Shown: piece by piece, positions 1-64,000 of the stretch | Layout: every line of letters starts with the position of its first letter | Position numbering within the stretch: the stretch's first letter is position 1 | Virus record (IMG/VR): IMGVR_UViG_3300042879_004946 | Coordinates: 1-64,000 of that record | Source of the DNA: a virus | Direction: 5' to 3' (one strand) | Length of the DNA stretch: 64,000 nucleotides | Made by a program: the position numbers and the translations under genes | The notes under the pieces: generated by a model | Told to the model about the DNA's origin: nothing | Databases searched by the model: none | The model's input: only the letters and a program-made list of their open reading frames with translations

Positions 1-311
1 ACTTTACCGATAGAGGTTGTATTTTTGGCATCACCAAATTTAGTAATACCTTTGATGTAGTCTAAAACTTGATAACCATTTTTAGTTAAAAAATCGGTAA
101 CTTCTTTTTCAACGTTAGAAACAGGGCCAGATTTTTCTTTTTTTCCTAATGGTATGTAAATACGATAATAATTTCTATCGTGTTCAAATTCATCACCTAA
201 TTTTTTAAAAATATCTACATATCTTTCACGATTAAAGTTTTTAACGTAATTTCTAAATTGGGATGGTTTTAAAGCCTCTTGTAACAGAATTTTATGAATT
301 AATTTTTTCAT
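1..311 (-). CDS. Hypothetical protein with N-terminal (I/L)xE-type helix (partial)
   Basis: The gene starts with ATG at 311 and runs off the left edge, so only the first 103 residues are seen. It opens MKKLIHKILLQEALKPS, a short basic-amphipathic helix ending in a glutamate. That is the same type of start seen on about ten other small proteins of this phage and resembles T4 capsid-targeting peptides. The rest (about residues 20-103) is a soluble alpha/beta-looking region rich in Lys, Tyr and Asp that I do not recognise. An AT-rich TATAAATA-like stretch lies about 20 bases upstream. The function is unknown; packaging into the capsid is an inference from the N-terminus only. Confidence 0.75.
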   Translation of the reverse strand, partial: MKKLIHKILLQEALKPSQFRNYVKNFNRERYVDIFKKLGDEFEHDRNYYRIYIPLGKKEKSGPVSNVEKEVTDFLTKNGYQVLDYIKGITKFGDAKNTTSIGK

Positions 312-353
312 TTTATTTAATATTAAATAAATATTTATAATTTTTAAAAAAAT

Positions 354-384
354 TTTGCCAAATCATTTTTTATCGTTATATTTG
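354..384 (+). promoter_or_regulatory. Bacteroidetes-type sigma-70 promoter for the peptidase gene
   Basis: TTTG at 354-357 and TATATTTG at 377-384 are separated by 19 bases, the spacing of the Bacteroidetes -33/-7 consensus (TTTG, TAnnTTTG). The peptidase gene starts about 20 bases downstream. This suggests transcription by unmodified host polymerase early in infection. Confidence 0.7.
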
Positions 385-404
385 TATATTAAAATGTGCA
401 CAAA

Positions 405-1265
405 ATGAAAATGACAGAAGAAAAATTTAACCGATTAAAAGAAGTATTATCGATACCAACATATTCACAAGATGAAAAGTTAATGATTGAATACCTCCAA
501 AAAGTTTTAACCGAAAAAGGATATCAACATTACACCGATGAACATGGTAATATTTATGCCACCAAAGGTGAAAGCCAAAATTATCCTTGTTTTATTGCTC
601 ACACCGACACGGTTCATAAAGTTAATTTAAATTTAACCGTAGTTGAAGGGTACCAAAAAGGTGAAACCGTTCTTAAAGGTGTTGATTGTGTTACCGGAAA
701 ACCAACGGGAATTGGTGGTGATGATAAGTGTGGTGTTTTTTTGGCTTTAGAAATGTTGGGCACCTTACCAAATGTTAAAGTTGCCTTTTTTGTTTCTGAA
801 GAAATTGGTTGTAGAGGCAGCCAACACGCAGACCCTGAATTTTTTAAGAACGTTGGTTACGCAATTCAGTATGACTCCCCGGAAGGTAACTCTATGAGTT
901 TAACACTTATGGGTAGATATTTGTTCAATCAAAAATCAGAATTCGCTGATAAAGTAACTGGTTTGATAAAAGAACACGGAATTAGTAATTGGGCGTATCA
1001 TCCATATACCGATGCTTGGCAAATTGTTGAAAAATTTGATATAGCTTGTTTAAATTTGGCTGCAGGGTATTACCAATATCATACAGCAAACGAATATGTT
1101 GTTGTTGATGATGTTGAAAACGGATATCAATTGGGGTTAAAACTTGTTGAGGTTTTAGGAGAAAATAAATACTCAAACAAAAAAGAAGAACGTAGTTATC
1201 TTCTGAATGATGGATATGGTAGTCAATATAACAGAAAAAGAATTGATTACGGATATGAAGATTAA
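405..1265 (+). CDS. M20-like zinc metallopeptidase (peptidase T-like)
   Basis: This is a 286-residue soluble peptidase. Numbered from the ATG at 405, the probable zinc ligands and catalytic residues appear in M20 order: HTD (H66, D68), GIGGDDKCG (D106/D107), SEE (E132/E133), D157 in the motif IQYDSP, and H226 in YHTANE. The protein is shorter than standalone M20 enzymes and seems to keep little or no lid domain. An in-frame GTG at 396 is an alternative start, but ATG 405 follows the promoter and resembles other starts here. It is the only plus-strand gene in the left 4.5 kb, with its own host-type promoter and a terminator. This points to an early gene acting on host peptides, but the substrate cannot be read from the sequence. 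Confidence 0.8.
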   Translation: MKMTEEKFNRLKEVLSIPTYSQDEKLMIEYLQKVLTEKGYQHYTDEHGNIYATKGESQNYPCFIAHTDTVHKVNLNLTVVEGYQKGETVLKGVDCVTGKPTGIGGDDKCGVFLALEMLGTLPNVKVAFFVSEEIGCRGSQHADPEFFKNVGYAIQYDSPEGNSMSLTLMGRYLFNQKSEFADKVTGLIKEHGISNWAYHPYTDAWQIVEKFDIACLNLAAGYYQYHTANEYVVVDDVENGYQLGLKLVEVLGENKYSNKKEERSYLLNDGYGSQYNRKRIDYGYED

Positions 1266-1293
1266 AAAAAGGGACTTTTAGGTCCCTTTTTTT
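1264..1293 (+). terminator. Rho-independent terminator after the peptidase gene
   Basis: GGGAC (1271-1275) pairs with GTCCC (1282-1286) around a 6-base loop, followed by seven T. A-rich sequence before the stem means it could also stop minus-strand transcripts coming out of the CRISPR mini-array. Confidence 0.8.
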
Positions 1294-1334
1294 GTGTTAT
1301 AAAAAAAAATATAACAATTTAATTTTTAAGATAA

Positions 1335-1568
1335 AAATTTCAATCCTTTCGTTTATGGGTCATCTCCAGCTACCGCTGGATTAAGTTATCTAGCATCTCC
1401 GTTGTAAATACCTTTCGTTTATGGGTCATCTCCAGCACAAACAATTAACCATTGAGGTTATCTCTAGTTGTAAATACCTTTCGTTTATGGGTCATCTCCA
1501 GCCGCTTTATTCACGAATGTTACGTTGTTTCTGTTGTAAATACCTTTCGTTTATGGGTCATCTCCAGC
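1335..1568 (-). CRISPR. CRISPR mini-array 1: four 36-bp repeats, three 30-bp spacers, type VI-B-like
   Basis: Repeats lie at 1335-1370, 1401-1436, 1467-1502 and 1533-1568, with a period of exactly 66 bp. Spacers are 1371-1400, 1437-1466 and 1503-1532, each 30 bp and mutually unrelated. Three repeats are identical. The one at 1335 keeps only its inner 26 bases, the decay typical of a leader-distal terminal repeat, which sets the direction as minus strand. In that sense the repeat begins GCTGGAGATGACC and ends GGTATTTACAAC. A 36/30 geometry and a GGTAntnACAAC end are features of Cas13b (type VI-B) repeats. The first repeat is inside the 3' end of the gene at 1520-1891, so array and gene should share one transcript. 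No cas gene is present in the window. Confidence 0.9.
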
Positions 1569-1891
1569 ATACGCACGCATAAGTCTTTGATTTCTTGTTC
1601 ATTAAGACGAAATTCTTGATTTAATTTTCTCCAAATTTTATCATAATCAACTAATAAATAAGGTTTTTTTTTATCTCTATCCGCATCATCCACCATTAAA
1701 GTAACCCCGCTTTTATCCTTATATAACATTAAACCTGGATTATTTTCCGAAGGAACCACCTTTAAATTGGACATAATTTCATAAAGAAATTCTTCAGCGG
1801 GGGAAAATTGTTTAGTATTACCAACCAATTCTTCAGCCCAATCAAAATCATCAAATTCTTCTTTTAATATTTTTCTTATAAGGTTTTTCAT
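1520..1891 (-). CDS. Small CRISPR-linked protein, (I/L)xE N-terminus, paralogue 1
   Basis: This 123-residue acidic protein starts MKNLIRKILKEEFDDFDW, with a candidate prohead-protease site ILKE. It is closely similar along its length to the genes at 1952-2329 and 36099-36473. The family shares WAEELVGNTKQFSPAEEF near residues 18-35 and a C-terminal CVRMLEMTHKRKV. That C-terminal MLEMTHKRKV is encoded by the first repeat of CRISPR mini-array 1. The last residues (about TETT) and the stop at 1520-1522 lie inside the first spacer. I do not recognise a functional domain. It could be a packaged internal protein, or a carrier frame whose main role is to transcribe the array. That it is translated is supported by similarity to the two paralogues, not by experiment. 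Confidence 0.7.
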   Translation of the reverse strand: MKNLIRKILKEEFDDFDWAEELVGNTKQFSPAEEFLYEIMSNLKVVPSENNPGLMLYKDKSGVTLMVDDADRDKKKPYLLVDYDKIWRKLNQEFRLNEQEIKDLCVRMLEMTHKRKVFTTETT

Positions 1892-1896
1892 ATTTT

Positions 1897-1905
1897 ATAA
1901 ATATC
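1897..1905 (-). promoter_or_regulatory. GATATTTAT start-proximal element
   Basis: The minus-strand sense reads GATATTTAT and ends 5 bases before the ATG at 1891. The same nine bases occur just upstream of at least ten other genes on both strands. The short gap to the ATG means a promoter here would give a nearly leaderless mRNA, so a translation-initiation role is also possible. It abuts the degenerate terminal repeat of mini-array 2. Confidence 0.5.
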
Positions 1906-2006
1906 AGGTTAACATTTTTCGTTTATGGGTCATCTCCAGCTCAAATCAACTTCAATCAAAGTCCGATTCAGCTGTCAATACCTTTCGTTTATGGGTCATT
2001 TCCAGC
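1905..2006 (-). CRISPR. CRISPR mini-array 2: two 36-bp repeats around one 30-bp spacer
   Basis: Repeats lie at 1971-2006 and 1905-1940, again 66 bp apart, with a 30-bp spacer at 1941-1970. In the minus sense the first repeat begins GCTGGAAATG and ends TTGACAGC, so its ends GCTG/CAGC pair perfectly. The second repeat is intact for about 24 bases, then diverges to AACCTG, the same ending as the terminal repeat at 36488-36523. The first repeat lies in the 3' end of the gene at 1952-2329. Immediately after the terminal repeat comes the start region of the next paralogue, giving a gene-array-gene-array order. Confidence 0.85.
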
Positions 2007-2329
2007 ATACGCACGCATAAATTACTGATTTCTTGTCCATTAAGGCCAAATTCTTGACGTAATTTTAACCAAATTTGACGATAATCAACCCATAAATAAG
2101 GATTTTTTTCATCACTATCCACACTATCCGCCATTAAAGTAAGCCCGCTTTTATCCTTATATAACATTAAACCTGGATAATTTTTTGAAGGAACCGCCTT
2201 TAAGTTTGACATGATTTCATACAAAAATTCTTCAGCGGGTGAAAATTGTTTGGTGTTACCAACCAATTCTTCTGCCCAACCAAAATCATCAAATTCTTCT
2301 TTTAATATTTTTCTTATAAGGTTTTTCAT
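1952..2329 (-). CDS. Small CRISPR-linked protein, (I/L)xE N-terminus, paralogue 2
   Basis: This 125-residue paralogue of the genes at 1520-1891 and 36099-36473 starts MKNLIRKILKEEFDDFGW. Differences between the copies concentrate in the middle and C-terminal half (about residues 44-100), while the first 40 residues are almost unchanged. The C-terminal MLEMTHKRKV is encoded by the first repeat of mini-array 2, and the stop at 1952-1954 lies in the spacer. The ATG overlaps by 4 bases the end of the Dps-like gene at 2326-2697, so the two are probably co-translated. The function is unknown, and packaging is inferred from the N-terminal signal. Confidence 0.7.
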   Translation of the reverse strand: MKNLIRKILKEEFDDFGWAEELVGNTKQFSPAEEFLYEIMSNLKAVPSKNYPGLMLYKDKSGLTLMADSVDSDEKNPYLWVDYRQIWLKLRQEFGLNGQEISNLCVRMLEMTHKRKVLTAESDFD

Positions 2330-2697
2330 TTTAAAGTTAAAAGATATTTTAATTTATTTATCTGACTCATCATTTCATCTCTGATGTTTAACAAATCAGA
2401 ATCTTTTTGTGGATCCAAAGAATTACTTAAAGACATTAAGAATTCTAAATTTTGATTTAAAAATTCATTTAAACCTAAATCATTGGTATTTTTTAAAACA
2501 ATGGTACCTTCACCTGAAGTGAATTCAACACGACCATATTTCCCCATGTAAACTTCAACAAAGTCATCGATAAGTTCATTAAAAGCACCATAGATTTCAC
2601 CGTAAGCTTTATGTCTGGCAAAAGATTTTGTTTGCCAGTGTAAAACCCTAAATTGTTCTTGTAGGGTTATAAAATTAATTAATAATTGCCCTTTCAT
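2326..2697 (-). CDS. Dps/ferritin-like small helical protein (DUF5856-type)
   Basis: This 123-residue, probably all-helical protein carries LHWQTKSFARHKAYGEIYG at about residues 19-37. That matches phage proteins grouped as DUF5856 and recalls the HW...H..E metal site of Dps-type four-helix bundles (H20, H29, E34). Family-level knowledge suggests ferritin-like folding, but iron binding or DNA protection is not shown here. The start overlaps the stop of the upstream gene at 2697 by one base, and its end overlaps paralogue 2 by four. It therefore sits in a tight minus-strand operon with the protease-like gene and the CRISPR-linked genes. Confidence 0.7.
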   Translation of the reverse strand: MKGQLLINFITLQEQFRVLHWQTKSFARHKAYGEIYGAFNELIDDFVEVYMGKYGRVEFTSGEGTIVLKNTNDLGLNEFLNQNLEFLMSLSNSLDPQKDSDLLNIRDEMMSQINKLKYLLTLK

Positions 2698-3821
2698 TAT
2701 CTGTAGTATATTCTTTGTTTGTTATAATCAATAATAGGGTTTCTATCAGCATCGTAAATACTTTTAAAAATATCAACCGATTCTGGTGATTCTATAGGTA
2801 GTGCTGCTTTTAAAGCTTTAGTGAATAAAGTGTTTGAATATTGTAATTGTGCGTCATCACAACCGTGCACTTGGCAATAATTTGCCTCACATAATTCCGA
2901 TATTACCATACCAGTATAAAACCCATGTAAATCATACGGGACCACAAATCTATCGGCATTACACCAAACAGCAACAATTGGTTTTGTTTTTAAAATATTT
3001 AAAAAGTCATAACCAACGGAGTAGTGTTTATATTTAACATATTGACCGCTACTATTTAATTCCACACCTTCAACACCCCCAATCATACTTAACATTAAAC
3101 CACTTGGTGATCCATGACCCATCAATATAATTCTTCTGTGATTTTTCATGGTTTCTTTTAAATTATACATATCATCTTTAGTTGTTAAAACTGTCGCATT
3201 TAAACCAGCATAAGACGGTTTTAAAAAATCAGTTGTTCTATCGTCTGGATGTATAATTAATGTATCACCTTTTTTAACGTTTCTAGTCAACAGTTTCTCT
3301 AACTGTTCTGGTGTATAAGATTTAGTGTCTATTATGTTATCATTTTTAAAGTAACTACCATAATTACCATAATTACCATAACCACCTAAAACATCTGATT
3401 TACGGCTTTTATCTGTTTTTTTATCGATAAAAAATTTAATATAAAAACATAAATCCTCAACGGCCTCTAAAGTGTATAATTTAATATCCCTAGGTGATGC
3501 CAAAATTTTATTATACAAGTCATTAGGTATGTTGGTATATTCTAATGCTTTTTGAGCAACACGACCATTAATAAGGTTAAAGTTTTTATGGAAACATTCG
3601 GCTGCCGCAATAACCGCTTCCAAGACATCAACATCAAAACTACCTAATTCATAAGCTTCTGTAACCATCCATTCCAAATATTTATTACTACCGGAAGGAT
3701 CTGCCATTGATAAATCTCTTATAGCAACTTCTGGGACATTATATTTAGAATATTTTTTTATAATGTCCTGTAAACGACCTTCATTTAATATTGTTTCTAA
3801 AATAATATGTTTAAGATTCAT
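2697..3821 (-). CDS. Putative clan CD (caspase/gingipain-like) cysteine protease with packaging-type N-terminus
   Basis: The protein has 374 residues. It begins MNLKHIILETILNEGRL, with two possible (I/L)xE cleavage sites. A helical region (about 20-140) is followed by a short Gly-Tyr-Asn repeat (about 146-157). An alpha/beta domain follows (about 180-320) with RRIILMGHGSPSGLM (H236) and, after the next strand, KPIVAVWCNAD (C287). A hydrophobic strand ending in HG and a second ending in C is the His-Cys dyad layout of clan CD peptidases. I infer a peptidase, but no overall family match can be confirmed by eye. If packaged it could act in the prohead or be injected with DNA. The start overlaps the end of the gene at 3811-4437 by 11 bases. 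Confidence 0.5.
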   Translation of the reverse strand: MNLKHIILETILNEGRLQDIIKKYSKYNVPEVAIRDLSMADPSGSNKYLEWMVTEAYELGSFDVDVLEAVIAAAECFHKNFNLINGRVAQKALEYTNIPNDLYNKILASPRDIKLYTLEAVEDLCFYIKFFIDKKTDKSRKSDVLGGYGNYGNYGSYFKNDNIIDTKSYTPEQLEKLLTRNVKKGDTLIIHPDDRTTDFLKPSYAGLNATVLTTKDDMYNLKETMKNHRRIILMGHGSPSGLMLSMIGGVEGVELNSSGQYVKYKHYSVGYDFLNILKTKPIVAVWCNADRFVVPYDLHGFYTGMVISELCEANYCQVHGCDDAQLQYSNTLFTKALKAALPIESPESVDIFKSIYDADRNPIIDYNKQRIYYR

Positions 3822-4437
3822 TGTTTATATTTTTTTTAATTTTTAATATATCTTGTAGTTTTTTTATTCTTGATTCCAGTTCATCAACCTCAAGATCCTC
3901 AGAGTTAGAATCTTCTAATTCAGATTCTAAGTCCGTAATTCTTTCTTCTAATTCTTCTATTTTAGATTCTAAACCTTCAACCTCGTCATCTCTAGAATCT
4001 TTACCTTCCTCATAACCGTCATCAAAACCACTGCTACGTCCTTCTTCATAAGCTTCATCACGTGCTTCTCTAATTTCTTGTCTATGATCATCATAATAAA
4101 TGAAATCATCACAACAACCATCACAAGTACAATAGTTATCACGAGCATATTCTTTACCTTCCTCATAAGCTCTATCAAATTGGTTATACAATTCATCTCC
4201 AATATCATCCAAAACAGACTTTTTAAGAATACCGTTATCAGTGATTAATTCAAAAAGATCATCAATATCAACACCATATTCATGTTCGGAACGAAACCAA
4301 TTTTTTTTTATAATTTTTTCAGCTCTATTAATATCTAAATTAGGAACCCATTCATAATCATCGGAGTCATCTTCTTTAATAATTTTTTGAACCAATTTAT
4401 GAATATCTTTTTCGGTTAATTTGATTATTTTTTTCAT
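3811..4437 (-). CDS. Acidic coiled-coil protein with (I/L)xE N-terminus
   Basis: This 208-residue, very acidic protein opens MKKIIKLTEKDIHKLVQKIIKEDD. Two IxxLxxKIIKE-like helix turns end in the candidate cleavage motif IKE. A Cys cluster NYCTCDGCCDD (about residues 101-111) could bind metal. A strongly predicted coiled coil of Glu/Leu heptads spans about 150-200 (GLESKIEELEERITDLESE). Acidic, helical proteins with capsid-targeting starts resemble prohead scaffold or internal core proteins of T4-like phages, but this is inference. It is the first gene of the minus-strand run down to 1335, and a GATATTTAT element lies 14 bases upstream. Confidence 0.65.
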   Translation of the reverse strand: MKKIIKLTEKDIHKLVQKIIKEDDSDDYEWVPNLDINRAEKIIKKNWFRSEHEYGVDIDDLFELITDNGILKKSVLDDIGDELYNQFDRAYEEGKEYARDNYCTCDGCCDDFIYYDDHRQEIREARDEAYEEGRSSGFDDGYEEGKDSRDDEVEGLESKIEELEERITDLESELEDSNSEDLEVDELESRIKKLQDILKIKKNINNES

Positions 4438-4451
4438 TCAAACATTTTATA

Positions 4452-4460
4452 ATAAATATC
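4452..4460 (-). promoter_or_regulatory. GATATTTAT start-proximal element
   Basis: The element is in minus-strand sense, 14 bases upstream of the ATG at 4437, and heads the operon of (I/L)xE-start genes. Confidence 0.5.
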
Positions 4461-4478
4461 AATAAATTTTAAAAATAT

Positions 4479-4509
4479 TTTGTAAAATGAATATTTATAT
4501 GTATCTTTG
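4479..4509 (+). promoter_or_regulatory. Bacteroidetes-type promoter for the ncRNA
   Basis: TTTG at 4479-4482, 19 bases, then TATCTTTG at 4502-4509: both elements and their spacing match the host consensus. No plus-strand reading frame follows, only structured sequence ending in a terminator. Confidence 0.7.
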
Positions 4510-4514
4510 TTAAA

Positions 4515-4663
4515 GAAATAAAAACACAGGGTTGAATCGGTTAATCCCTTAAGCTTAATCGACGTAATGTGACGAAACAACACGGTGAAAATCCGCAATC
4601 TTTAACAGATATTAAAGATGAAAAATAAGAAGCCCATCGGTCAGAATACTGGTGGGTTTTTTT
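4515..4663 (+). ncRNA. Structured non-coding RNA of about 150 nt, weakly cobalamin-riboswitch-like
   Basis: A host-type promoter and an intrinsic terminator bracket about 150 bases with no credible ORF. Visible structure includes an 8-bp perfect hairpin (4598-4605 with 4612-4619), a GGTGAAAATCCG segment at 4584-4595, and a GGTCAGAATACTGG segment near 4639-4652 that overlaps the terminator stem. The last two recall conserved parts of cobalamin riboswitches, but other core elements are missing or unrecognisable. The genes on both sides run leftward on the minus strand, so there is no adjacent plus-strand gene to control. It could be a small RNA, a decoy aptamer, or a relic of a riboswitch. The family cannot be assigned by eye. 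Confidence 0.55.
4632..4663 (+). terminator. Rho-independent terminator of the ncRNA
   Basis: CCCATC (4633-4638) pairs with GGTGGG (4651-4656) with one G-T pair, followed by seven T. It overlaps the stop codon of the convergent minus-strand gene by two bases, so it may serve both directions. Confidence 0.75.
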
Positions 4664-5060
4664 ATTTCCCAAATAATTGTAACTGACCACGACCAATTTC
4701 AAAATCTTTTTTATTCATTACGGTGATAACATTTAAGATCCATTGATAAGGGTCAACCATTTCAGGTTCGATAACAACATTTAAAAAAGGATAATTAGTG
4801 TCAGAAACAATAAATCTAACTTTATTTTGAATCTCATTAACTACAATTTTGAATGTTATATCGTCTAAAACTTTTTGTATCAAATTAAGAATATCGACAT
4901 CATGAATAACCTGACCTTTTTCTGCAACGTGACGCCATTGTCTTTTTTTGGAATGTTCACTTGGGTCGTGACGTAAATTAAAATTAATAAAAATATTTGC
5001 TTTTAATTGTGCAATTTTTCTTTCTAAAAGTAATTGTTCTTTGATAATATTTCTAATCAT
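4662..5060 (-). CDS. Hypothetical protein with (I/L)xE N-terminus
   Basis: This 132-residue protein starts MIRNIIKEQLLLERKIAQLK, with a candidate site IIKE. A basic patch (HSKKRQWRHV, about residues 37-46) precedes an alpha/beta region with strands such as KVRFIVSD (about 80-88) and FLNVVIEP. No family is recognised. It sits directly downstream of the endonuclease gene at 5074-6657, with only a GATATTTAT element in the 13-base gap. Its N-terminal signal suggests it belongs to the same packaged-protein group as the other small genes in this corner. Confidence 0.6.
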   Translation of the reverse strand: MIRNIIKEQLLLERKIAQLKANIFINFNLRHDPSEHSKKRQWRHVAEKGQVIHDVDILNLIQKVLDDITFKIVVNEIQNKVRFIVSDTNYPFLNVVIEPEMVDPYQWILNVITVMNKKDFEIGRGQLQLFGK

Positions 5061-5064
5061 AATA

Positions 5065-5073
5065 ATAAATATC
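5065..5073 (-). promoter_or_regulatory. GATATTTAT start-proximal element
   Basis: The element is in minus sense, fills the gap between the endonuclease stop (5074) and the next ATG (5060), and lies 4 bases from that ATG. Confidence 0.45.
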
Positions 5074-6657
5074 TTACTGATTAGAAAACTCCCATCTTAT
5101 GTTACCACAATCGTAAATACGATATATTTTACGATTAAACATTATTTCTTTTTCTGTTTTATTTCTATCAAAACCCTGTTTAACCAACACAGATTTTTTA
5201 AAATTTAATCTATGATATCTAATACCGTTATGTACATACCAATAATTTGGTTTTGTCGACCCACAATTATTAAACCCTAGTTTTGTGTAAACACCACCAG
5301 TAAACCAACGATTGTCTGAGTAAGATATGATTTTTTTAACTTTAAAATTTTTAATAAAAAAATTAAATAGTTTGGAGGCCGCTCCCACCACAATCGTATT
5401 TTTCTTATTACAAAATCTAATTAATTCCCAATCAGTGTTATTACCAACACCATTTCTTTTACCAAAAGTCATTAAAGAAACTAATTCGTCTTTATAATAT
5501 AACCCAATTTTAACCGTAGAAGAGACATTTCCTTGTATATGGTTTTCGGATAAAAAAAGGTTACTTTCGTTTGACGTAACCTTTTTTATTTCACAATTTC
5601 TAGAATATATTTTGTTTGAAATTAACTTGAGTTTATTTTTTAATATAGATAAAACAGTTTCTTGTTTAAACAACCATTCATCTTCGAAAATATGAATTAA
5701 TTCGATGTTAGATTTTTTACATAAATTAGTTTTTACCAAATGGTAATCATTGGTAAGATATAATTCATTATGCCAATAAATTCCATCAAATTCAATGGCA
5801 GTTTTTATAGATGGAATATAAATATCAATTTCAAGAGAAGAATTAGGTATTTTATTATGTCTTTCATATTCTACACCCCAATCATCTAATATAGAACATA
5901 ATGAATCTTCATAAGATGATGAAAAACTCATGCCAATTGGATTACATTTTGTACATAAAACGTAATTATGTTTTTTTCTTTCTCGTAATAAATTTTGTGT
6001 TATAGAATATACATCATCACATTTATGACATTTAATGTGAAGCATAGATAAATCAGTCGATATTTTTTTAATTTCTAACTCTGGATACCGTTCAATAACC
6101 TTATTACTTAATAAATTTCTATAATCATCCGATTTAACAAAGTTATCAACCCCATATTTTATATTACAGGTTTCTTTATACTTTTCAAAATTGTTATATT
6201 TTTTATTTCCGTACAACTTCGATTTTGTTTGTAACATTTTTTCAGTGTTGTTATAGTTTTTATTACCATAAGTTTCGATTTTGGTTTTATCACGTTTTTT
6301 GATAAAGTCTTTATGTTGGGTATAAAACTCAACACCATGGTTTTTTAAGTTGGATTCTTTGATTTTATTAATTAATAAACCACTATTGTTTGCACATTCT
6401 AATGAACAAAATTGATTATATCCTCTGTCAAATCTTTCTGAAAATTTAACTTCGGTATTACAAGATTGGCATTTTGGTTTTTGTGTTAGATTCTTGAAAT
6501 AGAACCATATTTTTTCTTTAAAAGAAGATTCCGATTTTAAATGTTGTTGACAATAAGATGTTATATCAACATACTCTTGGGGGTGATTTTTTGCAAACCA
6601 CACCTCTTTGGTTTTGTGACCAGATTTATTATCTGTTGTAAAAAAAGAAAAGTCCAT
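5074..6657 (-). CDS. Putative Vsr-like (PD-(D/E)XK) homing endonuclease A
   Basis: The 527-residue protein begins at ATG 6657 (MDFSFFTTDNKSGHK), chosen because its paralogue at 7310 starts the same way. The upstream frame has only a TTG start. Domains in order are: a CxxC...C zinc finger (CQSCNTEV...FCSLECAN, about 85-115); repeated xxTKxKxYGNxxYxN/KYGVDNF DNA-binding-like motifs (about 120-190); a second CxxC pair (about 205-235); a Vsr-like nuclease core (LEIDIYIPSIKTAIEFDGIY, then WHNE); and a long C-terminal domain with MTFGKRNG, WELIRFCNK and SYSDNRWF. This matches phage endonucleases often called Hef-like or EDxHD homing endonucleases. It sits beside the tail tube gene. Two paralogues lie in the window, indicating mobility. 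Confidence 0.75.
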   Translation of the reverse strand: MDFSFFTTDNKSGHKTKEVWFAKNHPQEYVDITSYCQQHLKSESSFKEKIWFYFKNLTQKPKCQSCNTEVKFSERFDRGYNQFCSLECANNSGLLINKIKESNLKNHGVEFYTQHKDFIKKRDKTKIETYGNKNYNNTEKMLQTKSKLYGNKKYNNFEKYKETCNIKYGVDNFVKSDDYRNLLSNKVIERYPELEIKKISTDLSMLHIKCHKCDDVYSITQNLLRERKKHNYVLCTKCNPIGMSFSSSYEDSLCSILDDWGVEYERHNKIPNSSLEIDIYIPSIKTAIEFDGIYWHNELYLTNDYHLVKTNLCKKSNIELIHIFEDEWLFKQETVLSILKNKLKLISNKIYSRNCEIKKVTSNESNLFLSENHIQGNVSSTVKIGLYYKDELVSLMTFGKRNGVGNNTDWELIRFCNKKNTIVVGAASKLFNFFIKNFKVKKIISYSDNRWFTGGVYTKLGFNNCGSTKPNYWYVHNGIRYHRLNFKKSVLVKQGFDRNKTEKEIMFNRKIYRIYDCGNIRWEFSNQ

Positions 6658-6766
6658 ACATTTATTTATTAATAAATATACGGACTTTTTGTTGGTTGTC
6701 AAGTATGTACTTATTTAACAAAAATAAATACATACAGAGAAGACGAAGTTTGTATTTGATAGAGGA

Positions 6767-7255
6767 TCAAAATACGCTTATAGCACGATCAAAACGAAGT
6801 GTTGCTGTTATTTCAGCAATATCGTTGGAATCATAAGCTAAAGAACCGAAATCAACATCGTTTAACATGGTTCCTTGAAGAATCCATTTTTCTACGATAA
6901 CACCGGTTGGGTCTAACATTTCCAATTCAACATCTTTCTTGTATCCAGCAGCGTAACCTTGTCTACCTGTTACTGATTCCGAATGTAAACGTACCCATTC
7001 CATAAGAGCTTGAGTCGCAGAAGGGCCAATCGGGTCACGAAAAGTTACACTAATAGTTTCCCAGTTAAATCTACCTGTAACAAAAGTTGAAGTATTAAGA
7101 AATTGGATTTCAGTTTCTTGTGCCGTATATTTCGGTCTAGAAGCTGATTTAACATACCACTCCTGGATGCCAAGCGGAGAAGGGAATCTTAAAATAAATC
7201 GATTCTGTTTTTTTGGTTCGTAAGGAATGGGCATCCTCATTAATAAATCTGCCAT
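6767..7255 (-). CDS. Tail tube protein (T4 gp19-like)
   Basis: The 162-residue size and sequence fit the gp19 tail tube family: an N-terminal PYEPKKQNRFILRFPSPLG, a central RFNWETISVTFRDPIGPSATQ (about residues 62-82), and a C-terminal strand TATLRFDRAISVF. Family knowledge says hexamers stack to form the inner tube inside the contractile sheath. The gene is flanked on both sides by related endonuclease genes (5074-6657 and 7310-8923). The sheath gene lies about 7 kb away on the same strand, although tube and sheath genes are adjacent in T4. Confidence 0.9.
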   Translation of the reverse strand: MADLLMRMPIPYEPKKQNRFILRFPSPLGIQEWYVKSASRPKYTAQETEIQFLNTSTFVTGRFNWETISVTFRDPIGPSATQALMEWVRLHSESVTGRQGYAAGYKKDVELEMLDPTGVIVEKWILQGTMLNDVDFGSLAYDSNDIAEITATLRFDRAISVF

Positions 7256-7260
7256 GTTTT

Positions 7261-7291
7261 ATTGTTTTTTAGTTTATTATTATTATATTTG
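7261..7291 (+). promoter_or_regulatory. Near-consensus host-type promoter for endonuclease B
   Basis: ATTG (one mismatch to TTTG) at 7261-7264, 19 bases, then TATATTTG at 7284-7291, with the endonuclease ATG at 7310. The intergenic space to the tail tube start is only 54 bases. Confidence 0.5.
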
Positions 7292-7309
7292 TTTCATACT
7301 TATAAATAT

Positions 7310-8923
7310 ATGATAAACGAATATTTTTTATTTTTTATGGATAATAAATCTGGTTGGAAAACCAACGAAAAAAAATTATCCAAAAAAGAACCAAAAATTT
7401 ATGAAGAAGTTAAAAAATTTATTGAAAATAATTCTTTAAACTATTTACCTTTTCAACAACAAGTTTGGCACTTTATTAATAAATATACAGAAATACCAAA
7501 ATGTGCAGAATGTAATAAAGAATTAATTTTTAAAAGAAGTTTAAAAGAAGGATACGGAAAATATTGTTCTTTAAGTTGTACTAATAAAAATAAAGAACAT
7601 ATTGAAAAATCTAAAAAAACTTGGTTAGGTAAATTTGAAGAAACACAAAAAAAAATCAAAAAAACAAATAAAGAAAGGTATGGTGTAGAAAATACATATC
7701 AAAATTTAGAATTAGTAAAAAATGGCTTTATAAAAAATCACGGTGTTGATCATGTATCAAAAGTTGAAGGTGTCACTGAGAGAAAAAAGTTAACTAACAT
7801 GGAAAAATATGGAAAGACAACAATCCTATCAACACCAGAAGTATTGGGTAAAACACATGATACTAGAAGAAAATACTTTATTGAAAAATATGATAAATTT
7901 AATTTTATAACACATACTGGTGATACTTTAAATATTCTTTGCCAAACATGTAATAAAAACTATGATATTCATCGTAATAGTTTTAGATATCGTGTTTTAG
8001 TAGGTGTTAATCCTTGTACGTTGTGTAACCCAATAAATGAATCAGTTTCTATTCAAGAAAAAGAATTACAAAAATTAATAACAGAGATAACCGATGGGAA
8101 TTGTTTGCTTAATGATAGAACCTTAATATCCCCCAAAGAATTGGATGTTTTTATTCCTAATAAAAACATCGCAATAGAATATAATGGTGTTTATTGGCAT
8201 AATGAATTTTTTGTTGAGAAAGATTACCATTTAAAAAAGTATTTAAATTGTAAATCTAAAAATGTTGATCTAATACAAATCTTTCAAGATGAATGGGAGG
8301 TTAAAAAAGACATTGTAACTTCTTTAATAAAAAATAGGTTGGGGATTAATGGTAAAAATGTAATATATGCGAGAAAGTGTGAGATAAAATTGGTGGACAA
8401 TAAAGAACATAATGATTTTTTAAATAAAAACCATATTCAAGGAAAAGTTAATTCTTCAGTTAAGTTAGGTTTATATTATAAGGATGAATTAGTGTCATTG
8501 ATGACATTTGGTAGGCTTAGAAAATCTTTAGGTTCTAAACACGTTGAAGGTGAATGGGAGTTGATAAGATTCTGTAATAAGTTAAATTACAATGTTTTAG
8601 GTGGGGCTTCTAGGTTATTTAAATCTTTTATAAAAACGTATGACCCTAAAAAAATATTATCTTTTTCTGATAATAGGCTTTTTAATGGTAATATGTATAA
8701 AGTATTAGGGTTTGAGTATGAGGGGTATTCGAAACCGTCTTATTTTTATGTTATAAACGGAATTAGGTACCATAGATATAACTTTAGAAAAGATGTTTTA
8801 GTTGCTGAAGGTTACGACAAAAATAAAACCGAACACCAAATAATGGAAGAAAGGGGTATACCCAGAATATACGATTGTGGCAATAAAAAATGGGTTTGGA
8901 AACCCCAAACCCATCTTCTATAA
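7310..8923 (+). CDS. Putative Vsr-like (PD-(D/E)XK) homing endonuclease B
   Basis: A 537-residue paralogue of the endonucleases at 5074-6657 and 12935-14419. It shows DNKSGWKTNEKK near the start, a CxxC...C finger (CAECNKEL...YCSLSCTN), repeated KERYGVENTYQ/KNHGVDHVSK/MEKYGKTTILS motifs, and a second CxxC pair. The nuclease-like core is ELDVFIPNKNIAIEYNGVYW followed by HNE. The C-terminal domain has SSVKLGLYYKDELVSLMTFG, WELIRFCNK and SFSDNRLF. It is inserted on the opposite strand between two minus-strand structural genes with its own promoter, as expected for a free-standing mobile gene. Its 3' end contains a strong inverted repeat that probably terminates the convergent gene. Confidence 0.75.
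   Translation: MINEYFLFFMDNKSGWKTNEKKLSKKEPKIYEEVKKFIENNSLNYLPFQQQVWHFINKYTEIPKCAECNKELIFKRSLKEGYGKYCSLSCTNKNKEHIEKSKKTWLGKFEETQKKIKKTNKERYGVENTYQNLELVKNGFIKNHGVDHVSKVEGVTERKKLTNMEKYGKTTILSTPEVLGKTHDTRRKYFIEKYDKFNFITHTGDTLNILCQTCNKNYDIHRNSFRYRVLVGVNPCTLCNPINESVSIQEKELQKLITEITDGNCLLNDRTLISPKELDVFIPNKNIAIEYNGVYWHNEFFVEKDYHLKKYLNCKSKNVDLIQIFQDEWEVKKDIVTSLIKNRLGINGKNVIYARKCEIKLVDNKEHNDFLNKNHIQGKVNSSVKLGLYYKDELVSLMTFGRLRKSLGSKHVEGEWELIRFCNKLNYNVLGGASRLFKSFIKTYDPKKILSFSDNRLFNGNMYKVLGFEYEGYSKPSYFYVINGIRYHRYNFRKDVLVAEGYDKNKTEHQIMEERGIPRIYDCGNKKWVWKPQTHLL
8884..8914 (-). terminator. Terminator of the 8937-11414 gene, embedded in the endonuclease B coding region
   Basis: A perfect 10-bp stem (8890-8899 with 8905-8914) with a 5-base loop. 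In the minus sense it is followed by TTTTTTATTG. It lies inside the last codons of the convergent endonuclease B gene. Confidence 0.7.
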
Positions 8924-8936
8924 AAATTTATTTTTG

Positions 8937-11414
8937 TTAAGAAATTTTAAACATTAAATTTTTTATTTTATTAATTTCTTCGGTTAAAAGTGGATTTACT
9001 TTTTTAACTGATTCTTGTTTAGGTTCAGGTTTTGTTTTGGTGGGTTTTTTGGTTCCACCAATTTTAGTATCAGAGCTACTACTTAATTTACCCTGTCTTT
9101 TAAGCTTATACATATATTGGAACATATTCATAAGTTCGGTAATAAAACTAATCATGTTGTTTTTTAGATCACTTTTAGCTTTAGCTTTCTTACCTTTTCT
9201 TTCAACTAAGTAAGATTCACCCATAGAAACTTTATTAATATTCCCACCACCAAGGGTACCCATTTTACCAACCATACCACCGGCATCTTTAAAAGTCATA
9301 CCCCTGAATTTACCTTTATACACTATTTCTATTAACTCATTAATAAAGTTACCCATTGCCTCAACATTTTGAGGGTTACCTGGATCTACGTTAAATGTTT
9401 TAGTAAAATCCTTACTCATTATTGGGTTAGCTTTAAGTTTTTGGACAAATTTATCAATTACCTTATCACCTGTATTGTCCATTTTTTTAATTTTGTTTCT
9501 GATGATTTCAACACGGGTCATAAAACTTTCAAAAAATTTAAGTTTATTTTGGTCGATACCAGATTTTTGTTTTAAAATTTTTATTACTTCTGGGTCTTTT
9601 ATAAATTTACCTTCAGAAATTAAATTGTTGTTTGACATTTCGTTTATTAATTTATTATTTTTAATCATAGATTCAGAAAGTTGAGTACACCCTACAGAAT
9701 AAGTTCCTCCATCTTCTCTTTTAACTTTAACTTCACCTTTTTTAATTGAATCGTCTTCCGTGCTATTGGCAATAACTTCAACCGCTTTTCCGGCTTTTGT
9801 TTTTACTTTTTGACCTTTAGTAAATTTAGAACAAGGATTTTCTTTTAAATCTTCTTTTTTATCACCAAACAATTCAGGTGATGCCATTTTTCTATTGTTG
9901 TATGTAAACTTAAAGAATCCTGCTAAATCATTAAAAAGACCTTCTTTATTATTTTTCCCTTCACCACCTTTTTCTTCTTTTTTATTATCATCCTCTTTTG
10001 GTTGTTCAGGTAAAACTGGTTGATTTTGTTCAGTACCTTTAATCGGTTGAATAGAATTTAAAAGGTCTTGTAAAGTTTTAGCTCTTGATTGTTTCTGACC
10101 TTTCATTCTCATCAATTTAACCAACGCTCCAGTAGCTAAAACAGCAATACCTAGAGGGGCTAAAACAGAACCAACCGAGGCAATTTTTGTCGCCAAAACA
10201 GTACCCGCAGTACTACCAGCAACACCTTTTACGGCTTGTTTAATTAATACTTTTGCAGTAAAAGAAGCAGCTTTACTAATACCAAACAAGTTTCTACCCT
10301 GCTTCATGTCACCATAAGTGTCACCTTGGAACAACTCCCCAACACTTTTATTAGCGTTATCACCACCAACTAATTGCTGTAGTTTACTTACCTGATCCAT
10401 TGAATCACCGGCACCGTTACCATCGAACATGTGACTAACATTTTCAGCACCCATTTTGTTAACAAAATTAGATACGTCAGCCCCAGTTTTCATTGGGTTA
10501 CTAGGGTCTATTTGATTTGCCCAATGAAGAAATCCTTTAGGATCACCACCACGTCCACCTGTAAAAGTTTGATAAATAGCGTCTTCTCCAGGGATACCTT
10601 TTTTATTAAGCCACGATTCTAATAAAGTTTTTAACCAATCAGTTTGTGCTAACCAACCCAAAGTACCTAAAGAACCACCAACTGCGGTTAATATTAAAGG
10701 TAAATTATTAGATTTTAAGGTTTTCATTCTTTCACTATCTCTATCAGCTGCATCACCTTTTTTCGCTTGTAATTTTGTTCTTACATCTTCCGCTTCATCT
10801 TCGTTAATATCTTCTACTTCATCAGTTAAAAGTTCTGTATCTTTATCAACTTTTTCTTTTTCAGAATCCATTACAGAATATGCTGCAGATAAATCAACGT
10901 CCAAGAACTTTTTAACATATTCTCCCAAATCCTCAATAATGGTGTTTGCAGCATCAATAGGTAAAAACCCCTCTTCTTTGGGATCTTTTTTGGTTGCCAC
11001 AACAACAGAATCATAAACTGCAGAAATTTCTAAAACAGTATTTAAAAAATCTTGACCTTTTTTATTGTTAGGAAATTCAGGATTTTTTTCTTTTATACTA
11101 CTATTAAGAGCTTTAATCATTTCATTACCTTTTTTATCGATAATAGTTTGAATTTTAGCAGCCGCTTCTTGGTCTATTTTACCTTTACCTAAAATTTTAC
11201 CACCTGCTTTATATCTACCCAATTTAGATAAACCGTATTTTACCTTTTCCCAAAGACCTTCATTTAATGTTTCATACTCTTCTTTGGACAATCTATTTTC
11301 AAACAACATTTTGTTGCTTTTATTATATAAATCAACGACTTCCAAAAGATCTTTTAAATCTTTTTGAAATTGTATTTCCAATGATTTGTTTAAATCTTCT
11401 TTAGTTAATTTCAT
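8937..11414 (-). CDS. Large virion-type protein with membrane segments and candidate protease sites
   Basis: This 825-residue protein of unknown family has a helical, charged N-terminus (1-235). Hydrophobic segments follow at about 237-257 (LPLILTAVGGSLGTLGWLA) and 398-432 (small-residue rich, GIAVLATGALVKLM). A Lys/Glu-rich linker (460-495) leads to an SH3/KOW-like stretch at about 527-580 (KGQKVKT...KREDGGTYSV). Three (L/I)xE motifs then fall within 22 residues (LSE, INE, ISE, about 579-601), before a helical C-terminus ending LTEEINKIKNLM. The T4 prohead protease cuts after such motifs, so this may be a processed, internally packaged or injected protein. Membrane insertion and processing are both inference. 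It lies between tail genes with its own AT-rich start region. Confidence 0.55.
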   Translation of the reverse strand: MKLTKEDLNKSLEIQFQKDLKDLLEVVDLYNKSNKMLFENRLSKEEYETLNEGLWEKVKYGLSKLGRYKAGGKILGKGKIDQEAAAKIQTIIDKKGNEMIKALNSSIKEKNPEFPNNKKGQDFLNTVLEISAVYDSVVVATKKDPKEEGFLPIDAANTIIEDLGEYVKKFLDVDLSAAYSVMDSEKEKVDKDTELLTDEVEDINEDEAEDVRTKLQAKKGDAADRDSERMKTLKSNNLPLILTAVGGSLGTLGWLAQTDWLKTLLESWLNKKGIPGEDAIYQTFTGGRGGDPKGFLHWANQIDPSNPMKTGADVSNFVNKMGAENVSHMFDGNGAGDSMDQVSKLQQLVGGDNANKSVGELFQGDTYGDMKQGRNLFGISKAASFTAKVLIKQAVKGVAGSTAGTVLATKIASVGSVLAPLGIAVLATGALVKLMRMKGQKQSRAKTLQDLLNSIQPIKGTEQNQPVLPEQPKEDDNKKEEKGGEGKNNKEGLFNDLAGFFKFTYNNRKMASPELFGDKKEDLKENPCSKFTKGQKVKTKAGKAVEVIANSTEDDSIKKGEVKVKREDGGTYSVGCTQLSESMIKNNKLINEMSNNNLISEGKFIKDPEVIKILKQKSGIDQNKLKFFESFMTRVEIIRNKIKKMDNTGDKVIDKFVQKLKANPIMSKDFTKTFNVDPGNPQNVEAMGNFINELIEIVYKGKFRGMTFKDAGGMVGKMGTLGGGNINKVSMGESYLVERKGKKAKAKSDLKNNMISFITELMNMFQYMYKLKRQGKLSSSSDTKIGGTKKPTKTKPEPKQESVKKVNPLLTEEINKIKNLMFKIS

Positions 11415-11464
11415 TTTTTGTATATTTATTTTTATATAAATATTTGCTTTTTAAATAAAATTAT

Positions 11465-11495
11465 TTTGTAAATAATCTTTTTATATTTATCTTTG
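11465..11495 (+). promoter_or_regulatory. Bacteroidetes-type promoter for the small membrane protein
   Basis: TTTG at 11465-11468, 19 bases, TATCTTTG at 11488-11495, and the ATG 20 bases further on. Elements and spacing are the same as upstream of the peptidase gene and the ncRNA. Confidence 0.7.
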
Positions 11496-11514
11496 TAAAA
11501 CCAAATTAACAACA

Positions 11515-11766
11515 ATGGAAACAAAACCAAAAATCAAAAATCAAATTAATCAGTGGTCAAAATGGTCTGTTATCTATTTATTGATTCTTTTAATTAATTT
11601 ATTCGCAATCAAAATTGGTGATTCCTCTACTGTTATTTATTTTTTAAATTTTTTAAACGTTATCTTTTTTGGTTATAAATCTGTTGTCGCAGTTTTTGAA
11701 CGCGAATTTTGGGCGGACATTTATAAAAACCCAACAATGAAAGACGATTATTTTAATTTACCTTAA
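11515..11766 (+). CDS. Small inner-membrane protein (moron-like)
   Basis: An 83-residue protein with a charged N-terminus, two predicted membrane helices (about residues 19-36, VIYLLILLINLFAIKIG, and 41-60, VIYFLNFLNVIFFGYK) and a short acidic tail. No family is recognised. It is the only plus-strand gene in this structural block and carries its own host-type promoter and terminator, the arrangement of a moron expressed independently of the late genes. Small membrane proteins of this kind often alter host physiology or block superinfection, but that is inference from context. Confidence 0.65.
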   Translation: METKPKIKNQINQWSKWSVIYLLILLINLFAIKIGDSSTVIYFLNFLNVIFFGYKSVVAVFEREFWADIYKNPTMKDDYFNLP

Positions 11767-11767
11767 A

Positions 11768-11798
11768 TAAAAAAAACCCCTCACTGAGGGGTTTTTTA
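11768..11798 (+). terminator. Bidirectional rho-independent terminator
   Basis: CCCCTCA-CTGAGGGG-type hairpin at 11777-11791 with six T after it and an A-run before it. It can terminate both the plus-strand moron and the minus-strand gene at 11817-12329. Confidence 0.8.
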
Positions 11799-11816
11799 TT
11801 GATTAATTTTAAAAAA

Positions 11817-12329
11817 TTATTTAAAAAGGTTTCTAAAAAAAGATTTTTTCTCTTGTGGAGATTTTGTAACCAATTCTTTTTCCATTGATTTAACATCTTT
11901 TGGTGCTGGAACGTCAGAACCAAAAGTGCTCTTCCAGGCCGCTACAGCCGCACCAATAGCGAGACCAGCACCGGCTAAAAATTGTGCAAGTGGTACAGCT
12001 CCACCTGTGGCAAATTCACCTAGAGCCTCTTTCACCATTTTTGGTTTACTCATATAAGAAGTTTTTCCCTTTCCTTTTGCCATATGTTTTTTAGCCTCAG
12101 GAGCTTGAGATAATTTTTTCTTCATTGGTGATACAGAAGGCATACCTTCAGATTGGTCTACGATTTTACCTGAAATTTTATTTTTAACATATTTTTTAGC
12201 CTCAGGCCCTTGTTTAGGAATCATATTTTTAACTGGAGTTTTACCGTTATTTTCTGTTGATTCCATTACGAAATTTTCAACAACCATTTCAAGTTGTTCT
12301 TTAGTGATTTTGTATCTTGTGTTTCCCAT
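11817..12329 (-). CDS. Hypothetical virion-type protein with one hydrophobic segment
   Basis: This 170-residue basic protein opens MGNTRYKITKEQLEMVVENFVMEST, a helix with glutamate sites like the packaged-protein group. A low-complexity basic middle contains two copies of an xxPEAKKxx motif (about residues 43-48 and 76-80). An Ala/Gly-rich hydrophobic stretch (about 107-130, PLAQFLAGAGLAIGAAVAAW) and a charged C-terminus follow. No family is recognised. Just 8 bases separate its start from the gene at 12338-12892, so both are probably co-transcribed. A lysine-rich protein with a hydrophobic patch could be internal to the virion. Confidence 0.55.
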   Translation of the reverse strand: MGNTRYKITKEQLEMVVENFVMESTENNGKTPVKNMIPKQGPEAKKYVKNKISGKIVDQSEGMPSVSPMKKKLSQAPEAKKHMAKGKGKTSYMSKPKMVKEALGEFATGGAVPLAQFLAGAGLAIGAAVAAWKSTFGSDVPAPKDVKSMEKELVTKSPQEKKSFFRNLFK

Positions 12330-12337
12330 TTTTATTT

Positions 12338-12892
12338 TTATTTTTTAGGTGTGTAATTTACTAATTTATTGAAGTTACTTAGTTCTTTTTGAATATCTTC
12401 ATTGATTAAAGGTTTTCTAGAGTTTTTGGATTCATCAAAGGATGATAACGTATTTACTCTAGAATTAGGATCATTTTTTTCTAAAGATTTAAAAATATTT
12501 TTAGATGTATTCGAATCACATTTTATATAATGGTCACCAACAAATAAATCATACTTTCCTTTTCCTCTTTTTTTAGAGATTATCTGTTGGCTTTTACCTA
12601 TAGTGAAATTGTAACTTATTTGCAAAAAATCTGGCATATTTACATTACCCACGGCAGAAGATTTTAAATCCTTAATTTTTTCTGGATTATTCGTTATAAT
12701 GGTTAAAATTTTATCAGCGATTTGTTGATCGTCACCACCTTCACATTTACCCCCATAACAATTAAAAAGTCCCATATAATCTTCTCTTGATCCTTCTACC
12801 AAAGGTTTTTTAGGATTTTTAGATATACCGGCTTGTTTTAAAGTACTTTCAATAAGTACATCAATCATTTTCTTTTTTACAATTTTTGACAT
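12338..12892 (-). CDS. Hypothetical protein with (I/L)xE-type motifs
   Basis: A 184-residue protein that starts MSKIVKKKMIDVLIEST, with possible cleavage motifs LIE (about residue 14) and LVEG (about 31-34). A central region contains FNCYGGKCEGGDD (about 43-55), a possible metal or disulfide pair. A C-terminal PLINEDIQKELSNFN repeats the motif style. The function is not recognised. The upstream AT-rich segment (TATATTTATATAA in the minus sense) is similar to those before other structural genes. Downstream it abuts the 11817-12329 gene. Confidence 0.55.
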   Translation of the reverse strand: MSKIVKKKMIDVLIESTLKQAGISKNPKKPLVEGSREDYMGLFNCYGGKCEGGDDQQIADKILTIITNNPEKIKDLKSSAVGNVNMPDFLQISYNFTIGKSQQIISKKRGKGKYDLFVGDHYIKCDSNTSKNIFKSLEKNDPNSRVNTLSSFDESKNSRKPLINEDIQKELSNFNKLVNYTPKK

Positions 12893-12934
12893 AGTATTTT
12901 TTATTATATAAATATATTCATTTTTGATAAAAAT

Positions 12935-14419
12935 TTATTTTTTATAAATAAATTTCATATTACCACAATCCCAGATTCTATCAAAGCCTCTTTCTTGCAT
13001 AATTTGCCATTCAGTTTTATTAGAACCAAAACCTTCTGATATTAATTTTGCTTTTCTAAAATTAAAACGGTGATGCCTTTTTAATTGTGAAGATGGTTTA
13101 AAATACCAATAATTGGGGTTTGATAGGCCTAAAAATTTCATGTCACATTTATGGTAAACGGTTTTTTCATGGTTTAACCCTGACCACCTACAATCAGAAT
13201 AAGTCATAAAAGTTTTAATGCCCTCATTTTTTAAAACATAATTTAGTAGTTTATTGAACCCACCTCTTACTGAATGATAGCTTTTATTACAAAATCTAAT
13301 CAATTCCCAATTAGACTCTTTTGATTTTGTTATTTTTCTTTTACCAAAAGTCATTATTGAAACTAATTCGTTTTTATAAAATAAACCATACCTTATTTTA
13401 TCTTTTGCATCACCTTGTAAATGATTTTCTTCTAGAAATTTAATTTTAACTTCATTTGATATCTTTTTTATTTCACACTTTCTAGCATCTATTTTAATAA
13501 TATTTGAAAGTTTTAACTCATGGGAGAGTTTAGATAAAACAATATTTTTTTGATTAACAATTTCATCCTCAAAAATATGGATTAATTTTACATTTATTTT
13601 TTCCGTCATTTTTGATTTATTCAAATGATAATTTTTATCCTTACCAAGAAGCTCACCATGATAATAAAGACCATTTATTTCAATACCTAAATTATGGTCT
13701 GGTAAATAAAAATCGATTTCAAACGGATATATAATTTTTCTATTGTTTTGAATATATTTAATGTTGTTATTATTTAAAAATTCTTGTATAAATAATTGTG
13801 GCCTAGAATCTTTCTGTGATGGATGGCACTTACCACATCTTGGTATTATTCCACAACCCAATAAAGTACTAGTAAATTTATGATTACAAGCTAAACATTC
13901 AAATTCATACGGTAATGATGTATTACCATTTTTGTTGGCCGTATAATTAGAAAGTAATTTTAAACCATTAGATTCTAACTTTGGTAATAAATTTTTTAAA
14001 GTTTTTTGACGAACAGTTTCTTTTTGTTTATTAACCGATAATTCTTTGTTAGTGTTATCTATTGTTTTTTGGTGAATTTTTTTTACTTGCCATACATGGT
14101 CAACGCCGTATTTTTCTTTTACGGTATTTTTTATGTTTTGTAATCTTTTTTCTTTAACATCTTTTCTTTCTCCCCAAACTAAACGGCATTCATCAGAACA
14201 TAATTGTTTAAAATGATTTTTTTTAGTTTCAAACTTAGTACCACAAACTTTACATTCTCTTTCTTCTCTTATGGTTTTATCTTTACTTCTGCCTATTTTT
14301 ATCTTTCCTTGACGAGCATTTTCAAAATAGCAATTTCTGGAACAAAATTTTTTATCCCTAAATTTATATTCAGTTTCAAAATTTTGATTACAATGTTGGC
14401 AGGTTAATTCTATTTTCAT
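12935..14419 (-). CDS. Putative Vsr-like (PD-(D/E)XK) homing endonuclease C
   Basis: This 494-residue member is the most divergent of the three related endonucleases in the window. It starts with two zinc-finger-like Cys clusters (CQHCNQNF...FCSRNCYF, about residues 8-31; CKVCGTKF...LCSDECRL, about 56-79). It then has one KYGVDHVWQ motif, a third Cys cluster (CLACNHKF...CGKCHPSQ) and a nuclease-like core (FEIDFYLPDHNLGIEINGLY). The shared C-terminal domain has MTFGKRKI, WELIRFCNK, TYSDCRW and RIWDCGNMKF. It lies between the sheath gene and a virion-type gene, again interrupting late genes. Zinc ligands and the E/D core residues are visible; cleavage activity is inferred. Confidence 0.72.
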   Translation of the reverse strand: MKIELTCQHCNQNFETEYKFRDKKFCSRNCYFENARQGKIKIGRSKDKTIREERECKVCGTKFETKKNHFKQLCSDECRLVWGERKDVKEKRLQNIKNTVKEKYGVDHVWQVKKIHQKTIDNTNKELSVNKQKETVRQKTLKNLLPKLESNGLKLLSNYTANKNGNTSLPYEFECLACNHKFTSTLLGCGIIPRCGKCHPSQKDSRPQLFIQEFLNNNNIKYIQNNRKIIYPFEIDFYLPDHNLGIEINGLYYHGELLGKDKNYHLNKSKMTEKINVKLIHIFEDEIVNQKNIVLSKLSHELKLSNIIKIDARKCEIKKISNEVKIKFLEENHLQGDAKDKIRYGLFYKNELVSIMTFGKRKITKSKESNWELIRFCNKSYHSVRGGFNKLLNYVLKNEGIKTFMTYSDCRWSGLNHEKTVYHKCDMKFLGLSNPNYWYFKPSSQLKRHHRFNFRKAKLISEGFGSNKTEWQIMQERGFDRIWDCGNMKFIYKK

Positions 14420-14452
14420 GGTAAAATATTTTTAATACGTATTACTACATAT

Positions 14453-14461
14453 ATAAATATC
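14453..14461 (-). promoter_or_regulatory. GATATTTAT start-proximal element
   Basis: The element is in minus sense, 33 bases upstream of the endonuclease C ATG and just past the sheath terminator. Confidence 0.4.
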
Positions 14462-14471
14462 TTACAAATAT

Positions 14472-14502
14472 AAAAAAAGCCCACAATTTGTGGGCTTTTT
14501 TA
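14472..14502 (-). terminator. Rho-independent terminator of the tail sheath gene
   Basis: GCCCACAA (14479-14486) pairs perfectly with TTGTGGGC (14488-14495), with T-runs in both directions. It lies 20-odd bases after the sheath stop codon. Confidence 0.85.
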
Positions 14503-14522
14503 TTGAAAAAATAATACTTAGA

Positions 14523-17282
14523 TTAAATGTCATCGAAGGAAGCTCCTGTCGGTGTTACATTAAATTCAATGTAAATGTATTCAAGTGTTGGTACTGGTTT
14601 TAAGAAAATCTTACCACGTAACTCATTTCTATCGATTTCTTCAGGGTCGTTAGATAATTGAACTCTAAAATCGGCCAAACCTCTTTCTTTTCTAATGTTA
14701 TCCAAAATAGGATTTACAGAATTTAAGAATTGGTTTCTAACAATTTGATCGTTAGGTTCAAACAACAATCTAATACCAACCGCGGTAATTAATCTACGAG
14801 CTTGTAACAACAATCTTCTAATGTTAAGCCTGTTAAGAACGGAATCTTTAACTTGCATATTTTTATTACCCCAAATAACAACACCAACATCAGAATAAGT
14901 CGCCATAGGGTTAACACGACCTTCGTAAAGAACGTCTCTATCGGCCTCAGTTAATTTGGTTCTTGCTTTAATCGCGTTGGTTAAACCTCTGTTATAACCA
15001 GCAACTGCGTACCAAGGGAAGGTAATATTATCTGTTAATGCAATGTTTCTAACAACTTCCAATGTTGGCGGCAACCAAACGTTAACAGTATTTTCAGTAT
15101 CTCGTTCTTGAACCCATGGCCAATAAGTGGCGGTGTAGTTAGAATCAATATCTGCGGCGTCTAACAATGAAATTAAAGCGTCAGCAGAATCAACAGTTGC
15201 TTGATTAAAACCAAAAGCGGAAGTAACATCTGTATCATCGTAAACAACATTATCTGGTGCGGTTACAATATAAACAGAATCTGCTCTTTCTTGTTCCACC
15301 ATATCAATGGTTTCTTGTACAATGTAGTTATTGTTTGACCAATCGATACCTGGGGTTGCTAAAACGTTAATGTTAACTGCCTCAGGATTTGCGAAAGTTC
15401 TAATAGCGTTCCAATATGCGTATAAATCTGAAGTACCATCTTGTGGCCCTAGTTGTTGGAATTGACCACTTGCTAAACCTGCAGTAAATCCAGCTCTACC
15501 AACACGATATCTATCAGTGTTTGTTCTAGAAGTACGATAACAATCCCAACCATCAAATCCCCAATAAGGTACCAAGGTAAATTTCCTTGCGGTTGTGCTT
15601 TCATAGTCAGTACCTTCAGCATCTGTACTATTTTGGAATTGTGATTCACCGACATAGAAATTGCCTGCGACTGTTGCTCCAGAATCCATGTGGAAACCTT
15701 TTGTTGTTGCCGTCCAGTAAGTATCACTAGTAGTTAAACCTTTCCAGTTAAACATGTTTTGATCAATACCTACAGTATCAGAAATACCTAAGTAAACTTT
15801 TCTTACTCTTTCATTTTCTAAATCATAAGAAGTTTTATAGTGGATGAATGGTGCCAATGCTGACCCATAAGTCGCGACACGATAACCTTCAAAACCCGCT
15901 GCGAAAGCATCAATCGGTGCCTCTTCATTAACAACTGCCATAATGAATTTAGAATTTAAAACAAATTCACCATCAGCAGTACCAATCGCTCTTGCGATGT
16001 AGTTATTAGAAGAAGGATCCATAACACATTTTGGGAATGTTTCCAATATTGAAGGGTTTGCATCGGTATCACCCCAAGTTCTAACAATAACGTCAAATTC
16101 TTTAGTATCAAAATTTACGTTTCTAATAGAAATTTTAATTTCTTGGTTAGCTGCAGAACCATCAGAGATGGAAACAAATTTAAATAATTTAAACACTTGA
16201 TTACCACGAAGTTCCGAAACAATCCAAGGGGTTTCTGGTGTTTGATATTGTTGTCTGTAATTATCTAAAGTAGTAAGATAAGTTAAAGAGCTGTTAAGGC
16301 CTAAAATGTAATTGTTATCAATTAAATCTTGTAACATGTTAGGGTAAATTTGTTCAACATAGATTTTAGTATTTCTATCTTGACAATCTGTTCCTAAAAC
16401 ACCTGCAATATAATTTTGAGAAGTTCTGTCTAATGAAACTTGATAAATGGATGTGTTTGCTGATGAAGTTGCTGATAATGTAAATTGAGCTAACGAATTT
16501 GTTTGTGCATTTGTAAAGTTACCATTAACACCATTACTTGTTTCTAAGGTTGACCAAACTAAAGTATCCGTGTTGTATACCGCTCTTGGTCTTAGTACTG
16601 CTAATACCATGTTATCATATTCAGTATAAGCACTTGCGGTATAAGTTGTTACAGTACCTGAAACTGTACCTGAAGTTCCTGTTAAAGTAAGTTGTTGTAA
16701 GGTTGCTGAAACCCCACTAAAAGAAATTCCTGTAGTTCTATCAAAAACAATTCCTTCTGGATACACAGTAGTATCGTTTGGTACGTTTGCGGTTGTTAAA
16801 GTAGCTCCATTAGGGAATAAACCTAAATCATACAAATATTGTGCTTGTGGTGACCCAACCCCAGTAAAATTACTATAAGTTGTGCCAGTAAAGTTCGCCG
16901 TAAAGTTTGTAGTTGCACCTGTTACAATTGTTGACGGATTATAGTTTGCTCTAGAAGTTATAACCCAAGCACTTCCTGCGTCATAACCTGTTAAACCTAA
17001 AACTCTAGTTACGAATAACTGATTTGATTCCGTTAGGTAACTTTTTGCAATATAAGGTAATTCGTATTTCGGTACGTTATTACTAAATTTAGTGGGATTT
17101 TGACCACCAAAAATAGTTAAAAATTCATCATAATTTCTGATGAATATTGGCTCAAAAGCGGGACCTTTAAGGGTCTCACCGGCCAAACCCAATGTAGTTA
17201 CACCAACTTGTTGAGCGATAAATGTCAAATCTTTTTCTGATGTAAAAATACCTGGAGATACTAAAATTTTTTCTGCTGCCAT
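14523..17282 (-). CDS. Contractile tail sheath protein (T4 gp18-like)
   Basis: The protein has 919 residues, longer than T4 gp18 (about 660). The N-terminus shows the family start VSPGIFTSEKDLTFI and GLAGETLKGPAFEP. The C-terminal 150 residues carry LNRLNIRRLLLQARR, LLFEPND and FLNSVNPILDNIR, and end in a beta strand used for sheath linking in this family. The extra length lies mainly in the region about 100-330, rich in Thr, Ser, Asn and Gly, probably surface-exposed insert domains. Family role: hexameric rings around the tail tube that contract on infection. It is monocistronic, with a terminator directly downstream. Confidence 0.93.
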   Translation of the reverse strand: MAAEKILVSPGIFTSEKDLTFIAQQVGVTTLGLAGETLKGPAFEPIFIRNYDEFLTIFGGQNPTKFSNNVPKYELPYIAKSYLTESNQLFVTRVLGLTGYDAGSAWVITSRANYNPSTIVTGATTNFTANFTGTTYSNFTGVGSPQAQYLYDLGLFPNGATLTTANVPNDTTVYPEGIVFDRTTGISFSGVSATLQQLTLTGTSGTVSGTVTTYTASAYTEYDNMVLAVLRPRAVYNTDTLVWSTLETSNGVNGNFTNAQTNSLAQFTLSATSSANTSIYQVSLDRTSQNYIAGVLGTDCQDRNTKIYVEQIYPNMLQDLIDNNYILGLNSSLTYLTTLDNYRQQYQTPETPWIVSELRGNQVFKLFKFVSISDGSAANQEIKISIRNVNFDTKEFDVIVRTWGDTDANPSILETFPKCVMDPSSNNYIARAIGTADGEFVLNSKFIMAVVNEEAPIDAFAAGFEGYRVATYGSALAPFIHYKTSYDLENERVRKVYLGISDTVGIDQNMFNWKGLTTSDTYWTATTKGFHMDSGATVAGNFYVGESQFQNSTDAEGTDYESTTARKFTLVPYWGFDGWDCYRTSRTNTDRYRVGRAGFTAGLASGQFQQLGPQDGTSDLYAYWNAIRTFANPEAVNINVLATPGIDWSNNNYIVQETIDMVEQERADSVYIVTAPDNVVYDDTDVTSAFGFNQATVDSADALISLLDAADIDSNYTATYWPWVQERDTENTVNVWLPPTLEVVRNIALTDNITFPWYAVAGYNRGLTNAIKARTKLTEADRDVLYEGRVNPMATYSDVGVVIWGNKNMQVKDSVLNRLNIRRLLLQARRLITAVGIRLLFEPNDQIVRNQFLNSVNPILDNIRKERGLADFRVQLSNDPEEIDRNELRGKIFLKPVPTLEYIYIEFNVTPTGASFDDI

Positions 17283-17368
17283 TTAATTTTATTTTTTTTT
17301 GGTTATTAGTTATTTCTTTTATAATAAATATTGACTTTTTTAACAAAGTTTTTTTTTAAAAATAAAAT

Positions 17369-17410
17369 AGTATGATTTCTGTGATATTTATGTATGAAAA
17401 GTATCATACT
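17369..17410. promoter_or_regulatory. Inverted repeat, candidate operator of the small RHH-type gene
   Basis: AGTATGAT (17369-17376) and ATCATACT (17403-17410) form a perfect 8-bp inverted repeat, centred over a GATATTTAT element and ending 16 bases before the ATG at 17426. Ribbon-helix-helix proteins often autoregulate through such sites. Confidence 0.5.
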
Positions 17411-17425
17411 TTAAAAAAAAAGCAA

Positions 17426-17593
17426 ATGAAAAGAGATAAGAATATTAAAATAACACCCACAACACATGAGTTGTTAAAAAAATATTGTGAAGAAAACGGC
17501 CTTAAAATGTTTTCATTTGTTGAAAAGCTAATAAGGGAAAAATGCCAAACAAAAATAGTTTTGCCTAAGAAAGATATTTACGGTGAAGGTTAA
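17426..17593 (+). CDS. Small ribbon-helix-helix-like DNA-binding protein
   Basis: This 55-residue protein starts MKRDKNIKITPTTHELLKKY. A short strand (NIKITPTT) is followed by two helices (HELLKKYCEENG and FSFVEKLIREKC), the order of a ribbon-helix-helix fold, which binds DNA as a dimer. ATG 17426 is preferred because the longer frame from 17372 would begin inside the inverted repeat 17369-17410. It is the only plus-strand gene between the sheath and fibre genes, and its stop overlaps the convergent propeller-like gene by 4 bases. It is probably a transcriptional repressor of itself or of late genes; the target is inference. Confidence 0.6.
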   Translation: MKRDKNIKITPTTHELLKKYCEENGLKMFSFVEKLIREKCQTKIVLPKKDIYGEG

Positions 17594-19023
17594 ATAACCA
17601 TCTGTCTTAGTAATACTGTAGATGTGTTTAATAATATATAAACGTAAACTATTTCTGTAGTACCGTCTTTGTAAACAACATCAAAAGCCGTATCACCAAC
17701 AATAGCGGTAGAGTTAGGGTATAAAAAAGTGTTCCAACCATCTTGATCACCTGTTGTAATGTTATACCTGAACCAACGACCTGTTGCATCTTTTTGTCCA
17801 TAAATAAAATTATTACTATAAACCCATTTTGTTCCTGTTGTAAATGTTTCAGTCGCCGGAGCGTAACTTAAAGCGTTAACCCAAGTATTACCAGGGATAT
17901 CATAATAATCTAAAGTAGCCCCACCGTTACCTCTAAAAGAATAAATTCTTCTACCGTTTAATATGGCGTTTTCGTTGGTCCAATCACTAGCAGAAGTGTC
18001 CCATACCCAATGTCCAGACATACCTGCACCTGGGGCGGCAGCTCTAGCAACACTTGGTGACAAAGTAGTCCAAGTGTTTGTTGTAATACTATAACGAAAT
18101 AAAGTAACGGCATTATTACCCATATAGTAAAGAAAATCATCGTTGCCTTCTATAGAGTAATTAGAGGTACTATCTGGTTGTGTTGCCCAGTTAGTTGAGA
18201 CTGTTATAATGGTTGCAGTGTTTGAAGCTATAGTTCTAATCTGGCCTGCACCGGTACCAGTTGTAATTCTGATTTGATAATTTGTCCATTGATTTGTAGT
18301 CCAGTTTTTTGTTGAATTTGTCAATGTATTAACACCCCCAGAAGTTGTTGTGCCTGTAGCAAAAGACGCATAATTACTATCCACCCAAGATGGCGTTGCT
18401 ATCAATTTACCGTCAGTACCTATTGAAGCAGGTAAGTTTGTTTGGGATAGAGTAGTCCAAGTGTTTGTTGCAAAATCGTATTTTCTAAAAGAACCGGCAG
18501 CTAATGTACCAGAACCAACAACATACCAAACAGGTGTTACCAATCTATAAACGTTTGTATTTGTAAAGGCACTTACTTGTGTATCAACTGTAATAACAGA
18601 ATTAGAGCCAATAGTATTACTACGAATCTCAAGAGTTGAACCAGCGTTTGGTCCAGATATGATATTTATATAGTAACCCCTTAAATCCCTAGTAAAAGTT
18701 TGATTTGTTAATATCGTACTTGTAGTACCACCTGACGCTGTTAATGTAGAACCAGTACTTGAACCACTACTAAAAGCTACTGAAGTACCTGCGGCACCTG
18801 CAGCTAAAGTACCGGCGAGAGCAGGAGAAGGGATTTGTACCCAGCCATCCTCATTTGGGTTATAAAGCCAAGCTGTGGTTGTTCCGTTAATATATAACTG
18901 TTGTTGTCTATAATGTCTTGATGACGTAATAGAAGAACCAGCCACTGATGCACTTGGTGCTGGTGTCATAAATTCCCATCTTTTTGGGTCTAATATTTTT
19001 CTGTTTCCGTTTGTTGTTGGCAT
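17590..19023 (-). CDS. Kelch/propeller-like tail or fibre-associated protein
   Basis: This 477-residue protein is rich in Thr, Ser, Asn and Trp. It contains repeated units of the type YDFATNTWTTLSQ, YSITTNTWTTLSPS and YDIPGNTWVNAL (about residues 185-195, 305-320, 370-380). These are typical of kelch-like beta-propeller blades. Between them lie GTGAGQIRTIASNTATIITV-type segments that resemble phage fibre beta repeats. It is followed within 20 bases by the 131-residue gene and the giant fibre gene on the same strand. A virion surface or adhesin role is inferred from repeats and position. Confidence 0.6.
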   Translation of the reverse strand: MPTTNGNRKILDPKRWEFMTPAPSASVAGSSITSSRHYRQQQLYINGTTTAWLYNPNEDGWVQIPSPALAGTLAAGAAGTSVAFSSGSSTGSTLTASGGTTSTILTNQTFTRDLRGYYINIISGPNAGSTLEIRSNTIGSNSVITVDTQVSAFTNTNVYRLVTPVWYVVGSGTLAAGSFRKYDFATNTWTTLSQTNLPASIGTDGKLIATPSWVDSNYASFATGTTTSGGVNTLTNSTKNWTTNQWTNYQIRITTGTGAGQIRTIASNTATIITVSTNWATQPDSTSNYSIEGNDDFLYYMGNNAVTLFRYSITTNTWTTLSPSVARAAAPGAGMSGHWVWDTSASDWTNENAILNGRRIYSFRGNGGATLDYYDIPGNTWVNALSYAPATETFTTGTKWVYSNNFIYGQKDATGRWFRYNITTGDQDGWNTFLYPNSTAIVGDTAFDVVYKDGTTEIVYVYILLNTSTVLLRQMVI

Positions 19024-19041
19024 ATTGTTTTTTTTTTTAAT

Positions 19042-19437
19042 TTATGTTACATTTATATTTGCACGTAATCCTTGTGCGTTCATACTCATTAAAGCCGGTA
19101 TTTGGTCCTGTGTAGCAAAAGTACCTATTTGAGATTGGTTTGTTAACGTAGATACGGTGGTTACAGTACTTACAGTACCTACCGACGTTACGGTGGCTAG
19201 TGTTAAGTTAGCTGTTATAGCGTCTAATAAAATTCTAATTCTACCAGTGGTATCAACTGTCATTAAACCGTTAGATCTTGTTAAAGAAACAACGGCCATT
19301 CTTAAAGCTTCCAAAGCCTCTATCAATTCACCTTCACTTGCGTCAACTGATATACTACTTTGATTACTGGCTACAACAACAGGTGTTGAAGCCGACATCG
19401 GTGCCTGACCATTTGGGTTTTGTGGGTTATAACTCAT
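19042..19437 (-). CDS. Hypothetical tail/fibre-associated protein
   Basis: This 131-residue protein has no charged core and is rich in Thr, Val, Ser and Ala. Its N-terminus is QNPNGQAPMSASTPVVVASN. A helix follows (GELIEALEALRMAVVSL, about residues 37-53). The C-terminus carries short VTSVGTVSTVTTVSTL repeats (about 84-98). Similar small proteins with a TVTSV repeat occur beside fibre genes in phages, but I cannot assign a named family. It lies between the propeller-like and giant fibre genes with a GATATTTAT element 18 bases before its ATG. Confidence 0.55.
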   Translation of the reverse strand: MSYNPQNPNGQAPMSASTPVVVASNQSSISVDASEGELIEALEALRMAVVSLTRSNGLMTVDTTGRIRILLDAITANLTLATVTSVGTVSTVTTVSTLTNQSQIGTFATQDQIPALMSMNAQGLRANINVT

Positions 19438-19455
19438 ACTTTTCTTTTTTTATTA

Positions 19456-19464
19456 ATAAATATC
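19456..19464 (-). promoter_or_regulatory. GATATTTAT start-proximal element
   Basis: The element is in minus sense, 18 bases upstream of the ATG at 19437 and just after the giant fibre stop codon. Confidence 0.45.
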
Positions 19465-19475
19465 TTAACACATTA

Positions 19476-22400
19476 TTATATTATAAACCAATTTGATCCA
19501 TCGGTAATAAATGTTATCGATGCGTTCACAACTGTTACGGTTGCCGTAGATGTACCATCTATAGTTTGTCCACCAGATGTGTTTACAATCAAATTAGGGG
19601 CTCCGCCTATTTTTTTAATAGTTACTTTAGCATTACCGTTATTTGGTAAGGTAACATTAAAGGTGCCACCACTTGTGTTACACAATATTATTTGCTCACC
19701 AGTGGTTGCACTACTAATATAATTATTTAATGGTTTCACTATTGAATAAGAACTACCACCACCTAGGGTAGATGAATCTCGGTATTTAACTTCACCACTA
19801 CTTGAATCTCTGACCAATATTTGTGTTAATGCATCATTATTTGCTGGGGTTGAATTTATGTTTAAACTTGAAACATATACAAAATCACTGGATGTTCCGG
19901 AAATACCTTGGCCACCTAAAACAACTGAACGATCACCTGTAACCGTGGAATTTGTGGAGTGTATAAAAGAAGCTATACCTGATACAGTACTACCTGAACC
20001 TGAAGCAAATGAACCGTAACCCAATGCTATGGTGTTAATACCTTGTGAGTGTGAATAATCACCCATACTTAGCGTATTGAGACCTTCAGCGTGTGAACCA
20101 ATACCTAAAGCTTTGGTTACTTCACCTTCGGTGTGTGAATGACTGTTAGATATAATTTGGTCAGCACCAGTTGGCAGTACATTTGAAGGGACACCCACAA
20201 GAGTACCCGAATTAATAAGTGCATCTTGTAATGTTATTATGGTGTTAGTGCCATTCCAATTAACGGAACTAATATTAAGATAACTTAAAGTCACACCATC
20301 TAATAAGATAACCGTATTTGAGAATTCTGTAGTAACGTCCCCATAACTAGTATTTAAAGTTAAAACACCAGCTAAAACAGAATCTAAGGTGTACGCATAT
20401 ATTCCTGTTGCCGTACTTAAACCTTCTGAGTGTGAACCATAACCAAGTGACGAAGTTGTCAACCCTTCCGCGTGTGATCTCTCACCAACTGCGTGTGAAC
20501 CATCACCTTCTGCGTGTGAATAATTACCAGCTGTTTTACTGCCTCTACCTTCTGCGTGTGACCATGAACCTGATACTAGTGTAGCATATCCCTCAGCGTG
20601 TGAATAAGATCCTGATGATATTGCTTCTTGACCTTCAGCGTGTGAATAATCTCCTATTGCTCGAGTGTTATCTCCTTCAGCATGTGAGTACTCTCCTTTT
20701 GCTTGAGCAAGATTTCCTTCAGCATGAGATGCAATTCCTGATGCTATTGATAGATTTCCTTCAGCATGTGAATAATCACCAGCAGCAACCGTAGTATTAC
20801 CAAAAGCAAAACTGGTTATTCCTGTTGCACTGGAACCAAAATTTTGAATTGAATCGTGAATTGTTATAGGAGAACATCCGTGTAAATTTGAAACATAGAT
20901 ATCTGAAATACAATTTGCAGAAGTATTACCTGTGAAAACATAAGATGAAGGTACTGACGCACCAATTTGTTTTGCAATAACAATAAGTGATGGTGAATCG
21001 GGTCTTGTTGGTGTCGTCAACCCACTTAAAGCGGTTAATTGAACATATTGACTATTTGATGAAAAATAAAATTGAACATAATCATTTGCCTCTAGTTCAA
21101 ATATAAGAGAAACAAAGGGTAATTGATAAGTACTATTAGAGACTAATCCTAAAGTTGAAGAACTTCTAGTTACAGGATTTCCGTTTACTTCCGCCCAAAT
21201 AGTGACCAAAGCATCGGTTCCCTGAGTTTTTTCTATTTGAGGAGAATAACCAATTTCATAAACACCTTTATTAAAAACTTTAATTTTACTGTTATCGACT
21301 ATGGTAATACCGTTACTTAATTCCGTTTGGTTATAAGTCCAAACTGTTGATGTATTTGCTGCAGTAACTGGAATGTTTCCTGTATTTGAAAAACTTCCGT
21401 AATAATTTAAAGCGTATCCACTTAAAGAAGTTGTAAACCCTGGTATTGATAGGGAACCGTTTTGACGATTAAGAGTTAATATACCCGTTGTGTTATTATA
21501 CGTACCGCCAGTCACATAATAATCAGTTCCTGTACTGCCAGAACCACCTGTTGATACAGCCCATCTTGCATTACCAGAAGCATCAGAAGTTAAAACATAA
21601 CCATTGGTTGCCCCAGAAGTCATCTGGAAGTTAGTGGTTATAATTTTTGTTGTTGCTGTTAATGTGGTGAATAAAGAACTACCGTCTGCATTTAACCACG
21701 CTGTCTGTGTTCCTGCATTATTTTCTATAATAATATTTTTATCCGTATCACTACCAGTACCACCTCTAAACTGAACACCATCTAAAGTAGAGTTTGTTAC
21801 AATTTCTGGGTTTGTTGAATTATTATACGCTTGTTGAAGTGTTGTTGTTGATAGGCCACCAGTACCCCCTAAAAGTTCACCAAATTTAGATACCGGGGTA
21901 AATACTGCATAACTACTATTTGTTAACGGTTGACCGTCTGCAACAATATCATTTCTCACTGAAATAATACCGATTAAGATGCCAGTATTTTTGGCATTTG
22001 GGTAAACAACGAATGATTCGGTTTGTATACCAGCTACCGCCTCCGTTAGACTACCATAATTTGTTTGACCATAAAGAATGTTTAAAACACCTGTTGGGTA
22101 TAAATACACTCTTTGATTACTAGCGTTATCACTATTAGCAGCACCCATGCTAGTTATAGCACCGTTAACGTCATATTTTGTTGGGTCGATTACCGATACT
22201 GACGAACTTGTACCACCTGTTTGTGTTCTATAAAAAAATGATGCAGGTACTTTTGCTGATATACCTACACTATTTGGGTTTAATTCATTTGTAACCCAAC
22301 CAATTCCATTACCCCAAAGAGTTCCTGATGAAATGTTAATATTTAAATTAGAACCATTTGGTGACACTAAAACACCTTCATTTATTAATTTTATTGGTGA

Positions 22401-24926
22401 CCATAAATCGCGTAACGATGACATCGGTGATACATCATAATCAACCGTGTTATTCACATTAAGTATTGTTGTTCTATTTGGGTGAACTACCTTACCTAAA
22501 AATATATTTTCCCTTCTTTGTTGTGGGGTTGGGAATGAAGTTTGTTGATATAGAGTACCCCCACTATTAACTAATAAATAAGTTGCGTCTGCTGATGTAA
22601 GGTTAGGTAACGAGATATTCGTACCACCACTATAATAAATGTTTAACACCAAAGGGTTTGTTGAATACTCATAAGTGTTATATACAATCCAACCCCTCAT
22701 TTGGGATACATTTATAGTTGTTGTTGACGCAGTTGTTGCACCTGTATAATAATAAGTACCTGTCGATATGACATTACCTAATAACACATTAACCTCTTGT
22801 TGTGTTAAACTTTGTAACGGATTTTCATTTTCAATTTTAACGTAAATTTTACCGTTTACTGGGTCGGAACTTAAGCACCACCCAATGGTTGAAATTCTTG
22901 AGGTTAATGCAATTGAATTCGGGTTATTTGTTATACCACCATCAATAGTATCAGATAAAAATAATTCTTGACCCACAGTAAACCCACTTGTGTTTAAATC
23001 CCTAACAATACCAAAATTGGTCATAAAACCAAACCCGCCGTTTGGTATATTATGAGTTGCTACACCTGAACTTTGTGCTAAACTATCGGTAAAAGTAAGA
23101 CCTAATTTAGATGCGTTAGCTAATGCAACTGTAGGTATACCTCCAGTCGCTCCTGTAATATGGAGAACTTGTCCGTTATTAATTTGAACCCCGGTTTGAT
23201 TATAAATTCTAATTAAAGATTCTTGACCGATATTAACAGTAACATCATTACCACTAGTTATCGGTTTATAAGATAAAGCATTTTCATTATAATCAAAATA
23301 TAGTGTACCACCAGTTATTGAAGGTATTGTAGGGTTAATATTAAAATCAATATAATTTACTGGTGATAAAGCTACAGCACTTAAAGTTGTTGCACTTATG
23401 GAACCGTTAACAGTTAGTCCAGTAAAAGTATTAATAAAAACATTTAACGGTGCTTGACCTTGATTTTGAGATATGGTTAATTTATTTGCATCATTATAGG
23501 TAAAACCTGTAACGTATGTATCAATTCCTGTTACTGTACCACCAGTTAAAAATCCCGGGATTGTAACCGAACCATTTTGTCTATTGAGTGTTAATGTACC
23601 ATTAGAATAAGTACCACCTGTTACATAATAATCGGTAAACCCTGTAACAACAACATTAACATTATCAGTTCTGGTTAAAGTTAAATTACCAGTATTTGGA
23701 TTATAATTACCGCTACTTAAATAAATGTCGGTAAATCCTGTTAAAAACCCAGAAACTTGAAACGAACCACCTACATTATTAAAAAATGTTGCAACACCAT
23801 TACTAGGGTTGTAGGTACCGCCCGTAACAGTAATGTCACCCGCTAAAATACCTAAATTTTGAGTTAAAGGTGCAACACCATTATTTTGGAAAATAGTTAA
23901 ATCGTAAGTGCCTGTATTAAATGTAAAACCAGTGACAAAAGTATCCGCACTTAATAAACCACTTATTGAAACTGAGCCATTTTGACGGTTTAGTGTTAAA
24001 ACACCATTGGAGTAGGTACCACCTGTAACAAAATTATCTGTATCTGTAGTACCAGTTAAAAATCCTGTTATAGTTACTAAACCATTTTGTCTGTTAAGTG
24101 TTAATGTACCATTAGAATAGGTACCACCCGTAACAAAATTATCTGTAATACCTGTTATAGTAACAGAACCATTTTGCCTATTAAGAGTTAATGTACCACT
24201 AGAAAAAGTACCACCTGTGACAAAATTATCTGGGTCTATAGGTAGACCTAAATATGTAGATGCGGATAAACTACCATTGATAGTTAAACCTGTAAAATTA
24301 TTTATTGAAACCGTTAAAGGTGTTAAACCCTGGTTTCTATTTATTGTTAAATTATTATTAGAATATGTGAAACCCGTTGTGAAAGTATCTGTTGTTCCAG
24401 TTAAAAAACCAGATACACTTACTGAACCATTTTGTCTATTTAATGTTAAAGTTCCGTTTGAATAGGTGCCGCCTGTAACATAATAATCAGGAATACCAGT
24501 TAAGTTTGAACCATCACCATAGTAGGTTGTTGCTGATATATACGATAAAGAGTTTATTGGATCCCAAACGGTTATTGGTGAACAACCATGCAGGTTTGAA
24601 ATATATAAATTACTTACACAACTTGCTGAAGTATTACCAGTAAAAATTGCAGTCGTTGAAAATCCAGAAATTGAAATGTTAACGCCGTCATTTCTGTTTA
24701 AAATTAAAACACCTTCGGAATAAGTACCGCCCGTAATAAAAGTATCAGTAGTTCCGGTTAAGAATCCAGATATCAATAAACTAACACCATCATTTCGACC
24801 TAAAGTTAAAGTACCACTAGAATAGGTACCACCTGTAACATAGATATCAGTGCCAGTTGAACCGGTGTTACCTGTATCTACGATAAAAATTTTAGTTATA
24901 TCCCCTTGTTGACAAAAATTACTCAT
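19476..24926 (-). CDS. Giant tail fibre with GGTYSNGTLTLNRQNG and SHAEG repeats (1816 aa)
   Basis: The N-terminal third (about 20-530) is a run of about 12 repeats of the type TGGTYSNGTLTLNRQNGSVT, interrupted by YGDGSNLTGI and a Cys-containing SNLHGCSPI module. The middle (550-1100) is beta-rich. Residues about 1170-1300 resemble a C1q-like jelly roll (YYGSFSNTGNIPV...). Then come about 12 GxYSHAEG repeats (about 1350-1650), the YadA-head type left-handed beta roll of trimeric adhesins. The C-terminus is a T/G-rich tip with DGSNWFII. Family logic gives a trimeric host-binding fibre. The same modules recur in the two plus-strand fibre genes at 29565-33911. The start overlaps the stop of the upstream gene by one base. 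Confidence 0.85.
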   Translation of the reverse strand: MSNFCQQGDITKIFIVDTGNTGSTGTDIYVTGGTYSSGTLTLGRNDGVSLLISGFLTGTTDTFITGGTYSEGVLILNRNDGVNISISGFSTTAIFTGNTSASCVSNLYISNLHGCSPITVWDPINSLSYISATTYYGDGSNLTGIPDYYVTGGTYSNGTLTLNRQNGSVSVSGFLTGTTDTFTTGFTYSNNNLTINRNQGLTPLTVSINNFTGLTINGSLSASTYLGLPIDPDNFVTGGTFSSGTLTLNRQNGSVTITGITDNFVTGGTYSNGTLTLNRQNGLVTITGFLTGTTDTDNFVTGGTYSNGVLTLNRQNGSVSISGLLSADTFVTGFTFNTGTYDLTIFQNNGVAPLTQNLGILAGDITVTGGTYNPSNGVATFFNNVGGSFQVSGFLTGFTDIYLSSGNYNPNTGNLTLTRTDNVNVVVTGFTDYYVTGGTYSNGTLTLNRQNGSVTIPGFLTGGTVTGIDTYVTGFTYNDANKLTISQNQGQAPLNVFINTFTGLTVNGSISATTLSAVALSPVNYIDFNINPTIPSITGGTLYFDYNENALSYKPITSGNDVTVNIGQESLIRIYNQTGVQINNGQVLHITGATGGIPTVALANASKLGLTFTDSLAQSSGVATHNIPNGGFGFMTNFGIVRDLNTSGFTVGQELFLSDTIDGGITNNPNSIALTSRISTIGWCLSSDPVNGKIYVKIENENPLQSLTQQEVNVLLGNVISTGTYYYTGATTASTTTINVSQMRGWIVYNTYEYSTNPLVLNIYYSGGTNISLPNLTSADATYLLVNSGGTLYQQTSFPTPQQRRENIFLGKVVHPNRTTILNVNNTVDYDVSPMSSLRDLWSPIKLINEGVLVSPNGSNLNINISSGTLWGNGIGWVTNELNPNSVGISAKVPASFFYRTQTGGTSSSVSVIDPTKYDVNGAITSMGAANSDNASNQRVYLYPTGVLNILYGQTNYGSLTEAVAGIQTESFVVYPNAKNTGILIGIISVRNDIVADGQPLTNSSYAVFTPVSKFGELLGGTGGLSTTTLQQAYNNSTNPEIVTNSTLDGVQFRGGTGSDTDKNIIIENNAGTQTAWLNADGSSLFTTLTATTKIITTNFQMTSGATNGYVLTSDASGNARWAVSTGGSGSTGTDYYVTGGTYNNTTGILTLNRQNGSLSIPGFTTSLSGYALNYYGSFSNTGNIPVTAANTSTVWTYNQTELSNGITIVDNSKIKVFNKGVYEIGYSPQIEKTQGTDALVTIWAEVNGNPVTRSSSTLGLVSNSTYQLPFVSLIFELEANDYVQFYFSSNSQYVQLTALSGLTTPTRPDSPSLIVIAKQIGASVPSSYVFTGNTSANCISDIYVSNLHGCSPITIHDSIQNFGSSATGITSFAFGNTTVAAGDYSHAEGNLSIASGIASHAEGNLAQAKGEYSHAEGDNTRAIGDYSHAEGQEAISSGSYSHAEGYATLVSGSWSHAEGRGSKTAGNYSHAEGDGSHAVGERSHAEGLTTSSLGYGSHSEGLSTATGIYAYTLDSVLAGVLTLNTSYGDVTTEFSNTVILLDGVTLSYLNISSVNWNGTNTIITLQDALINSGTLVGVPSNVLPTGADQIISNSHSHTEGEVTKALGIGSHAEGLNTLSMGDYSHSQGINTIALGYGSFASGSGSTVSGIASFIHSTNSTVTGDRSVVLGGQGISGTSSDFVYVSSLNINSTPANNDALTQILVRDSSSGEVKYRDSSTLGGGSSYSIVKPLNNYISSATTGEQIILCNTSGGTFNVTLPNNGNAKVTIKKIGGAPNLIVNTSGGQTIDGTSTATVTVVNASITFITDGSNWFII

Positions 24927-25966
24927 TATAGTGGTATTGTTCCTCTTAATATTATTTCAGATATTTGTGTAGCATCCATTCTAACAATATTGATACTAAC
25001 TAAATCACCGTTATGTACCGTAAAAGGCACTGTCACAACATTACCATTAACACGAATTGTAACCGCAGTTATATTTTCAGTTTCTAAAGAAGTAAAATTT
25101 GCATCAGAGTCGGATTGAAAATTTAAATAAGTCGGTGCACTAACTAAAAACTGAACTATTAAGTTTAAACTTTTATCATTTTGACTTTGATCTTTAATAA
25201 ATTTTGCAACATTTTTTGGCCTTTTATCGGTTAAATCATAAGTTAAAACTGTTCTATTAACCGCTGGTACTATTTTAAATTCATCTTTATCTAATGTATA
25301 AGCCATCATTTTTAACTCATACGTTTGAACGTAATATCTTTTTTCATCAATATTATCAATCGTGGATTCGTCACCAACACTCTCCAGTATGATAGGGAAA
25401 TAATTGCCTTTTATGTTAACGTAAGACTGTGATGAACTAAAAGTTTTTAATACTTTTTGATTTAAAACATTTAATTCTGCCATACGATAGGTAAAAAATC
25501 TAATAGTATACGTTAAATCAACACCAACTGGCTGTGGTGCCATATAAACATCCGCACCTTTACGATTGCCGTCCCAAGTTGGAACCACCATATATGGAAA
25601 AGTTTTTCTAACAGGAATTTTAAAATCACTTGGGTTAGTACCTGGTTGGCCTTCTGGTTTTCTAACAACAGAAATAAAAGGTATTTTTATATTTTTATAT
25701 TTATCAGAACTTTGCCAGGTTTTGGTAAACTCTGTCCACCTTTGAGCCGTTAAAAACGTAACAGGAATTTTTTCACCATCAATAACCAACTCTAGTTCAG
25801 TATTTACCCAATCAACAAAACCACCATCTAAATCAGTAAAATCAATACCTCTTGGCAAAGGCGTATTTTTTTGGTCAATAAAATTTTCCAAATACTGTCT
25901 TGGGTTACTTTGTTGTAAACCAGGTTGTAAATCTAAATCTTTTTTTATTTTTTTAGGTAGTCCCAT
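24926..25966 (-). CDS. Virion structural protein, baseplate/connector type
   Basis: This 346-residue soluble protein shows no repeats. An N-terminal motif KKIKKDLDLQPGLQQSNPR leads to alpha/beta segments such as VIDGEKIPVTFLTAQRWTEF (about 62-81) and FPYMVVPTWDGNRKGADVY (about 125-143). A conserved-looking PQPVGVDLTYTIRFFTYRM stretch follows, and the C-terminal strands (about 280-346) look like an Ig-like or fibre-attachment domain. I cannot name the T4 counterpart. Position, directly upstream of the giant fibre and one base overlapping it, suggests the baseplate or fibre-attachment protein. Confidence 0.55.
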   Translation of the reverse strand: MGLPKKIKKDLDLQPGLQQSNPRQYLENFIDQKNTPLPRGIDFTDLDGGFVDWVNTELELVIDGEKIPVTFLTAQRWTEFTKTWQSSDKYKNIKIPFISVVRKPEGQPGTNPSDFKIPVRKTFPYMVVPTWDGNRKGADVYMAPQPVGVDLTYTIRFFTYRMAELNVLNQKVLKTFSSSQSYVNIKGNYFPIILESVGDESTIDNIDEKRYYVQTYELKMMAYTLDKDEFKIVPAVNRTVLTYDLTDKRPKNVAKFIKDQSQNDKSLNLIVQFLVSAPTYLNFQSDSDANFTSLETENITAVTIRVNGNVVTVPFTVHNGDLVSINIVRMDATQISEIILRGTIPL

Positions 25967-25969
25967 TTA

Positions 25970-26485
25970 TTAAAATTTTGGCAAAAACTCATTACTATCT
26001 GCATTAACGCAGTTTATTGTTCTGTAATAACCTTTATAACCAAGCCTTGTATGTTTGTTATCTGAGAATATTTTACCATCATTTGCAACGGTAAAATATT
26101 TTATATTATCTTCTTTATCGACATAACCAATGTAATCACCATAGGAAATATCACAATCTAATTCGTCTAACTGTTCTTGAAAAATATGAAAAGTTAATTT
26201 ACCATATTCTAAATATCGGTTCATACCACCAGAATATGCTTTATTTTCACTTTGGTCTAAAACAAAACGAACCCTAAGTTCTTTTGGTGATTTAAACCTA
26301 ATTTCATTTGATTTTGCTTCACCATAAACCGCATCAACTTCTGTTTGAGTTCTATCAACCTCAAAAAGAACAACTACAAAGTTTAAATCACCTTCTAGAT
26401 GTTCGCGGGCCATTTCGTTCTCAATTCCGAAGTCTATACTATCATAGAATTTCCCAAGTCTTTGTATAGGTCTGCGTTTAGCCAT
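25970..26485 (-). CDS. Hypothetical virion structural protein
   Basis: This 171-residue protein starts MAKRRPIQRLGKFYDS at ATG 26485; the extension to 26491 would need a TTG start. It has a mixed alpha/beta character with VVVLFEVDRTQTEVDAVYGE (about 36-55), a Gly-Gly-Met loop and a barrel-like C-terminus (YGDYIGYVDKEDNIKYFTV, about 118-136). Three bases separate it from the structural gene at 24926-25966, so they are probably translationally coupled. The family is not recognised; a head-tail connector or neck role is a guess from position. Confidence 0.5.
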   Translation of the reverse strand: MAKRRPIQRLGKFYDSIDFGIENEMAREHLEGDLNFVVVLFEVDRTQTEVDAVYGEAKSNEIRFKSPKELRVRFVLDQSENKAYSGGMNRYLEYGKLTFHIFQEQLDELDCDISYGDYIGYVDKEDNIKYFTVANDGKIFSDNKHTRLGYKGYYRTINCVNADSNEFLPKF

Positions 26486-26526
26486 AATCAACTTTTTTTA
26501 TAAATATTTAGTAAACACCTATTTTA

Positions 26527-26557
26527 TTTATTTTTTATAAATTGTTGATTATATTTA
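26527..26557 (+). promoter_or_regulatory. Variant promoter TTTA-N19-TATATTTA for the helicase gene
   Basis: TTTA (26527-26530), 19 bases, TATATTTA (26550-26557), 9 bases before the helicase ATG. The DNA polymerase gene has the same variant layout (36882-36912). The segment is AT-rich, so chance matches are possible. Confidence 0.35.
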
Positions 26558-26566
26558 TTCTACTTT

Positions 26567-28384
26567 ATGGTAGATTTAACTAGATTAAAAAGTAAAACAA
26601 CATTAGAAAAGTTAAAAAACTATGTAGGTGAAAATGAACACATTTTAAAAATGAAAAAAAAATTCGAAAATGAAGGTTTTTTCATTTTAACACCAAGTCA
26701 AATATCTTACATAGAAGAAAATTATAATTTTTCACCCATAGAATTCAATAAAATTGTTGAGATAACCGCTTATTTTGGTGAACAATTAAAAGAAAAATTT
26801 GCTTTAAAAAACGTACCTGAAAAAGTTTTTATTGAAAAACTTTTAAGTGATGGTGAAAAATCTTATCACGTCAAAGGCAAACTTTATAAAAACCAAAAAG
26901 AAAGTGTATATTATCATATACCAAAAACACAATTACTAACAGATTTATTTTTTGAATCATATGAAGATTTAGAAGTTGATTTTGAATCTGTTAATAAAGT
27001 AAATAAAAAAAATAGAAACTTATTTCCACACCAAGAAACTGCAATAAAATTTTTATTAAAAAGAGACAAATCTATTTTATCTGACGATATGGGTTTGGGA
27101 AAAACGAAATCGGCAATCGCTGCAGCTTTGTTATCTGGTGCTGAAAAAATATTAGTTGTTTGCCCTGCAAACGCAAAAATTAACTGGTTTCGTGAAATTA
27201 CTGAATATTTGGATGAAGAAATGGTCACCATAGTTAAAAGTGGATATTGGCAACCAAAAGTTTTTACCATTATTAATTACGATATTTTAAATCGTTTTCA
27301 CGAAATTCAAGATAAAAGAAAAAAAGAAGAGACCAAAAGTTACATTAATGAAGAAAAATTTGATTTAATGATTGTTGACGAGGCTCATATGATAAAAAAT
27401 AAAGATAGCATTCGTGGTAAGATTGTTGCACAAATCACTGAAAATATTCCTAAAGTTTGGTTATTAACAGGAACGCCGATATCAAATAGACCAATGGATT
27501 ACTACAATCTATTAAAGATTTGTAAAGTTCCAGTAACTGATAATTTTCAACATTTCGCATATCGTTATTGTGCTGCGAAATCATTTAATAAAAAATTAGC
27601 ATCAGGTAAAATTAAAAGAATTTGGTTGACCGATGGTGCTTCTAATTTAGAAGAGCTACATCAAAAAACTAAAAATTATATTCTTCGTAGAAAAAAAGAA
27701 GACCATTTAGATTTACCACCTAAAATTATTTCACCTTTTTATTTAGAGTTAGAAAATAGAAAAGGTTACGAAAGTGCTTTTGAAGAATACGTTACTTGGT
27801 TAAAATTAGAAGGTAGAAGATTAGGACCAGCAAGACAAATGGTGGAAATGGTGGTTTTACGAAAATTTATTTCACAGGAAAAAATTCCACACACTATTGA
27901 CATGGTGCAAAACTTTTTAGAACAATCAGAAACCAAAAAAGTTATTATATTTACTGTTTTCACTGAAAGTTTAAAAAAATTAAAAGACGAACTTGGTGAC
28001 ATTGCGGTTTGTCACAACGGTGAAATGTCGGATAAGGAAAAACAAAAAAGTATTGATAAATTCCAAAACGATCCAAAAGTTAGGGTTTTTATTGGTAATA
28101 TTGTTTCAGCTGGTTCCGCAATCACATTAACTGCGTCAGATACAACTTTGTTTCATGATATCGATTTTGTTCCTGCAAACCACCAACAAGCTGAGGATAG
28201 ATCCTACCGTATCGGCCAAGACAAAACGGTTAACATATATTACCCCATATTTGAAAATAGCATAGAAGAAAAAATTTACGAAATTCTACAAAAGAAAAAA
28301 GAAATAATATCTAAAGTTATGGGTGAAAAAGTTGATCACATAGATATTGCTGAAGATTTTATTTCAACTTTATTTAAAATATAA
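26567..28384 (+). CDS. SNF2-family DNA helicase/translocase
   Basis: This 605-residue superfamily-2 ATPase has an N-terminal domain of about 150 residues with no clear match. Walker A is at 173-181 (DMGLGKTKS), motif Ia is VVCPANAKINW, the DEAH box is at 271-274, and motif III is LTGTPISNR. In the second RecA lobe are KVIIFTVFTESLKKL, VFIGNIVSAGSAITLTAS and QAEDRSYRIGQ, the last typical of SNF2 proteins. The layout resembles SMARCAL1/HepA-type annealing helicases and is analogous to T4 UvsW in role. It probably acts in replication or recombination-fork processing. It stands alone between divergent structural genes. Confidence 0.85.
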   Translation: MVDLTRLKSKTTLEKLKNYVGENEHILKMKKKFENEGFFILTPSQISYIEENYNFSPIEFNKIVEITAYFGEQLKEKFALKNVPEKVFIEKLLSDGEKSYHVKGKLYKNQKESVYYHIPKTQLLTDLFFESYEDLEVDFESVNKVNKKNRNLFPHQETAIKFLLKRDKSILSDDMGLGKTKSAIAAALLSGAEKILVVCPANAKINWFREITEYLDEEMVTIVKSGYWQPKVFTIINYDILNRFHEIQDKRKKEETKSYINEEKFDLMIVDEAHMIKNKDSIRGKIVAQITENIPKVWLLTGTPISNRPMDYYNLLKICKVPVTDNFQHFAYRYCAAKSFNKKLASGKIKRIWLTDGASNLEELHQKTKNYILRRKKEDHLDLPPKIISPFYLELENRKGYESAFEEYVTWLKLEGRRLGPARQMVEMVVLRKFISQEKIPHTIDMVQNFLEQSETKKVIIFTVFTESLKKLKDELGDIAVCHNGEMSDKEKQKSIDKFQNDPKVRVFIGNIVSAGSAITLTASDTTLFHDIDFVPANHQQAEDRSYRIGQDKTVNIYYPIFENSIEEKIYEILQKKKEIISKVMGEKVDHIDIAEDFISTLFKI

Positions 28385-28392
28385 AAGTAATG

Positions 28393-28401
28393 GATATTTA
28401 T
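28393..28401 (+). promoter_or_regulatory. GATATTTAT start-proximal element
   Basis: 16 bases upstream of the ATG at 28418, at the head of the plus-strand fibre operon. Confidence 0.5.
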
Positions 28402-28417
28402 CTATTAAAAAACCTAA

Positions 28418-29563
28418 ATGACTTTAGTAATAGATGATATCGAAAAGGAAAAAGTTTTCCGTCAAATCAGACATAGGTTAGGTGCTCCACTTAGAAAAAT
28501 AGAATTATCCGATGAACAACTTTGTACTTTATTGGAAATTGCTATCGAAGATCATTCGGCCTACATAAATGAATGGTTGATAGAGGCACAATGGTCTTCT
28601 TTAGATAATATAAATTTAAACACAACAGATTTAACCAAGGCATTAACAACCAGAGGTCAGGATTATGAGGATAGTTTTACTTATGCGTATTCTAAAATTG
28701 TTGGTTTACAAGCTAGAGGCCCTTGGGAGCTAAAACAAGATTATGTGGTTTTAAATGACCACCAACAAGTGTATCAAATACCAGCTGGTCGTGAGGTAAG
28801 TGAAGTACTTTATTTCCAACCGCCAACTGTAGATTACGCTTTATATTCTAATTATGGTTTTGGTGATTATGGTTTTGGTGGTGGTGTTGCTCAATTACCT
28901 TATGGTGCTGCTGGTGGTGGTTTTGGATACGGTGGTTTTTATTTGGCACCAGCTTTTGATATTGTATTAAGAAACTCAGATTATAATTTAAAACAAAGAT
29001 TAGTTAGTTCAGAATTAATCTATTGGATTACGGCAGGCCCTAACGGTACTAAATTTTTACATTTAGCACCACCTCCAGGTAGTCGTTTAGCTTTTGGACG
29101 TGGTGGTTTTGCCGGAGGTAATTCCATCAATGTTGCCGGTAGTCGAGTTTGGTATTGGTATTACGAAACAACGACGGCTGAAGATCGTTTACGTTGTTTA
29201 AACGCAAATAAAGATATTGTAAAATTACCTTCTGACGTTCCGATTGATGTTGTTAATTTTACAGAATTAAACACACCATCAAAACAATGGGTCAGAGATT
29301 ATTTTACTGCCTTATGTAAAGAAACTTTAGGTAGGGTTCGTGGAAAATTTGGTGGTGTTTTGGGTGTTGCTGACGCTGAGGTTACAATGGATTATGAATC
29401 TTTATTGTCAGAATCCAAGGAAGATAAGGAGAAGTTGATGACACGTCTTAATGAAAGACTAGAAAGATTACGTCCGGATAACATGTTGACCAGAAAGGCA
29501 ACAGAGGCTGAACAATTAAATAAAATGTTACAATACAGACCTTTAGGTTTTACAGTTATATAA
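28418..29563 (+). CDS. Virion structural protein with Gly-rich insertion (neck/baseplate type)
   Basis: This 381-residue protein has an N-terminal helical part (VFRQIRHRLGAPLRKIELSDEQLCTLLEIAIEDHS, given here in part, about 13-48). The core contains WELKQDYVVLND and GREVSEVLYFQPP. A Gly/Tyr-rich loop (about 145-185, YGFGDYGFGGG) follows, and then a C-terminal helical region (about 310-381) with ESLLSESKEDKEKLM. It is similar in style to phage neck or connector proteins conserved in large myoviruses, but the exact T4 equivalent is unclear. It is the first gene of the plus-strand structural operon and ends 1 base before the next fibre gene. Confidence 0.55.
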   Translation: MTLVIDDIEKEKVFRQIRHRLGAPLRKIELSDEQLCTLLEIAIEDHSAYINEWLIEAQWSSLDNINLNTTDLTKALTTRGQDYEDSFTYAYSKIVGLQARGPWELKQDYVVLNDHQQVYQIPAGREVSEVLYFQPPTVDYALYSNYGFGDYGFGGGVAQLPYGAAGGGFGYGGFYLAPAFDIVLRNSDYNLKQRLVSSELIYWITAGPNGTKFLHLAPPPGSRLAFGRGGFAGGNSINVAGSRVWYWYYETTTAEDRLRCLNANKDIVKLPSDVPIDVVNFTELNTPSKQWVRDYFTALCKETLGRVRGKFGGVLGVADAEVTMDYESLLSESKEDKEKLMTRLNERLERLRPDNMLTRKATEAEQLNKMLQYRPLGFTVI

Positions 29564-29564
29564 A

Positions 29565-31862
29565 ATGGCACAATTTTTTACTCGCCCAAACATAGAAGAT
29601 AGAACCATGGTACAATACAGTTCAATGGTAATTAATTTATCAGGAACTACGGCAATCGCAAACCCTGGGTATTTAAAAATTAACCAAGGTGCGGCACCAG
29701 GTTTAGTTGCAACATCTTTAGATTTTGATGGTACCGTTGTTTGGGGCCCAGTTAGTGGTTTAAGTTGGTCGATATCAGCTTGCACCTCACCCTTATACGT
29801 TAATAATATTGTTGCATGTCCGTCATCAGCTGGTACCATTGTGGTACAATCTGGAATCTTAACGGTTAACGGGGCTTTACAATTAAACCCAACATTATCA
29901 GGTGGTACCGCTGGTGACCGTCTTTTAGTTATAGATAGTAATGGTTATGTTAAAGTTGGTCAAACAGGTACTTCTATAAGTTCTTTAAGTTATAACAATA
30001 ACAACTTAACCTTAACCTTAAACGATGGTAGTATTTTTACTGCAACCATTAACACAATGACAGGATTAACTATTAATGGCAATTTAACCGTTAGTGGTAA
30101 CACAAGAATTGTTGGTAATACTTCTGTAATTGGTAATTTAAATGTTACTGGTAATACTTCTATTAACGGTTCAGTAAGTGCGACAACTTATTATGGTGAT
30201 GGTTCTAATTTAACAGGTATTCCTGACTACTACGTGACTGGTGGTACTTTTGGTGGTAATGTTTTAACTTTAAATCGCCAAAACGGTTCTGTCACGATTG
30301 CAGGTTTTACCGGTTTTACTGATAATTTTGTAACTGGTGGTACTTATAATTATAGTACCGGAACTTTAACATTAAACAGGCAAAACGGTTCTCTTTCAGT
30401 TTCTGGTTTAAGTTTTACAGGCAACACTTTAGGTACTTGTATTACTGATATATACGTTCAAAATTTATATGGTTGTAGTAATCCTATAACAATAGGGAGT
30501 TCACTTAAAAGTTCTGCAGGTGGCTCTACCGCGGCAGGAACATCAGCTTTTGCTTTCGGTAACAATGTTGCTGCGACAGGTAACTTTTCCATGGCTCAAG
30601 GTAATGGAACATCAACTGCTGGTGGAACATATGCTCATGCAGAAGGTGCTAATACAACCGCTAGTGGGTTAGGTTCTCACGCAGAGGGGTTATCAACAAC
30701 ATCATCAGGTCAATATGCACATGCTGAAGGTAGAGGGACTGTTGCATCAGGAAACTATTCACACGCACAAGGGTTATTTACAAACGCAACAACAGAAGGA
30801 ACTTTTGCATCAGGTTCAGGTTCAACCGCATCGGGAGCAAATTCTTTTATCCATTCAGTTGGATCAACGGTTTCTGGTAATAGGTCAGTTGTTTTAGGTG
30901 GTTTTGGAATAAACGGAACATCAAATGATTTTGTTTATGTCCCAAGTTTAAACATTAACACAACACCAACAAATAATGATTCAAATGCTCAAATTTTATC
31001 AAGAAATTCTAGTACCGGTAATATTGAATATACTAATCTATCTTTATTAACCGCTTATACTGATACTTTTGTAACCGGTTTTACTTATAACAATGCAAAC
31101 AGGTTAACAATAAGTAGAAACGGGAGTCAACCTGATTTAACGGTTAATATTAACAGATTAACTGGATTAACTGTTACAAACGGTTTATCCGCAGATACCT
31201 TAACATTAACCACAATGGCGGTAACTGCAAGTACTAGCACCCAAGCTTTAGTTAGAAATACAACAACTGGTGTTGTTGAAAGTCGACCATTTGGTTTGGA
31301 AAGTATTATTCTTGTAACTTCAGCTTCAACCATACCAATAGCAGGCGTTGGGCCAAGTTTCGATTCGATTAAAGGCATACCACAAGGCCAAGTTATTACG
31401 GGTTATACCACTATATATAGTAACAATGTTTCCCAATCCGGACCAACAGTAAACACTAACTTTGGTACATATGATAATACAACAGGTTTATTTACGACAA
31501 ATGTGAATGCGACTTTAATGTTAAACGCATATATACATTTAAAACCAGACACTAGCACATCAACCGCGTGGTCACTTTCGGGGACTGGTGAATTTGGTAT
31601 TGGTATTTGTCCTAATAACGCAACTGATATTTATGTTGGTGATTATCAAACAATAATCCCTGACCCTGATACGGCACAATATGTTTATGAATTGTATGGA
31701 GCAAACGCACCAAGAACAAATCAAATAGATATCAGTATTAGCACTGTAATTTACGCAGCTTCTAATTCTAGTTTTAGAGTTAAAGTTTTAAATAAAACTG
31801 ATAGAAATTATACTGGTGTTCAAGGTGACGGTATCAGATTTTCAATAACAAGAATAATGTAA
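29565..31862 (+). CDS. Tail fibre with SHAEG-type repeats and C1q-like tip (765 aa)
   Basis: A short N-terminal domain (1-130) with RPNIEDRTMVQYSS is followed by NLTVSGNTRIVGNTSVIGN triplet-like beta repeats. Next come SATTYYGDGSNLTGIPDYY, two TGGT...LNRQNGS units and a Cys-module. About five AHAEG/SHAEG/SHAQG beta-roll repeats (about 345-415) follow. A conserved VYVPSLNINTTPTNND connector leads to a C-terminal jelly-roll-like domain (about 580-765) ending DGIRFSITRIM. The same tip ends the gene at 31878-33911, showing duplication. It is a trimeric receptor-binding fibre by family analogy. Confidence 0.8.
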   Translation: MAQFFTRPNIEDRTMVQYSSMVINLSGTTAIANPGYLKINQGAAPGLVATSLDFDGTVVWGPVSGLSWSISACTSPLYVNNIVACPSSAGTIVVQSGILTVNGALQLNPTLSGGTAGDRLLVIDSNGYVKVGQTGTSISSLSYNNNNLTLTLNDGSIFTATINTMTGLTINGNLTVSGNTRIVGNTSVIGNLNVTGNTSINGSVSATTYYGDGSNLTGIPDYYVTGGTFGGNVLTLNRQNGSVTIAGFTGFTDNFVTGGTYNYSTGTLTLNRQNGSLSVSGLSFTGNTLGTCITDIYVQNLYGCSNPITIGSSLKSSAGGSTAAGTSAFAFGNNVAATGNFSMAQGNGTSTAGGTYAHAEGANTTASGLGSHAEGLSTTSSGQYAHAEGRGTVASGNYSHAQGLFTNATTEGTFASGSGSTASGANSFIHSVGSTVSGNRSVVLGGFGINGTSNDFVYVPSLNINTTPTNNDSNAQILSRNSSTGNIEYTNLSLLTAYTDTFVTGFTYNNANRLTISRNGSQPDLTVNINRLTGLTVTNGLSADTLTLTTMAVTASTSTQALVRNTTTGVVESRPFGLESIILVTSASTIPIAGVGPSFDSIKGIPQGQVITGYTTIYSNNVSQSGPTVNTNFGTYDNTTGLFTTNVNATLMLNAYIHLKPDTSTSTAWSLSGTGEFGIGICPNNATDIYVGDYQTIIPDPDTAQYVYELYGANAPRTNQIDISISTVIYAASNSSFRVKVLNKTDRNYTGVQGDGIRFSITRIM

Positions 31863-31877
31863 AAAATATAATATAAA

Positions 31878-33911
31878 ATGTCATTAAATTTAAGAAGTTC
31901 AGGAACCCCTTTAACACAACCACAATTAGATAGTAATTTTACTTTTCTTTTTGGTAGAGATATTACTGGGACAACTGTATCTGGAAATACGGTTTTTTTA
32001 AATAAACAAAATGGTACAAGTTTTAGTTTTAATATACCTTCTTTTACAGGAAACACTTCAGCTTCTTGTATAAATGATTTATATGTTAGTAACATTCACG
32101 GATGTTCACCAATAACAATTCATGATTCTATTCAAAGTGTTGGTTCTTTCGCAAATGGTTTTCGTAGTTTTGCTTTTGGTGATGATGATAATACAGCTAG
32201 TGGTGATTTTTCTTTTGCAATTGGTGAGACTACAATAGCAAGTGGTAATTCTTCACACGCGGAAGGTGTAAGTACAACAGCAATTGGTTATGGTTCTCAT
32301 ACAGAAGGCAATAGCACAGAAGCTATTGGTAATTATTCACACGCGGAAGGTGAAGGTACAACATCGAATGGCATATCTTCACACGCGGAAGGTTTTACTA
32401 CAACAGCAACTGGTGATTATTCACATGCGGAAGGATCGACAACACTAACCACTGGTGCTTATTCTCACGCAGAGGGTAGGGGTACTAAAACAGAAGGTGA
32501 TTATTCACATGCAGAAGGTGAAAATACGATAGCAACCGGTGAAAGATCACACGCGGAAGGTCGTGATACGCGGTCACTTGGTTGGTGGTCACACGCAGAA
32601 GGATCTGGGTCTTATACTGGTGTATATGGTTATACAGTCACAAACACAACAAACGGTGTAATCACGTTAGATTCTACCTATGGTAATGTTGTGTCACAGT
32701 TTACCGGTATGACTTATGTTATGACTAACGCTTCAGGGATGTATGGTACAATAAGTGGGACACCGACTTTTGATGGTACTAATACAATAGTATATATAAA
32801 TGAAACTGATGGTGGAGAAACGATAATAGCACCAATGGAAAATCCACAAGCTGAATCGGCCGACCAAATATTAGGCGGTTATTATTCACATGCGGAAGGT
32901 CAAGGCGCAATAGCACGTGGTGACTATTCACATGCGGAAGGAGGGCTTCAATCTTTTTCATCCCCAGGAGGTGGTACAATATTTACAAGAACAGTTGCCA
33001 ATGGATCTTATTCACACGCAGAAGGTATTGCAACTAAAGCTTTAGGTAATAGTTCACATTCACAAGGTATTTTAACAGAGGCTATTGGTACCTATTCATT
33101 TGCGTCAGGAAGTAATTCAAAAGCTTATGGGTTCACTTCCTTCATACACTCAACTGATTCTATCTTAACTAGTGGTGCAACAAATTCGGTTTTATTGGGC
33201 GGTCAAAACATCACGGGTTCATCAAGTAATACTGTTTATGTTCCGAATTTAAATATTAATTACCAACCAAACACACATACAGGTACAACTTCGCAAGTTT
33301 TGGTTAGAGACAGTGTTACAGGTAATGTTGAAGTTAAAAATATTGGAAATGTTTATTATTGTGCTTTATTTATAAATTCTAGTAGTCAACCACCTGCAGG
33401 TATTATACCGTCGGTAACAATAGCTAATGGTGGTATCGCTGATAGAGGTAAAAGAATTACTGGTTTTACACAGATAGTATCAAATGGTGTTGTCTCTAAT
33501 TCAACGGGAGTAGGTAATTATGTGACATCACCACCAAGTTGTAGTTTCGGTACTTTTAATAATAATAGTGGAGTTTTTAGTATAACACAAGCAGGTCTTT
33601 ATCTTATTGAAGGATCGATACATCTTAAATCGGATAATGATTCTTCTGTTTATTGGCAATCAGTTTCGGCAGGTACTTTTGGTTTAGGTATTCACCCGGC
33701 AAATGATACTGATATTTATGCAGGAAATTATATGGCAGTATTACCTAATGTACAATCAGAAATTGATGTAACAGTAAGTACTTTAATATATGCTGACGGT
33801 ATAAATGATTTTGTCTCTCTAAAACATTTAAATTGGACTAATAGAAGTTATAACGGTACAGTTTACACTAGTAGTGATGGCATCAGGTTTTCAATAACAA
33901 AAGTGTATTAA
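31878..33911 (+). CDS. Tail fibre, SHAEG-repeat and C1q-like tip (677 aa)
   Basis: A short start (LRSSGTPLTQPQLDSNFTF) looks like a phage fibre attachment peptide. It is followed by the SNIHGCSPITIHDSIQS module also present in the giant minus-strand fibre. About 14 G-YSHAEG units follow (about residues 110-400), split by an insertion near 235-320. The tip domain (about 490-677) ends DGIRFSITKVY and parallels that of the upstream fibre. SHAEG rolls form trimeric stalks in YadA-like adhesins. It lies 15 bases after the previous fibre, and its stop overlaps the next ATG (TAATG). Confidence 0.8.
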   Translation: MSLNLRSSGTPLTQPQLDSNFTFLFGRDITGTTVSGNTVFLNKQNGTSFSFNIPSFTGNTSASCINDLYVSNIHGCSPITIHDSIQSVGSFANGFRSFAFGDDDNTASGDFSFAIGETTIASGNSSHAEGVSTTAIGYGSHTEGNSTEAIGNYSHAEGEGTTSNGISSHAEGFTTTATGDYSHAEGSTTLTTGAYSHAEGRGTKTEGDYSHAEGENTIATGERSHAEGRDTRSLGWWSHAEGSGSYTGVYGYTVTNTTNGVITLDSTYGNVVSQFTGMTYVMTNASGMYGTISGTPTFDGTNTIVYINETDGGETIIAPMENPQAESADQILGGYYSHAEGQGAIARGDYSHAEGGLQSFSSPGGGTIFTRTVANGSYSHAEGIATKALGNSSHSQGILTEAIGTYSFASGSNSKAYGFTSFIHSTDSILTSGATNSVLLGGQNITGSSSNTVYVPNLNINYQPNTHTGTTSQVLVRDSVTGNVEVKNIGNVYYCALFINSSSQPPAGIIPSVTIANGGIADRGKRITGFTQIVSNGVVSNSTGVGNYVTSPPSCSFGTFNNNSGVFSITQAGLYLIEGSIHLKSDNDSSVYWQSVSAGTFGLGIHPANDTDIYAGNYMAVLPNVQSEIDVTVSTLIYADGINDFVSLKHLNWTNRSYNGTVYTSSDGIRFSITKVY

Positions 33912-35689
33912 TGGACATAAAAAACAACTATTATTTTAAAAATTTTGAAACCATAAATTTGGTTTACAATGAATATTGGGATTTTAATCTTGCGAACGAC
34001 AAAACTGGTGATTTTATTCCTTATGCCATTAATTGTAAAGATAGTTGTGGTCATGTGATTATAACGGATGGTTTGGTTGCATGGTTTGATATTAACAACA
34101 GTGGTACCACAACGTCAAGTTATAGTTTGACTTCTTTAGTAGAATGGTCAGGTTATACCTTGACACCTTCTAGTGGTTTTACCTTAAATGATTGGGGGTT
34201 AACGGGGGTTGATAACGGTAGAACTGATTGTTTATCAGGAAAAACTTTAACTATAACATCAGCAGATACTAGATTAGTTTTATACGCTGTTACTGGTTAT
34301 AGTATTACATATAATTCAGAATCTGGTTGTACAGTTGGCCCTGGAATTTATACCTATCCATATGAAACTCATTATAATGTAGAAGCTTTAGGTGGTTGTC
34401 CCGTTGGTGATACTGTTTGTTTAAACGGTGGTTTTTACCAAGGGTTTTTTAAATTAGATAACGACAAGCCATCACCAATTAACGAATTAAGTGTTGATCC
34501 TTGTTGTCAAAGTGGATATACCTTAACTTCAACTTCTGGATATACAAAATGGCAAGTAATGCCAACAGAATTTCCAAATGGCTGGTCAATGGAGACTTGG
34601 ATTAAATGGGATAACTCTTATTGTTCTTCAGGGAATACATCAGGTCTTACTTTAAATGATAATTTCACAGGAAACACTAATTTCTTTTTTTATATTGGTA
34701 CACGAGCAGAAAATAAATTTTGGAATGATTTTTCAGGTGAAACAGGATATACGACTACCACTGGTATTCCATTACAAAGAACCGCTTCTTTAGAATACGA
34801 GGAAAAAGTAGTAGAACCAAATAGTGGCGTTAGTTGGTTTACCAGAAATACTAGTTGTAGTTGTGGTTGTCAGGTTACTTGTGATGTTTGTGGTACTGTT
34901 ACCACAGGGTATGTTGACCCAAGTTATATTTCAGGTGGTCAAAACTGGTTTTCTCAGGGCAGTAGTCAAATAGCAACTTGTTGTAGCGTTTGTAACACGC
35001 CAGTATTAAATTCGGTAGTTACTGGTTATAGTTATAATTATTGTGACCAGTTATCAGAAAACGCTTTAGGTTTTAGAATTACAAATGATGGTCGAATTGG
35101 TTACCGTAAGATGACAGTTACGGGTGATTGTTATAATAATAAATTTTTAATAACTGGAACCGTTATGGAAGAAGGTTATTCTGACGCAAATATTATGCCA
35201 ACAGGAAACACATGGACGCATGTTGTAGTGACTTATATTGAGGGTGGTTCTAAATATGGTTTGCCGGCAGGTACTTTAACTTTTTGGGTTGATGGTTTGG
35301 CAAAATATAAAGTTTATGATTTTATTGGCTTACAATTACGTGCTTTAAACGAATGGAGTGATAAACAAATAGGTGTACCTTTTAATATGAGTTGGGGTGG
35401 TGGTACACAAGGTCTAACAGAAAGTCAAACATTTGGTGGTCCAGACCCAGCTGATAAAAATTTAGATATTGAAAAATACTTTGCAGGAACTTTTGAAGGT
35501 GAGTTATCACAATTACGTTTTTATGAAAAGGCTTTAAATGTTTTAGAAATTAGAAATAACTTTTTTGTTGATTGTCGAAGATATTGTAAAGACAATACTT
35601 TTGGCGGTGCACAAATTGTACAACCAGGAAACAATAACTGTGGTAGTTGTAAAAGTCCACTACCACCTTATATCATAATACCATGTTGA
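33911..35689 (+). CDS. LamG-like (concanavalin-fold) virion protein, Cys-rich
   Basis: This 592-residue protein is unusually Cys-rich for this genome, with clusters such as TSCSCGCQVTCDVCGT (about 313-329) and NCGSCKSP near the C-terminus. The segments NGWSMETWIKWDNSYC (about 221-236), TWTHVVVTYIEGG (about 434-446), GTLTFWVDGLAKYKVYD and GELSQLRFYEKALN follow the order of a LamG/concanavalin-like carbohydrate-binding domain. It is translationally coupled to the fibre gene before it. A glycan-binding accessory fibre or tip protein is the most likely role, by inference from fold and position. Confidence 0.65.
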   Translation: MDIKNNYYFKNFETINLVYNEYWDFNLANDKTGDFIPYAINCKDSCGHVIITDGLVAWFDINNSGTTTSSYSLTSLVEWSGYTLTPSSGFTLNDWGLTGVDNGRTDCLSGKTLTITSADTRLVLYAVTGYSITYNSESGCTVGPGIYTYPYETHYNVEALGGCPVGDTVCLNGGFYQGFFKLDNDKPSPINELSVDPCCQSGYTLTSTSGYTKWQVMPTEFPNGWSMETWIKWDNSYCSSGNTSGLTLNDNFTGNTNFFFYIGTRAENKFWNDFSGETGYTTTTGIPLQRTASLEYEEKVVEPNSGVSWFTRNTSCSCGCQVTCDVCGTVTTGYVDPSYISGGQNWFSQGSSQIATCCSVCNTPVLNSVVTGYSYNYCDQLSENALGFRITNDGRIGYRKMTVTGDCYNNKFLITGTVMEEGYSDANIMPTGNTWTHVVVTYIEGGSKYGLPAGTLTFWVDGLAKYKVYDFIGLQLRALNEWSDKQIGVPFNMSWGGGTQGLTESQTFGGPDPADKNLDIEKYFAGTFEGELSQLRFYEKALNVLEIRNNFFVDCRRYCKDNTFGGAQIVQPGNNNCGSCKSPLPPYIIIPC

Positions 35690-35690
35690 T

Positions 35691-35699
35691 GATATTTAT
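35691..35699 (+). promoter_or_regulatory. GATATTTAT start-proximal element
   Basis: 8 bases upstream of the ATG at 35708, immediately after the LamG-like stop codon. Confidence 0.5.
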
Positions 35700-35707
35700 T
35701 AACTAAG

Positions 35708-36097
35708 ATGGCACAAAATTTTTTCATTCGTAAGAACAGCACACTTCCGGTAGTTAAGTTAAAATTAACTAATGACGGTAGAAGTACCTATCGTCAAATA
35801 TATGACCGTTTAGAAAACGCTGCAATCACCTTCAGTATGATAGATGATAAAGGTAATTATAAAGTTTTTAATAAAGCAGGATTACTTTTACCCGTAGATA
35901 AGGCCCTATGTAAAGAAGATGGTGAATATTATCTAGGTTACCAATTTGACATTAAAGATGTAAACCAGGCAGGTTCTTTTAAAGCGGAATTTAGAGTTGA
36001 TTTTTTAGACAATGGTGAGAGTTTAATTGTTCCAATTAGGGAAGACTTATATATAAATGTATTAGATAGTTTTACAAAAGCTAAAATTGTATGTTAA
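35708..36097 (+). CDS. Small virion protein (baseplate/fibre-associated, BppU-N-like)
   Basis: This 129-residue beta-rich protein starts MAQNFFIRKNSTLPVVKLKL. It has IYDRLENAAITFSMIDDKG (about 31-49) and a C-terminal GSFKAEFRVDFLDNGESLIVP (about 92-112). The pattern of strands around a central ITFSMxDxxGxxK resembles N-terminal fibre-attachment domains of baseplate proteins such as BppU. That match is by eye and tentative. Its stop at 36095-36097 lies just before the ATG (36099) of the CRISPR-linked paralogue, so both may share one transcript that continues into mini-array 3. Confidence 0.5.
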   Translation: MAQNFFIRKNSTLPVVKLKLTNDGRSTYRQIYDRLENAAITFSMIDDKGNYKVFNKAGLLLPVDKALCKEDGEYYLGYQFDIKDVNQAGSFKAEFRVDFLDNGESLIVPIREDLYINVLDSFTKAKIVC

Positions 36098-36098
36098 A

Positions 36099-36473
36099 AT
36101 GAAAAATCTTATAAGAAAAATATTAAGGGAAGAGTTTGATGATTTTGATTGGGCAGAAGAATTGGTTGGTAACACCAAACAATTTTCACCCGCTGAAGAA
36201 TTTTTGTATGAAATTATGTCCAATTTAAAGGCGGTTCCTTCGGAAAAAAATCCAGGTTGGATGTTATATAAGGATAAAAGCGGGGTTACTTTAATGGCGG
36301 ATAGTGTGGATAGAGATAAAAAAGATCCTTATTTATGGGTTGATTATGATGAAATTTGGTTAAAATTACGTCAAAAATTTGGTCTTAACAATCAGGAAAC
36401 CAAAGACTTATGCGTGCGTATGCTGGAGATGACCCATAAACGAAAGGTATTGACAGCAGCCTTCATCGGCTAA
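36099..36473 (+). CDS. Small CRISPR-linked protein, (I/L)xE N-terminus, paralogue 3
   Basis: This 124-residue paralogue of the genes at 1520-1891 and 1952-2329 is 34 kb away and on the opposite strand. It starts MKNLIRKILREEFDDFDW at ATG 36099; the longer frame from 36087 needs a TTG. It differs from the other copies mostly at scattered positions after residue 45. Its MLEMTHKRKV is encoded by the first repeat of mini-array 3. The last residues (AAFIG) are set by the repeat end and the spacer, and the stop is at 36471-36473 inside the spacer. Three loci with the same gene-repeat fusion argue that the gene and the array move or are kept as a unit. The molecular function is unknown. Confidence 0.7.
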   Translation: MKNLIRKILREEFDDFDWAEELVGNTKQFSPAEEFLYEIMSNLKAVPSEKNPGWMLYKDKSGVTLMADSVDRDKKDPYLWVDYDEIWLKLRQKFGLNNQETKDLCVRMLEMTHKRKVLTAAFIG

Positions 36474-36523
36474 ACCCTTCGTACAAAGCTGGAGATGACC
36501 CATAAACGAAAGGTATTGACCTG
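36422..36523 (+). CRISPR. CRISPR mini-array 3: two 36-bp repeats around one 30-bp spacer
   Basis: Repeats lie at 36422-36457 and 36488-36523 with the spacer at 36458-36487, again a 66-bp period. The plus-strand sense begins GCTGGAGATGACC and, in the first repeat, ends GGTATTGACAGC, so the ends GCTG and CAGC are perfectly complementary. The second repeat ends GACCTG and runs directly into the GATATTTAT element and start of the next gene, as at mini-array 2. Direction is the same as the flanking genes. A host Cas13b could process it into one 30-nt-spacer crRNA. Confidence 0.85.
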
Positions 36524-36531
36524 ATATTTAT
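36523..36531 (+). promoter_or_regulatory. GATATTTAT start-proximal element
   Basis: It shares its first base with the end of the terminal repeat and lies 5 bases before the ATG at 36537. The junction matches the one at 1897-1905 on the other strand. Confidence 0.45.
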
Positions 36532-36536
36532 AAAAT

Positions 36537-36881
36537 ATGAAAAATCTTATAAAAAAAATATTAAAAGAAGAAATCGCCACCAGCAAGAGTTTTGAAGACT
36601 TTGCTGAAAAAAGATTTAAAGGTGCGGAAAAAATCACCAATAATGCAAAAGAAAAAGGTGGTCCAGCAATGTTAACCTATCACCATTTTAGAGTTAAATT
36701 ACCTTACTATAAAAAAGCAATGGAAGGTAAATTTGATTTGGAAGAATCAAAAAAAGAATTTAAAAAATATCTAGATGAATTATGTGACTTATCTGAAAAC
36801 GTTGAAATGGGACAAGTAGAATTTCAAAAATTAGTTGGTCTTATAGAAGTTTTAGGTGAACTCATAATCAAACAAAAGTAA
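36537..36881 (+). CDS. Hypothetical helical protein with (I/L)xE N-terminus
   Basis: This 114-residue protein shares only its start, MKNLIKKILKEE, with the CRISPR-linked family; the rest is different. It is helical, with KGGPAMLTYHHFRVKLPYYK at about residues 42-61, followed by Glu/Leu-rich helices to the end. No family is recognised with confidence. The N-terminal identity across unrelated bodies supports the idea that the first 12 residues are a modular targeting tag. It is the last gene before the DNA polymerase and follows mini-array 3. Confidence 0.6.
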   Translation: MKNLIKKILKEEIATSKSFEDFAEKRFKGAEKITNNAKEKGGPAMLTYHHFRVKLPYYKKAMEGKFDLEESKKEFKKYLDELCDLSENVEMGQVEFQKLVGLIEVLGELIIKQK

Positions 36882-36912
36882 TTTACTATCTCAAAATATT
36901 TCGTTATCTTTA
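36882..36912 (+). promoter_or_regulatory. Variant promoter TTTA-N19-TATCTTTA for DNA polymerase
   Basis: TTTA at 36882-36885, 19 bases, TATCTTTA at 36905-36912. It matches the host spacing but with A in place of the final G of both boxes, as upstream of the helicase gene. Confidence 0.35.
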
Positions 36913-36929
36913 TTAAAAATTAATAACGA
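36901..36929 (+). promoter_or_regulatory. Inverted repeat upstream of DNA polymerase (operator or mRNA hairpin)
   Basis: TCGTTAT (36901-36907) and ATAACGA (36923-36929) are exact inverted repeats, 39 bases before the polymerase ATG and overlapping the putative -7 box. It could be a repressor site. Alternatively, as T4 gp43 binds a hairpin in its own mRNA, it could be a translational operator. Confidence 0.45.
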
Positions 36930-36968
36930 GTTGGTCTTACTGTACCCGTCCAAAACAGATGAAATATT

Positions 36969-39836
36969 ATGAGCAAAGAAAAAATTTCCCAAGCGACTCC
37001 CGCTGACATTAAAACCTTTTTAGAAGGTCGTGACCCTGAAAAATATATTGTAGGAATAGAATTAGACCAAACAGATGATTGGTCGGTTGATAATTCTAAT
37101 CGTGTTTATCTTATGATTGATGACCCTGAAAAAGGTAAAAAAATTAAAACTCAAAAGTTTATACCTTTTTTATGGACCAAATCTTTAAAAGATACTGGTT
37201 TCTATGGTGATGATGTTGAAAGAATGAAGTATGAGGCAAAAAGACATGGAATTTCTACCGAAAAATTAAGAACCGATGATAATCAACGTTTAGAAGATGG
37301 TTTTAAATATTTGGTTAAAACAACTGGTACTTATCGTGATTTGGTTAACTTTTTTAAAAAAGGTGGTTTAGACCCCTGGAAACGAAAAGACGTTATACAA
37401 ATATTACCACCGATTGAACAATATATGATTCAAACCGGTAAAAGATTGTTTAAAGGTTTTGATGATTATTCTGAAGTTCATAAAGTAGTATTCGATATTG
37501 AGACCACTTCTTTAGAACCAGAAGAAGGTCATATATTTTTGATTGGTATTAAGGATAATCGTGGTTTTAGAAAGATTTTAAGTGCTTACGATGAAAATGG
37601 TGAATGGACGACTGAAGCTGAAAAAGAAATGATTATAAAGTTTTTTGAAACTATTTCTGAACTTAACGCTTCGATTATTACTGGTTATAATTCTGAAAAC
37701 TTTGACTGGCACTATATTTTAGGTAGAATGAAAATATTAGGAATCGTCAATGAATATGTTAGAGTTTCACCCAGAGGTGATAAAACTAAAACTTATACTT
37801 CAGATGGTTTTATTAAAACTAAACATCCTGGAATTCCTTTAACACGTAAAACTGCATCACTTAAATTGGGTGCAGAGTTGGAGCAATATGAACAAACAAA
37901 CATGTGGGGTTATAATATTTTAGACACCTTACATCGTGTTAGACAAGCACAAGCATTAAATTCAAACATTAAAGAAGCGGGTTTGAAATATATTGCAAAA
38001 GAAGCAAAAGTAGAAAGAGGAAATCGTGTTTATGTTGATGGTTTACAATTAGGTAGAATTTGGAATGAAAATAAACAATATTATTATAACCCTACAAGCG
38101 GTCAGTGGCATGGTTTAGAAGAAGATAAACCAGAACCAAAAATGGTGGAAAATAAAAAAGGTGAAATGGTTGTTATTGACGGATATGAAGATAAGTGGGA
38201 TATTGTTGATGGTCGATTTTTAATTACGGAATACTTAACGGATGACTTACTGGAAACCGAACAAGTAGATGATATTTACACCCAAGCAGGGTTTTTAACA
38301 GCATCACTGGTACCAACAACTTTTAGCAGAAGCATTACAATGGGAACCGCGACACTTTGGAAATTATTGATGATGGCGTGGTCGTATGAAAATGGTCTAG
38401 CAATTCCCGATACATTACCAAAAAGAGATTTTACTGGTGGTCTTTCCAGACTTTTACATTTGGGTTATAGTAAAAAAGTTGCAAAATTTGACTACGCATC
38501 ACTTTATCCGTCGATTCAATTAACGCACGAAGTTTTTCCTGATTGTGATATTACGGGTGCTCTAAGAGCTATGTTATTGTACTTATCCGAAACACGTAAT
38601 AAGTATAAAGCTTTGATGAATGAATCAAATGCGGTGGGTGACGTAAAAGCGGCTTCCATGTACGATAAAAAACAATTACCAATTAAGGGTTTAAATAATT
38701 CCGCTTTTGGTTCTATTTCCGCTCCATACATTTTTCCTTGGGGTGATATTGATATCGGTGAGATGATTACTTGTACAGGTAGACAATATCTAAGAACTAT
38801 GATTACTTTTTTCATGGAAAGAGGATACACACCTTTAGTGTTAGATACTGATGGGGTTAATTTTTCTTGTCCTGAAGATGCTGACAACCGAGAATATATT
38901 GGTAATGGTTTACATCGTTTTGTTAAAAAAGGAGTTGTATATAAAGGTATTGATGCCGATGTTGCTGAATATAACGAAAGGTTTATGCACGGTGTTATGG
39001 GTCTTGATATTGATGATATTATGGATGCAACAATTAATTTATCCAGAAAAAATTATGCAATTTTAAAACCTGGTGGAAAAGTTAAATTAACAGGTAATAC
39101 CATTAAGGGAAAAACAATACCTAAATATATTGAAAAGTTTTTAAGTAAAGCAATTAGACTGTTGTTGGATGGTAAAGGTAAGGAGTTTGTTGATTTTTAT
39201 TATGAGTATTTAGAAAAAATTTATAACAAACAAATACCTTTGGTAGATATCGCAAATAAATCAAAAGTTAAAAAAACCATTGAGAGTTATAAAAAAAGAG
39301 GTACCGACAAAAACGGTAGGGAACTATCTAGACAAGCTCACATGGAGTTAATTATTCGTGATGGTATTCACATAAACTTGGGTGATACCATTTATTATAT
39401 TAATAATGGAACTAAAAAATCTCACGCAGATATCACAACCAGTAAAACTAAAAAAGACCCACCAGAAGGTACTCTTAAATTTAATTGTTATTTGATTACC
39501 GAAGACCAGATTAAGAAAAATCCTGATTTAACTGGCGAATATAATGTACCAAAATACATTGATGCTTTTAATAAAAAAGTAGAGCCACTTTTAGTAGTGT
39601 TTCCTTTACATATTCGAGAATCTTTAATTATTGAGAACCCAGAAGACAAACAATATTTCACTTCTAAAGAATTAGAGTTAATTGGTGGTATTGCAACAAA
39701 CCCAGAAGACCAAGATACCTTAGAAGAATTGATGACTATGAGTGAAGGTGAGGTTAATTTTTGGAATAGAAAAGGTGTTTCCGAAACTTATATGATAAAA
39801 GATAGATTTCAAGAAAATAAAGAAATTATTATATAA
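36969..39836 (+). CDS. Family B DNA polymerase (T4 gp43-like)
   Basis: This 955-residue replicative polymerase has a 3'-5' exonuclease domain with D176/E178 in KVVFDIETTSLE and D246 in ITGYNSENFDW. Polymerase motif A is FDYASLYPS (D508), motif B is KGLNNSAFGS (573-582), and motif C is DTDG (626-629). Length and motif order agree with the T4/RB69 group. An inserted charged segment (about 383-412, DKPEPKMVENKKGE) precedes the palm. It is preceded by an inverted repeat and a possible promoter, and no other replisome gene except the SNF2-type helicase is in the window. All catalytic residues seen are intact. Confidence 0.95.
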   Translation: MSKEKISQATPADIKTFLEGRDPEKYIVGIELDQTDDWSVDNSNRVYLMIDDPEKGKKIKTQKFIPFLWTKSLKDTGFYGDDVERMKYEAKRHGISTEKLRTDDNQRLEDGFKYLVKTTGTYRDLVNFFKKGGLDPWKRKDVIQILPPIEQYMIQTGKRLFKGFDDYSEVHKVVFDIETTSLEPEEGHIFLIGIKDNRGFRKILSAYDENGEWTTEAEKEMIIKFFETISELNASIITGYNSENFDWHYILGRMKILGIVNEYVRVSPRGDKTKTYTSDGFIKTKHPGIPLTRKTASLKLGAELEQYEQTNMWGYNILDTLHRVRQAQALNSNIKEAGLKYIAKEAKVERGNRVYVDGLQLGRIWNENKQYYYNPTSGQWHGLEEDKPEPKMVENKKGEMVVIDGYEDKWDIVDGRFLITEYLTDDLLETEQVDDIYTQAGFLTASLVPTTFSRSITMGTATLWKLLMMAWSYENGLAIPDTLPKRDFTGGLSRLLHLGYSKKVAKFDYASLYPSIQLTHEVFPDCDITGALRAMLLYLSETRNKYKALMNESNAVGDVKAASMYDKKQLPIKGLNNSAFGSISAPYIFPWGDIDIGEMITCTGRQYLRTMITFFMERGYTPLVLDTDGVNFSCPEDADNREYIGNGLHRFVKKGVVYKGIDADVAEYNERFMHGVMGLDIDDIMDATINLSRKNYAILKPGGKVKLTGNTIKGKTIPKYIEKFLSKAIRLLLDGKGKEFVDFYYEYLEKIYNKQIPLVDIANKSKVKKTIESYKKRGTDKNGRELSRQAHMELIIRDGIHINLGDTIYYINNGTKKSHADITTSKTKKDPPEGTLKFNCYLITEDQIKKNPDLTGEYNVPKYIDAFNKKVEPLLVVFPLHIRESLIIENPEDKQYFTSKELELIGGIATNPEDQDTLEELMTMSEGEVNFWNRKGVSETYMIKDRFQENKEIII

Positions 39837-39857
39837 TTATATAAATTAATTTTTATG

Positions 39858-39866
39858 GATATTTAT
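39858..39866 (+). promoter_or_regulatory. GATATTTAT start-proximal element
   Basis: 5 bases before the ATG at 39872, just downstream of the polymerase stop. Confidence 0.45.
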
Positions 39867-39871
39867 AAATT

Positions 39872-40135
39872 ATGATGTTAGATTTACAAGAATTTGTTAC
39901 TTACGATATAGCTTTAAAATTAAAAAAATTAGGGTATTCAACCCCTTTGACTACTTATTATAACATCTACAACAAACATGTTTTCTTTTCTAATAACGGA
40001 ATTCATAATGAAGCTATTTGGGCACCTAATTACAAACAAACTTTAGATTGGTTAACAATAGTTTTTGGTTTAAAAATTAAGCCAACAAAAGAATATATTA
40101 TTAAAGCGGTCAATGAATTAAGTGAAAAATTATAA
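39872..40135 (+). CDS. Conserved hypothetical small phage protein
   Basis: This 87-residue protein starts MMLDLQEFVTYDIALKLKKLGYSTP and has a C-terminal APNYKQTLDWLTIVFGLKI (about 50-68). The pattern is of a group of small proteins often found in Bacteroidetes and their phages: an aromatic-rich middle, a YEIALKLKELGF-like start and an APTxQQAxDWL-like end. Their function is unknown. It lies between DNA polymerase and the small-gene cluster at 40-42.7 kb. Confidence 0.55.
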   Translation: MMLDLQEFVTYDIALKLKKLGYSTPLTTYYNIYNKHVFFSNNGIHNEAIWAPNYKQTLDWLTIVFGLKIKPTKEYIIKAVNELSEKL

Positions 40136-40153
40136 AATAAATCGTTTTTCTAT

Positions 40154-40162
40154 GATATTTAT
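40154..40162 (+). promoter_or_regulatory. GATATTTAT start-proximal element
   Basis: 14 bases before the ATG at 40177, opening a run of five closely packed genes (40177-42656). Confidence 0.5.
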
Positions 40163-40176
40163 AAAGAAAAGAAAAA

Positions 40177-40779
40177 ATGATAAATTTTGTAAACGAATTC
40201 ATTTATTTTGATGGTAAAAGAATACCCAATAGAGATGATGTGAAATCGGCTTCTAACAGCACCACAGATCCAATATTTAACCCTGAAGATGGTGAACAAT
40301 TAAAAAATGCAACAGCCCAACAACGTCAACAAGGGTATCGAGGGTATTATTCATTGGTACCGATGCCAGCCGTTAAAACACCTTTAGCTGATGATAGTTA
40401 TCCGACAATGGTTTCCTATATGGATGATGAGAAAAATATTAGGAATTTTAATAAAAACAAATTAAAAAACTTTAAAGCCAAAAGAAGAATTAAAGAAGTC
40501 GCAAAAAATAAAATAGACAATATGATTGAAGATATTGTTAATAAAAAAATAGCGAAAGATATTTTAAATGTTAGAAAAAACGGCATTCCAGATATTGATG
40601 TTGTTAGTGAAGAAAACCCGATTTTAGTTAGGAAATTAAAAAATTTAGTTGATATTGTTGATTTGAACCAGGCGACAGGTGAACAAAAAGGCGTTATTTT
40701 AAATTTTTTAATCAATAACATCGGCACTGTTGATATTCCTGTAGAATATAAAGAAGAAATTGTAAAAAAATTAAAATAA
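40177..40779 (+). CDS. Hypothetical protein, late small-gene cluster
   Basis: This 200-residue soluble protein starts MINFVNEFIYFDGKRIPNRDDV. Its N-terminal half has few helices and a QQRQQGYRGYYSL segment (about 47-60). The C-terminal half (about 85-200) is helical and strongly basic (KNKLKNFKAKRRIKEVAKN), ending in a short ordered-looking domain. It has no recognisable family. The stop is directly followed by the ATG of the next gene at 40780. Tight packing suggests one late transcript covering virion components. Confidence 0.5.
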   Translation: MINFVNEFIYFDGKRIPNRDDVKSASNSTTDPIFNPEDGEQLKNATAQQRQQGYRGYYSLVPMPAVKTPLADDSYPTMVSYMDDEKNIRNFNKNKLKNFKAKRRIKEVAKNKIDNMIEDIVNKKIAKDILNVRKNGIPDIDVVSEENPILVRKLKNLVDIVDLNQATGEQKGVILNFLINNIGTVDIPVEYKEEIVKKLK

Positions 40780-41316
40780 ATGGCAAATTCACAGTTACAA
40801 GGGCATTATTGGGATTTACCTGAAGAATTACAAAATCATTTAAAAAGAATTATGCGAGCCTATAAAGGCGAGGAAAACGTAGAAGGATATCAAAGGTTAA
40901 AAAATTTAATTTCAAATTCAAAAATCAGTTATGAAGAATTAAAAAGAATTAAAAATTTTTTCGATACACAACCACATAATACTGATTATATGGATGATAA
41001 AAAACAAACAACACCTTTTATTTTAAATGGTGGTTTAAAAATGAAAAGTTGGGTAAATAGCACCTTAAATAACGCTAGAAGTTCTATAAACGCAAACAAA
41101 AAAATAAAAACAAATACTGGTATGGTTGGTAGTCATTATAAAAATGATGACATGTCGTTTAACACAAAGGTAAAAACCGACGATGTTAAAATTAAAACCT
41201 CACACCAAAAAAGTATTTCTGAATCTCAACATATTTATGAGATAGAAAAGATGGAAAACATCATAAATATTTTTAATAAAAACAAAGAATTATGCCACAA
41301 ATCGCACCAATCCTAA
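40780..41316 (+). CDS. Hypothetical protein
   Basis: This 178-residue protein starts MANSQLQGHYWDLPEELQNHLKRIM. The N-terminal helical part (about 10-70) carries the motif GHYWDLPEELQNHLKR, which looks like a protein-protein interaction segment. The rest is basic and probably flexible (NANKKIKTNTGMVG). It overlaps the start of the 41292-41633 gene by 25 bases in another frame. The family is not recognised. The same cluster contains other virion-like small proteins. Confidence 0.5.
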   Translation: MANSQLQGHYWDLPEELQNHLKRIMRAYKGEENVEGYQRLKNLISNSKISYEELKRIKNFFDTQPHNTDYMDDKKQTTPFILNGGLKMKSWVNSTLNNARSSINANKKIKTNTGMVGSHYKNDDMSFNTKVKTDDVKIKTSHQKSISESQHIYEIEKMENIINIFNKNKELCHKSHQS

Positions 41317-41633
41317 CAGATGCAGCTAGTGTTCAAAGCTTTGGACCTGGTGGTATTTTAAATCAATTACCTGGTTTAAAACAAACAGCAGACGCTGAAA
41401 GATTAACATTAACCACAATAAATGAATATAAAAATTTAGCGGGTAACCAATATGGGTCGACACACCCAAATGCTTTAAGTGATAACGACGAAAAAGGTCG
41501 TGGTGACGCAAATAACCAAGTAGGTACCATTATTGATATTCAAACGCAACAATTTTTAACATATAGTTCTGGTAACAAATACGAACCAGGAGCGGGTTAC
41601 AACAACTTTAACTATCCACAACAATATTGGTAA
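41292..41633 (+). CDS. Hypothetical virion-type protein
   Basis: A 113-residue protein without clear secondary structure, rich in Gln, Asn, Gly and Tyr. It starts MPQIAPILTDAASVQSFGPGG and ends NNFNYPQQYW. The composition resembles small accessory baseplate or fibre proteins, but no family can be named. It begins inside the previous gene by 25 bases and ends 2 bases before the next ATG (41636). Confidence 0.5.
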   Translation: MPQIAPILTDAASVQSFGPGGILNQLPGLKQTADAERLTLTTINEYKNLAGNQYGSTHPNALSDNDEKGRGDANNQVGTIIDIQTQQFLTYSSGNKYEPGAGYNNFNYPQQYW

Positions 41634-41635
41634 TA

Positions 41636-42016
41636 ATGAAGCTTTACTCTATTCTAAATGAACTTATTTTAGAAGCAGCTTCAGATACTGAGGTTAGTGA
41701 TGCTATTGTTAAACACAACAGGGTTAAAATAAGATATGAGGAACCAGATGGTCGATATAGTACTCGTTATTTGGAATCTTATGTTTTAGGGCTTTCTAAA
41801 GCCGGTAATCCAATTGTAAGAGCATATCAATACGCTGGTGACACTAACACAGAAATAGGCTGGAAAACATTTAGATTAGATAGAATAATGGATTGGGAGG
41901 AAATGAACGAAAGGCCATTTACAAACCCAATTTCAGATAGAATAAGTGGGATACCAAAATATAATCGTTTTGGTGACCGTAGTATGATAAGTATAAATAA
42001 ACAAGCAAGATTTTAA
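41636..42016 (+). CDS. WYL-like domain protein with (I/L)xE N-terminus
   Basis: This 126-residue protein starts MKLYSILNELILEAASDTE, with possible cleavage sites LNE and ILE. It is followed by a compact beta domain (about 20-95): HNRVKIRYEEPDGRYSTRYLE, then GNPIVRAYQYAGDTN and WKTFRLDRIMDWE. The order I-x-Y...R...P...N..LRAY...G.....R.FRLDRI is that of a WYL (Sm-like barrel) domain. WYL domains usually sense ligands in CRISPR or defence regulators such as WYL1; here the domain stands alone and may be packaged. ATG 41636 is preferred over a TTG at 41627. Confidence 0.6.
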   Translation: MKLYSILNELILEAASDTEVSDAIVKHNRVKIRYEEPDGRYSTRYLESYVLGLSKAGNPIVRAYQYAGDTNTEIGWKTFRLDRIMDWEEMNERPFTNPISDRISGIPKYNRFGDRSMISINKQARF

Positions 42017-42017
42017 A

Positions 42018-42656
42018 ATGGATCCTAAATTATTAGCAATTCTCAAGAAGGCAAAAGCAATTGATAAAGCCGCAGAAAAGTTTGATACCGGTGCGGTAAA
42101 AAGATCACAAACACCTGGTTTAACAAATGATAGAAATGTAATGTCTGAAAGTTACTCCGACTATAACACGTCGATAAACGAAAGCGTTGAAGTAGGCAGT
42201 GAAATGTACCGAGAAAAAGTACAAAGTTCCAAATTACCTGCAGCAATTCAAAAAGCGATGTTAGAAAATCCAATACCACAATTAAACCCAATGAGTGATA
42301 TTGACGATGAAGCTATTAGAGAATTACGTGGCGTTGCCCCAGTTAAAGAATCGGTTAGAAAACCTGTTTACAGTGAAGACGACGAAATTGATATGTTTGC
42401 ACAACCAACAAAAAAACCAGAAATTAAAAAAAGAAAAATGGTAACTGAAAATTTTGAAACAAGTTCAGTTAATGTTGATGAAGCACATTTAAGAAAATTA
42501 ATTGCGTCGGAAATTTCAAAAGCTTTACCTAAAATAATTGAGAATTATTTTGAATCTAGGTTGGTTAAAGAAAATGTTCAGTTTAAAGCTGGCAATACAA
42601 TTTTTTCTGGAAATGTTATGCCAATGCCTAATATAAAAAAAAGGAATAACAATTAA
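42018..42656 (+). CDS. Hypothetical virion-type protein
   Basis: This 212-residue, charged, mostly disordered protein has a helical N-terminus (MDPKLLAILKKAKAIDKAAEKF). Several SE/NE/KE-type motifs follow, including NVMSES (about 43-48) and SINESVEVG (about 55-63). A C-terminal helix LRKLIASEISKALPKIIENYFES (about 157-179) resembles the tags found at the N-termini of the packaged-protein group, but lies near the C-terminus. It may be a capsid or scaffold accessory protein; no family is recognised. Confidence 0.5.
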   Translation: MDPKLLAILKKAKAIDKAAEKFDTGAVKRSQTPGLTNDRNVMSESYSDYNTSINESVEVGSEMYREKVQSSKLPAAIQKAMLENPIPQLNPMSDIDDEAIRELRGVAPVKESVRKPVYSEDDEIDMFAQPTKKPEIKKRKMVTENFETSSVNVDEAHLRKLIASEISKALPKIIENYFESRLVKENVQFKAGNTIFSGNVMPMPNIKKRNNN

Positions 42657-42672
42657 ATAAAAAAAAGAAACT

Positions 42673-42732
42673 ATGACAACAAAAGGCTGTGGTTGCAAAG
42701 GTAACAAAGGAACCCCAAAAGGTAAAAAATAA
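42673..42732 (+). CDS. Possible 19-residue Cys/Lys/Gly peptide
   Basis: ATG 42673 opens a 19-residue frame reading MTTKGCGCKGNKGTPKGKK, followed by TAA and then a terminator. The A-rich leader (AAATAAAAAAAAGAAACT) resembles those of real genes here, and the CxC with six Lys suggests a metal- or nucleic-acid-binding peptide. At this length coding potential is uncertain, but it lies in the same transcript as 42018-42656, and the frame fills the gap to the terminator exactly. Confidence 0.4.
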   Translation: MTTKGCGCKGNKGTPKGKK

Positions 42733-42748
42733 CCTTTACAAAAAAGAA

Positions 42749-42777
42749 AAAAACCCCACTATTATGTGGGGTTTTTT
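42749..42777 (+). terminator. Rho-independent terminator ending the 40-42.7 kb operon
   Basis: CCCCAC (42754-42759) pairs with GTGGGG (42766-42771), with six T afterwards and A-runs before. It separates the virion-type genes from the glycosyltransferase island. Confidence 0.8.
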
Positions 42778-42804
42778 ATTGCATTAAAATTAAATAAAAT
42801 ATAT

Positions 42805-44124
42805 ATGAAAGATAAAATTAAAGTATTAGTTATTTGTTCAGACCGTTCAGGTGTGGCAAAGTTTAGGTCGTTAGATCCACATTTAAGATTACAAGAAATG
42901 TATCCAGATGATTTTTTTGTGGATATTATAACAGCAGGTATTGATAGTATTAACTGGGATGATGATAACTATTTAAAGAGTTTTCATATTGTTCATTTTC
43001 ATAGAACAATAACCGACAATGTTAATGGGCAATTACAACCAGTTTACGGTGAAAATGCAAAAAGAATTTTTAATAAATTTAAAAAATTTGGCATAATTTC
43101 AGTTATGGATATTGATGATTACTGGATGCCATCACCTGATCACCCTGCATACGTAATGTTAAAACAAGCAAAATTAGATGAACTCATTAAAAGTAATTTT
43201 CCGTTAGTTGATTATGTCACAACAACAACTAAAATTTTTGCAGATGAAATTAGAAAATACAATAAAAACGTTATTGTTATTCCAAATGCTATAAACCCAG
43301 AGGAACCACAATTTCAAAAAAAATTGGTCACAAGTGATAAAAAATTTCGTATTGGTTGGTTAGGTGGTAGTTCACATTTAGAAGATTTGCGTTTAATAAA
43401 ACAAGGTTTAAATGTTTGGATGGCGTCTGAAGAAGCTAAAGATACACAATTGGTTTTATGTGGTTTTGATACTCGTGGTAGCATGACCGAAAATAACCCG
43501 CAGACTGGAGAACAAAAAACCAGAAAAATCTTACCACATGAAAGTGTTTGGGCTCGTTATGAAGAACTTTTTACCGATGATTATAAAATATTGAGTCCAG
43601 AGTATAAAAAACATCTTTTAAAATATTCACAAGAAGATGATTTTAAAGACATTAATGAACCTTATCGTCGTGTTTGGACAAAACCAATTACAACATATGC
43701 TTCTAATTACAATTCTTTTGAGATTTCTTTAGCTCCTTTAAAAGAACATATGTTTAATAAAGTAAAATCACAATTAAAAGTTATTGAGGCTGGATTCCAT
43801 AAAAAGGCTTTAATCGCTCAAAATTACGGGCCTTATACTATTGATTTGGTAAATGTTATGGAGTTTGGTGGCAAAATTAACGAAAAAGGTAATGCAATTT
43901 TAATTGATTCTGGAAAAAATCACAGTGATTGGTTAAAAGCAATTAAATTATTACACAGAAACCCACAGCTTATTGAAATAATGGGAGAAAATTTATATCT
44001 TTGTGTCAAGGAAAAATATCATATTGATGTGACCACAAAAACAAGGTCAGATTTTTATTCCGAAATTGTAAAAAGAAATCAAAAAGAAACACAAGAACTA
44101 ATAACCGAAAGCAATGCAATTTAA
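42805..44124 (+). CDS. GT-B fold glycosyltransferase (GT4-like)
   Basis: This 439-residue protein starts at ATG 42805 (MKDKIKVLVICSDRSGVAKF); an upstream extension would start inside the terminator. It has an N-terminal Rossmann-like domain with HFHRTI and MDIDDYW (about residues 69-74 and 103-109), the linker VIPNAINPEE (about 164-173), then KFRIGWLGGSSHLEDL (about 183-198), the donor-domain start typical of GT4. SQLKVIEAGFHKKALIAQN (about 333-351) matches the C-terminal E-containing nucleotide-sugar site. It opens the sugar island and overlaps the exonuclease gene at 44114 by 11 bases. Confidence 0.75.
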   Translation: MKDKIKVLVICSDRSGVAKFRSLDPHLRLQEMYPDDFFVDIITAGIDSINWDDDNYLKSFHIVHFHRTITDNVNGQLQPVYGENAKRIFNKFKKFGIISVMDIDDYWMPSPDHPAYVMLKQAKLDELIKSNFPLVDYVTTTTKIFADEIRKYNKNVIVIPNAINPEEPQFQKKLVTSDKKFRIGWLGGSSHLEDLRLIKQGLNVWMASEEAKDTQLVLCGFDTRGSMTENNPQTGEQKTRKILPHESVWARYEELFTDDYKILSPEYKKHLLKYSQEDDFKDINEPYRRVWTKPITTYASNYNSFEISLAPLKEHMFNKVKSQLKVIEAGFHKKALIAQNYGPYTIDLVNVMEFGGKINEKGNAILIDSGKNHSDWLKAIKLLHRNPQLIEIMGENLYLCVKEKYHIDVTTKTRSDFYSEIVKRNQKETQELITESNAI

Positions 44125-44821
44125 CATCGAAAAACTACTATTTTTTGACATCGAAAGTGTAAGTCAATACGAATTTCTTAAAGATTTGCCTGAAGAAGAT
44201 TATAAACAATGGTTATCTTATTATGATAACTTTAGAGAAAGAGTGACCGATGAAAATCGAATCACTAAAAAAATGGCTGAAGAAGAAGTTAAGCAAGAAG
44301 TTTATAGACAAACTGCGGCATTCTTCCCTGAATTTGGTAAGGTCGCCTGTATTTCTATGGCCTTTGTAACTAAAGACGGTAAAGTTAAATTTGAATCTTT
44401 TTGTGGTCAAGATGAAGTTGAAATCTTAATGAACACTCGTAAAATTTTTGACAAGGTAGAAACTTTAGGTTTTGAACTTTGTGGTCAAAATATTAAAAAT
44501 TTTGATATCCCATTTTTAGCGAAAAGATACGTTATTAACGGGTTAAAACCACCAAAGTTGTTTCCAAACCACAACACTAAACCTTGGGAGTTAAAAGTTG
44601 TCGATACCAGAGACGTTTGGAATTTTGGCGGTAAGAGCATTGGTTCTTTGGATTTGATATGTAGTGTTTTAAAAGTTGATTCTCCTAAAAACGGTGAAGT
44701 TAAGGGTGATAGTGTGACTACTAATTTTTGGGAAGGTAAATACGAAGAAATTAAAACTTATTGTCAAAAAGACGTTAAAGCTTTAGTAGATATTATAACA
44801 AAATTTAATAATTTAAAATGA
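44114..44821 (+). CDS. PolB-type 3'-5' exonuclease domain protein (DNA_pol_B_exo2-like)
   Basis: This 235-residue RNase H-fold exonuclease has LLFFDIESVSQ (D12, E14) as motif I. GQNIKNFDIPFLAKR (about 123-137, with D131) is motif II. TYCQKDVKALVDI (about 216-228, with YxxxD) is motif III. These correspond to DEDD family residues. It resembles standalone exonucleases related to the proofreading domain of family B polymerases. It probably works in repair or replication, alongside the dUTPase that starts 4 bases before its end. Confidence 0.8.
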   Translation: MQFNIEKLLFFDIESVSQYEFLKDLPEEDYKQWLSYYDNFRERVTDENRITKKMAEEEVKQEVYRQTAAFFPEFGKVACISMAFVTKDGKVKFESFCGQDEVEILMNTRKIFDKVETLGFELCGQNIKNFDIPFLAKRYVINGLKPPKLFPNHNTKPWELKVVDTRDVWNFGGKSIGSLDLICSVLKVDSPKNGEVKGDSVTTNFWEGKYEEIKTYCQKDVKALVDIITKFNNLK

Positions 44822-45414
44822 AAAGTGATTTAGAAAATTATATTAAAGAATTAGTTCACAGAAAAAAATTAGGTTTAATTTCAAATGACGAAATCACGGA
44901 ATTAGACAGGCTCTTAAATGTAACAAAAAATATGGAATCATCTTTTAAATCTGAAAATGTTGATTGGGGTAAATTACAAATAAAATTTGTAAATCTATCT
45001 GACAACCCTGATCCTATTTGGGCTAAAGAAGGTGATTCTGGTTTTGATTTAAGAGCTAACGAAAGTGGCATATTAAAACCGTTGGAAAGAATGTTAATTT
45101 CTACTGGGTTGTTTTTTGAAATACCTAAAGGATATGATATCGAAGTAAAATCTAGAAGTGGTTTAGCTTTTAAACATGGTATAGGTGTTTTAACTGGTAC
45201 TATAGACCAAAATTACAGAGGTGAAGTAAAAGTACTATTATTTAATATTAGTAATGAAAATTTTGAATTTAAAAAAGGTGATAGAATTGCACAAGCTATT
45301 GTTAGAAATAGAATAAGTGACGATTTTGGTGCCTTAATTAAATTACAAGAGCTAAATCAACTTTCAGAAACTGAACGTGGTTCAGGTGGCTTTGGATCAA
45401 CTGGTAAAAATTAA
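44818..45414 (+). CDS. dut: dUTPase (dUTP diphosphatase)
   Basis: This 198-residue trimeric-type dUTPase has all five motifs: I DSGFDLRA (73-80), II RSGLA (113-117), III GTIDQNYRGEVKV (127-139), IV KGDRIAQAIV (153-162) and V RGSGGFGSTG (187-196). An additional 45-residue N-terminal helix-rich extension precedes the core and has no clear function. The reaction is dUTP to dUMP plus pyrophosphate, which prevents uracil incorporation and feeds dTMP synthesis. It overlaps the exonuclease gene by 4 bases. Confidence 0.93.
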   Translation: MKSDLENYIKELVHRKKLGLISNDEITELDRLLNVTKNMESSFKSENVDWGKLQIKFVNLSDNPDPIWAKEGDSGFDLRANESGILKPLERMLISTGLFFEIPKGYDIEVKSRSGLAFKHGIGVLTGTIDQNYRGEVKVLLFNISNENFEFKKGDRIAQAIVRNRISDDFGALIKLQELNQLSETERGSGGFGSTGKN

Positions 45415-45418
45415 TATT

Positions 45419-45724
45419 ATGTCACATTATAGGCCACTACCCGATTACTTAACAATTAAAGCATCAACAATAGATGGCCTTGGTTTGTTTACTAATGTAG
45501 ATATCGACGCTAATTTTGTAATCGGTATTACACATGTTTTAGACAGTCGTTTTGAAGACCACTACATTAGAACACCACTAGGTGGTTTTTTTAACCACTC
45601 AGAAACACCAAATTGTGAAGTTATTTATGATAATGATTTTATAAAATTAAAAACAATTAAGAATATTAAAGCCGGTGAAGAACTAACCTCAAAGTATACA
45701 CTGTATAACCCAATAAAAGAATAA
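45419..45724 (+). CDS. Minimal SET-domain protein (putative protein lysine methyltransferase)
   Basis: This 101-residue protein starts MSHYRPLPDYLTIKAS at ATG 45419. It has the SET motifs in order: STIDGLGLFTN (16-26), GGFFNHSETPNC (55-66, the NHS/PN site for SAM binding) and IKAGEELTSKYTLY (83-96, GEEL and the C-terminal Tyr). It is close to the minimal size for a SET domain and has no pre- or post-SET. The substrate is unknown. Host or phage proteins could be methylated, or it may be a non-catalytic binder. It sits between dUTPase and a lipoprotein gene. Confidence 0.75.
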   Translation: MSHYRPLPDYLTIKASTIDGLGLFTNVDIDANFVIGITHVLDSRFEDHYIRTPLGGFFNHSETPNCEVIYDNDFIKLKTIKNIKAGEELTSKYTLYNPIKE

Positions 45725-45728
45725 AAAT

Positions 45729-45965
45729 ATGAAAATAAAATTAATTGTTATTGTTTTTTCACTTTTTTTGTTGTTAACATCTTGTTTTTCTTTAACGGAT
45801 GTGCCAACGAACAATCTTTATCCTTACCATTATTATAGGCCAAATTGGTATTCGCCTTACTGGTACTCACCTTACTGGCCAAATAATAACTATTACTATT
45901 TAGACCAATACGGTTGGCAATATAGAACTTACCCCAGAGCCTGGAGACACCCTAGAAGAAGATAA
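45729..45965 (+). CDS. Small Tyr/Trp/Pro-rich lipoprotein
   Basis: This 78-residue protein has a lipoprotein signal: a charged n-region (MKIKL), a hydrophobic h-region (IVIVFSLFLLL) and the lipobox LTSC with the lipidated Cys at residue 19. The mature part is short and rich in aromatic residues and proline (YHYYRPNWYSPYWYSPYWPN), ending in an arginine patch (HPRRR). After export and lipidation it should sit in a membrane. Phage lipoproteins of this size can block superinfection at the cell surface, but that is inference. No family match is certain. Confidence 0.65.
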   Translation: MKIKLIVIVFSLFLLLTSCFSLTDVPTNNLYPYHYYRPNWYSPYWYSPYWPNNNYYYLDQYGWQYRTYPRAWRHPRRR

Positions 45966-45969
45966 AATT

Positions 45970-46461
45970 ATGTCAGTAGTAGCAGTAAAAGTTGAAAAAA
46001 ATAAAATTGTAATTGGTGCTGATTCAGTGCTTATAAATGGTTATACACAAGAAAAAGATAAAATGGCAAAACTGTTCCAAAATGAATGGTTAATTTGCGG
46101 TGATGTCGGTGAGGCCCAAGAAGGTGCTCTTTTTCAAATATTTTCAAAAACAAGAAAACCCAGAGAGGCTTCGGTTGAAGCGGTGACAGAATATCTTTTT
46201 GATTTTTTTTCCTGGAAAAGAGAAAAAACTGATGCCGATAAATTAGAAAATAGTTACATTATTATTTTTAATAAAAAGGTTTTTCTAATTGAAGGTTTTT
46301 ACGTTAAGGAAGTTACGGATTATGCGGCTATTGGTGCTGGGATGGATTTTGCTCTTGCAGCTCTATATCTAGGTTCCTCAGTAAAAGACGCGATTAAAGC
46401 TGCTTGCCATTTATCAATTTTATGTGAAGAACCTGTTAATATTATTACTGTTGAAATTTAA
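45970..46461 (+). CDS. HslV/proteasome-beta-like Ntn-hydrolase
   Basis: This 163-residue protein aligns by eye with HslV. After removal of Met the N-terminus reads SVVAVKVEKNKIVIGAD. Serine 1, D17 and K33 fall on the HslV numbering of the nucleophile Thr1, D17 and K33. The C-terminal AIGAGMDFALAALYLG (about 113-128) parallels AIGSGGNYALAAA of HslV. Using Ser rather than Thr as nucleophile is the main departure. A self-compartmentalising peptidase is inferred; no HslU-like ATPase is seen nearby. It is the first of two small genes before the GT2 gene. Confidence 0.7.
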   Translation: MSVVAVKVEKNKIVIGADSVLINGYTQEKDKMAKLFQNEWLICGDVGEAQEGALFQIFSKTRKPREASVEAVTEYLFDFFSWKREKTDADKLENSYIIIFNKKVFLIEGFYVKEVTDYAAIGAGMDFALAALYLGSSVKDAIKAACHLSILCEEPVNIITVEI

Positions 46462-46473
46462 AAAATAAAAAAT

Positions 46474-46647
46474 ATGGAAAATTTATACGATTATTATTTT
46501 CACTACAACACTTACACAAAAGAGTGGAATGCTTTTTTAAGAACCGAAAATTCAAAATATCTGAATGGTGAAGCCAAAATTTATAGTGACGAAGATATTA
46601 ATAATTTGATTAAAAAAATCAAAGAAGTAGAAAAAGTAGAATCTTAA
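46474..46647 (+). CDS. Small conserved-looking hypothetical protein (57 aa)
   Basis: ATG 46474 opens a 57-residue frame: MENLYDYYFHYNTYTKEWNA with an acidic, helical C-terminus (EDINNLIKKIKEVEKVES). It ends in TAATG overlap with the next gene (46647), strong evidence that it is real and co-translated. Small proteins with a LYDYYFHYN...WNAF pattern occur in other phages of Bacteroidetes, as I recall; their function is unknown. Confidence 0.65.
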   Translation: MENLYDYYFHYNTYTKEWNAFLRTENSKYLNGEAKIYSDEDINNLIKKIKEVEKVES

Positions 46648-48233
46648 TGGTAAGTGTTGTTTACTCAACTAGGAAACCCAATAAAGAGTTTCAAGAGTAC
46701 ATTAAAAAAACCATTGGTTTAAAAGATTTTGAAATCTATGAAATTGTTAACAATGGTCAAAAATCTTTAACCCAATGTTATAATGAAGGGTTAGATAATA
46801 CCAAAAATAACATTGTTGTTTTTTGTCACGATGATATTCTTTTAAAAGAAGGTTGGGGTAAAAAAATTATAAAACATTTTCAAAATACTGATTATGGTAT
46901 TTTGGGGATGGCAGGAACTACCGACATGGCAGAAACAGGTCGTTGGTGGGAAGATCAATCAAAAATGGTTGGCATTGTTTCTCATTCTCACCAAGGAAAA
47001 ACCTGGGAAAATAGGTATTCTGAAAATTTTGGTGATGATATTATTGAAACAGTGATTCTTGATGGTTTATTTTTTGTTGCCCATAAAGACAGAATTAAAA
47101 AAAGATTTGATGAATCATTTAAAGGTTTTCATCTTTATGATGTTGATTTTACGTTTAATAACCATTTAAATGGTGTTAAAGTTGGGGTTATGTTTGATAT
47201 TAAGATAACCCATAAATCAATTGGGATGACCAACGAAGAGTGGGAAAAAAACCGTGAACAGTTTGTCCAAAAATATAAGGGTAAACTTCCCTATAAAATT
47301 AAACCTGAATTAAGGTATGAAACTAAATTTAAAGCTTTAAAAGAATACCCTAAGTTATCCATTATAATCCCAACCAAAGGTAACATAGATTTAGTTAAAC
47401 AATGTGTTGACTCACTTTATAAACAAGGTGGATATATTGGTATGGCAATGAGAACTATTATTGCTGACACTGGCTCAACACCTGAAGAATTAGCTGAGTT
47501 AAAAGATTATGTAGATGGGTTACAGTTTAAGTCGGATCAACATTACTGGGTTAAAATAGTTGAATACGACTTTTATAATTTTGCAGTTATTAACAATGAT
47601 GTGGTAGAAAACCATATTGAAAAAGATACAGAAGTTTTATTGTTCTGCAATAATGATATCAAAGTCGTTAACAATGCCATCAACTTAATGGTGGGTACTT
47701 ATCTTAAAAACAAAAAAACAGTTGGTACTATTGGTGCTCGTTTACATTTTGGTGACAATACGGTACAACATTCAGGTATTAGAGTTTTTTTAAATCAAGA
47801 ACCAAATGGTATGTATCGAATAATGTTAACACACAAAGGTTTAAAAAGTTATTATTCTTTCTATGGTGACAATAGAAAAATATTTGGTAATACTGGTGCG
47901 TTTTTAATGATTAACAAAGAATTATTTTTAAAAATTGGCGGCTTTAATACGAACTATAGAGAATGTTTTGAAGATGTCGAATTAAATATTCAATGTTTAA
48001 ACCATAATAAAGAAAATATTTTTTGTGGTGATGCAGTTTGTTATCACTATGAAAGTCAAACCAGAAACAAAGATGAAAAAAAGGCCAGAAGAGAATATGA
48101 AGATTATTCAAGACTATTAATCCCTTTTGTTGTTAATAATAAAAAAACTTATCATTATTTTGATAATATTGATGCCAAAAATTTAGATCACATTATTAAA
48201 ATATCAGATGAGTTAAAACAATTTTTAAGATAG
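46647..48233 (+). CDS. Two-domain GT2-type glycosyltransferase
   Basis: This 528-residue protein contains two GT-A modules. The first (about 1-190) has VVYSTRKPN, NNIVVFCHDDILL and FHLYDVDFTFN. The second (about 230-480) has LSIIIPTKGNIDLVKQCVDSL, LFCNNDIKVVN (an NxDx nucleotide-sugar site) and GGFNTNYRECFEDVELNIQC. Tandem GT2 domains are usual for enzymes that build alternating sugar repeats. Acceptor and sugar are unknown. It lies in the sugar island and is translationally coupled to the small upstream gene. Confidence 0.75.
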   Translation: MVSVVYSTRKPNKEFQEYIKKTIGLKDFEIYEIVNNGQKSLTQCYNEGLDNTKNNIVVFCHDDILLKEGWGKKIIKHFQNTDYGILGMAGTTDMAETGRWWEDQSKMVGIVSHSHQGKTWENRYSENFGDDIIETVILDGLFFVAHKDRIKKRFDESFKGFHLYDVDFTFNNHLNGVKVGVMFDIKITHKSIGMTNEEWEKNREQFVQKYKGKLPYKIKPELRYETKFKALKEYPKLSIIIPTKGNIDLVKQCVDSLYKQGGYIGMAMRTIIADTGSTPEELAELKDYVDGLQFKSDQHYWVKIVEYDFYNFAVINNDVVENHIEKDTEVLLFCNNDIKVVNNAINLMVGTYLKNKKTVGTIGARLHFGDNTVQHSGIRVFLNQEPNGMYRIMLTHKGLKSYYSFYGDNRKIFGNTGAFLMINKELFLKIGGFNTNYRECFEDVELNIQCLNHNKENIFCGDAVCYHYESQTRNKDEKKARREYEDYSRLLIPFVVNNKKTYHYFDNIDAKNLDHIIKISDELKQFLR

Positions 48234-48273
48234 AATAAATTTACATTTTTAAAAAAAAAATTAATTTTAAATT

Positions 48274-48675
48274 ATGGGACACCTTATACAAAACTTTAAA
48301 ACAAAAAAAATAGAAGATATTATTGAGAACTGGGAACACACAGGTCTAATATCTAATGAAATGGTAAAAAATAAACAAAATGTTGCACTTTCTTATGAGT
48401 TAACCGCGTTGTATCTTTTATCAAAAAGTGATTTTGATAGTGACAAAAACGACCTATCAACATTAATTTTCCCTGTTATGTGTAGGATTTTTAGTAAATA
48501 CGAGGAAAATTTAACAACTGATACCATTTTTGAAGAGGTTGTTAAAATAATAAAAGAATTCCAAACAAAATTAGAATCTACCGACAAAACTGAATGGTTA
48601 AAACCTTTTGTGGATACTGATTATGAGGCAGAATTTATTGTCGATTTCTGTGCTAATTATAGTATAAAAAAATAA
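48274..48675 (+). CDS. Hypothetical helical protein
   Basis: This 133-residue, mostly helical, acidic protein starts MGHLIQNFKTKKIEDIIENW. It has no recognisable motif; a C-terminal segment (about 105-133) reads EWLKPFVDTDYEAEFIVDFC. It lies between two glycosyltransferases, 40 bases after the GT2 gene, and 6 bases before the next start. It may be an accessory protein of the island, or an unrelated small gene inserted there. Confidence 0.45.
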   Translation: MGHLIQNFKTKKIEDIIENWEHTGLISNEMVKNKQNVALSYELTALYLLSKSDFDSDKNDLSTLIFPVMCRIFSKYEENLTTDTIFEEVVKIIKEFQTKLESTDKTEWLKPFVDTDYEAEFIVDFCANYSIKK

Positions 48676-48680
48676 AATAT

Positions 48681-49454
48681 ATGAAATTAGGGGTATCTTA
48701 CAACTTATGGGATGGTGAAGAGTTATTAGAAGGTTCTATTAAACAAATAAGGCAACATGTGGATTACATAAGTGTTGTTTATCAAACAATATCAAATTTT
48801 GGTAACCCGTGTAACCCTGAATTGGTTCCACTTTTAGAAAGATTAAAATCAGAGGGTTTAGTAGATGAATTATTTGAATATTCACCTAAAATCAATAAAG
48901 GTGGACATTTCAATGAAATTCAAAAAAGAAATATTGGGTTATCCTTATCTCAAGGTGCCGGATGTACACATCATATGTCTATGGATTCTGACGAATATTA
49001 TATCACGTCAGAATTTGAGAATCTTAAAAAAATAGTAGAAGATGGTGATTACGATTCCTCTTATTGTCAAATGCAAACTTACTACAAATCTTGGGAATAC
49101 GCTTTAGACCCTCCAGAAACCTATTACGTCTCATTAATATTTAAAATCAAAAATGAATCTAATTATGTTATCGGAGCTCCGGTACCAGTTTTGGTTGACC
49201 CAACAAGAAGAATGTCACCCAGTGATAAACCATTGGTTTTAAAACGTGAACAAATACAAATGCATCATGGTTCTTATATTAGAAATGATATAAGAATTAA
49301 ACTAACCAATAGTTCAGCTTCTGTTAATTTTAATAAAGATATTAATAGAATTGTTAGTCATTATGCTAATTGGAGATACCCCCAAAAAGTATTATGGGGT
49401 GGATTACCAAGTACATTACATAAAGTTAAAAAAGTTGAGGGTTTATTTGTATGA
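48681..49454 (+). CDS. GT-A glycosyltransferase-like protein
   Basis: This 257-residue protein starts MKLGVSYNLWDGEELLEGSI. A GT-A-like core has DYISVVYQT (about 28-36), a THHMSMDSDEYY motif (about 96-107, with DSDE as the likely metal/nucleotide-binding DxD) and a C-terminal HHGSYIRND. It resembles small GT2/GT92-type transferases seen in phage and bacterial surface-glycan clusters. The sugar specificity is unknown. The stop overlaps the next ATG by 4 bases. Confidence 0.6.
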   Translation: MKLGVSYNLWDGEELLEGSIKQIRQHVDYISVVYQTISNFGNPCNPELVPLLERLKSEGLVDELFEYSPKINKGGHFNEIQKRNIGLSLSQGAGCTHHMSMDSDEYYITSEFENLKKIVEDGDYDSSYCQMQTYYKSWEYALDPPETYYVSLIFKIKNESNYVIGAPVPVLVDPTRRMSPSDKPLVLKREQIQMHHGSYIRNDIRIKLTNSSASVNFNKDINRIVSHYANWRYPQKVLWGGLPSTLHKVKKVEGLFV

Positions 49455-50089
49455 AATTAAATGATTTTTTTGATGGTATATACTGTATTAACCTTGATGA
49501 ACGAACAGATAGATGGGGGCAAGCCCAAAAAGAATTCAGGAAATTAGGCATTACCGATGTTAATAGATTTTCAGCAATAAAACACGAAAAAGGGGCTATC
49601 GGTTGTAGAGAAAGTCATTTAGGTGTTATTACTGAGGCTAAGAAACTAGGTCTTAAAAATGTCCTTATCTTTGAAGATGACTTATTGGTGATTGGTGAAG
49701 ACGTAAAGAAGTTAGAAGAGACATTAAACGACATCGAAGAACTTGATTGGGATTTATTTTATTTGGGTGCTACTGTGGACCCTAACGTTAGTAGGTTACA
49801 GTATGTGACCCCTAATGTCGTTAAAACAAATTTCGCTTATACTACCCACGCGTACGCTATTAATAGTACAGCTTTCGATACAATTTTAGAACAAGCCCCA
49901 TACCATGGGATAATAGACGTTTTCTATTGTCGACACATAATACCAAGAGGTAAGTCATATATAATAAACCCAATGATGTGTATTCAACAAGAGAGTTGGA
50001 GTGATATAGAAAAACACCACGCTGACTATTGGTGGATGGTCGACTTTTTTAATCAAATTAAATTAAAAAGCGGTATTAATGATAACTAG
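49451..50089 (+). CDS. GT25-family glycosyltransferase (LOS type)
   Basis: This 212-residue protein has the GT25 signature: GIYCINLDERTDRW near residue 9, IGCRESHLGVITEAKKLGLKNVLIFEDDL (given here in part, about 49-76), and DWDLFYLGA. FEDD is the putative metal-binding acidic motif. Family members add galactose or glucose to lipooligosaccharide or collagen; the acceptor here is unknown. It overlaps the fucosyltransferase-like gene by 11 bases. Confidence 0.8.
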   Translation: MKLNDFFDGIYCINLDERTDRWGQAQKEFRKLGITDVNRFSAIKHEKGAIGCRESHLGVITEAKKLGLKNVLIFEDDLLVIGEDVKKLEETLNDIEELDWDLFYLGATVDPNVSRLQYVTPNVVKTNFAYTTHAYAINSTAFDTILEQAPYHGIIDVFYCRHIIPRGKSYIINPMMCIQQESWSDIEKHHADYWWMVDFFNQIKLKSGINDN

Positions 50090-50894
50090 TTATTTACAGG
50101 GTGGATTAGGTAATCAAATGTTTCAAATAGCTGCTGCCTATGCTCACGCTAAAAAAAATTATGATACAGCAGTATTCGATTTAAATAATTCATATACACC
50201 ACACCAAGGTCAAAATATTTCCAAGTATAAAACTAATATATTTAATGGTTTTAATCATATGGATAATGTTTATGATTTATGTAATAACACATTTACACAA
50301 CCAAGTCATTCATATTGTGATATTCCGTATTTTAATAACCAACAATTACAAGGATACTTTCAATCTGAAAAATTTTTTATAAATAATAAAACTGAGTTGA
50401 TAAATTTGTTTATCGAAGGATTAAAATCACATAAATCTTGGTTCGAAGTTGAAAAGGATTTTAAAGACATTAGACTGTTATTACGTGGGGAAATACCCAT
50501 AGTATCGATACATATTAGACGAGGTGATTACCTTAAATTTTTAGGGATACATGACCCCTGTCCTATTGAATACTATCAAGAGTCTATCAAATTAATGAAG
50601 GATAAAATAGGTAATTTCCAACCTTATTTCATATCAGATGATATAGAGTGGTGCAAAACAGCTTTCAATGGTATTGGTATGTATTCTAATAAAAAAGACG
50701 AATTAGAAGACATGATTATAATGTTAAATTGTGATCATAATATAATCGCTAACAGTAGTTTTAGTTGGTGGGGGGCTTATTTAAATAATAATAATAATAA
50801 AATTGTCATTGGACCTGAAAAATGGTTTGGACATTACGGGCCAAAAGACCAAGATGATATAATACCAATTAATTGGATTAAAATATGGAAATAA
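50079..50894 (+). CDS. GT11-family alpha-1,2-fucosyltransferase-like
   Basis: This 271-residue protein opens MITSYLQGGLGNQMFQIAAAYAHA, the GGLGNQMFQ motif of GT11. It has VSIHIRRGDYL (about 145-155), the HxRRGDY donor-binding motif, and IIANSSFSWWGAYLN (about 226-240). These are the three diagnostic elements. GDP-fucose is the usual donor, consistent with a GDP-mannose-type epimerase in this island. A second, more divergent GT11-like gene lies at 58327-59250. It overlaps the GT10 gene by 10 bases. Confidence 0.85.
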   Translation: MITSYLQGGLGNQMFQIAAAYAHAKKNYDTAVFDLNNSYTPHQGQNISKYKTNIFNGFNHMDNVYDLCNNTFTQPSHSYCDIPYFNNQQLQGYFQSEKFFINNKTELINLFIEGLKSHKSWFEVEKDFKDIRLLLRGEIPIVSIHIRRGDYLKFLGIHDPCPIEYYQESIKLMKDKIGNFQPYFISDDIEWCKTAFNGIGMYSNKKDELEDMIIMLNCDHNIIANSSFSWWGAYLNNNNNKIVIGPEKWFGHYGPKDQDDIIPINWIKIWK

Positions 50895-51700
50895 AATGTG
50901 ATCTTCACGGAAGTCACTTAATACCAAGAGATGAAAATGATGAAATTTGGGATTGGTATTATAGTAAAAAAGTTAGTGTATCTTTCGATGTTCTTAATTT
51001 TACGCATGACGCTGACGTAAAAGTGTGGATTCAAATTGAATCACCTAGTGTTATTGATAACACAGCCGGTATAATCGGTCAAAAAAATAATTTTGACCTA
51101 ATATTAACATTTAGTGATGAGGTGTTAAATAATTGTAACCAGTCTAAAAAATTCATCTTTGGTGGTTGTATGTTAGACTTAAAAACACTATCATTAAATA
51201 AGAAAGATGAGATATCATATATTATGTCCAGTAAAAATTTCGCACCAGGTCATAGGTTTAGACACGAAATATGGGATAAATATAGTGATTTAAAAGATAT
51301 AAATGGATTAACCACTAGATTTGTAAAAACAGGTCCATTTTGGTTACCGAATAAAAACGAATTATTTGAGAATGCTAAATTTCATATAGTGGTAGAAAAT
51401 TTAATAACTAACAGTTATATTACCGAAAAAATTGTTGATTGTTTTTTAAGTAAGACTGTACCCATATATTGGGGGTGTTCAAATATAGGTGAATTTTTTA
51501 ACACAGATGGGATATTACAGTTTAATAATTTACATGAATTAGATGAACAACTAAATAAAGTTAATAGTGGTTTATATGAACAATTAACTGATGTTATAGA
51601 AGAAAATTATCAGACAGCTCAAAAATATAAAAACCTATATGTTAGAATTGATGATACTATTAAGGATTTCATTTTGACTAAATACGGAAATAATAATTAA
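50885..51700 (+). CDS. GT10-family alpha-1,3/4-fucosyltransferase-like
   Basis: This 271-residue protein carries the conserved C-terminal GT10 motif: AKFHIVVENLITNSYITEKI (about 161-180) followed by FLSKTVPIYWGCSNIGEFF (about 184-202). The N-terminal part is variable, as is typical. GT10 enzymes transfer fucose from GDP-fucose to GlcNAc. Its position next to a GT11 gene suggests a di-fucosylated glycan, possibly Lewis-type. Whether the target is virion, LPS or capsule is unknown. Confidence 0.85.
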   Translation: MEIKCDLHGSHLIPRDENDEIWDWYYSKKVSVSFDVLNFTHDADVKVWIQIESPSVIDNTAGIIGQKNNFDLILTFSDEVLNNCNQSKKFIFGGCMLDLKTLSLNKKDEISYIMSSKNFAPGHRFRHEIWDKYSDLKDINGLTTRFVKTGPFWLPNKNELFENAKFHIVVENLITNSYITEKIVDCFLSKTVPIYWGCSNIGEFFNTDGILQFNNLHELDEQLNKVNSGLYEQLTDVIEENYQTAQKYKNLYVRIDDTIKDFILTKYGNNN

Positions 51701-51713
51701 AAATAAATAAAAT

Positions 51714-53048
51714 ATGTTAGAAAACACAGAATCAAATAATACACAAGAAAGAGGATTAACTGAGATATTAAGTGAACTTAATGATTATATAAGAGATAAT
51801 AAACCAGATTATCTCTATAATCAAAAATTTGAACCCGGCAAAAGTCAGGTTCTATATTCAGGACCTTATTGGGATGAAGAGGAGATTATGGCCGCCATTA
51901 AAACTTTTGTTAAAGGTAAATGGGTGGTAGCTGGTGAAAATGTTTTCATGTTTGAAAGAAAATTCGCTAAAATCTTTGGGGCTAAATACGCACAAATGGT
52001 GAATTCAGGTAGTTCAGCTAATCTTGTGTTAATTGCTGGATTGAAAAAATATTTTGGATGGGAGGATGATGATGAAGTTATCGTCTCCCCAGTTGGGTTC
52101 CCAACAACAATATCGACTATCGTACAAAATGGGTTAAAACCTGTGTTTATCGATATTGAATATGAAACACTAAATTTTGATATAACTAAAATTGAAGAGA
52201 AAATAACTAATAGAACTAAAGCTATTTTTGTTTCACCAGTATTAGGTAATGTACCAGATATGGATTTTTTAAAAGAGTTATGTGAAAGACGTGGACTTCA
52301 ATTAGTTGGTGATAGTTGTGATAGTCTAGGTTCTAAATGGGATGGTAAACATCTTAGTGAATATTATGTCGCTTGGTCTTCATCATTCTATCCAGCGCAT
52401 CACATCTCAACAGGTGAAGGTGGGATTATTTGTACTAATATAGAAGAATTAAAAAAGAACTTTACAAGTTTTGCTTGGTGGGGTAGAGATTGTTATTGTG
52501 TTGGTTCAGCTAATTTACTTTCATGTGGTACATGTGGTAAAAGATTTGATAATTGGTTGGACTCTTATAATGGTATTATTGACCATAAATACGTTTTCAC
52601 CAACATGGGGTATAACCTTAAACCAATGGATTTACAAGGTTCAATTGGTTTGGTTCAGTTAAAAAGATTCGAAGAGATTGATACTAAACGAAAAATTTCT
52701 AAAAATAGAATGGAAAGTATCCTTTTAAAAAATGTAAAAGGTTTATCTGGTGTTAAAATGTTAGAGAAAGCTGATACGTGTTGGTTTGGTACACCTTTTA
52801 TTTGTGAGAAAAAAGAATTAAAAAATAAATTAGTTTCCTTTTTAGAAGTTAATAAAATACAAACTAGAAATTATTTCGCTGGTAATATATTAATGCATCC
52901 AGGATATAAACACCTAGATGATTTAACTAAATACCCTAATGCTAATGAAGTATTAGATAAGGTATTTTTCTTGGGTGCCGCACCACATTATGATGAACAA
53001 GTTTTTAATTACATAGAGGAAATTTTTGCTGAAAAATGGATAAATTAA
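51714..53048 (+). CDS. RfbH/E1-like PMP-dependent hexulose 3-dehydrase
   Basis: A 444-residue DegT/DnrJ/EryC1-fold enzyme. The usual catalytic Lys is replaced by His in SSFYPAHHISTGEGG (H229), as in RfbH/E1 (CDP-4-keto-6-deoxy-D-glucose 3-dehydrase). Four cysteines in DCYCVGSANLLSCGTC (C260, C262, C271, C274), followed by GKRFDNW, correspond to the [2Fe-2S] ligands of E1. The reaction in that family removes the C3 hydroxyl en route to 3,6-dideoxyhexoses. Its partner reductase (E3) is not seen here. The start lies 13 bases after the GT10 stop. Confidence 0.85.
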   Translation: MLENTESNNTQERGLTEILSELNDYIRDNKPDYLYNQKFEPGKSQVLYSGPYWDEEEIMAAIKTFVKGKWVVAGENVFMFERKFAKIFGAKYAQMVNSGSSANLVLIAGLKKYFGWEDDDEVIVSPVGFPTTISTIVQNGLKPVFIDIEYETLNFDITKIEEKITNRTKAIFVSPVLGNVPDMDFLKELCERRGLQLVGDSCDSLGSKWDGKHLSEYYVAWSSSFYPAHHISTGEGGIICTNIEELKKNFTSFAWWGRDCYCVGSANLLSCGTCGKRFDNWLDSYNGIIDHKYVFTNMGYNLKPMDLQGSIGLVQLKRFEEIDTKRKISKNRMESILLKNVKGLSGVKMLEKADTCWFGTPFICEKKELKNKLVSFLEVNKIQTRNYFAGNILMHPGYKHLDDLTKYPNANEVLDKVFFLGAAPHYDEQVFNYIEEIFAEKWIN

Positions 53049-53737
53049 AAGTACTTGTATTGGGTGATGGATTACTTGGAAGTGAAATAGTAAAACAAAC
53101 TGGATGGGATTATATCTCAAGAAAAAACAATAATTTTGATATCAATAATTTAAGAATTTCTATACCTAAAGACGAATATCAAAATCCAATTCACAATGTT
53201 ATTATTAATTGCGTTGCAAATACAGATACTTACTCAAATGATAAAGATTCACATTGGAATGTAAATTATAAAATGGTTGATGAATTGATTATTTTCTGTA
53301 ATGATTATAATATAAAATTAGTTCACATATCAACAGATTATTTATATGCTGGGTCAATTAATGAAGCTAGTGAAAATGACGTACCAGTTCATTGTAATAC
53401 TTGGTACGGTTATACTAAATTATTAGCTGATGGTTTGGTACAACTAAAAACAAAGAATTATTTAATTTGTAGGTGTACACATAAACCTAATCCTTTTCCA
53501 TACGATAATGGTTGGATTGACCAAATAGGAAACTTTGATTATGTGGATAATATAACATCATTGATAATACTAATGATAAATAAAGATTTATCCGGTGTTT
53601 ATAATGTTGGAAATGGAGTTAAGACAATGTATGAACTAGCATCTGAAACAAATGACAATGTTAGAGTTTCTTTTGCACCACCACATGTACCTAAAAATTT
53701 ATCAATGAATACTAAAAAACTATGGAGTCAAATTTAA
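53036..53737 (+). CDS. RmlD-like NAD(P)-dependent sugar reductase/epimerase
   Basis: This 233-residue extended-SDR protein has the dinucleotide motif VLGDGLLGSEIV (about 7-18), STDYLYAGS (about 99-107) and the catalytic pair Y-x-x-x-K in WYGYTKLLADG (about 122-132). It is similar in layout to RmlD dTDP-4-dehydrorhamnose reductase but shorter. With the RfbH-like enzyme just upstream (13-base overlap), it probably reduces the 4-keto sugar intermediate. The exact product cannot be determined from sequence alone. Confidence 0.7.
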   Translation: MDKLKVLVLGDGLLGSEIVKQTGWDYISRKNNNFDINNLRISIPKDEYQNPIHNVIINCVANTDTYSNDKDSHWNVNYKMVDELIIFCNDYNIKLVHISTDYLYAGSINEASENDVPVHCNTWYGYTKLLADGLVQLKTKNYLICRCTHKPNPFPYDNGWIDQIGNFDYVDNITSLIILMINKDLSGVYNVGNGVKTMYELASETNDNVRVSFAPPHVPKNLSMNTKKLWSQI

Positions 53738-54423
53738 ACCAACCATTTTTTTCTATAGCCATCCCAACTTATGGGTATAATGGGAAAGGTGTTGAATTTT
53801 TAGAACATAATTTAAATATTTTGTTTAAACAAAAATTTACTGATTTTGAAATTGTAATATCAGACCATAGTGTTGACGATACCATTTTTGAAGTAACTAA
53901 AAAGCATCCAACTATAAAATACGTTAAATGTGAACATGGTCGTGGTATTATTTCACCCAATTTAAATAATGCAATGAAACACTGCCAAGGTAAGTGGATT
54001 AAAGTTTTGTTTCAAGATGATTTTTTATATGATGAAAATTCTCTTCAAAAACAATATGAAATACTTAATGAAAACCCAGATATAAAATGGTTGGTAACAT
54101 CGTTTCAACACAGTAATGATGGTAGTACTTTTTATAGATTATATAACCCAACTTATAGTGATAATATATGGACTGGAAATAATACACTTGGTAATCCGAG
54201 TAACCTAACATTAAAAAATGAAGATTTACTTTTTTTTGATGAAGAGTTAAATTGGTTAGTAGATTGTGAATACTATTACAGAATGTATTTAAAACACGGA
54301 AAACCAACAATAATTAATGAGGTGACAGTTGTTAATAGAACTCATGGTGGTGGCTTAACCGATACGACCCCAAGTAGTATTAAAAATCACGAATTAAAAA
54401 AAATAATTGAAAAATATGTTTAA
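53722..54423 (+). CDS. GT2-family glycosyltransferase
   Basis: This 233-residue GT-A enzyme has FSIAIPTYGYNGKGVEFLEHN (about 10-30, shown in part), IVISDHSVDDT and KWIKVLFQDDFLYDENSL (about 92-109, with QDD as the metal-binding motif). A C-terminal WLVDCEYYYRMYLKHG (about 178-193) is the acceptor-side signature. It overlaps the RmlD-like gene by 16 bases and the next gene by 8. Sugar specificity is unknown. Confidence 0.75.
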   Translation: MESNLNQPFFSIAIPTYGYNGKGVEFLEHNLNILFKQKFTDFEIVISDHSVDDTIFEVTKKHPTIKYVKCEHGRGIISPNLNNAMKHCQGKWIKVLFQDDFLYDENSLQKQYEILNENPDIKWLVTSFQHSNDGSTFYRLYNPTYSDNIWTGNNTLGNPSNLTLKNEDLLFFDEELNWLVDCEYYYRMYLKHGKPTIINEVTVVNRTHGGGLTDTTPSSIKNHELKKIIEKYV

Positions 54424-55075
54424 ATTACATAACGTAACACTTATTGCACTTACTTCAGTAAAAATAGATAAAACAATTAAAGCTTTATCACACAGTTGTA
54501 AGGATATAGAATTTGGTGCTGTTAAATTAGTGTCAGATATTAAACCAGATAATATAACCTATCCAATTTATCATGAATATTGTCCTAAGATGAGTAATAT
54601 TGATGAATGGAATTACGCCGCTATTTATGAACTACCAAAACATGTCGAAACAGAATTTTGTATCTTGATACATGATGATGGTTTTATCGTTAATGCTGAT
54701 TCATGGAGAACTGAATTTTTAGAATACGATTATATTGGGGCTCCTTGGCCTTTACCTAATGACGATTTTTCTTATAGAGATATAAACGGTGAACTTATTA
54801 GGGTTGGAAATAGTGTATCACTTAGAAGTAAGAAATTACTTGATTTAGCAATTGATTTACCATTAGAATGGAAACCATTTCACGGATATTATAATGAAGA
54901 TGGGTTTATTTGTGTTAATAATAGACATATTTATAAACAACACGGGTGTAAGTTTGCAGATATAGATGTTGCTAAATATTTTTCACACGAAACAATGATA
55001 CCAGAAATTGAAGATATCAAACCTTTTGCTTTTCATAGATATGCTGGGACTAATAATAAGTACATAAAATTTTAA
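54416..55075 (+). CDS. DUF5672-type glycosyltransferase-like protein
   Basis: This 219-residue protein starts at ATG 54416 (MFKLHNVTLIALTSV); the frame extends to a TTG at 54407. The motif CILIHDDGFIVNADSWRTEFLEYDYIGAPW (given here in part: IHDDGFIVNADSW, then EYDYIGAPWPL) and NSVSLRSKKLLDLA match DUF5672, a GT-A-like family often beside glycosyltransferases. The HDDG acidic pair may be the catalytic metal site. It is probably a glycosyltransferase of the island. Confidence 0.7.
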   Translation: MFKLHNVTLIALTSVKIDKTIKALSHSCKDIEFGAVKLVSDIKPDNITYPIYHEYCPKMSNIDEWNYAAIYELPKHVETEFCILIHDDGFIVNADSWRTEFLEYDYIGAPWPLPNDDFSYRDINGELIRVGNSVSLRSKKLLDLAIDLPLEWKPFHGYYNEDGFICVNNRHIYKQHGCKFADIDVAKYFSHETMIPEIEDIKPFAFHRYAGTNNKYIKF

Positions 55076-55094
55076 ATTACCTTTAAATATAGAT

Positions 55095-55754
55095 ATGAAA
55101 AAAAAGATGATAATAAGTAGGTATAATGAAGATATTTCTTGGGTTAAAGAATATGAGAAAGATTTTGATTATATCATATATAATAAAGGTAAAAAGTTAG
55201 AAACAGGATATAAATCATTGGACGTAGATAATATAGGTAATAATCAAAGAGATATTTTCCATTTTATATATGAGAACTATAGTGACCTACCAGATATAAT
55301 GATATTTGTACAAGGTCACCCATTTGACCACTGTAAAAAAGATTCGTTTGATAAATTGGTCTATAATGAAACGTTGACATCTTTAGAGGATTTAAGACAC
55401 CTTCAAAATATGATGGATGAAAATGGTGGATACCAAGAAGGTAATGATTCTTGGTATGTAAATGCTCATAACAATACATGGAATCAAACTTGTAAGTGGA
55501 ATACTCTTGATGAGTTTATGGATAAAACATTTACTAATTATAAAAAATTGGATAAGATTAGATTTACGCCAGGCTCACAGTATATAATAACCAAAGACAT
55601 AGCTAAACACTACTCTAAAAACTTTTGGTTATACATGATGGATATTTTACATAAAAATAATATGACAGAAGGTCACATTATAGAACGATCTCTATTGGAG
55701 ATATTAAAATGTTATTTAGAACCGATAAATGAATTAAAAGATGATAACACTTAG
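55095..55754 (+). CDS. DUF3431 family protein
   Basis: This 219-residue protein starts MKKKMIISRYNEDISWVKEY, the SRYNEDxSW start of DUF3431. It continues with YIIYNKGKK, NNQRDIFHFIYENYSDLPDI and IMIFVQGHPFDHC (about 68-80). This family is found in fungi and bacteria, often in polysaccharide clusters. A glycosyltransferase-like role is suspected but not proven. It overlaps the next gene by 14 bases, and the island continues without terminators. Confidence 0.7.
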   Translation: MKKKMIISRYNEDISWVKEYEKDFDYIIYNKGKKLETGYKSLDVDNIGNNQRDIFHFIYENYSDLPDIMIFVQGHPFDHCKKDSFDKLVYNETLTSLEDLRHLQNMMDENGGYQEGNDSWYVNAHNNTWNQTCKWNTLDEFMDKTFTNYKKLDKIRFTPGSQYIITKDIAKHYSKNFWLYMMDILHKNNMTEGHIIERSLLEILKCYLEPINELKDDNT

Positions 55755-56502
55755 TTCTATTATTTACGAAGGAAATTTTGATACATTTTTATCAGATGAT
55801 TGTTGGTTTATGAAATTCAAATCACCATTAATTACTAATAAAATTATTGTGGTTAATAACCTAACGTCTAAAGAGCTTTTTTTAGCTAAGGTAAACGATT
55901 TACTAACCAGACATGATTTCGAAGTAATTTATGTTAATGAAATTAAAGATATTGTAATTAACAAATACAAACTTGGGATTAACGAATCAACACATGGGTA
56001 TTATTATACAATACCTTATTTTTGTTTATTTGAAAAAGTAAAAACAAAATATGTTTTTAATGTTGCTAGTGACTGTATGTCTGATATTAAAATTAGTGAA
56101 ACATTTCTAAATTTATCTGTTAATGAACTAGAAACAAATAACCGTTGTTCAACAACTATGGTGGCTTGGGTAAAAAATAACCGTATCATGTCAAATAATC
56201 TTACTGTTGGGCAATCCGAAAATATAGAAACATTTAAACAACTATGTCTTAACTATATTGAGTCTGAAAACTTCAACTATACCTTTGGCTTTACTGACCA
56301 ATTTTTTATTGGGGATGTTGAAAGATTAAGGAATACGGATTTTAACATCCCAACACATATCTCTGAACAGATATATCATGGACCTGATTATGGGGGTAAT
56401 TGTTTTGAAAAAAGAATGGTAGGGCAACAAATACAAAATAATATTTTTAATTGTATATATAAAGGTAGTGATTATTATATACATTCAGGAAATCTACATT
56501 AA
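55741..56502 (+). CDS. Putative GT-A-like protein of the sugar island
   Basis: This 253-residue protein shows ITNKIIVVNNLTSKELFLAK (about 31-50), TKYVFNVASDCMSDI (about 100-114, SDC in the position of a degenerate DxD) and NYTFGFTDQFFIGDVERLR (about 179-197). These features resemble small glycosyltransferases that have lost or changed the canonical motif. No family is certain. Its start overlaps the DUF3431 gene by 14 bases, so it is probably expressed with it. Confidence 0.5.
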   Translation: MITLSSIIYEGNFDTFLSDDCWFMKFKSPLITNKIIVVNNLTSKELFLAKVNDLLTRHDFEVIYVNEIKDIVINKYKLGINESTHGYYYTIPYFCLFEKVKTKYVFNVASDCMSDIKISETFLNLSVNELETNNRCSTTMVAWVKNNRIMSNNLTVGQSENIETFKQLCLNYIESENFNYTFGFTDQFFIGDVERLRNTDFNIPTHISEQIYHGPDYGGNCFEKRMVGQQIQNNIFNCIYKGSDYYIHSGNLH

Positions 56503-56519
56503 ATTTAAATAATTAAACT

Positions 56520-57620
56520 ATGGGATTAGAAGAGTCAAAAAGAATTAACGAAGAAGGTATAGTTGAAGGTAAAACCTACACCAGTAATGTTAGTAAACTA
56601 CTAAAACACTTACCTAAAATAAAGAGATTACAAGATGGTATGAGACCATCACCAGTGATGTTTCATATGTCACCAGCTAATCCATGTAATATGACATGTA
56701 GTTTTTGTTGTTTTGCTAATAGAACACTTAAAGAAATGTTAACATATGAACAGATGACAAAAGCTATCGATTCATTCGTTGAATTAGGGGCTACAGGTAT
56801 GGAGTTAACTGGTGGTGGAGAACCAACATTACATCCCGATTTTGGTAAAGTAGTTAATTACGCTTATGAAAAGGGTTTAAAAATTGGTGTTGTAACAAAT
56901 GGGACTATGATAACTAAGTGGCATAAAGTTGGTGGTGTATGGGATAAACTTGAATGGATACGATTGGGTATGTATGGGTTCTATGAAGGGTATACTTACG
57001 ATATTGAAGCTTTAAGAACCTACCCTAATTTAACAATTGGTGCCGCCTATATTTGGGATGAAAATTTTGAACATTCTGATAACCCAAATGTTACTGGTAA
57101 ATGGGAAACAAAAGAAGGTGATAAAAAAGGTAAAAAATTAGCTAAAAATAGACAAACACCAGAACATTTCGAAAGAATGTTAGAGTGGGTTGAGAAGGAA
57201 AAAATACCAACAAGAATCGCTTTCAATTCAATCAAAGTATCTGATATAATTAAAGAGGATATAAGTTTAATCAAAGATAGAATCAAAGATAGAAACTTAA
57301 AGTATGCTTTCTTATCTGATTTCAATTGGAAAGGTGAGAGAAGAGATAGTAAATGTTATATGCACAACTTCAAACCGTTTGTTTTTACCGATGGTAATGT
57401 TTATGTATGTCCATGTGCTGAAATGTCGGTAGAAAATGCATATAGAGTTAATTCGGAGTTTAAAATTTGTGATATTGATGGTATATTAGACTTTTATAAC
57501 AGTGTACAAGCTAATAATGGTGTTGAAAGGACACATGCTTGTACCTATTGTAAATATGCAGCACAAAATGAATTAATTGGTGATGCTATGACAGAAACAC
57601 AACATAATGATTTCGCTTAA
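56520..57620 (+). CDS. Radical SAM protein of the sugar island (SPASM-like)
   Basis: This 366-residue protein has the radical SAM signature C56-x3-C60-x2-C63 in CNMTCSFC, GGGEPTLHPDF (about 99-109, GGEP SAM-binding motif) and a C-terminal Cys-rich region with CYMHNFK (about 279), VYVCPCAEMS (about 294-303) and CTYCKYAAQ (about 344-352). That looks like a SPASM-type second cluster site. Enzymes of this type modify peptides or sugars; in glycan clusters they often act on nucleotide-linked sugars or aminosugars. The substrate is unknown. It is followed by a SAM methyltransferase gene. Confidence 0.8.
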   Translation: MGLEESKRINEEGIVEGKTYTSNVSKLLKHLPKIKRLQDGMRPSPVMFHMSPANPCNMTCSFCCFANRTLKEMLTYEQMTKAIDSFVELGATGMELTGGGEPTLHPDFGKVVNYAYEKGLKIGVVTNGTMITKWHKVGGVWDKLEWIRLGMYGFYEGYTYDIEALRTYPNLTIGAAYIWDENFEHSDNPNVTGKWETKEGDKKGKKLAKNRQTPEHFERMLEWVEKEKIPTRIAFNSIKVSDIIKEDISLIKDRIKDRNLKYAFLSDFNWKGERRDSKCYMHNFKPFVFTDGNVYVCPCAEMSVENAYRVNSEFKICDIDGILDFYNSVQANNGVERTHACTYCKYAAQNELIGDAMTETQHNDFA

Positions 57621-57631
57621 AAACACAAGAA

Positions 57632-58330
57632 ATGAAAAAAATTAATATTGAAGAATTAAAAAATAAGAATGTTTACAATAATGAACACTTAGACACACCT
57701 TTTGAAGGAACATTCTATGATGCTGACTATTTTGAAAATGGTCAAGAATCCGGTAAAGGATGGTTGGAAAATTATAGATGGATGCCTAGAAGAACTTTTA
57801 GAGAAGCCTTAGGTATTATAGATTATCTAGAATTAGATGACAATAGTTATGTATTAGATGTTGGTTGTGCGAAGGGATTTATTGTTAGAGCTTTAAGAGA
57901 GTTAGAGATAAAAGCTGACGGTTGTGATATTAGTGATTACGCTTTATCTTTTGCACCTGAAGGTTCATGGAATTGTACATCATGGGAAAGTCATTATAAT
58001 TTTGGTTATACCCATATTATGGTAAAAGATATGTTGGAACATTTAACTATGAACCAACTAAATGAAATGTTACAAACGATAAAGAAAGTTGGTAATACAC
58101 TATTGGTTGTTGTCCCTATTGGTGATAAGGGTGTATATAGAATACCTGAATATCACATGGAGATATCACACTTAATCGCTGAAGATGAAGATTGGTGGAT
58201 GAATAAATTTATTGAAAATGGTTGGGAAATATATAAACATTGCCCATCAATCCCAGGAATGAAAGATAATTGGGATTCTCATGCTAATGGTTTAGGTAAT
58301 CACGTATTTGTACTAAAAATTAAATCATGA
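57632..58330 (+). CDS. Class I SAM-dependent methyltransferase
   Basis: This 232-residue protein has motif I VLDVGCAKGFIVRAL (about 74-88), the acidic ribose-binding region DGCDISDYAL (about 97-106) and HIMVKDMLEHLTMNQLNEML (about 129-148). A folding pattern of this kind (small-molecule methyltransferase with a DxLEH box) is common in glycan clusters, usually for O- or N-methylation of a sugar. The stop overlaps the start of the next GT11-like gene by 4 bases. Confidence 0.75.
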   Translation: MKKINIEELKNKNVYNNEHLDTPFEGTFYDADYFENGQESGKGWLENYRWMPRRTFREALGIIDYLELDDNSYVLDVGCAKGFIVRALRELEIKADGCDISDYALSFAPEGSWNCTSWESHYNFGYTHIMVKDMLEHLTMNQLNEMLQTIKKVGNTLLVVVPIGDKGVYRIPEYHMEISHLIAEDEDWWMNKFIENGWEIYKHCPSIPGMKDNWDSHANGLGNHVFVLKIKS

Positions 58331-59250
58331 TAACAGCAAATTTAACTGGAAATTTAGGAAATCACATGTGGCAATATGCTGTATGTAGAACCGTAGCAGA
58401 AAAATTAGGGTATGAGTGGGGTATTAATTCATCACCATCACACGATTACCATCAAGGTCAAAATCAAATGTATTTTATGGATGTTGACTTTGGTAAGCCA
58501 GTTGAAGGTATTTTACATGAATATCGTGAACCGTGGAAAGAAATATCACATGTCGATAGGGTTAATATCACTATGTTGAATCCATCCTTATATGAGATAC
58601 AAGATAACACTCTACTTGTTGGTGATAGAAATATTAATCCAGGTGCAGTTGGTGGTTTATTTCAATCAGAAGATTATTTAATTGATAGGAAAGAAGATGT
58701 GCAAAAATGGTTTAAGATTAGACCAGAGAATAAAGAAATATATGACAAAAAATTATCTGATTTAGGTATTGTGTTAGATGATAATTTATGTGTGATTAAT
58801 TTTAGGGGTGGTGAATATCGTGGCCTTCATAACGTTATTTTAAGAAAAGAATATTGGCGAGATTCCATTAATCACATGTTATCTATTAATAATAATATGA
58901 AATTTTTGGTCATTACAGACGATATTGAATGGTCTAAAAATTTTATGCCATTTGAAATTGATACGGTACATGTTGATATTGGATTTGATTTCTACGTTGT
59001 CAATCAAGCTAAATGGGTCATCCTTTCAAATTCATCATTTGGGTGGTGGGCAGCGTGGTTGAATATTAACTCTAATAAAATAATCGCACCAAAGTATTGG
59101 GCTAGACATAATGTTAGTGATGGGTATTGGGCTACTGGTGATGTATACACTAGGACATTCACATATATGGATAGAGAAGGTAATCTATCTGATTATGAAA
59201 CTTGTAGACGTGAGGCTGAAGATTATTATAGAGTAAAAAACATTATTTAA
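58327..59250 (+). CDS. Second GT11-like fucosyltransferase
   Basis: This 307-residue protein opens MITANLTGNLGNHMWQYAVC, a diverged GGLGNQMFQ motif. It has CVINFRGGEYRGLHN (about 157-171), in which the HxRRGDY motif reads NFRGGEY, and WVILSNSSFGWWAAWLN (about 231-247). Motif changes suggest a different donor or acceptor from the GT11 enzyme at 50079-50894. It shares one base with the next start (59250). Confidence 0.7.
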   Translation: MITANLTGNLGNHMWQYAVCRTVAEKLGYEWGINSSPSHDYHQGQNQMYFMDVDFGKPVEGILHEYREPWKEISHVDRVNITMLNPSLYEIQDNTLLVGDRNINPGAVGGLFQSEDYLIDRKEDVQKWFKIRPENKEIYDKKLSDLGIVLDDNLCVINFRGGEYRGLHNVILRKEYWRDSINHMLSINNNMKFLVITDDIEWSKNFMPFEIDTVHVDIGFDFYVVNQAKWVILSNSSFGWWAAWLNINSNKIIAPKYWARHNVSDGYWATGDVYTRTFTYMDREGNLSDYETCRREAEDYYRVKNII

Positions 59251-60119
59251 TGAGAAAGATTTATGATTGTTTTTTATTTTTTAATGAATTAGATTTATTA
59301 GAACTTAGACTTAATATATTAGATGATTATGTCGATTATTTCGTATTAGCTGAGGCATCTGTAACACATAGTGGTTTAGATAAACCATATTATTTTGAAG
59401 ACAACAAAAAGAGGTACTCTAAATTTTTACATAAAATTATTCATGTAAAATCAAATGATATACCTAATGATTTTAATAACTTACCTAGTATTGGTAGTAC
59501 TAATGCATTCGATGATAAAGCTGTTAAACAAATCCATGATTTTATAAATACACAAACACATAGATTCAATAGAACAACCGAACCACATTTTGGTCGGGAT
59601 TTTTTTCAAAAAGAGTCGATTAGAAGAGGTCTCATGAATTGTAATGATGAAGATATAATTCTATCGTCAGATTTAGATGAAATACCAAACCCAGAAATTT
59701 TAAAACAAGTGGATGAAATATTAAGTAGTGGTAAATTTTTTACATTTAATCAAACCACGTATTATTACTATTTAAATTTATTAAAAGAGTATGATTGGCA
59801 AGGTACTAGAATGGGTAAATATGGTGATTTAAAAAATTATTCATACAATGAATTAAGAGCTCAACAAAACATACGACTATCTAATGGTGGATGGCATTTT
59901 AGTTTCCAAGGTGGGTTAGAAAAAGTTAAAACCAAAATTAAATCATATTCACATCAAGAAATGAATACACCAGATATTTTTGAAAAATTACATAATAATA
60001 TAGAAAATAATATCGACCCATTTAATCGCGGGTTATTAAATCTTGTTGAGATAGATAATACATATCCAAAATATCTGTTGGAGAATAAAGAAAAGTATAA
60101 ACATATGATAAAATCATGA
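59250..60119 (+). CDS. GT17-family glycosyltransferase (GlcNAc-transferase-like)
   Basis: This 289-residue protein begins MRKIYDCFLFFNELDLLELRL, the DCFLFFNELDLLEIRL start of GT17. It has VLAEASVTHSGLDKPYYFED (about 32-51), DIILSSDLDEIPNPEIL (about 130-146, DLDE metal motif) and GWHFSFQGG (about 213-221). GT17 enzymes add bisecting GlcNAc in eukaryotes; bacterial and viral versions have unknown targets. It overlaps the FkbM-like gene by 4 bases. Confidence 0.85.
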   Translation: MRKIYDCFLFFNELDLLELRLNILDDYVDYFVLAEASVTHSGLDKPYYFEDNKKRYSKFLHKIIHVKSNDIPNDFNNLPSIGSTNAFDDKAVKQIHDFINTQTHRFNRTTEPHFGRDFFQKESIRRGLMNCNDEDIILSSDLDEIPNPEILKQVDEILSSGKFFTFNQTTYYYYLNLLKEYDWQGTRMGKYGDLKNYSYNELRAQQNIRLSNGGWHFSFQGGLEKVKTKIKSYSHQEMNTPDIFEKLHNNIENNIDPFNRGLLNLVEIDNTYPKYLLENKEKYKHMIKS

Positions 60120-60658
60120 AATATAATTCACAAATGGGCCAAGACAAGTTTGTTGTTGAACAGTTAAAAAATAAAAAAAATGGGATATTTGTTGATATTG
60201 GGGGGGCACATCCTATTTCCATAAATAATACATACACTTTAGAAAAGGATTTAGATTGGACAGGCATATCTTTCGATATAGGTCCACCACATACTCACGG
60301 ATGTGAAACAATGTCTATTGATGAATATAAAATCTATTGGAACTCTAATCGGATAACCCCGATAATTTGTGGGGATGCTTTAAAACAAAATTATAGTCAG
60401 AAGTTTAAAGAATATGACCTACCTAAACGTATGGATTATTTATCAATAGATTTAGAACCACCTAAAGTAACTTTTGATTGTTTAATGTTAATACCATTTA
60501 ATGAATATATCTTTAATGTGATAACGTTTGAAACAGATTATTATAGAGATCCAACAACTAGAGAACCATCACGTCAATTATTATATTCACATGGATATAA
60601 ATTAGTGACGTTTGATAATCAAGAGGATTGGTATGTACATAACACATTAAATTTATAG
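60116..60658 (+). CDS. FkbM-like methyltransferase
   Basis: This 180-residue protein has SQMGQDKFVVEQL at the start, GIFVDIGGAHPISINNTYTL (about 23-42, SAM-binding motif I) and LEKDLDWTGISFDIG, followed by MDYLSIDLEPPK (about 105-116). The pattern is of small FkbM proteins, which O-methylate sugars. It lies between the GT17 and epimerase genes. The acidic second motif FDIGPP replaces the usual EP of the family. Confidence 0.7.
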   Translation: MKYNSQMGQDKFVVEQLKNKKNGIFVDIGGAHPISINNTYTLEKDLDWTGISFDIGPPHTHGCETMSIDEYKIYWNSNRITPIICGDALKQNYSQKFKEYDLPKRMDYLSIDLEPPKVTFDCLMLIPFNEYIFNVITFETDYYRDPTTREPSRQLLYSHGYKLVTFDNQEDWYVHNTLNL

Positions 60659-60666
60659 TTTTTTTA

Positions 60667-61671
60667 ATGAAGAAAATAGTAGTCCTAGGTGGTGGTGGTT
60701 TTATTGGTTCACATTTAGCGAAAAGATTAAAAAAAGATGGTCATCATATCACAGTTTGTGATATTAAAAATCATGAATATCTTAACCATGATGAGTTTTG
60801 TGATGAATTTATTGTTGGGGATCTTAGAGACCCTGTGACAGTAAGCATGGTAATTAAACAGAGTACGGACGAAGTATATCAATTGGCAGCGGATATGGGT
60901 GGTGCGGGTTATATTTTTACAGGTGAAAATGATGCAAATGTGATGCATAATTCAGCTTTAATAAATTTAAATGTCGCACATGAATGTGTGAAAAAGAAAA
61001 TAAATAAAGTTTTTTATTCTTCATCTGCTTGTATGTATCCAGAACATAATCAATTAGACCCTAATAACCCTAACTGTGAAGAATCTTCAGCTTATCCTGC
61101 AAATCCAGATTCTGAATATGGTTGGGAAAAATTATTCAGTGAGAGACTTTATTTAGCTTTTCAAAGAAATTATGGTTTAAATGTTAGAATCGCTAGGTTT
61201 CATAACATTTTTGGACCTTATGGTACTTGGAAAGGAGGTAAAGAAAAAGCACCGGCAGCTATGTTAAGAAAAGTTTCTGAAATCAATGAAAAGGGTGAAA
61301 TAGAAGTTTGGGGTGATGGAACTCAAACTAGGTCTTTTTTATATGTTGACGAATGTGTTGAAGCGGTTTTAAAATTAATGGAATCAGATTTTATTGGTCC
61401 TGTTAATATTGGATCAGAAGAAATGGTTACCATTAATCAACTAGCACAAATAGCAATAGATATATCAGGAAAAAAGGTAAAAATTAAAAATATTTATGGG
61501 GACGAATTTTTTCAAAAATACGGACATAAATGTCCTATAGGTGTTAAAGGTAGAAATTCTGATAATAAATTATACAAAGAAAAAATTGGTTGGGTAGTTT
61601 CAGAACCACTTAAAAATGGTATGGAAAAAACTTACAAATGGATTAATAGTATGGTAAAAAAATATAATTAA
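60667..61671 (+). CDS. GDP-mannose 3,5-epimerase-like SDR
   Basis: This 334-residue protein has GGGGFIGSHLAKRL (about 8-21), YQLAADMGGAGYIFTGEND (about 72-90), YSSSACMYPE (about 116-125), the catalytic YGWEK motif (about 153-157), FHNIFGPYGTWKGGKEKAPA (about 180-199) and VNIGSEEMV. These correspond closely to plant-type GDP-mannose 3,5-epimerase (GME), which makes GDP-L-galactose. All major motifs are preserved. It is the last enzyme of the island, with PhoH starting on the next base. Confidence 0.87.
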   Translation: MKKIVVLGGGGFIGSHLAKRLKKDGHHITVCDIKNHEYLNHDEFCDEFIVGDLRDPVTVSMVIKQSTDEVYQLAADMGGAGYIFTGENDANVMHNSALINLNVAHECVKKKINKVFYSSSACMYPEHNQLDPNNPNCEESSAYPANPDSEYGWEKLFSERLYLAFQRNYGLNVRIARFHNIFGPYGTWKGGKEKAPAAMLRKVSEINEKGEIEVWGDGTQTRSFLYVDECVEAVLKLMESDFIGPVNIGSEEMVTINQLAQIAIDISGKKVKIKNIYGDEFFQKYGHKCPIGVKGRNSDNKLYKEKIGWVVSEPLKNGMEKTYKWINSMVKKYN

Positions 61672-62463
61672 ATGACAAATAGACGAAGAAATAAAAAATT
61701 AACCGAAGAAGAAATACAAGAAATTGAATCTTTCATTGGTAAACACCCAGAAGAAGGTAAAATAATAAATCAATTAAAAATTGAAATTAAACCAAAAACT
61801 GAGAATCAAAAAAAATTAATCCAAGCGATCAAAGAAAATGAAATTATTATTGCTTCAGGTTTTCCTGGTAGTGGTAAAACTTTTCTTAGTTGTGCGGAAG
61901 CCCTCAAATTAATTAAAAATCCACAAACACCATATAAAAAAATTATTCTTGTTAAATCGGTAACTACGTTAAAAGATGAAGAAATTGGTTTTTTAAAAGG
62001 AACAATGGAAGAAAAAATGGAACCCTTTATGGATTCTTTTTTGGATAATTTTAATAAAATTATTGGTGAGTATTTAACAGGTAAATTAAGAGAACAAAAA
62101 TTAATTGAAATTAAGCCAATAGCTTACGTCAGAGGGCGAAGTATTGATAATTCAGTTATCATTATTGATGAAGCACAAAATATTTCTTTGGATAATATGC
62201 GTACCTTAATGACCAGAATCGGTGATAATTCAAAATTAATTATTTTAGGTGATATTAAACAAAAAGACATTCGTAATAAACGTGAAAGCTCTTTGGAGAT
62301 TGTTTTAAACAGGTTTAAAGATAAAAACAGTTTTGGTATTGTCGAACTTAGAAACGAAGAAGACATTGTTAGAAATCCAATTATTAAAGTTATCGAAGAA
62401 ATTTTTGACCAAATAGATGACGAAAAAAGTAATAATGGTAAAAAACAAATATTAAAAGATTAG
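61672..62463 (+). CDS. phoH: PhoH-like ATPase
   Basis: This 263-residue protein has Walker A GFPGSGKT (63-70), KSVTTLKDEEIGFLKGTMEEKM (about 95-116, shown in part) and Walker B SVIIIDEAQN (161-170). LILGDIKQKD and GIVELRNEEDIVRN follow, the usual PhoH order. Phage PhoH is widespread in large and marine phages; its role is uncertain (RNA helicase/nuclease activity and phosphate-stress links have been suggested). The N-terminal 45 residues are charged and helical. The stop TAG shares one base with the next GTG start. Confidence 0.9.
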   Translation: MTNRRRNKKLTEEEIQEIESFIGKHPEEGKIINQLKIEIKPKTENQKKLIQAIKENEIIIASGFPGSGKTFLSCAEALKLIKNPQTPYKKIILVKSVTTLKDEEIGFLKGTMEEKMEPFMDSFLDNFNKIIGEYLTGKLREQKLIEIKPIAYVRGRSIDNSVIIIDEAQNISLDNMRTLMTRIGDNSKLIILGDIKQKDIRNKRESSLEIVLNRFKDKNSFGIVELRNEEDIVRNPIIKVIEEIFDQIDDEKSNNGKKQILKD

Positions 62464-63059
62464 TGAGAAAATATAAAAATATTAGATTGAGAAAATCACC
62501 AATAGTAGAAGAAAGGGTGAAATTAATCAATAGAATTATTAAAGAAACTATTAATGAAAGTTTTGAATCTGTGATTAATACCGATTATGAGTTAATAGAA
62601 GAAAATTCAAATATTTTAATATATAGATTTAAAACAAATAGTGGTTATAGTTACGATTTAGAATTTATTACAGATTTTATTGAGAATGATAAAAAATTTT
62701 ATAATGGAAAAATTTTAAAAGACTATATCGATTCCGATTATATTGAACCTACCATAGACATCGCTTTTGTGCCTTCTGAGGTTAACATGGAAGATAGAGA
62801 TTCACCTGAATTATATACAAAAGAAACGAATAGGTATGAAACTATTGAATTAATGGGTAGAATATCTTTTTTAATAGAAGAGTTTATAAAAAACAATCCA
62901 AGAATAAAAGTTTATATTATTGGTAAAAATACCAAAGAAATTAAATTAAGTATTTATTTAAAAATATTTGATAATATATTTTCTGATAACTTTTATAAAA
63001 CAGAAGGTCGTAGTTTAGGTTATCCCAGCGGTGCTTTTTATTTTATAAAAAAACAATAA
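62463..63059 (+). CDS. Hypothetical protein with basic/(I/L)xE N-terminus
   Basis: This 198-residue protein starts at GTG 62463, the only plausible start upstream. The N-terminus MRKYKNIRLRKSPIVEERVK is followed by VKLINRIIKETINESFES (about 19-36), with IKE and INE motifs like those of the packaged-protein group, although further in. The central beta-rich domain (about 55-110) and C-terminal GYPSGAFYFIKK give no family match. It is probably translated together with PhoH. The function is unknown. Confidence 0.5.
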   Translation: MRKYKNIRLRKSPIVEERVKLINRIIKETINESFESVINTDYELIEENSNILIYRFKTNSGYSYDLEFITDFIENDKKFYNGKILKDYIDSDYIEPTIDIAFVPSEVNMEDRDSPELYTKETNRYETIELMGRISFLIEEFIKNNPRIKVYIIGKNTKEIKLSIYLKIFDNIFSDNFYKTEGRSLGYPSGAFYFIKKQ

Positions 63060-63085
63060 CAATAAAAACAAATATTAAAAACTTA

Positions 63086-63751
63086 ATGACAATAGGTGTT
63101 TCAGTTAACGGCGTACTCCGTGATTACTTTGGCAAAATAGAAAAAACACACACGAAATATTTCAATCCTGAAGATGGGCAAGAAATAAAAATTAAAGATT
63201 ATGATTTGGAAAAATGGATAAAATTTCCTGAAGAAGAAATTGTAAGACAAGAAATTGAATTTAATCCTGATTTTAATTTAAAAGATTTTGTGCAAACAGA
63301 TTCTAGTTTTAAAATCGAAGAAGTTAAAGATGATCCAATAACGGTTGATGATTTTATCTACGATAAATGTTGTTTGGAAATTTTTGGTTATGCAGAAGAA
63401 GAAATGGATGGTATTGTACAAGCTCTAAATGATTTTGATCTTCATTTAAAAATGTTAAAGAAAGATTATGAAGTAGTAATCACCAGTAGAGAGGCAGGTC
63501 GAAGTGTACCCGCAACTCTTTTCTTTTTATCAAAAACAGGTTGTATGATACAAAACGTTAAATTCACAATGGGAACCACTGATTGTTGGGATTTTGTTGA
63601 TATTATGATTACAGATCATCCTGAAATTTTATCAACTAAACCAGAAAATAAAATTACAATTAAAGTCGAAAAACCGTTTAACTCCCATATAGATTCTGAT
63701 TACACTGTTAGAAGTATTAAAGAACTTACTGGTTTGGGGGTTTTTAATTAA
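63086..63751 (+). CDS. Degenerate HAD-like domain protein
   Basis: This 221-residue protein starts MTIGVSVNGVLRDYFGKIEK. SVNGVLRD sits where HAD-type nucleotidases have DxDGVL(A/R)D, with the nucleophile Asp replaced. A helical cap (about 95-130) is followed by YEVVITSREAGRS (about 140-152), like HAD motif II with a conserved TSR. DIMITDHPEIL (about 177-187) is a possible motif IV. The pattern suggests a catalytically dead or altered HAD. Other large phages carry similar proteins of unknown function. I cannot name a partner. Confidence 0.5.
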   Translation: MTIGVSVNGVLRDYFGKIEKTHTKYFNPEDGQEIKIKDYDLEKWIKFPEEEIVRQEIEFNPDFNLKDFVQTDSSFKIEEVKDDPITVDDFIYDKCCLEIFGYAEEEMDGIVQALNDFDLHLKMLKKDYEVVITSREAGRSVPATLFFLSKTGCMIQNVKFTMGTTDCWDFVDIMITDHPEILSTKPENKITIKVEKPFNSHIDSDYTVRSIKELTGLGVFN

Positions 63752-63787
63752 CGTTTACTTATAAAAAAACTTATATAATTTTAAAAT

Positions 63788-64000
63788 ATGAATAAATTTA
63801 AAAAAAATGATAATCCAGAAATGTTTGCCATCGCTGGTAGTCAATACTATTTCGACTTGGACGAATTAAGTCGTTATATCAGGGTTGAAAAAACTGAAAG
63901 TGTTGAAGATATTCTTAATGAAGCGAAAAAAGAAATGACTGGAGACCCTGAAAACGCCGAAGAAGATGCTGAGATCTTAGGTCAAATAGTAGATGTCACC
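63788..64000 (+). CDS. Hypothetical protein (partial, cut by the window end)
   Basis: ATG 63788 opens a frame that continues past 64000; 71 residues are visible: MNKFKKNDNPEMFAIAGSQY, an acidic stretch with DLDELSRYIRVEKTESVEDI, then ENAEEDAEILGQI. No family can be assigned from this part. It follows the HAD-like gene by 36 bases on the same strand. Confidence 0.6.
   Translation, partial: MNKFKKNDNPEMFAIAGSQYYFDLDELSRYIRVEKTESVEDILNEAKKEMTGDPENAEEDAEILGQIVDVT

Follow-up and report, generated by a model that had tools for sequence, protein, structure and literature searches.

The phage contig studied here carries short CRISPR-like arrays embedded in protein-coding genes, and gene and array together form a mobile, hypervariable cassette that, as we hold with modest confidence, uses host Cas machinery against competing elements. 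What we observed directly comprises the anatomy, copy number and modularity of the cassettes, the copying of their repeats, the foreign composition and turnover of their spacers, a constraint that acts on the gene end at the nucleotide level, and the ability of most repeat variants to form a predicted hairpin. It may be that these phages use genes of their own as a record of guide sequences. The window, i.e., the whole stretch of DNA that was analysed (64,000 nucleotides), covers positions 1 to 64,000 of a viral contig of 108,457 bp from a contractile-tail phage, with the tail sheath at 14523-17282. An HNH/homing endonuclease gene (phrog_3339, phrog_559; 12935-14419) adjoins the tail sheath gene.

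The sequence-only reading had described, at 1335-1568, an array of four 36-bp repeats with a 66-bp period and three unrelated 30-bp spacers, the terminal repeat being decayed at its distal end. We confirmed both the arrangement and the decay. The first three 36-nt repeats are identical (GCTGGAGATGACCCATAAACGAAAGGTATTTACAAC) and spaced at 66 bp, and the terminal repeat has kept 26 nt at its 5' side and lost the 3' 10 nt. The array is neither alone nor intergenic, since repeat 1 is coding sequence and the same record holds further arrays. Matches to the repeat with three or fewer mismatches numbered five in the window and zero in dinucleotide shuffles of it, and in the whole record repeats with a period of about 66 bp occur only as CRISPR-like arrays. 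The features at and around array 1 are as follows.

1335..1568, minus strand: array 1, with repeats at 1533-1568, 1467-1502, 1401-1436 and 1335-1370
1503-1532, 1437-1466 and 1371-1400, minus strand: spacers of array 1, 30 nt each and mutually unrelated
1520..1891, minus strand: 123-aa gene (MKNLIRKILKEE...LCVRMLEMTHKRKVFTTETT), with repeat 1 as its final 12 codons
1569..1584, minus strand: conserved coding 'leader' ACTTATGCGTGCGTAT, directly upstream of repeat 1
1264..1293: perfect 12-bp inverted repeat with A/T runs (AAAAAAAGGGAC...GTCCCTTTTTTT), between array 1 and a convergent peptidase gene

The peptidase gene, M42/M20-like (PF05343, phrog_4191), occupies 396-1265 and is convergent with array 1. 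The palindrome at 1264-1293 is likely a bidirectional terminator; it was not listed by a simple terminator scan.

Repeat 1 (1533-1568) is read in the frame ..G CTG GAG ATG ACC CAT AAA CGA AAG GTA TTT ACA AC and encodes LEMTHKRKVFTT, the C-terminal end of the 123-aa protein, while the tail and the stop of this protein are encoded by spacer 1. The ACTTATGCGTGCGTAT leader is identical or near-identical upstream of most arrays. Among paralogs, the median dN/dS of 0.34 shows that the domain protein is under purifying selection, and its AlphaFold model is confident (pLDDT 83.7). In the predicted domain fold, the repeat encodes the last strand and the end of the last helix. No significant relative of the domain was detected in Pfam, PHROGs or the solved structures of the PDB, and the search of a viral fold library matched only uncharacterised proteins of uncultured phages.

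The gene-plus-array cassette is present at five loci in the 108-kb record. The features of the other four are listed below.

1905..2006, minus strand: array 2, with repeat 1971-2006, spacer 1941-1970 (TGAATCGGACTTTGATTGAAGTTGATTTGA) and terminal repeat 1905-1940
1952..2329, minus strand: array-2 gene, 125 aa, an adjoining paralog of the 123-aa gene
36099..36473, plus strand: array-3 gene, 124 aa, the third paralog in the window
36422..36523, plus strand: array 3, with repeat 36422-36457, spacer 36458-36487 and terminal repeat 36488-36523
72471-72572: shorter array beyond the window, gene and array lying around 72148-72572
81061-81226: array beyond the window, gene and array lying around 81061-81537

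The terminal repeat of array 3 extends into the upstream sequence of the next gene. The start of the array-2 gene is overlapped by a gene for a DUF5856 protein (PF19174; phrog_858 'starvation-inducible transcriptional regulator') at 2326-2697, and this overlap suggests that the two genes are translationally coupled. The N-terminus MKNLIRKILREE, together with ATATTTATAAAATATG upstream of it, is common to several phage genes that are otherwise unrelated; they are located at 36099-36881 and 1520-2329 of the window and also occur in the related records G001 and G002. This shared segment could target proteins to the capsid or provide a handle for recombination.

When IMG/VR was searched by pattern and by homology, a family of arrays emerged, at least 23 of them distinct, spread over about ten related records. 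The searches gave 22 distinct full arrays (65 repeats), and to these come the shorter array at 72471-72572 and L133. Each array has two to five repeats with unique spacers, and one relative of 122,591 bp (G001) holds at least seven loci. Larger proteins, too, have the domain and its array at their C-terminal end, namely those of 424 aa (L016), 562 aa (L018) and 326 aa (L033 and L072) and a nucleotidyltransferase-like one of 367 aa (L067). Natural domain-less orthologs exist for two of these fusions: the 260-aa nucleotidyltransferase-like protein of the window phage stops at the point where the domain begins in L067, and the 201-aa L129 protein does so with respect to L033. No array was found except behind the domain, so that the two move as a unit; the domain, for its part, is present without an array in L032 and in the 425-aa L007 ortholog. 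At 1-311 of the window (minus strand) lies the start of a gene for a 424-aa protein, which is truncated there because the contig ends; the 3' end of this gene is present in G003, a near-identical record, and bears a further three-repeat array (L016, 5772 onward). The same arrays were found in records of 317,983 bp (L072/L073) and 132,425 bp (L076/L078), so that the cassettes are also present in jumbo-sized phages or their fragments. L039 (1288-1860), where the 3' end of a distant domain homolog is repeated in tandem in diverged form, was rejected as an array because it is a plain tandem duplication that has no spacers of about 30 nt. This locus hints that the domain end may be duplication-prone more widely.

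Comparison of the arrays with each other revealed how units are added. In the 22 full arrays, 30 of the 43 spacers are exactly 30 nt long, which is also the modal length, and the range is 28-32 nt; L133 conforms to the 36/30 geometry as well. Non-terminal repeats agree at 34.7 of 36 positions within an array and at 30.9 of 36 between arrays, a difference reached in none of 5000 permutations. Private variants of individual gene ends recur in their own arrays, namely GGTTC (72471, L020), GGCGACCCATAGACG (L008; GGCG..AGACG), CTAG (L021), A at base 1 (L016) and TTGTGGGAG (L073). Because the repeats within an array track the local gene end, private variants included, we conclude that they are copied in place. 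For the polarity of growth there are two clear comparisons and one mixed. The spacer TGAATCGGACTTTGATTG... is the sole one of the window array at 1905-2006 and the most distal of three in L018 of a related phage. Compared with L011, L008 holds one extra spacer, which is gene-proximal, whereas L007 and L008 on the minus strand show a mixed pattern of spacer gain. Terminal repeats are decayed, chiefly in their last 10 nt, and differ from repeat 1 at 4.5 positions as against 0.86 for inner repeats; in L133 the terminal repeat is intact. The family thus combines near-identical direct repeats and unique spacers of uniform length with polarised growth at the leader end, seen in a small number of cases, in which the repeat is copied from the leader-proximal one. 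Such a pattern is characteristic of CRISPR adaptation at the leader end, except that a gene apparently stands where the leader would be.

The spacers differ in composition from the phage. Their GC content is 41.1% (bootstrap CI 38-44%; 41 non-redundant spacers) compared with 30.6% for random phage 30-mers, and none of 5000 random phage draws reached this value, the highest being 36.2%. An origin of the spacers in the phages themselves was rejected, the best identity in own and related genomes being 0.673 versus 0.668 for shuffled spacers. At two loci, the window phage and the relative G002 agree at 98.6-99.9% of positions in the 1.2 kb to either side and have no spacer in common. Between these flanks the gene itself has diverged, down to 46/60 per block at the 36-kb locus and to 55-60/60 per block at the 72-kb locus. 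The site of array 3 in G002 holds two spacers, both different. The spacers therefore look foreign and appear to change rapidly. Matches in phage genomes, for which the sequence-only reading had proposed to search, did not materialise: GenBank phages and plasmids yielded no protospacers and only chance-level rows (E >=8), E. coli yielded none, and exact searches with eight spacers in IMG/VR returned their own arrays only. With 48.8% AG, the spacers show no strand (purine) bias. The complements of the spacers have more open frames (1.95) than shuffles do (1.67, sd 0.11), a weak hint that the spacers may have antisense-to-mRNA polarity.

To what extent the gene end is conserved as nucleic acid is apparent from its codons. 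At sites with identical amino acids, array-bearing groups A and B share 89% of codons in the last 12 and 69% in the body of the gene. For the arrayless L032 the same measure gives 29% and 64%, i.e., the codons of the repeat are lost, and the comparison of group C with A gives 67% vs 64%, without excess in the repeat. Codons that are rare, CTG (0.9% of Leu), CGA (4.9% of Arg) and AAG (7.9% of Lys), are employed throughout the repeats. The gene end appears to be constrained at the nucleotide level and not by the protein alone, which would make it a single sequence under protein and RNA/DNA selection together.

Repeats of the GCTG...CAGC form are predicted to fold into an end-to-end hairpin (z=-3.0) that beats synonymous recodings (p=0.002), and the same advantage was seen for L067 (p=0.0003), L073 (0.009), L033 (0.024) and L133 (0.028). 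No gain over recodings was detected for the focal CAAC repeats (p=0.36) or for L008 (p=0.15). With its second pair disrupted by CAAC, the focal repeat ranks with the weaker hairpins of the family. A terminal stem plus an inner hairpin, as in type VI-B repeat RNA, is predicted for most variants and not for the focal repeat of the window. Across 28 distinct repeats, 91% of cells are paired as opposed to 24-50% for slid pairings; shuffling letters within columns did not lower the paired fraction of these repeats. Covariation between paired positions is thin, as only one pair shows two-sided change.

Some of these data could also be explained if the arrays diversified protein tails, the repeats being recombination handles that swap C-terminal tails and the spacers tail-coding segments instead of guides. 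Repeat 1 is indeed coding, spacer 1 encodes a tail and often a stop, whole cassettes are exchanged as blocks, and some arrays are in frame throughout, such as L018 with its three repeats. However, the reading frame is often lost because the unit length is 64-68 bp, in-frame stops occur in spacers at chance frequency (15/41 vs 17.4 in shuffled spacers), and the tight 30-nt length, a GC content about 10 points above that of the phage and the synonymous-site constraint are left unexplained. The frame, stop and composition tests led us to reject tail diversification as the main function, and we consider this explanation of the arrays unlikely.

The repeats had been described as type VI-B (Cas13b)-like. 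We compared them with those of Flavobacterium columnare and F. branchiophilum, the 36-nt repeat of the latter being one that we take to be VI-B. The array repeat matches Flavobacterium VI-B repeats in register at 19-23 of 36 positions, beyond or nearly beyond all shuffles, and II-C and V-A repeats of Flavobacterium gave no such match. Its orientation relative to leader and transcription is that of F. columnare VI-B. Flavobacterium repeats of 36 nt with 29-30-bp spacers have been published (PMC5395568), and the assignment of the F. columnare repeat to VI-B is that of PMC8092290. When the peptide LEMTHKRKVFT was fixed and its synonymous codons were varied, 18.8 of the 22 F. columnare matches were already expected (p=0.015), and the same control for the commoner repeat gave p=0.09. 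Synonymous recodings overall reach 17-19 VI-B matches, and codon choice adds modestly to these (p=0.015-0.10). The arrays do have a 36-nt repeat with GTTG...ACAAC ends and spacers of about 30 nt, as in VI-B. Because most of the likeness of the repeat follows from the encoded peptide, membership in VI-B is unproven; a repeat resembling VI-B may have come to be encoded by the peptide, or else luck accounts for part of the likeness. Terminal repeats usually lack the 3' ACARC end, so that the last spacer of a VI-B-type crRNA (spacer then repeat) would be without a complete repeat.

The absence of cas genes from the window, as first reported, extends to the whole record and 11 related ones, in which neither Cas1 nor Cas13b was found; the Cas13b query sequence was confirmed as Cas13b by PADLOC models. 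These 12 related phage records also yielded no reverse transcriptase, and on this ground a DGR or RT-based writer was rejected. A similar repeat in a cas13b-bearing host, as had been envisaged, was not encountered in exact-pattern scans of GTDB contigs, which diverged repeats and unsampled hosts escape. An Rfam search gave sub-threshold chance matches only.

Our preferred reading is that the cassette is built on a domain of about 105 aa, which either stands by itself or is joined to another protein at its C-terminus, and that the final 12 codons of the domain double as the first, leader-proximal repeat. A new unit would comprise a 36-nt repeat copied from the gene end and a foreign fragment of about 30 nt, added gene-proximally, just as is expected of integration by Cas1-Cas2. 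Most probably, host Cas1-Cas2 mistakes the phage gene end for a leader-repeat junction, or has been made to accept it as such, and inserts prespacers of about 30 nt there; we infer that the machinery is the host's because the phages lack Cas1. The VI-B array of F. columnare is transcribed from its leader and gains spacers through II-C Cas1 in trans (PMC8092290), and this acquisition in trans can be taken as a model for arrays that lack a Cas1 of their own. The array would presumably be co-transcribed with the gene, as genes and arrays are collinear and the palindrome at 1264-1293 comes after array 1. Cleavage of the array RNA would then release repeat-spacer RNAs, and these would be loaded into an effector of the host, which most plausibly resembles type VI-B (Cas13b), and would aim it at competing phages or other elements. 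If this is true, phages possess guide arrays that can be updated, that lie within protein-coding genes, and that have multiplied to many loci and are exchanged in the form of cassettes. The virus-borne mini-CRISPR arrays would then include ones with a coding 'leader', the first phage-borne VI-B-like arrays might be at hand, and the writing of host Cas1-Cas2 into phage genes would become testable.

Alternatively, a phage-specific activity independent of CRISPR could install the fragments of about 30 nt, be it the domain itself, another phage protein such as a tyrosine recombinase, or a host factor, with the resulting RNAs working together with the domain protein. The array never occurs without the domain, which moves with it onto unrelated genes and has no match among solved structures; Cas1 is absent from the 12 records, and four of the 12 encode a tyrosine recombinase. 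The domain nevertheless also occurs arrayless (L032, L007), some array-bearing records, though partial, show no recombinase, and we know of no mechanism by which tyrosine recombinases yield foreign inserts of fixed length. We regard this possibility as quite unlikely. The tyrosine recombinase gene (PF00589) of the window phage lies at 105178-105612 on the minus strand (G000:C1), and the others are in G001, G004 and G006. Likewise quite unlikely, in our estimation, is a self-updating guide-RNA system encoded by the phage and independent of host CRISPR, in which the 3' coding end of the mobile domain would be both RNA scaffold and the site where foreign fragments of about 30 nt are inserted, and in which the domain protein, or some other factor of the phage, would make use of the RNAs.

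The arrays could also act as RNA anti-CRISPR (Racr-like) decoys, whose repeat hairpins titrate a host effector, Cas13b or its processing activity, with the spacers being incidental. Racrs mimic CRISPR repeats (PMC10651486), and the arrays studied here resemble VI-B in their repeats, are tiny and multicopy, and come without cas genes. However, Racrs are solitary repeat units, reported for all types except VI (PMC10651486), whereas we found two to five repeats with unique spacers; decoys would have no need of spacers that are unique, foreign, fixed in length and fast-changing. We judge this explanation distinctly improbable. Overall, the tests weigh more against tail diversification and decoys than against an insertion system of the phage's own. 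Between the repeats there are only fragments of about 30 nt and not the attC sites and cassette ORFs, served by IntI, of an integron. That the 66-bp units were not acquired de novo but captured when phage repeats recombined homologously with those of host CRISPR arrays, the route suggested for spacer gain by leaderless phage mini-arrays (PMC6858448), is highly improbable, given that the repeats track the local gene end down to its private variants.

Virus-borne mini-CRISPR arrays are already known (PMC6858448, PMC11656645). Those of SPV1 and SPV2 of Saccharolobus are similar to ours in having few spacers and no viral cas genes, and in carrying different spacers at the same position in close relatives, which implies turnover (PMC6858448). 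They differ in being intergenic, with host-like, promoter-bearing leaders, host-like repeats and mutual targeting, whereas in our phages the leader and repeat 1 are coding, many loci occur per genome, and the spacers searched were without targets found. In the open-access literature we found no report of arrays that lie in coding sequence and that a mobile C-terminal domain carries to numerous loci within a single phage. The arrays without cas genes in huge phages (PMC7162821) are likewise compact and thought to use host Cas proteins, but are not described as gene-embedded or as multicopy cassettes. RNA anti-CRISPRs and solitary repeat units (PMC10651486) are also phage-borne CRISPR repeat mimics without cas genes; our arrays differ from them by their multiple repeats and unique spacers, and type VI is unreported there. 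With the VI-B arrays of F. columnare and F. branchiophilum, our arrays share the 36-nt repeat, spacers of 29-30 nt, GYTG...ACARC ends, the same orientation from the leader and, in most repeat variants, a predicted end-to-end hairpin. They are set apart from these by a repeat identity of 19-23/36, the lack of nearby cas genes, a terminal repeat that is usually truncated, an invariant CATAAACGAAAGG-like centre, an inner stem of only 2-3 bp, and a leader that is coding.
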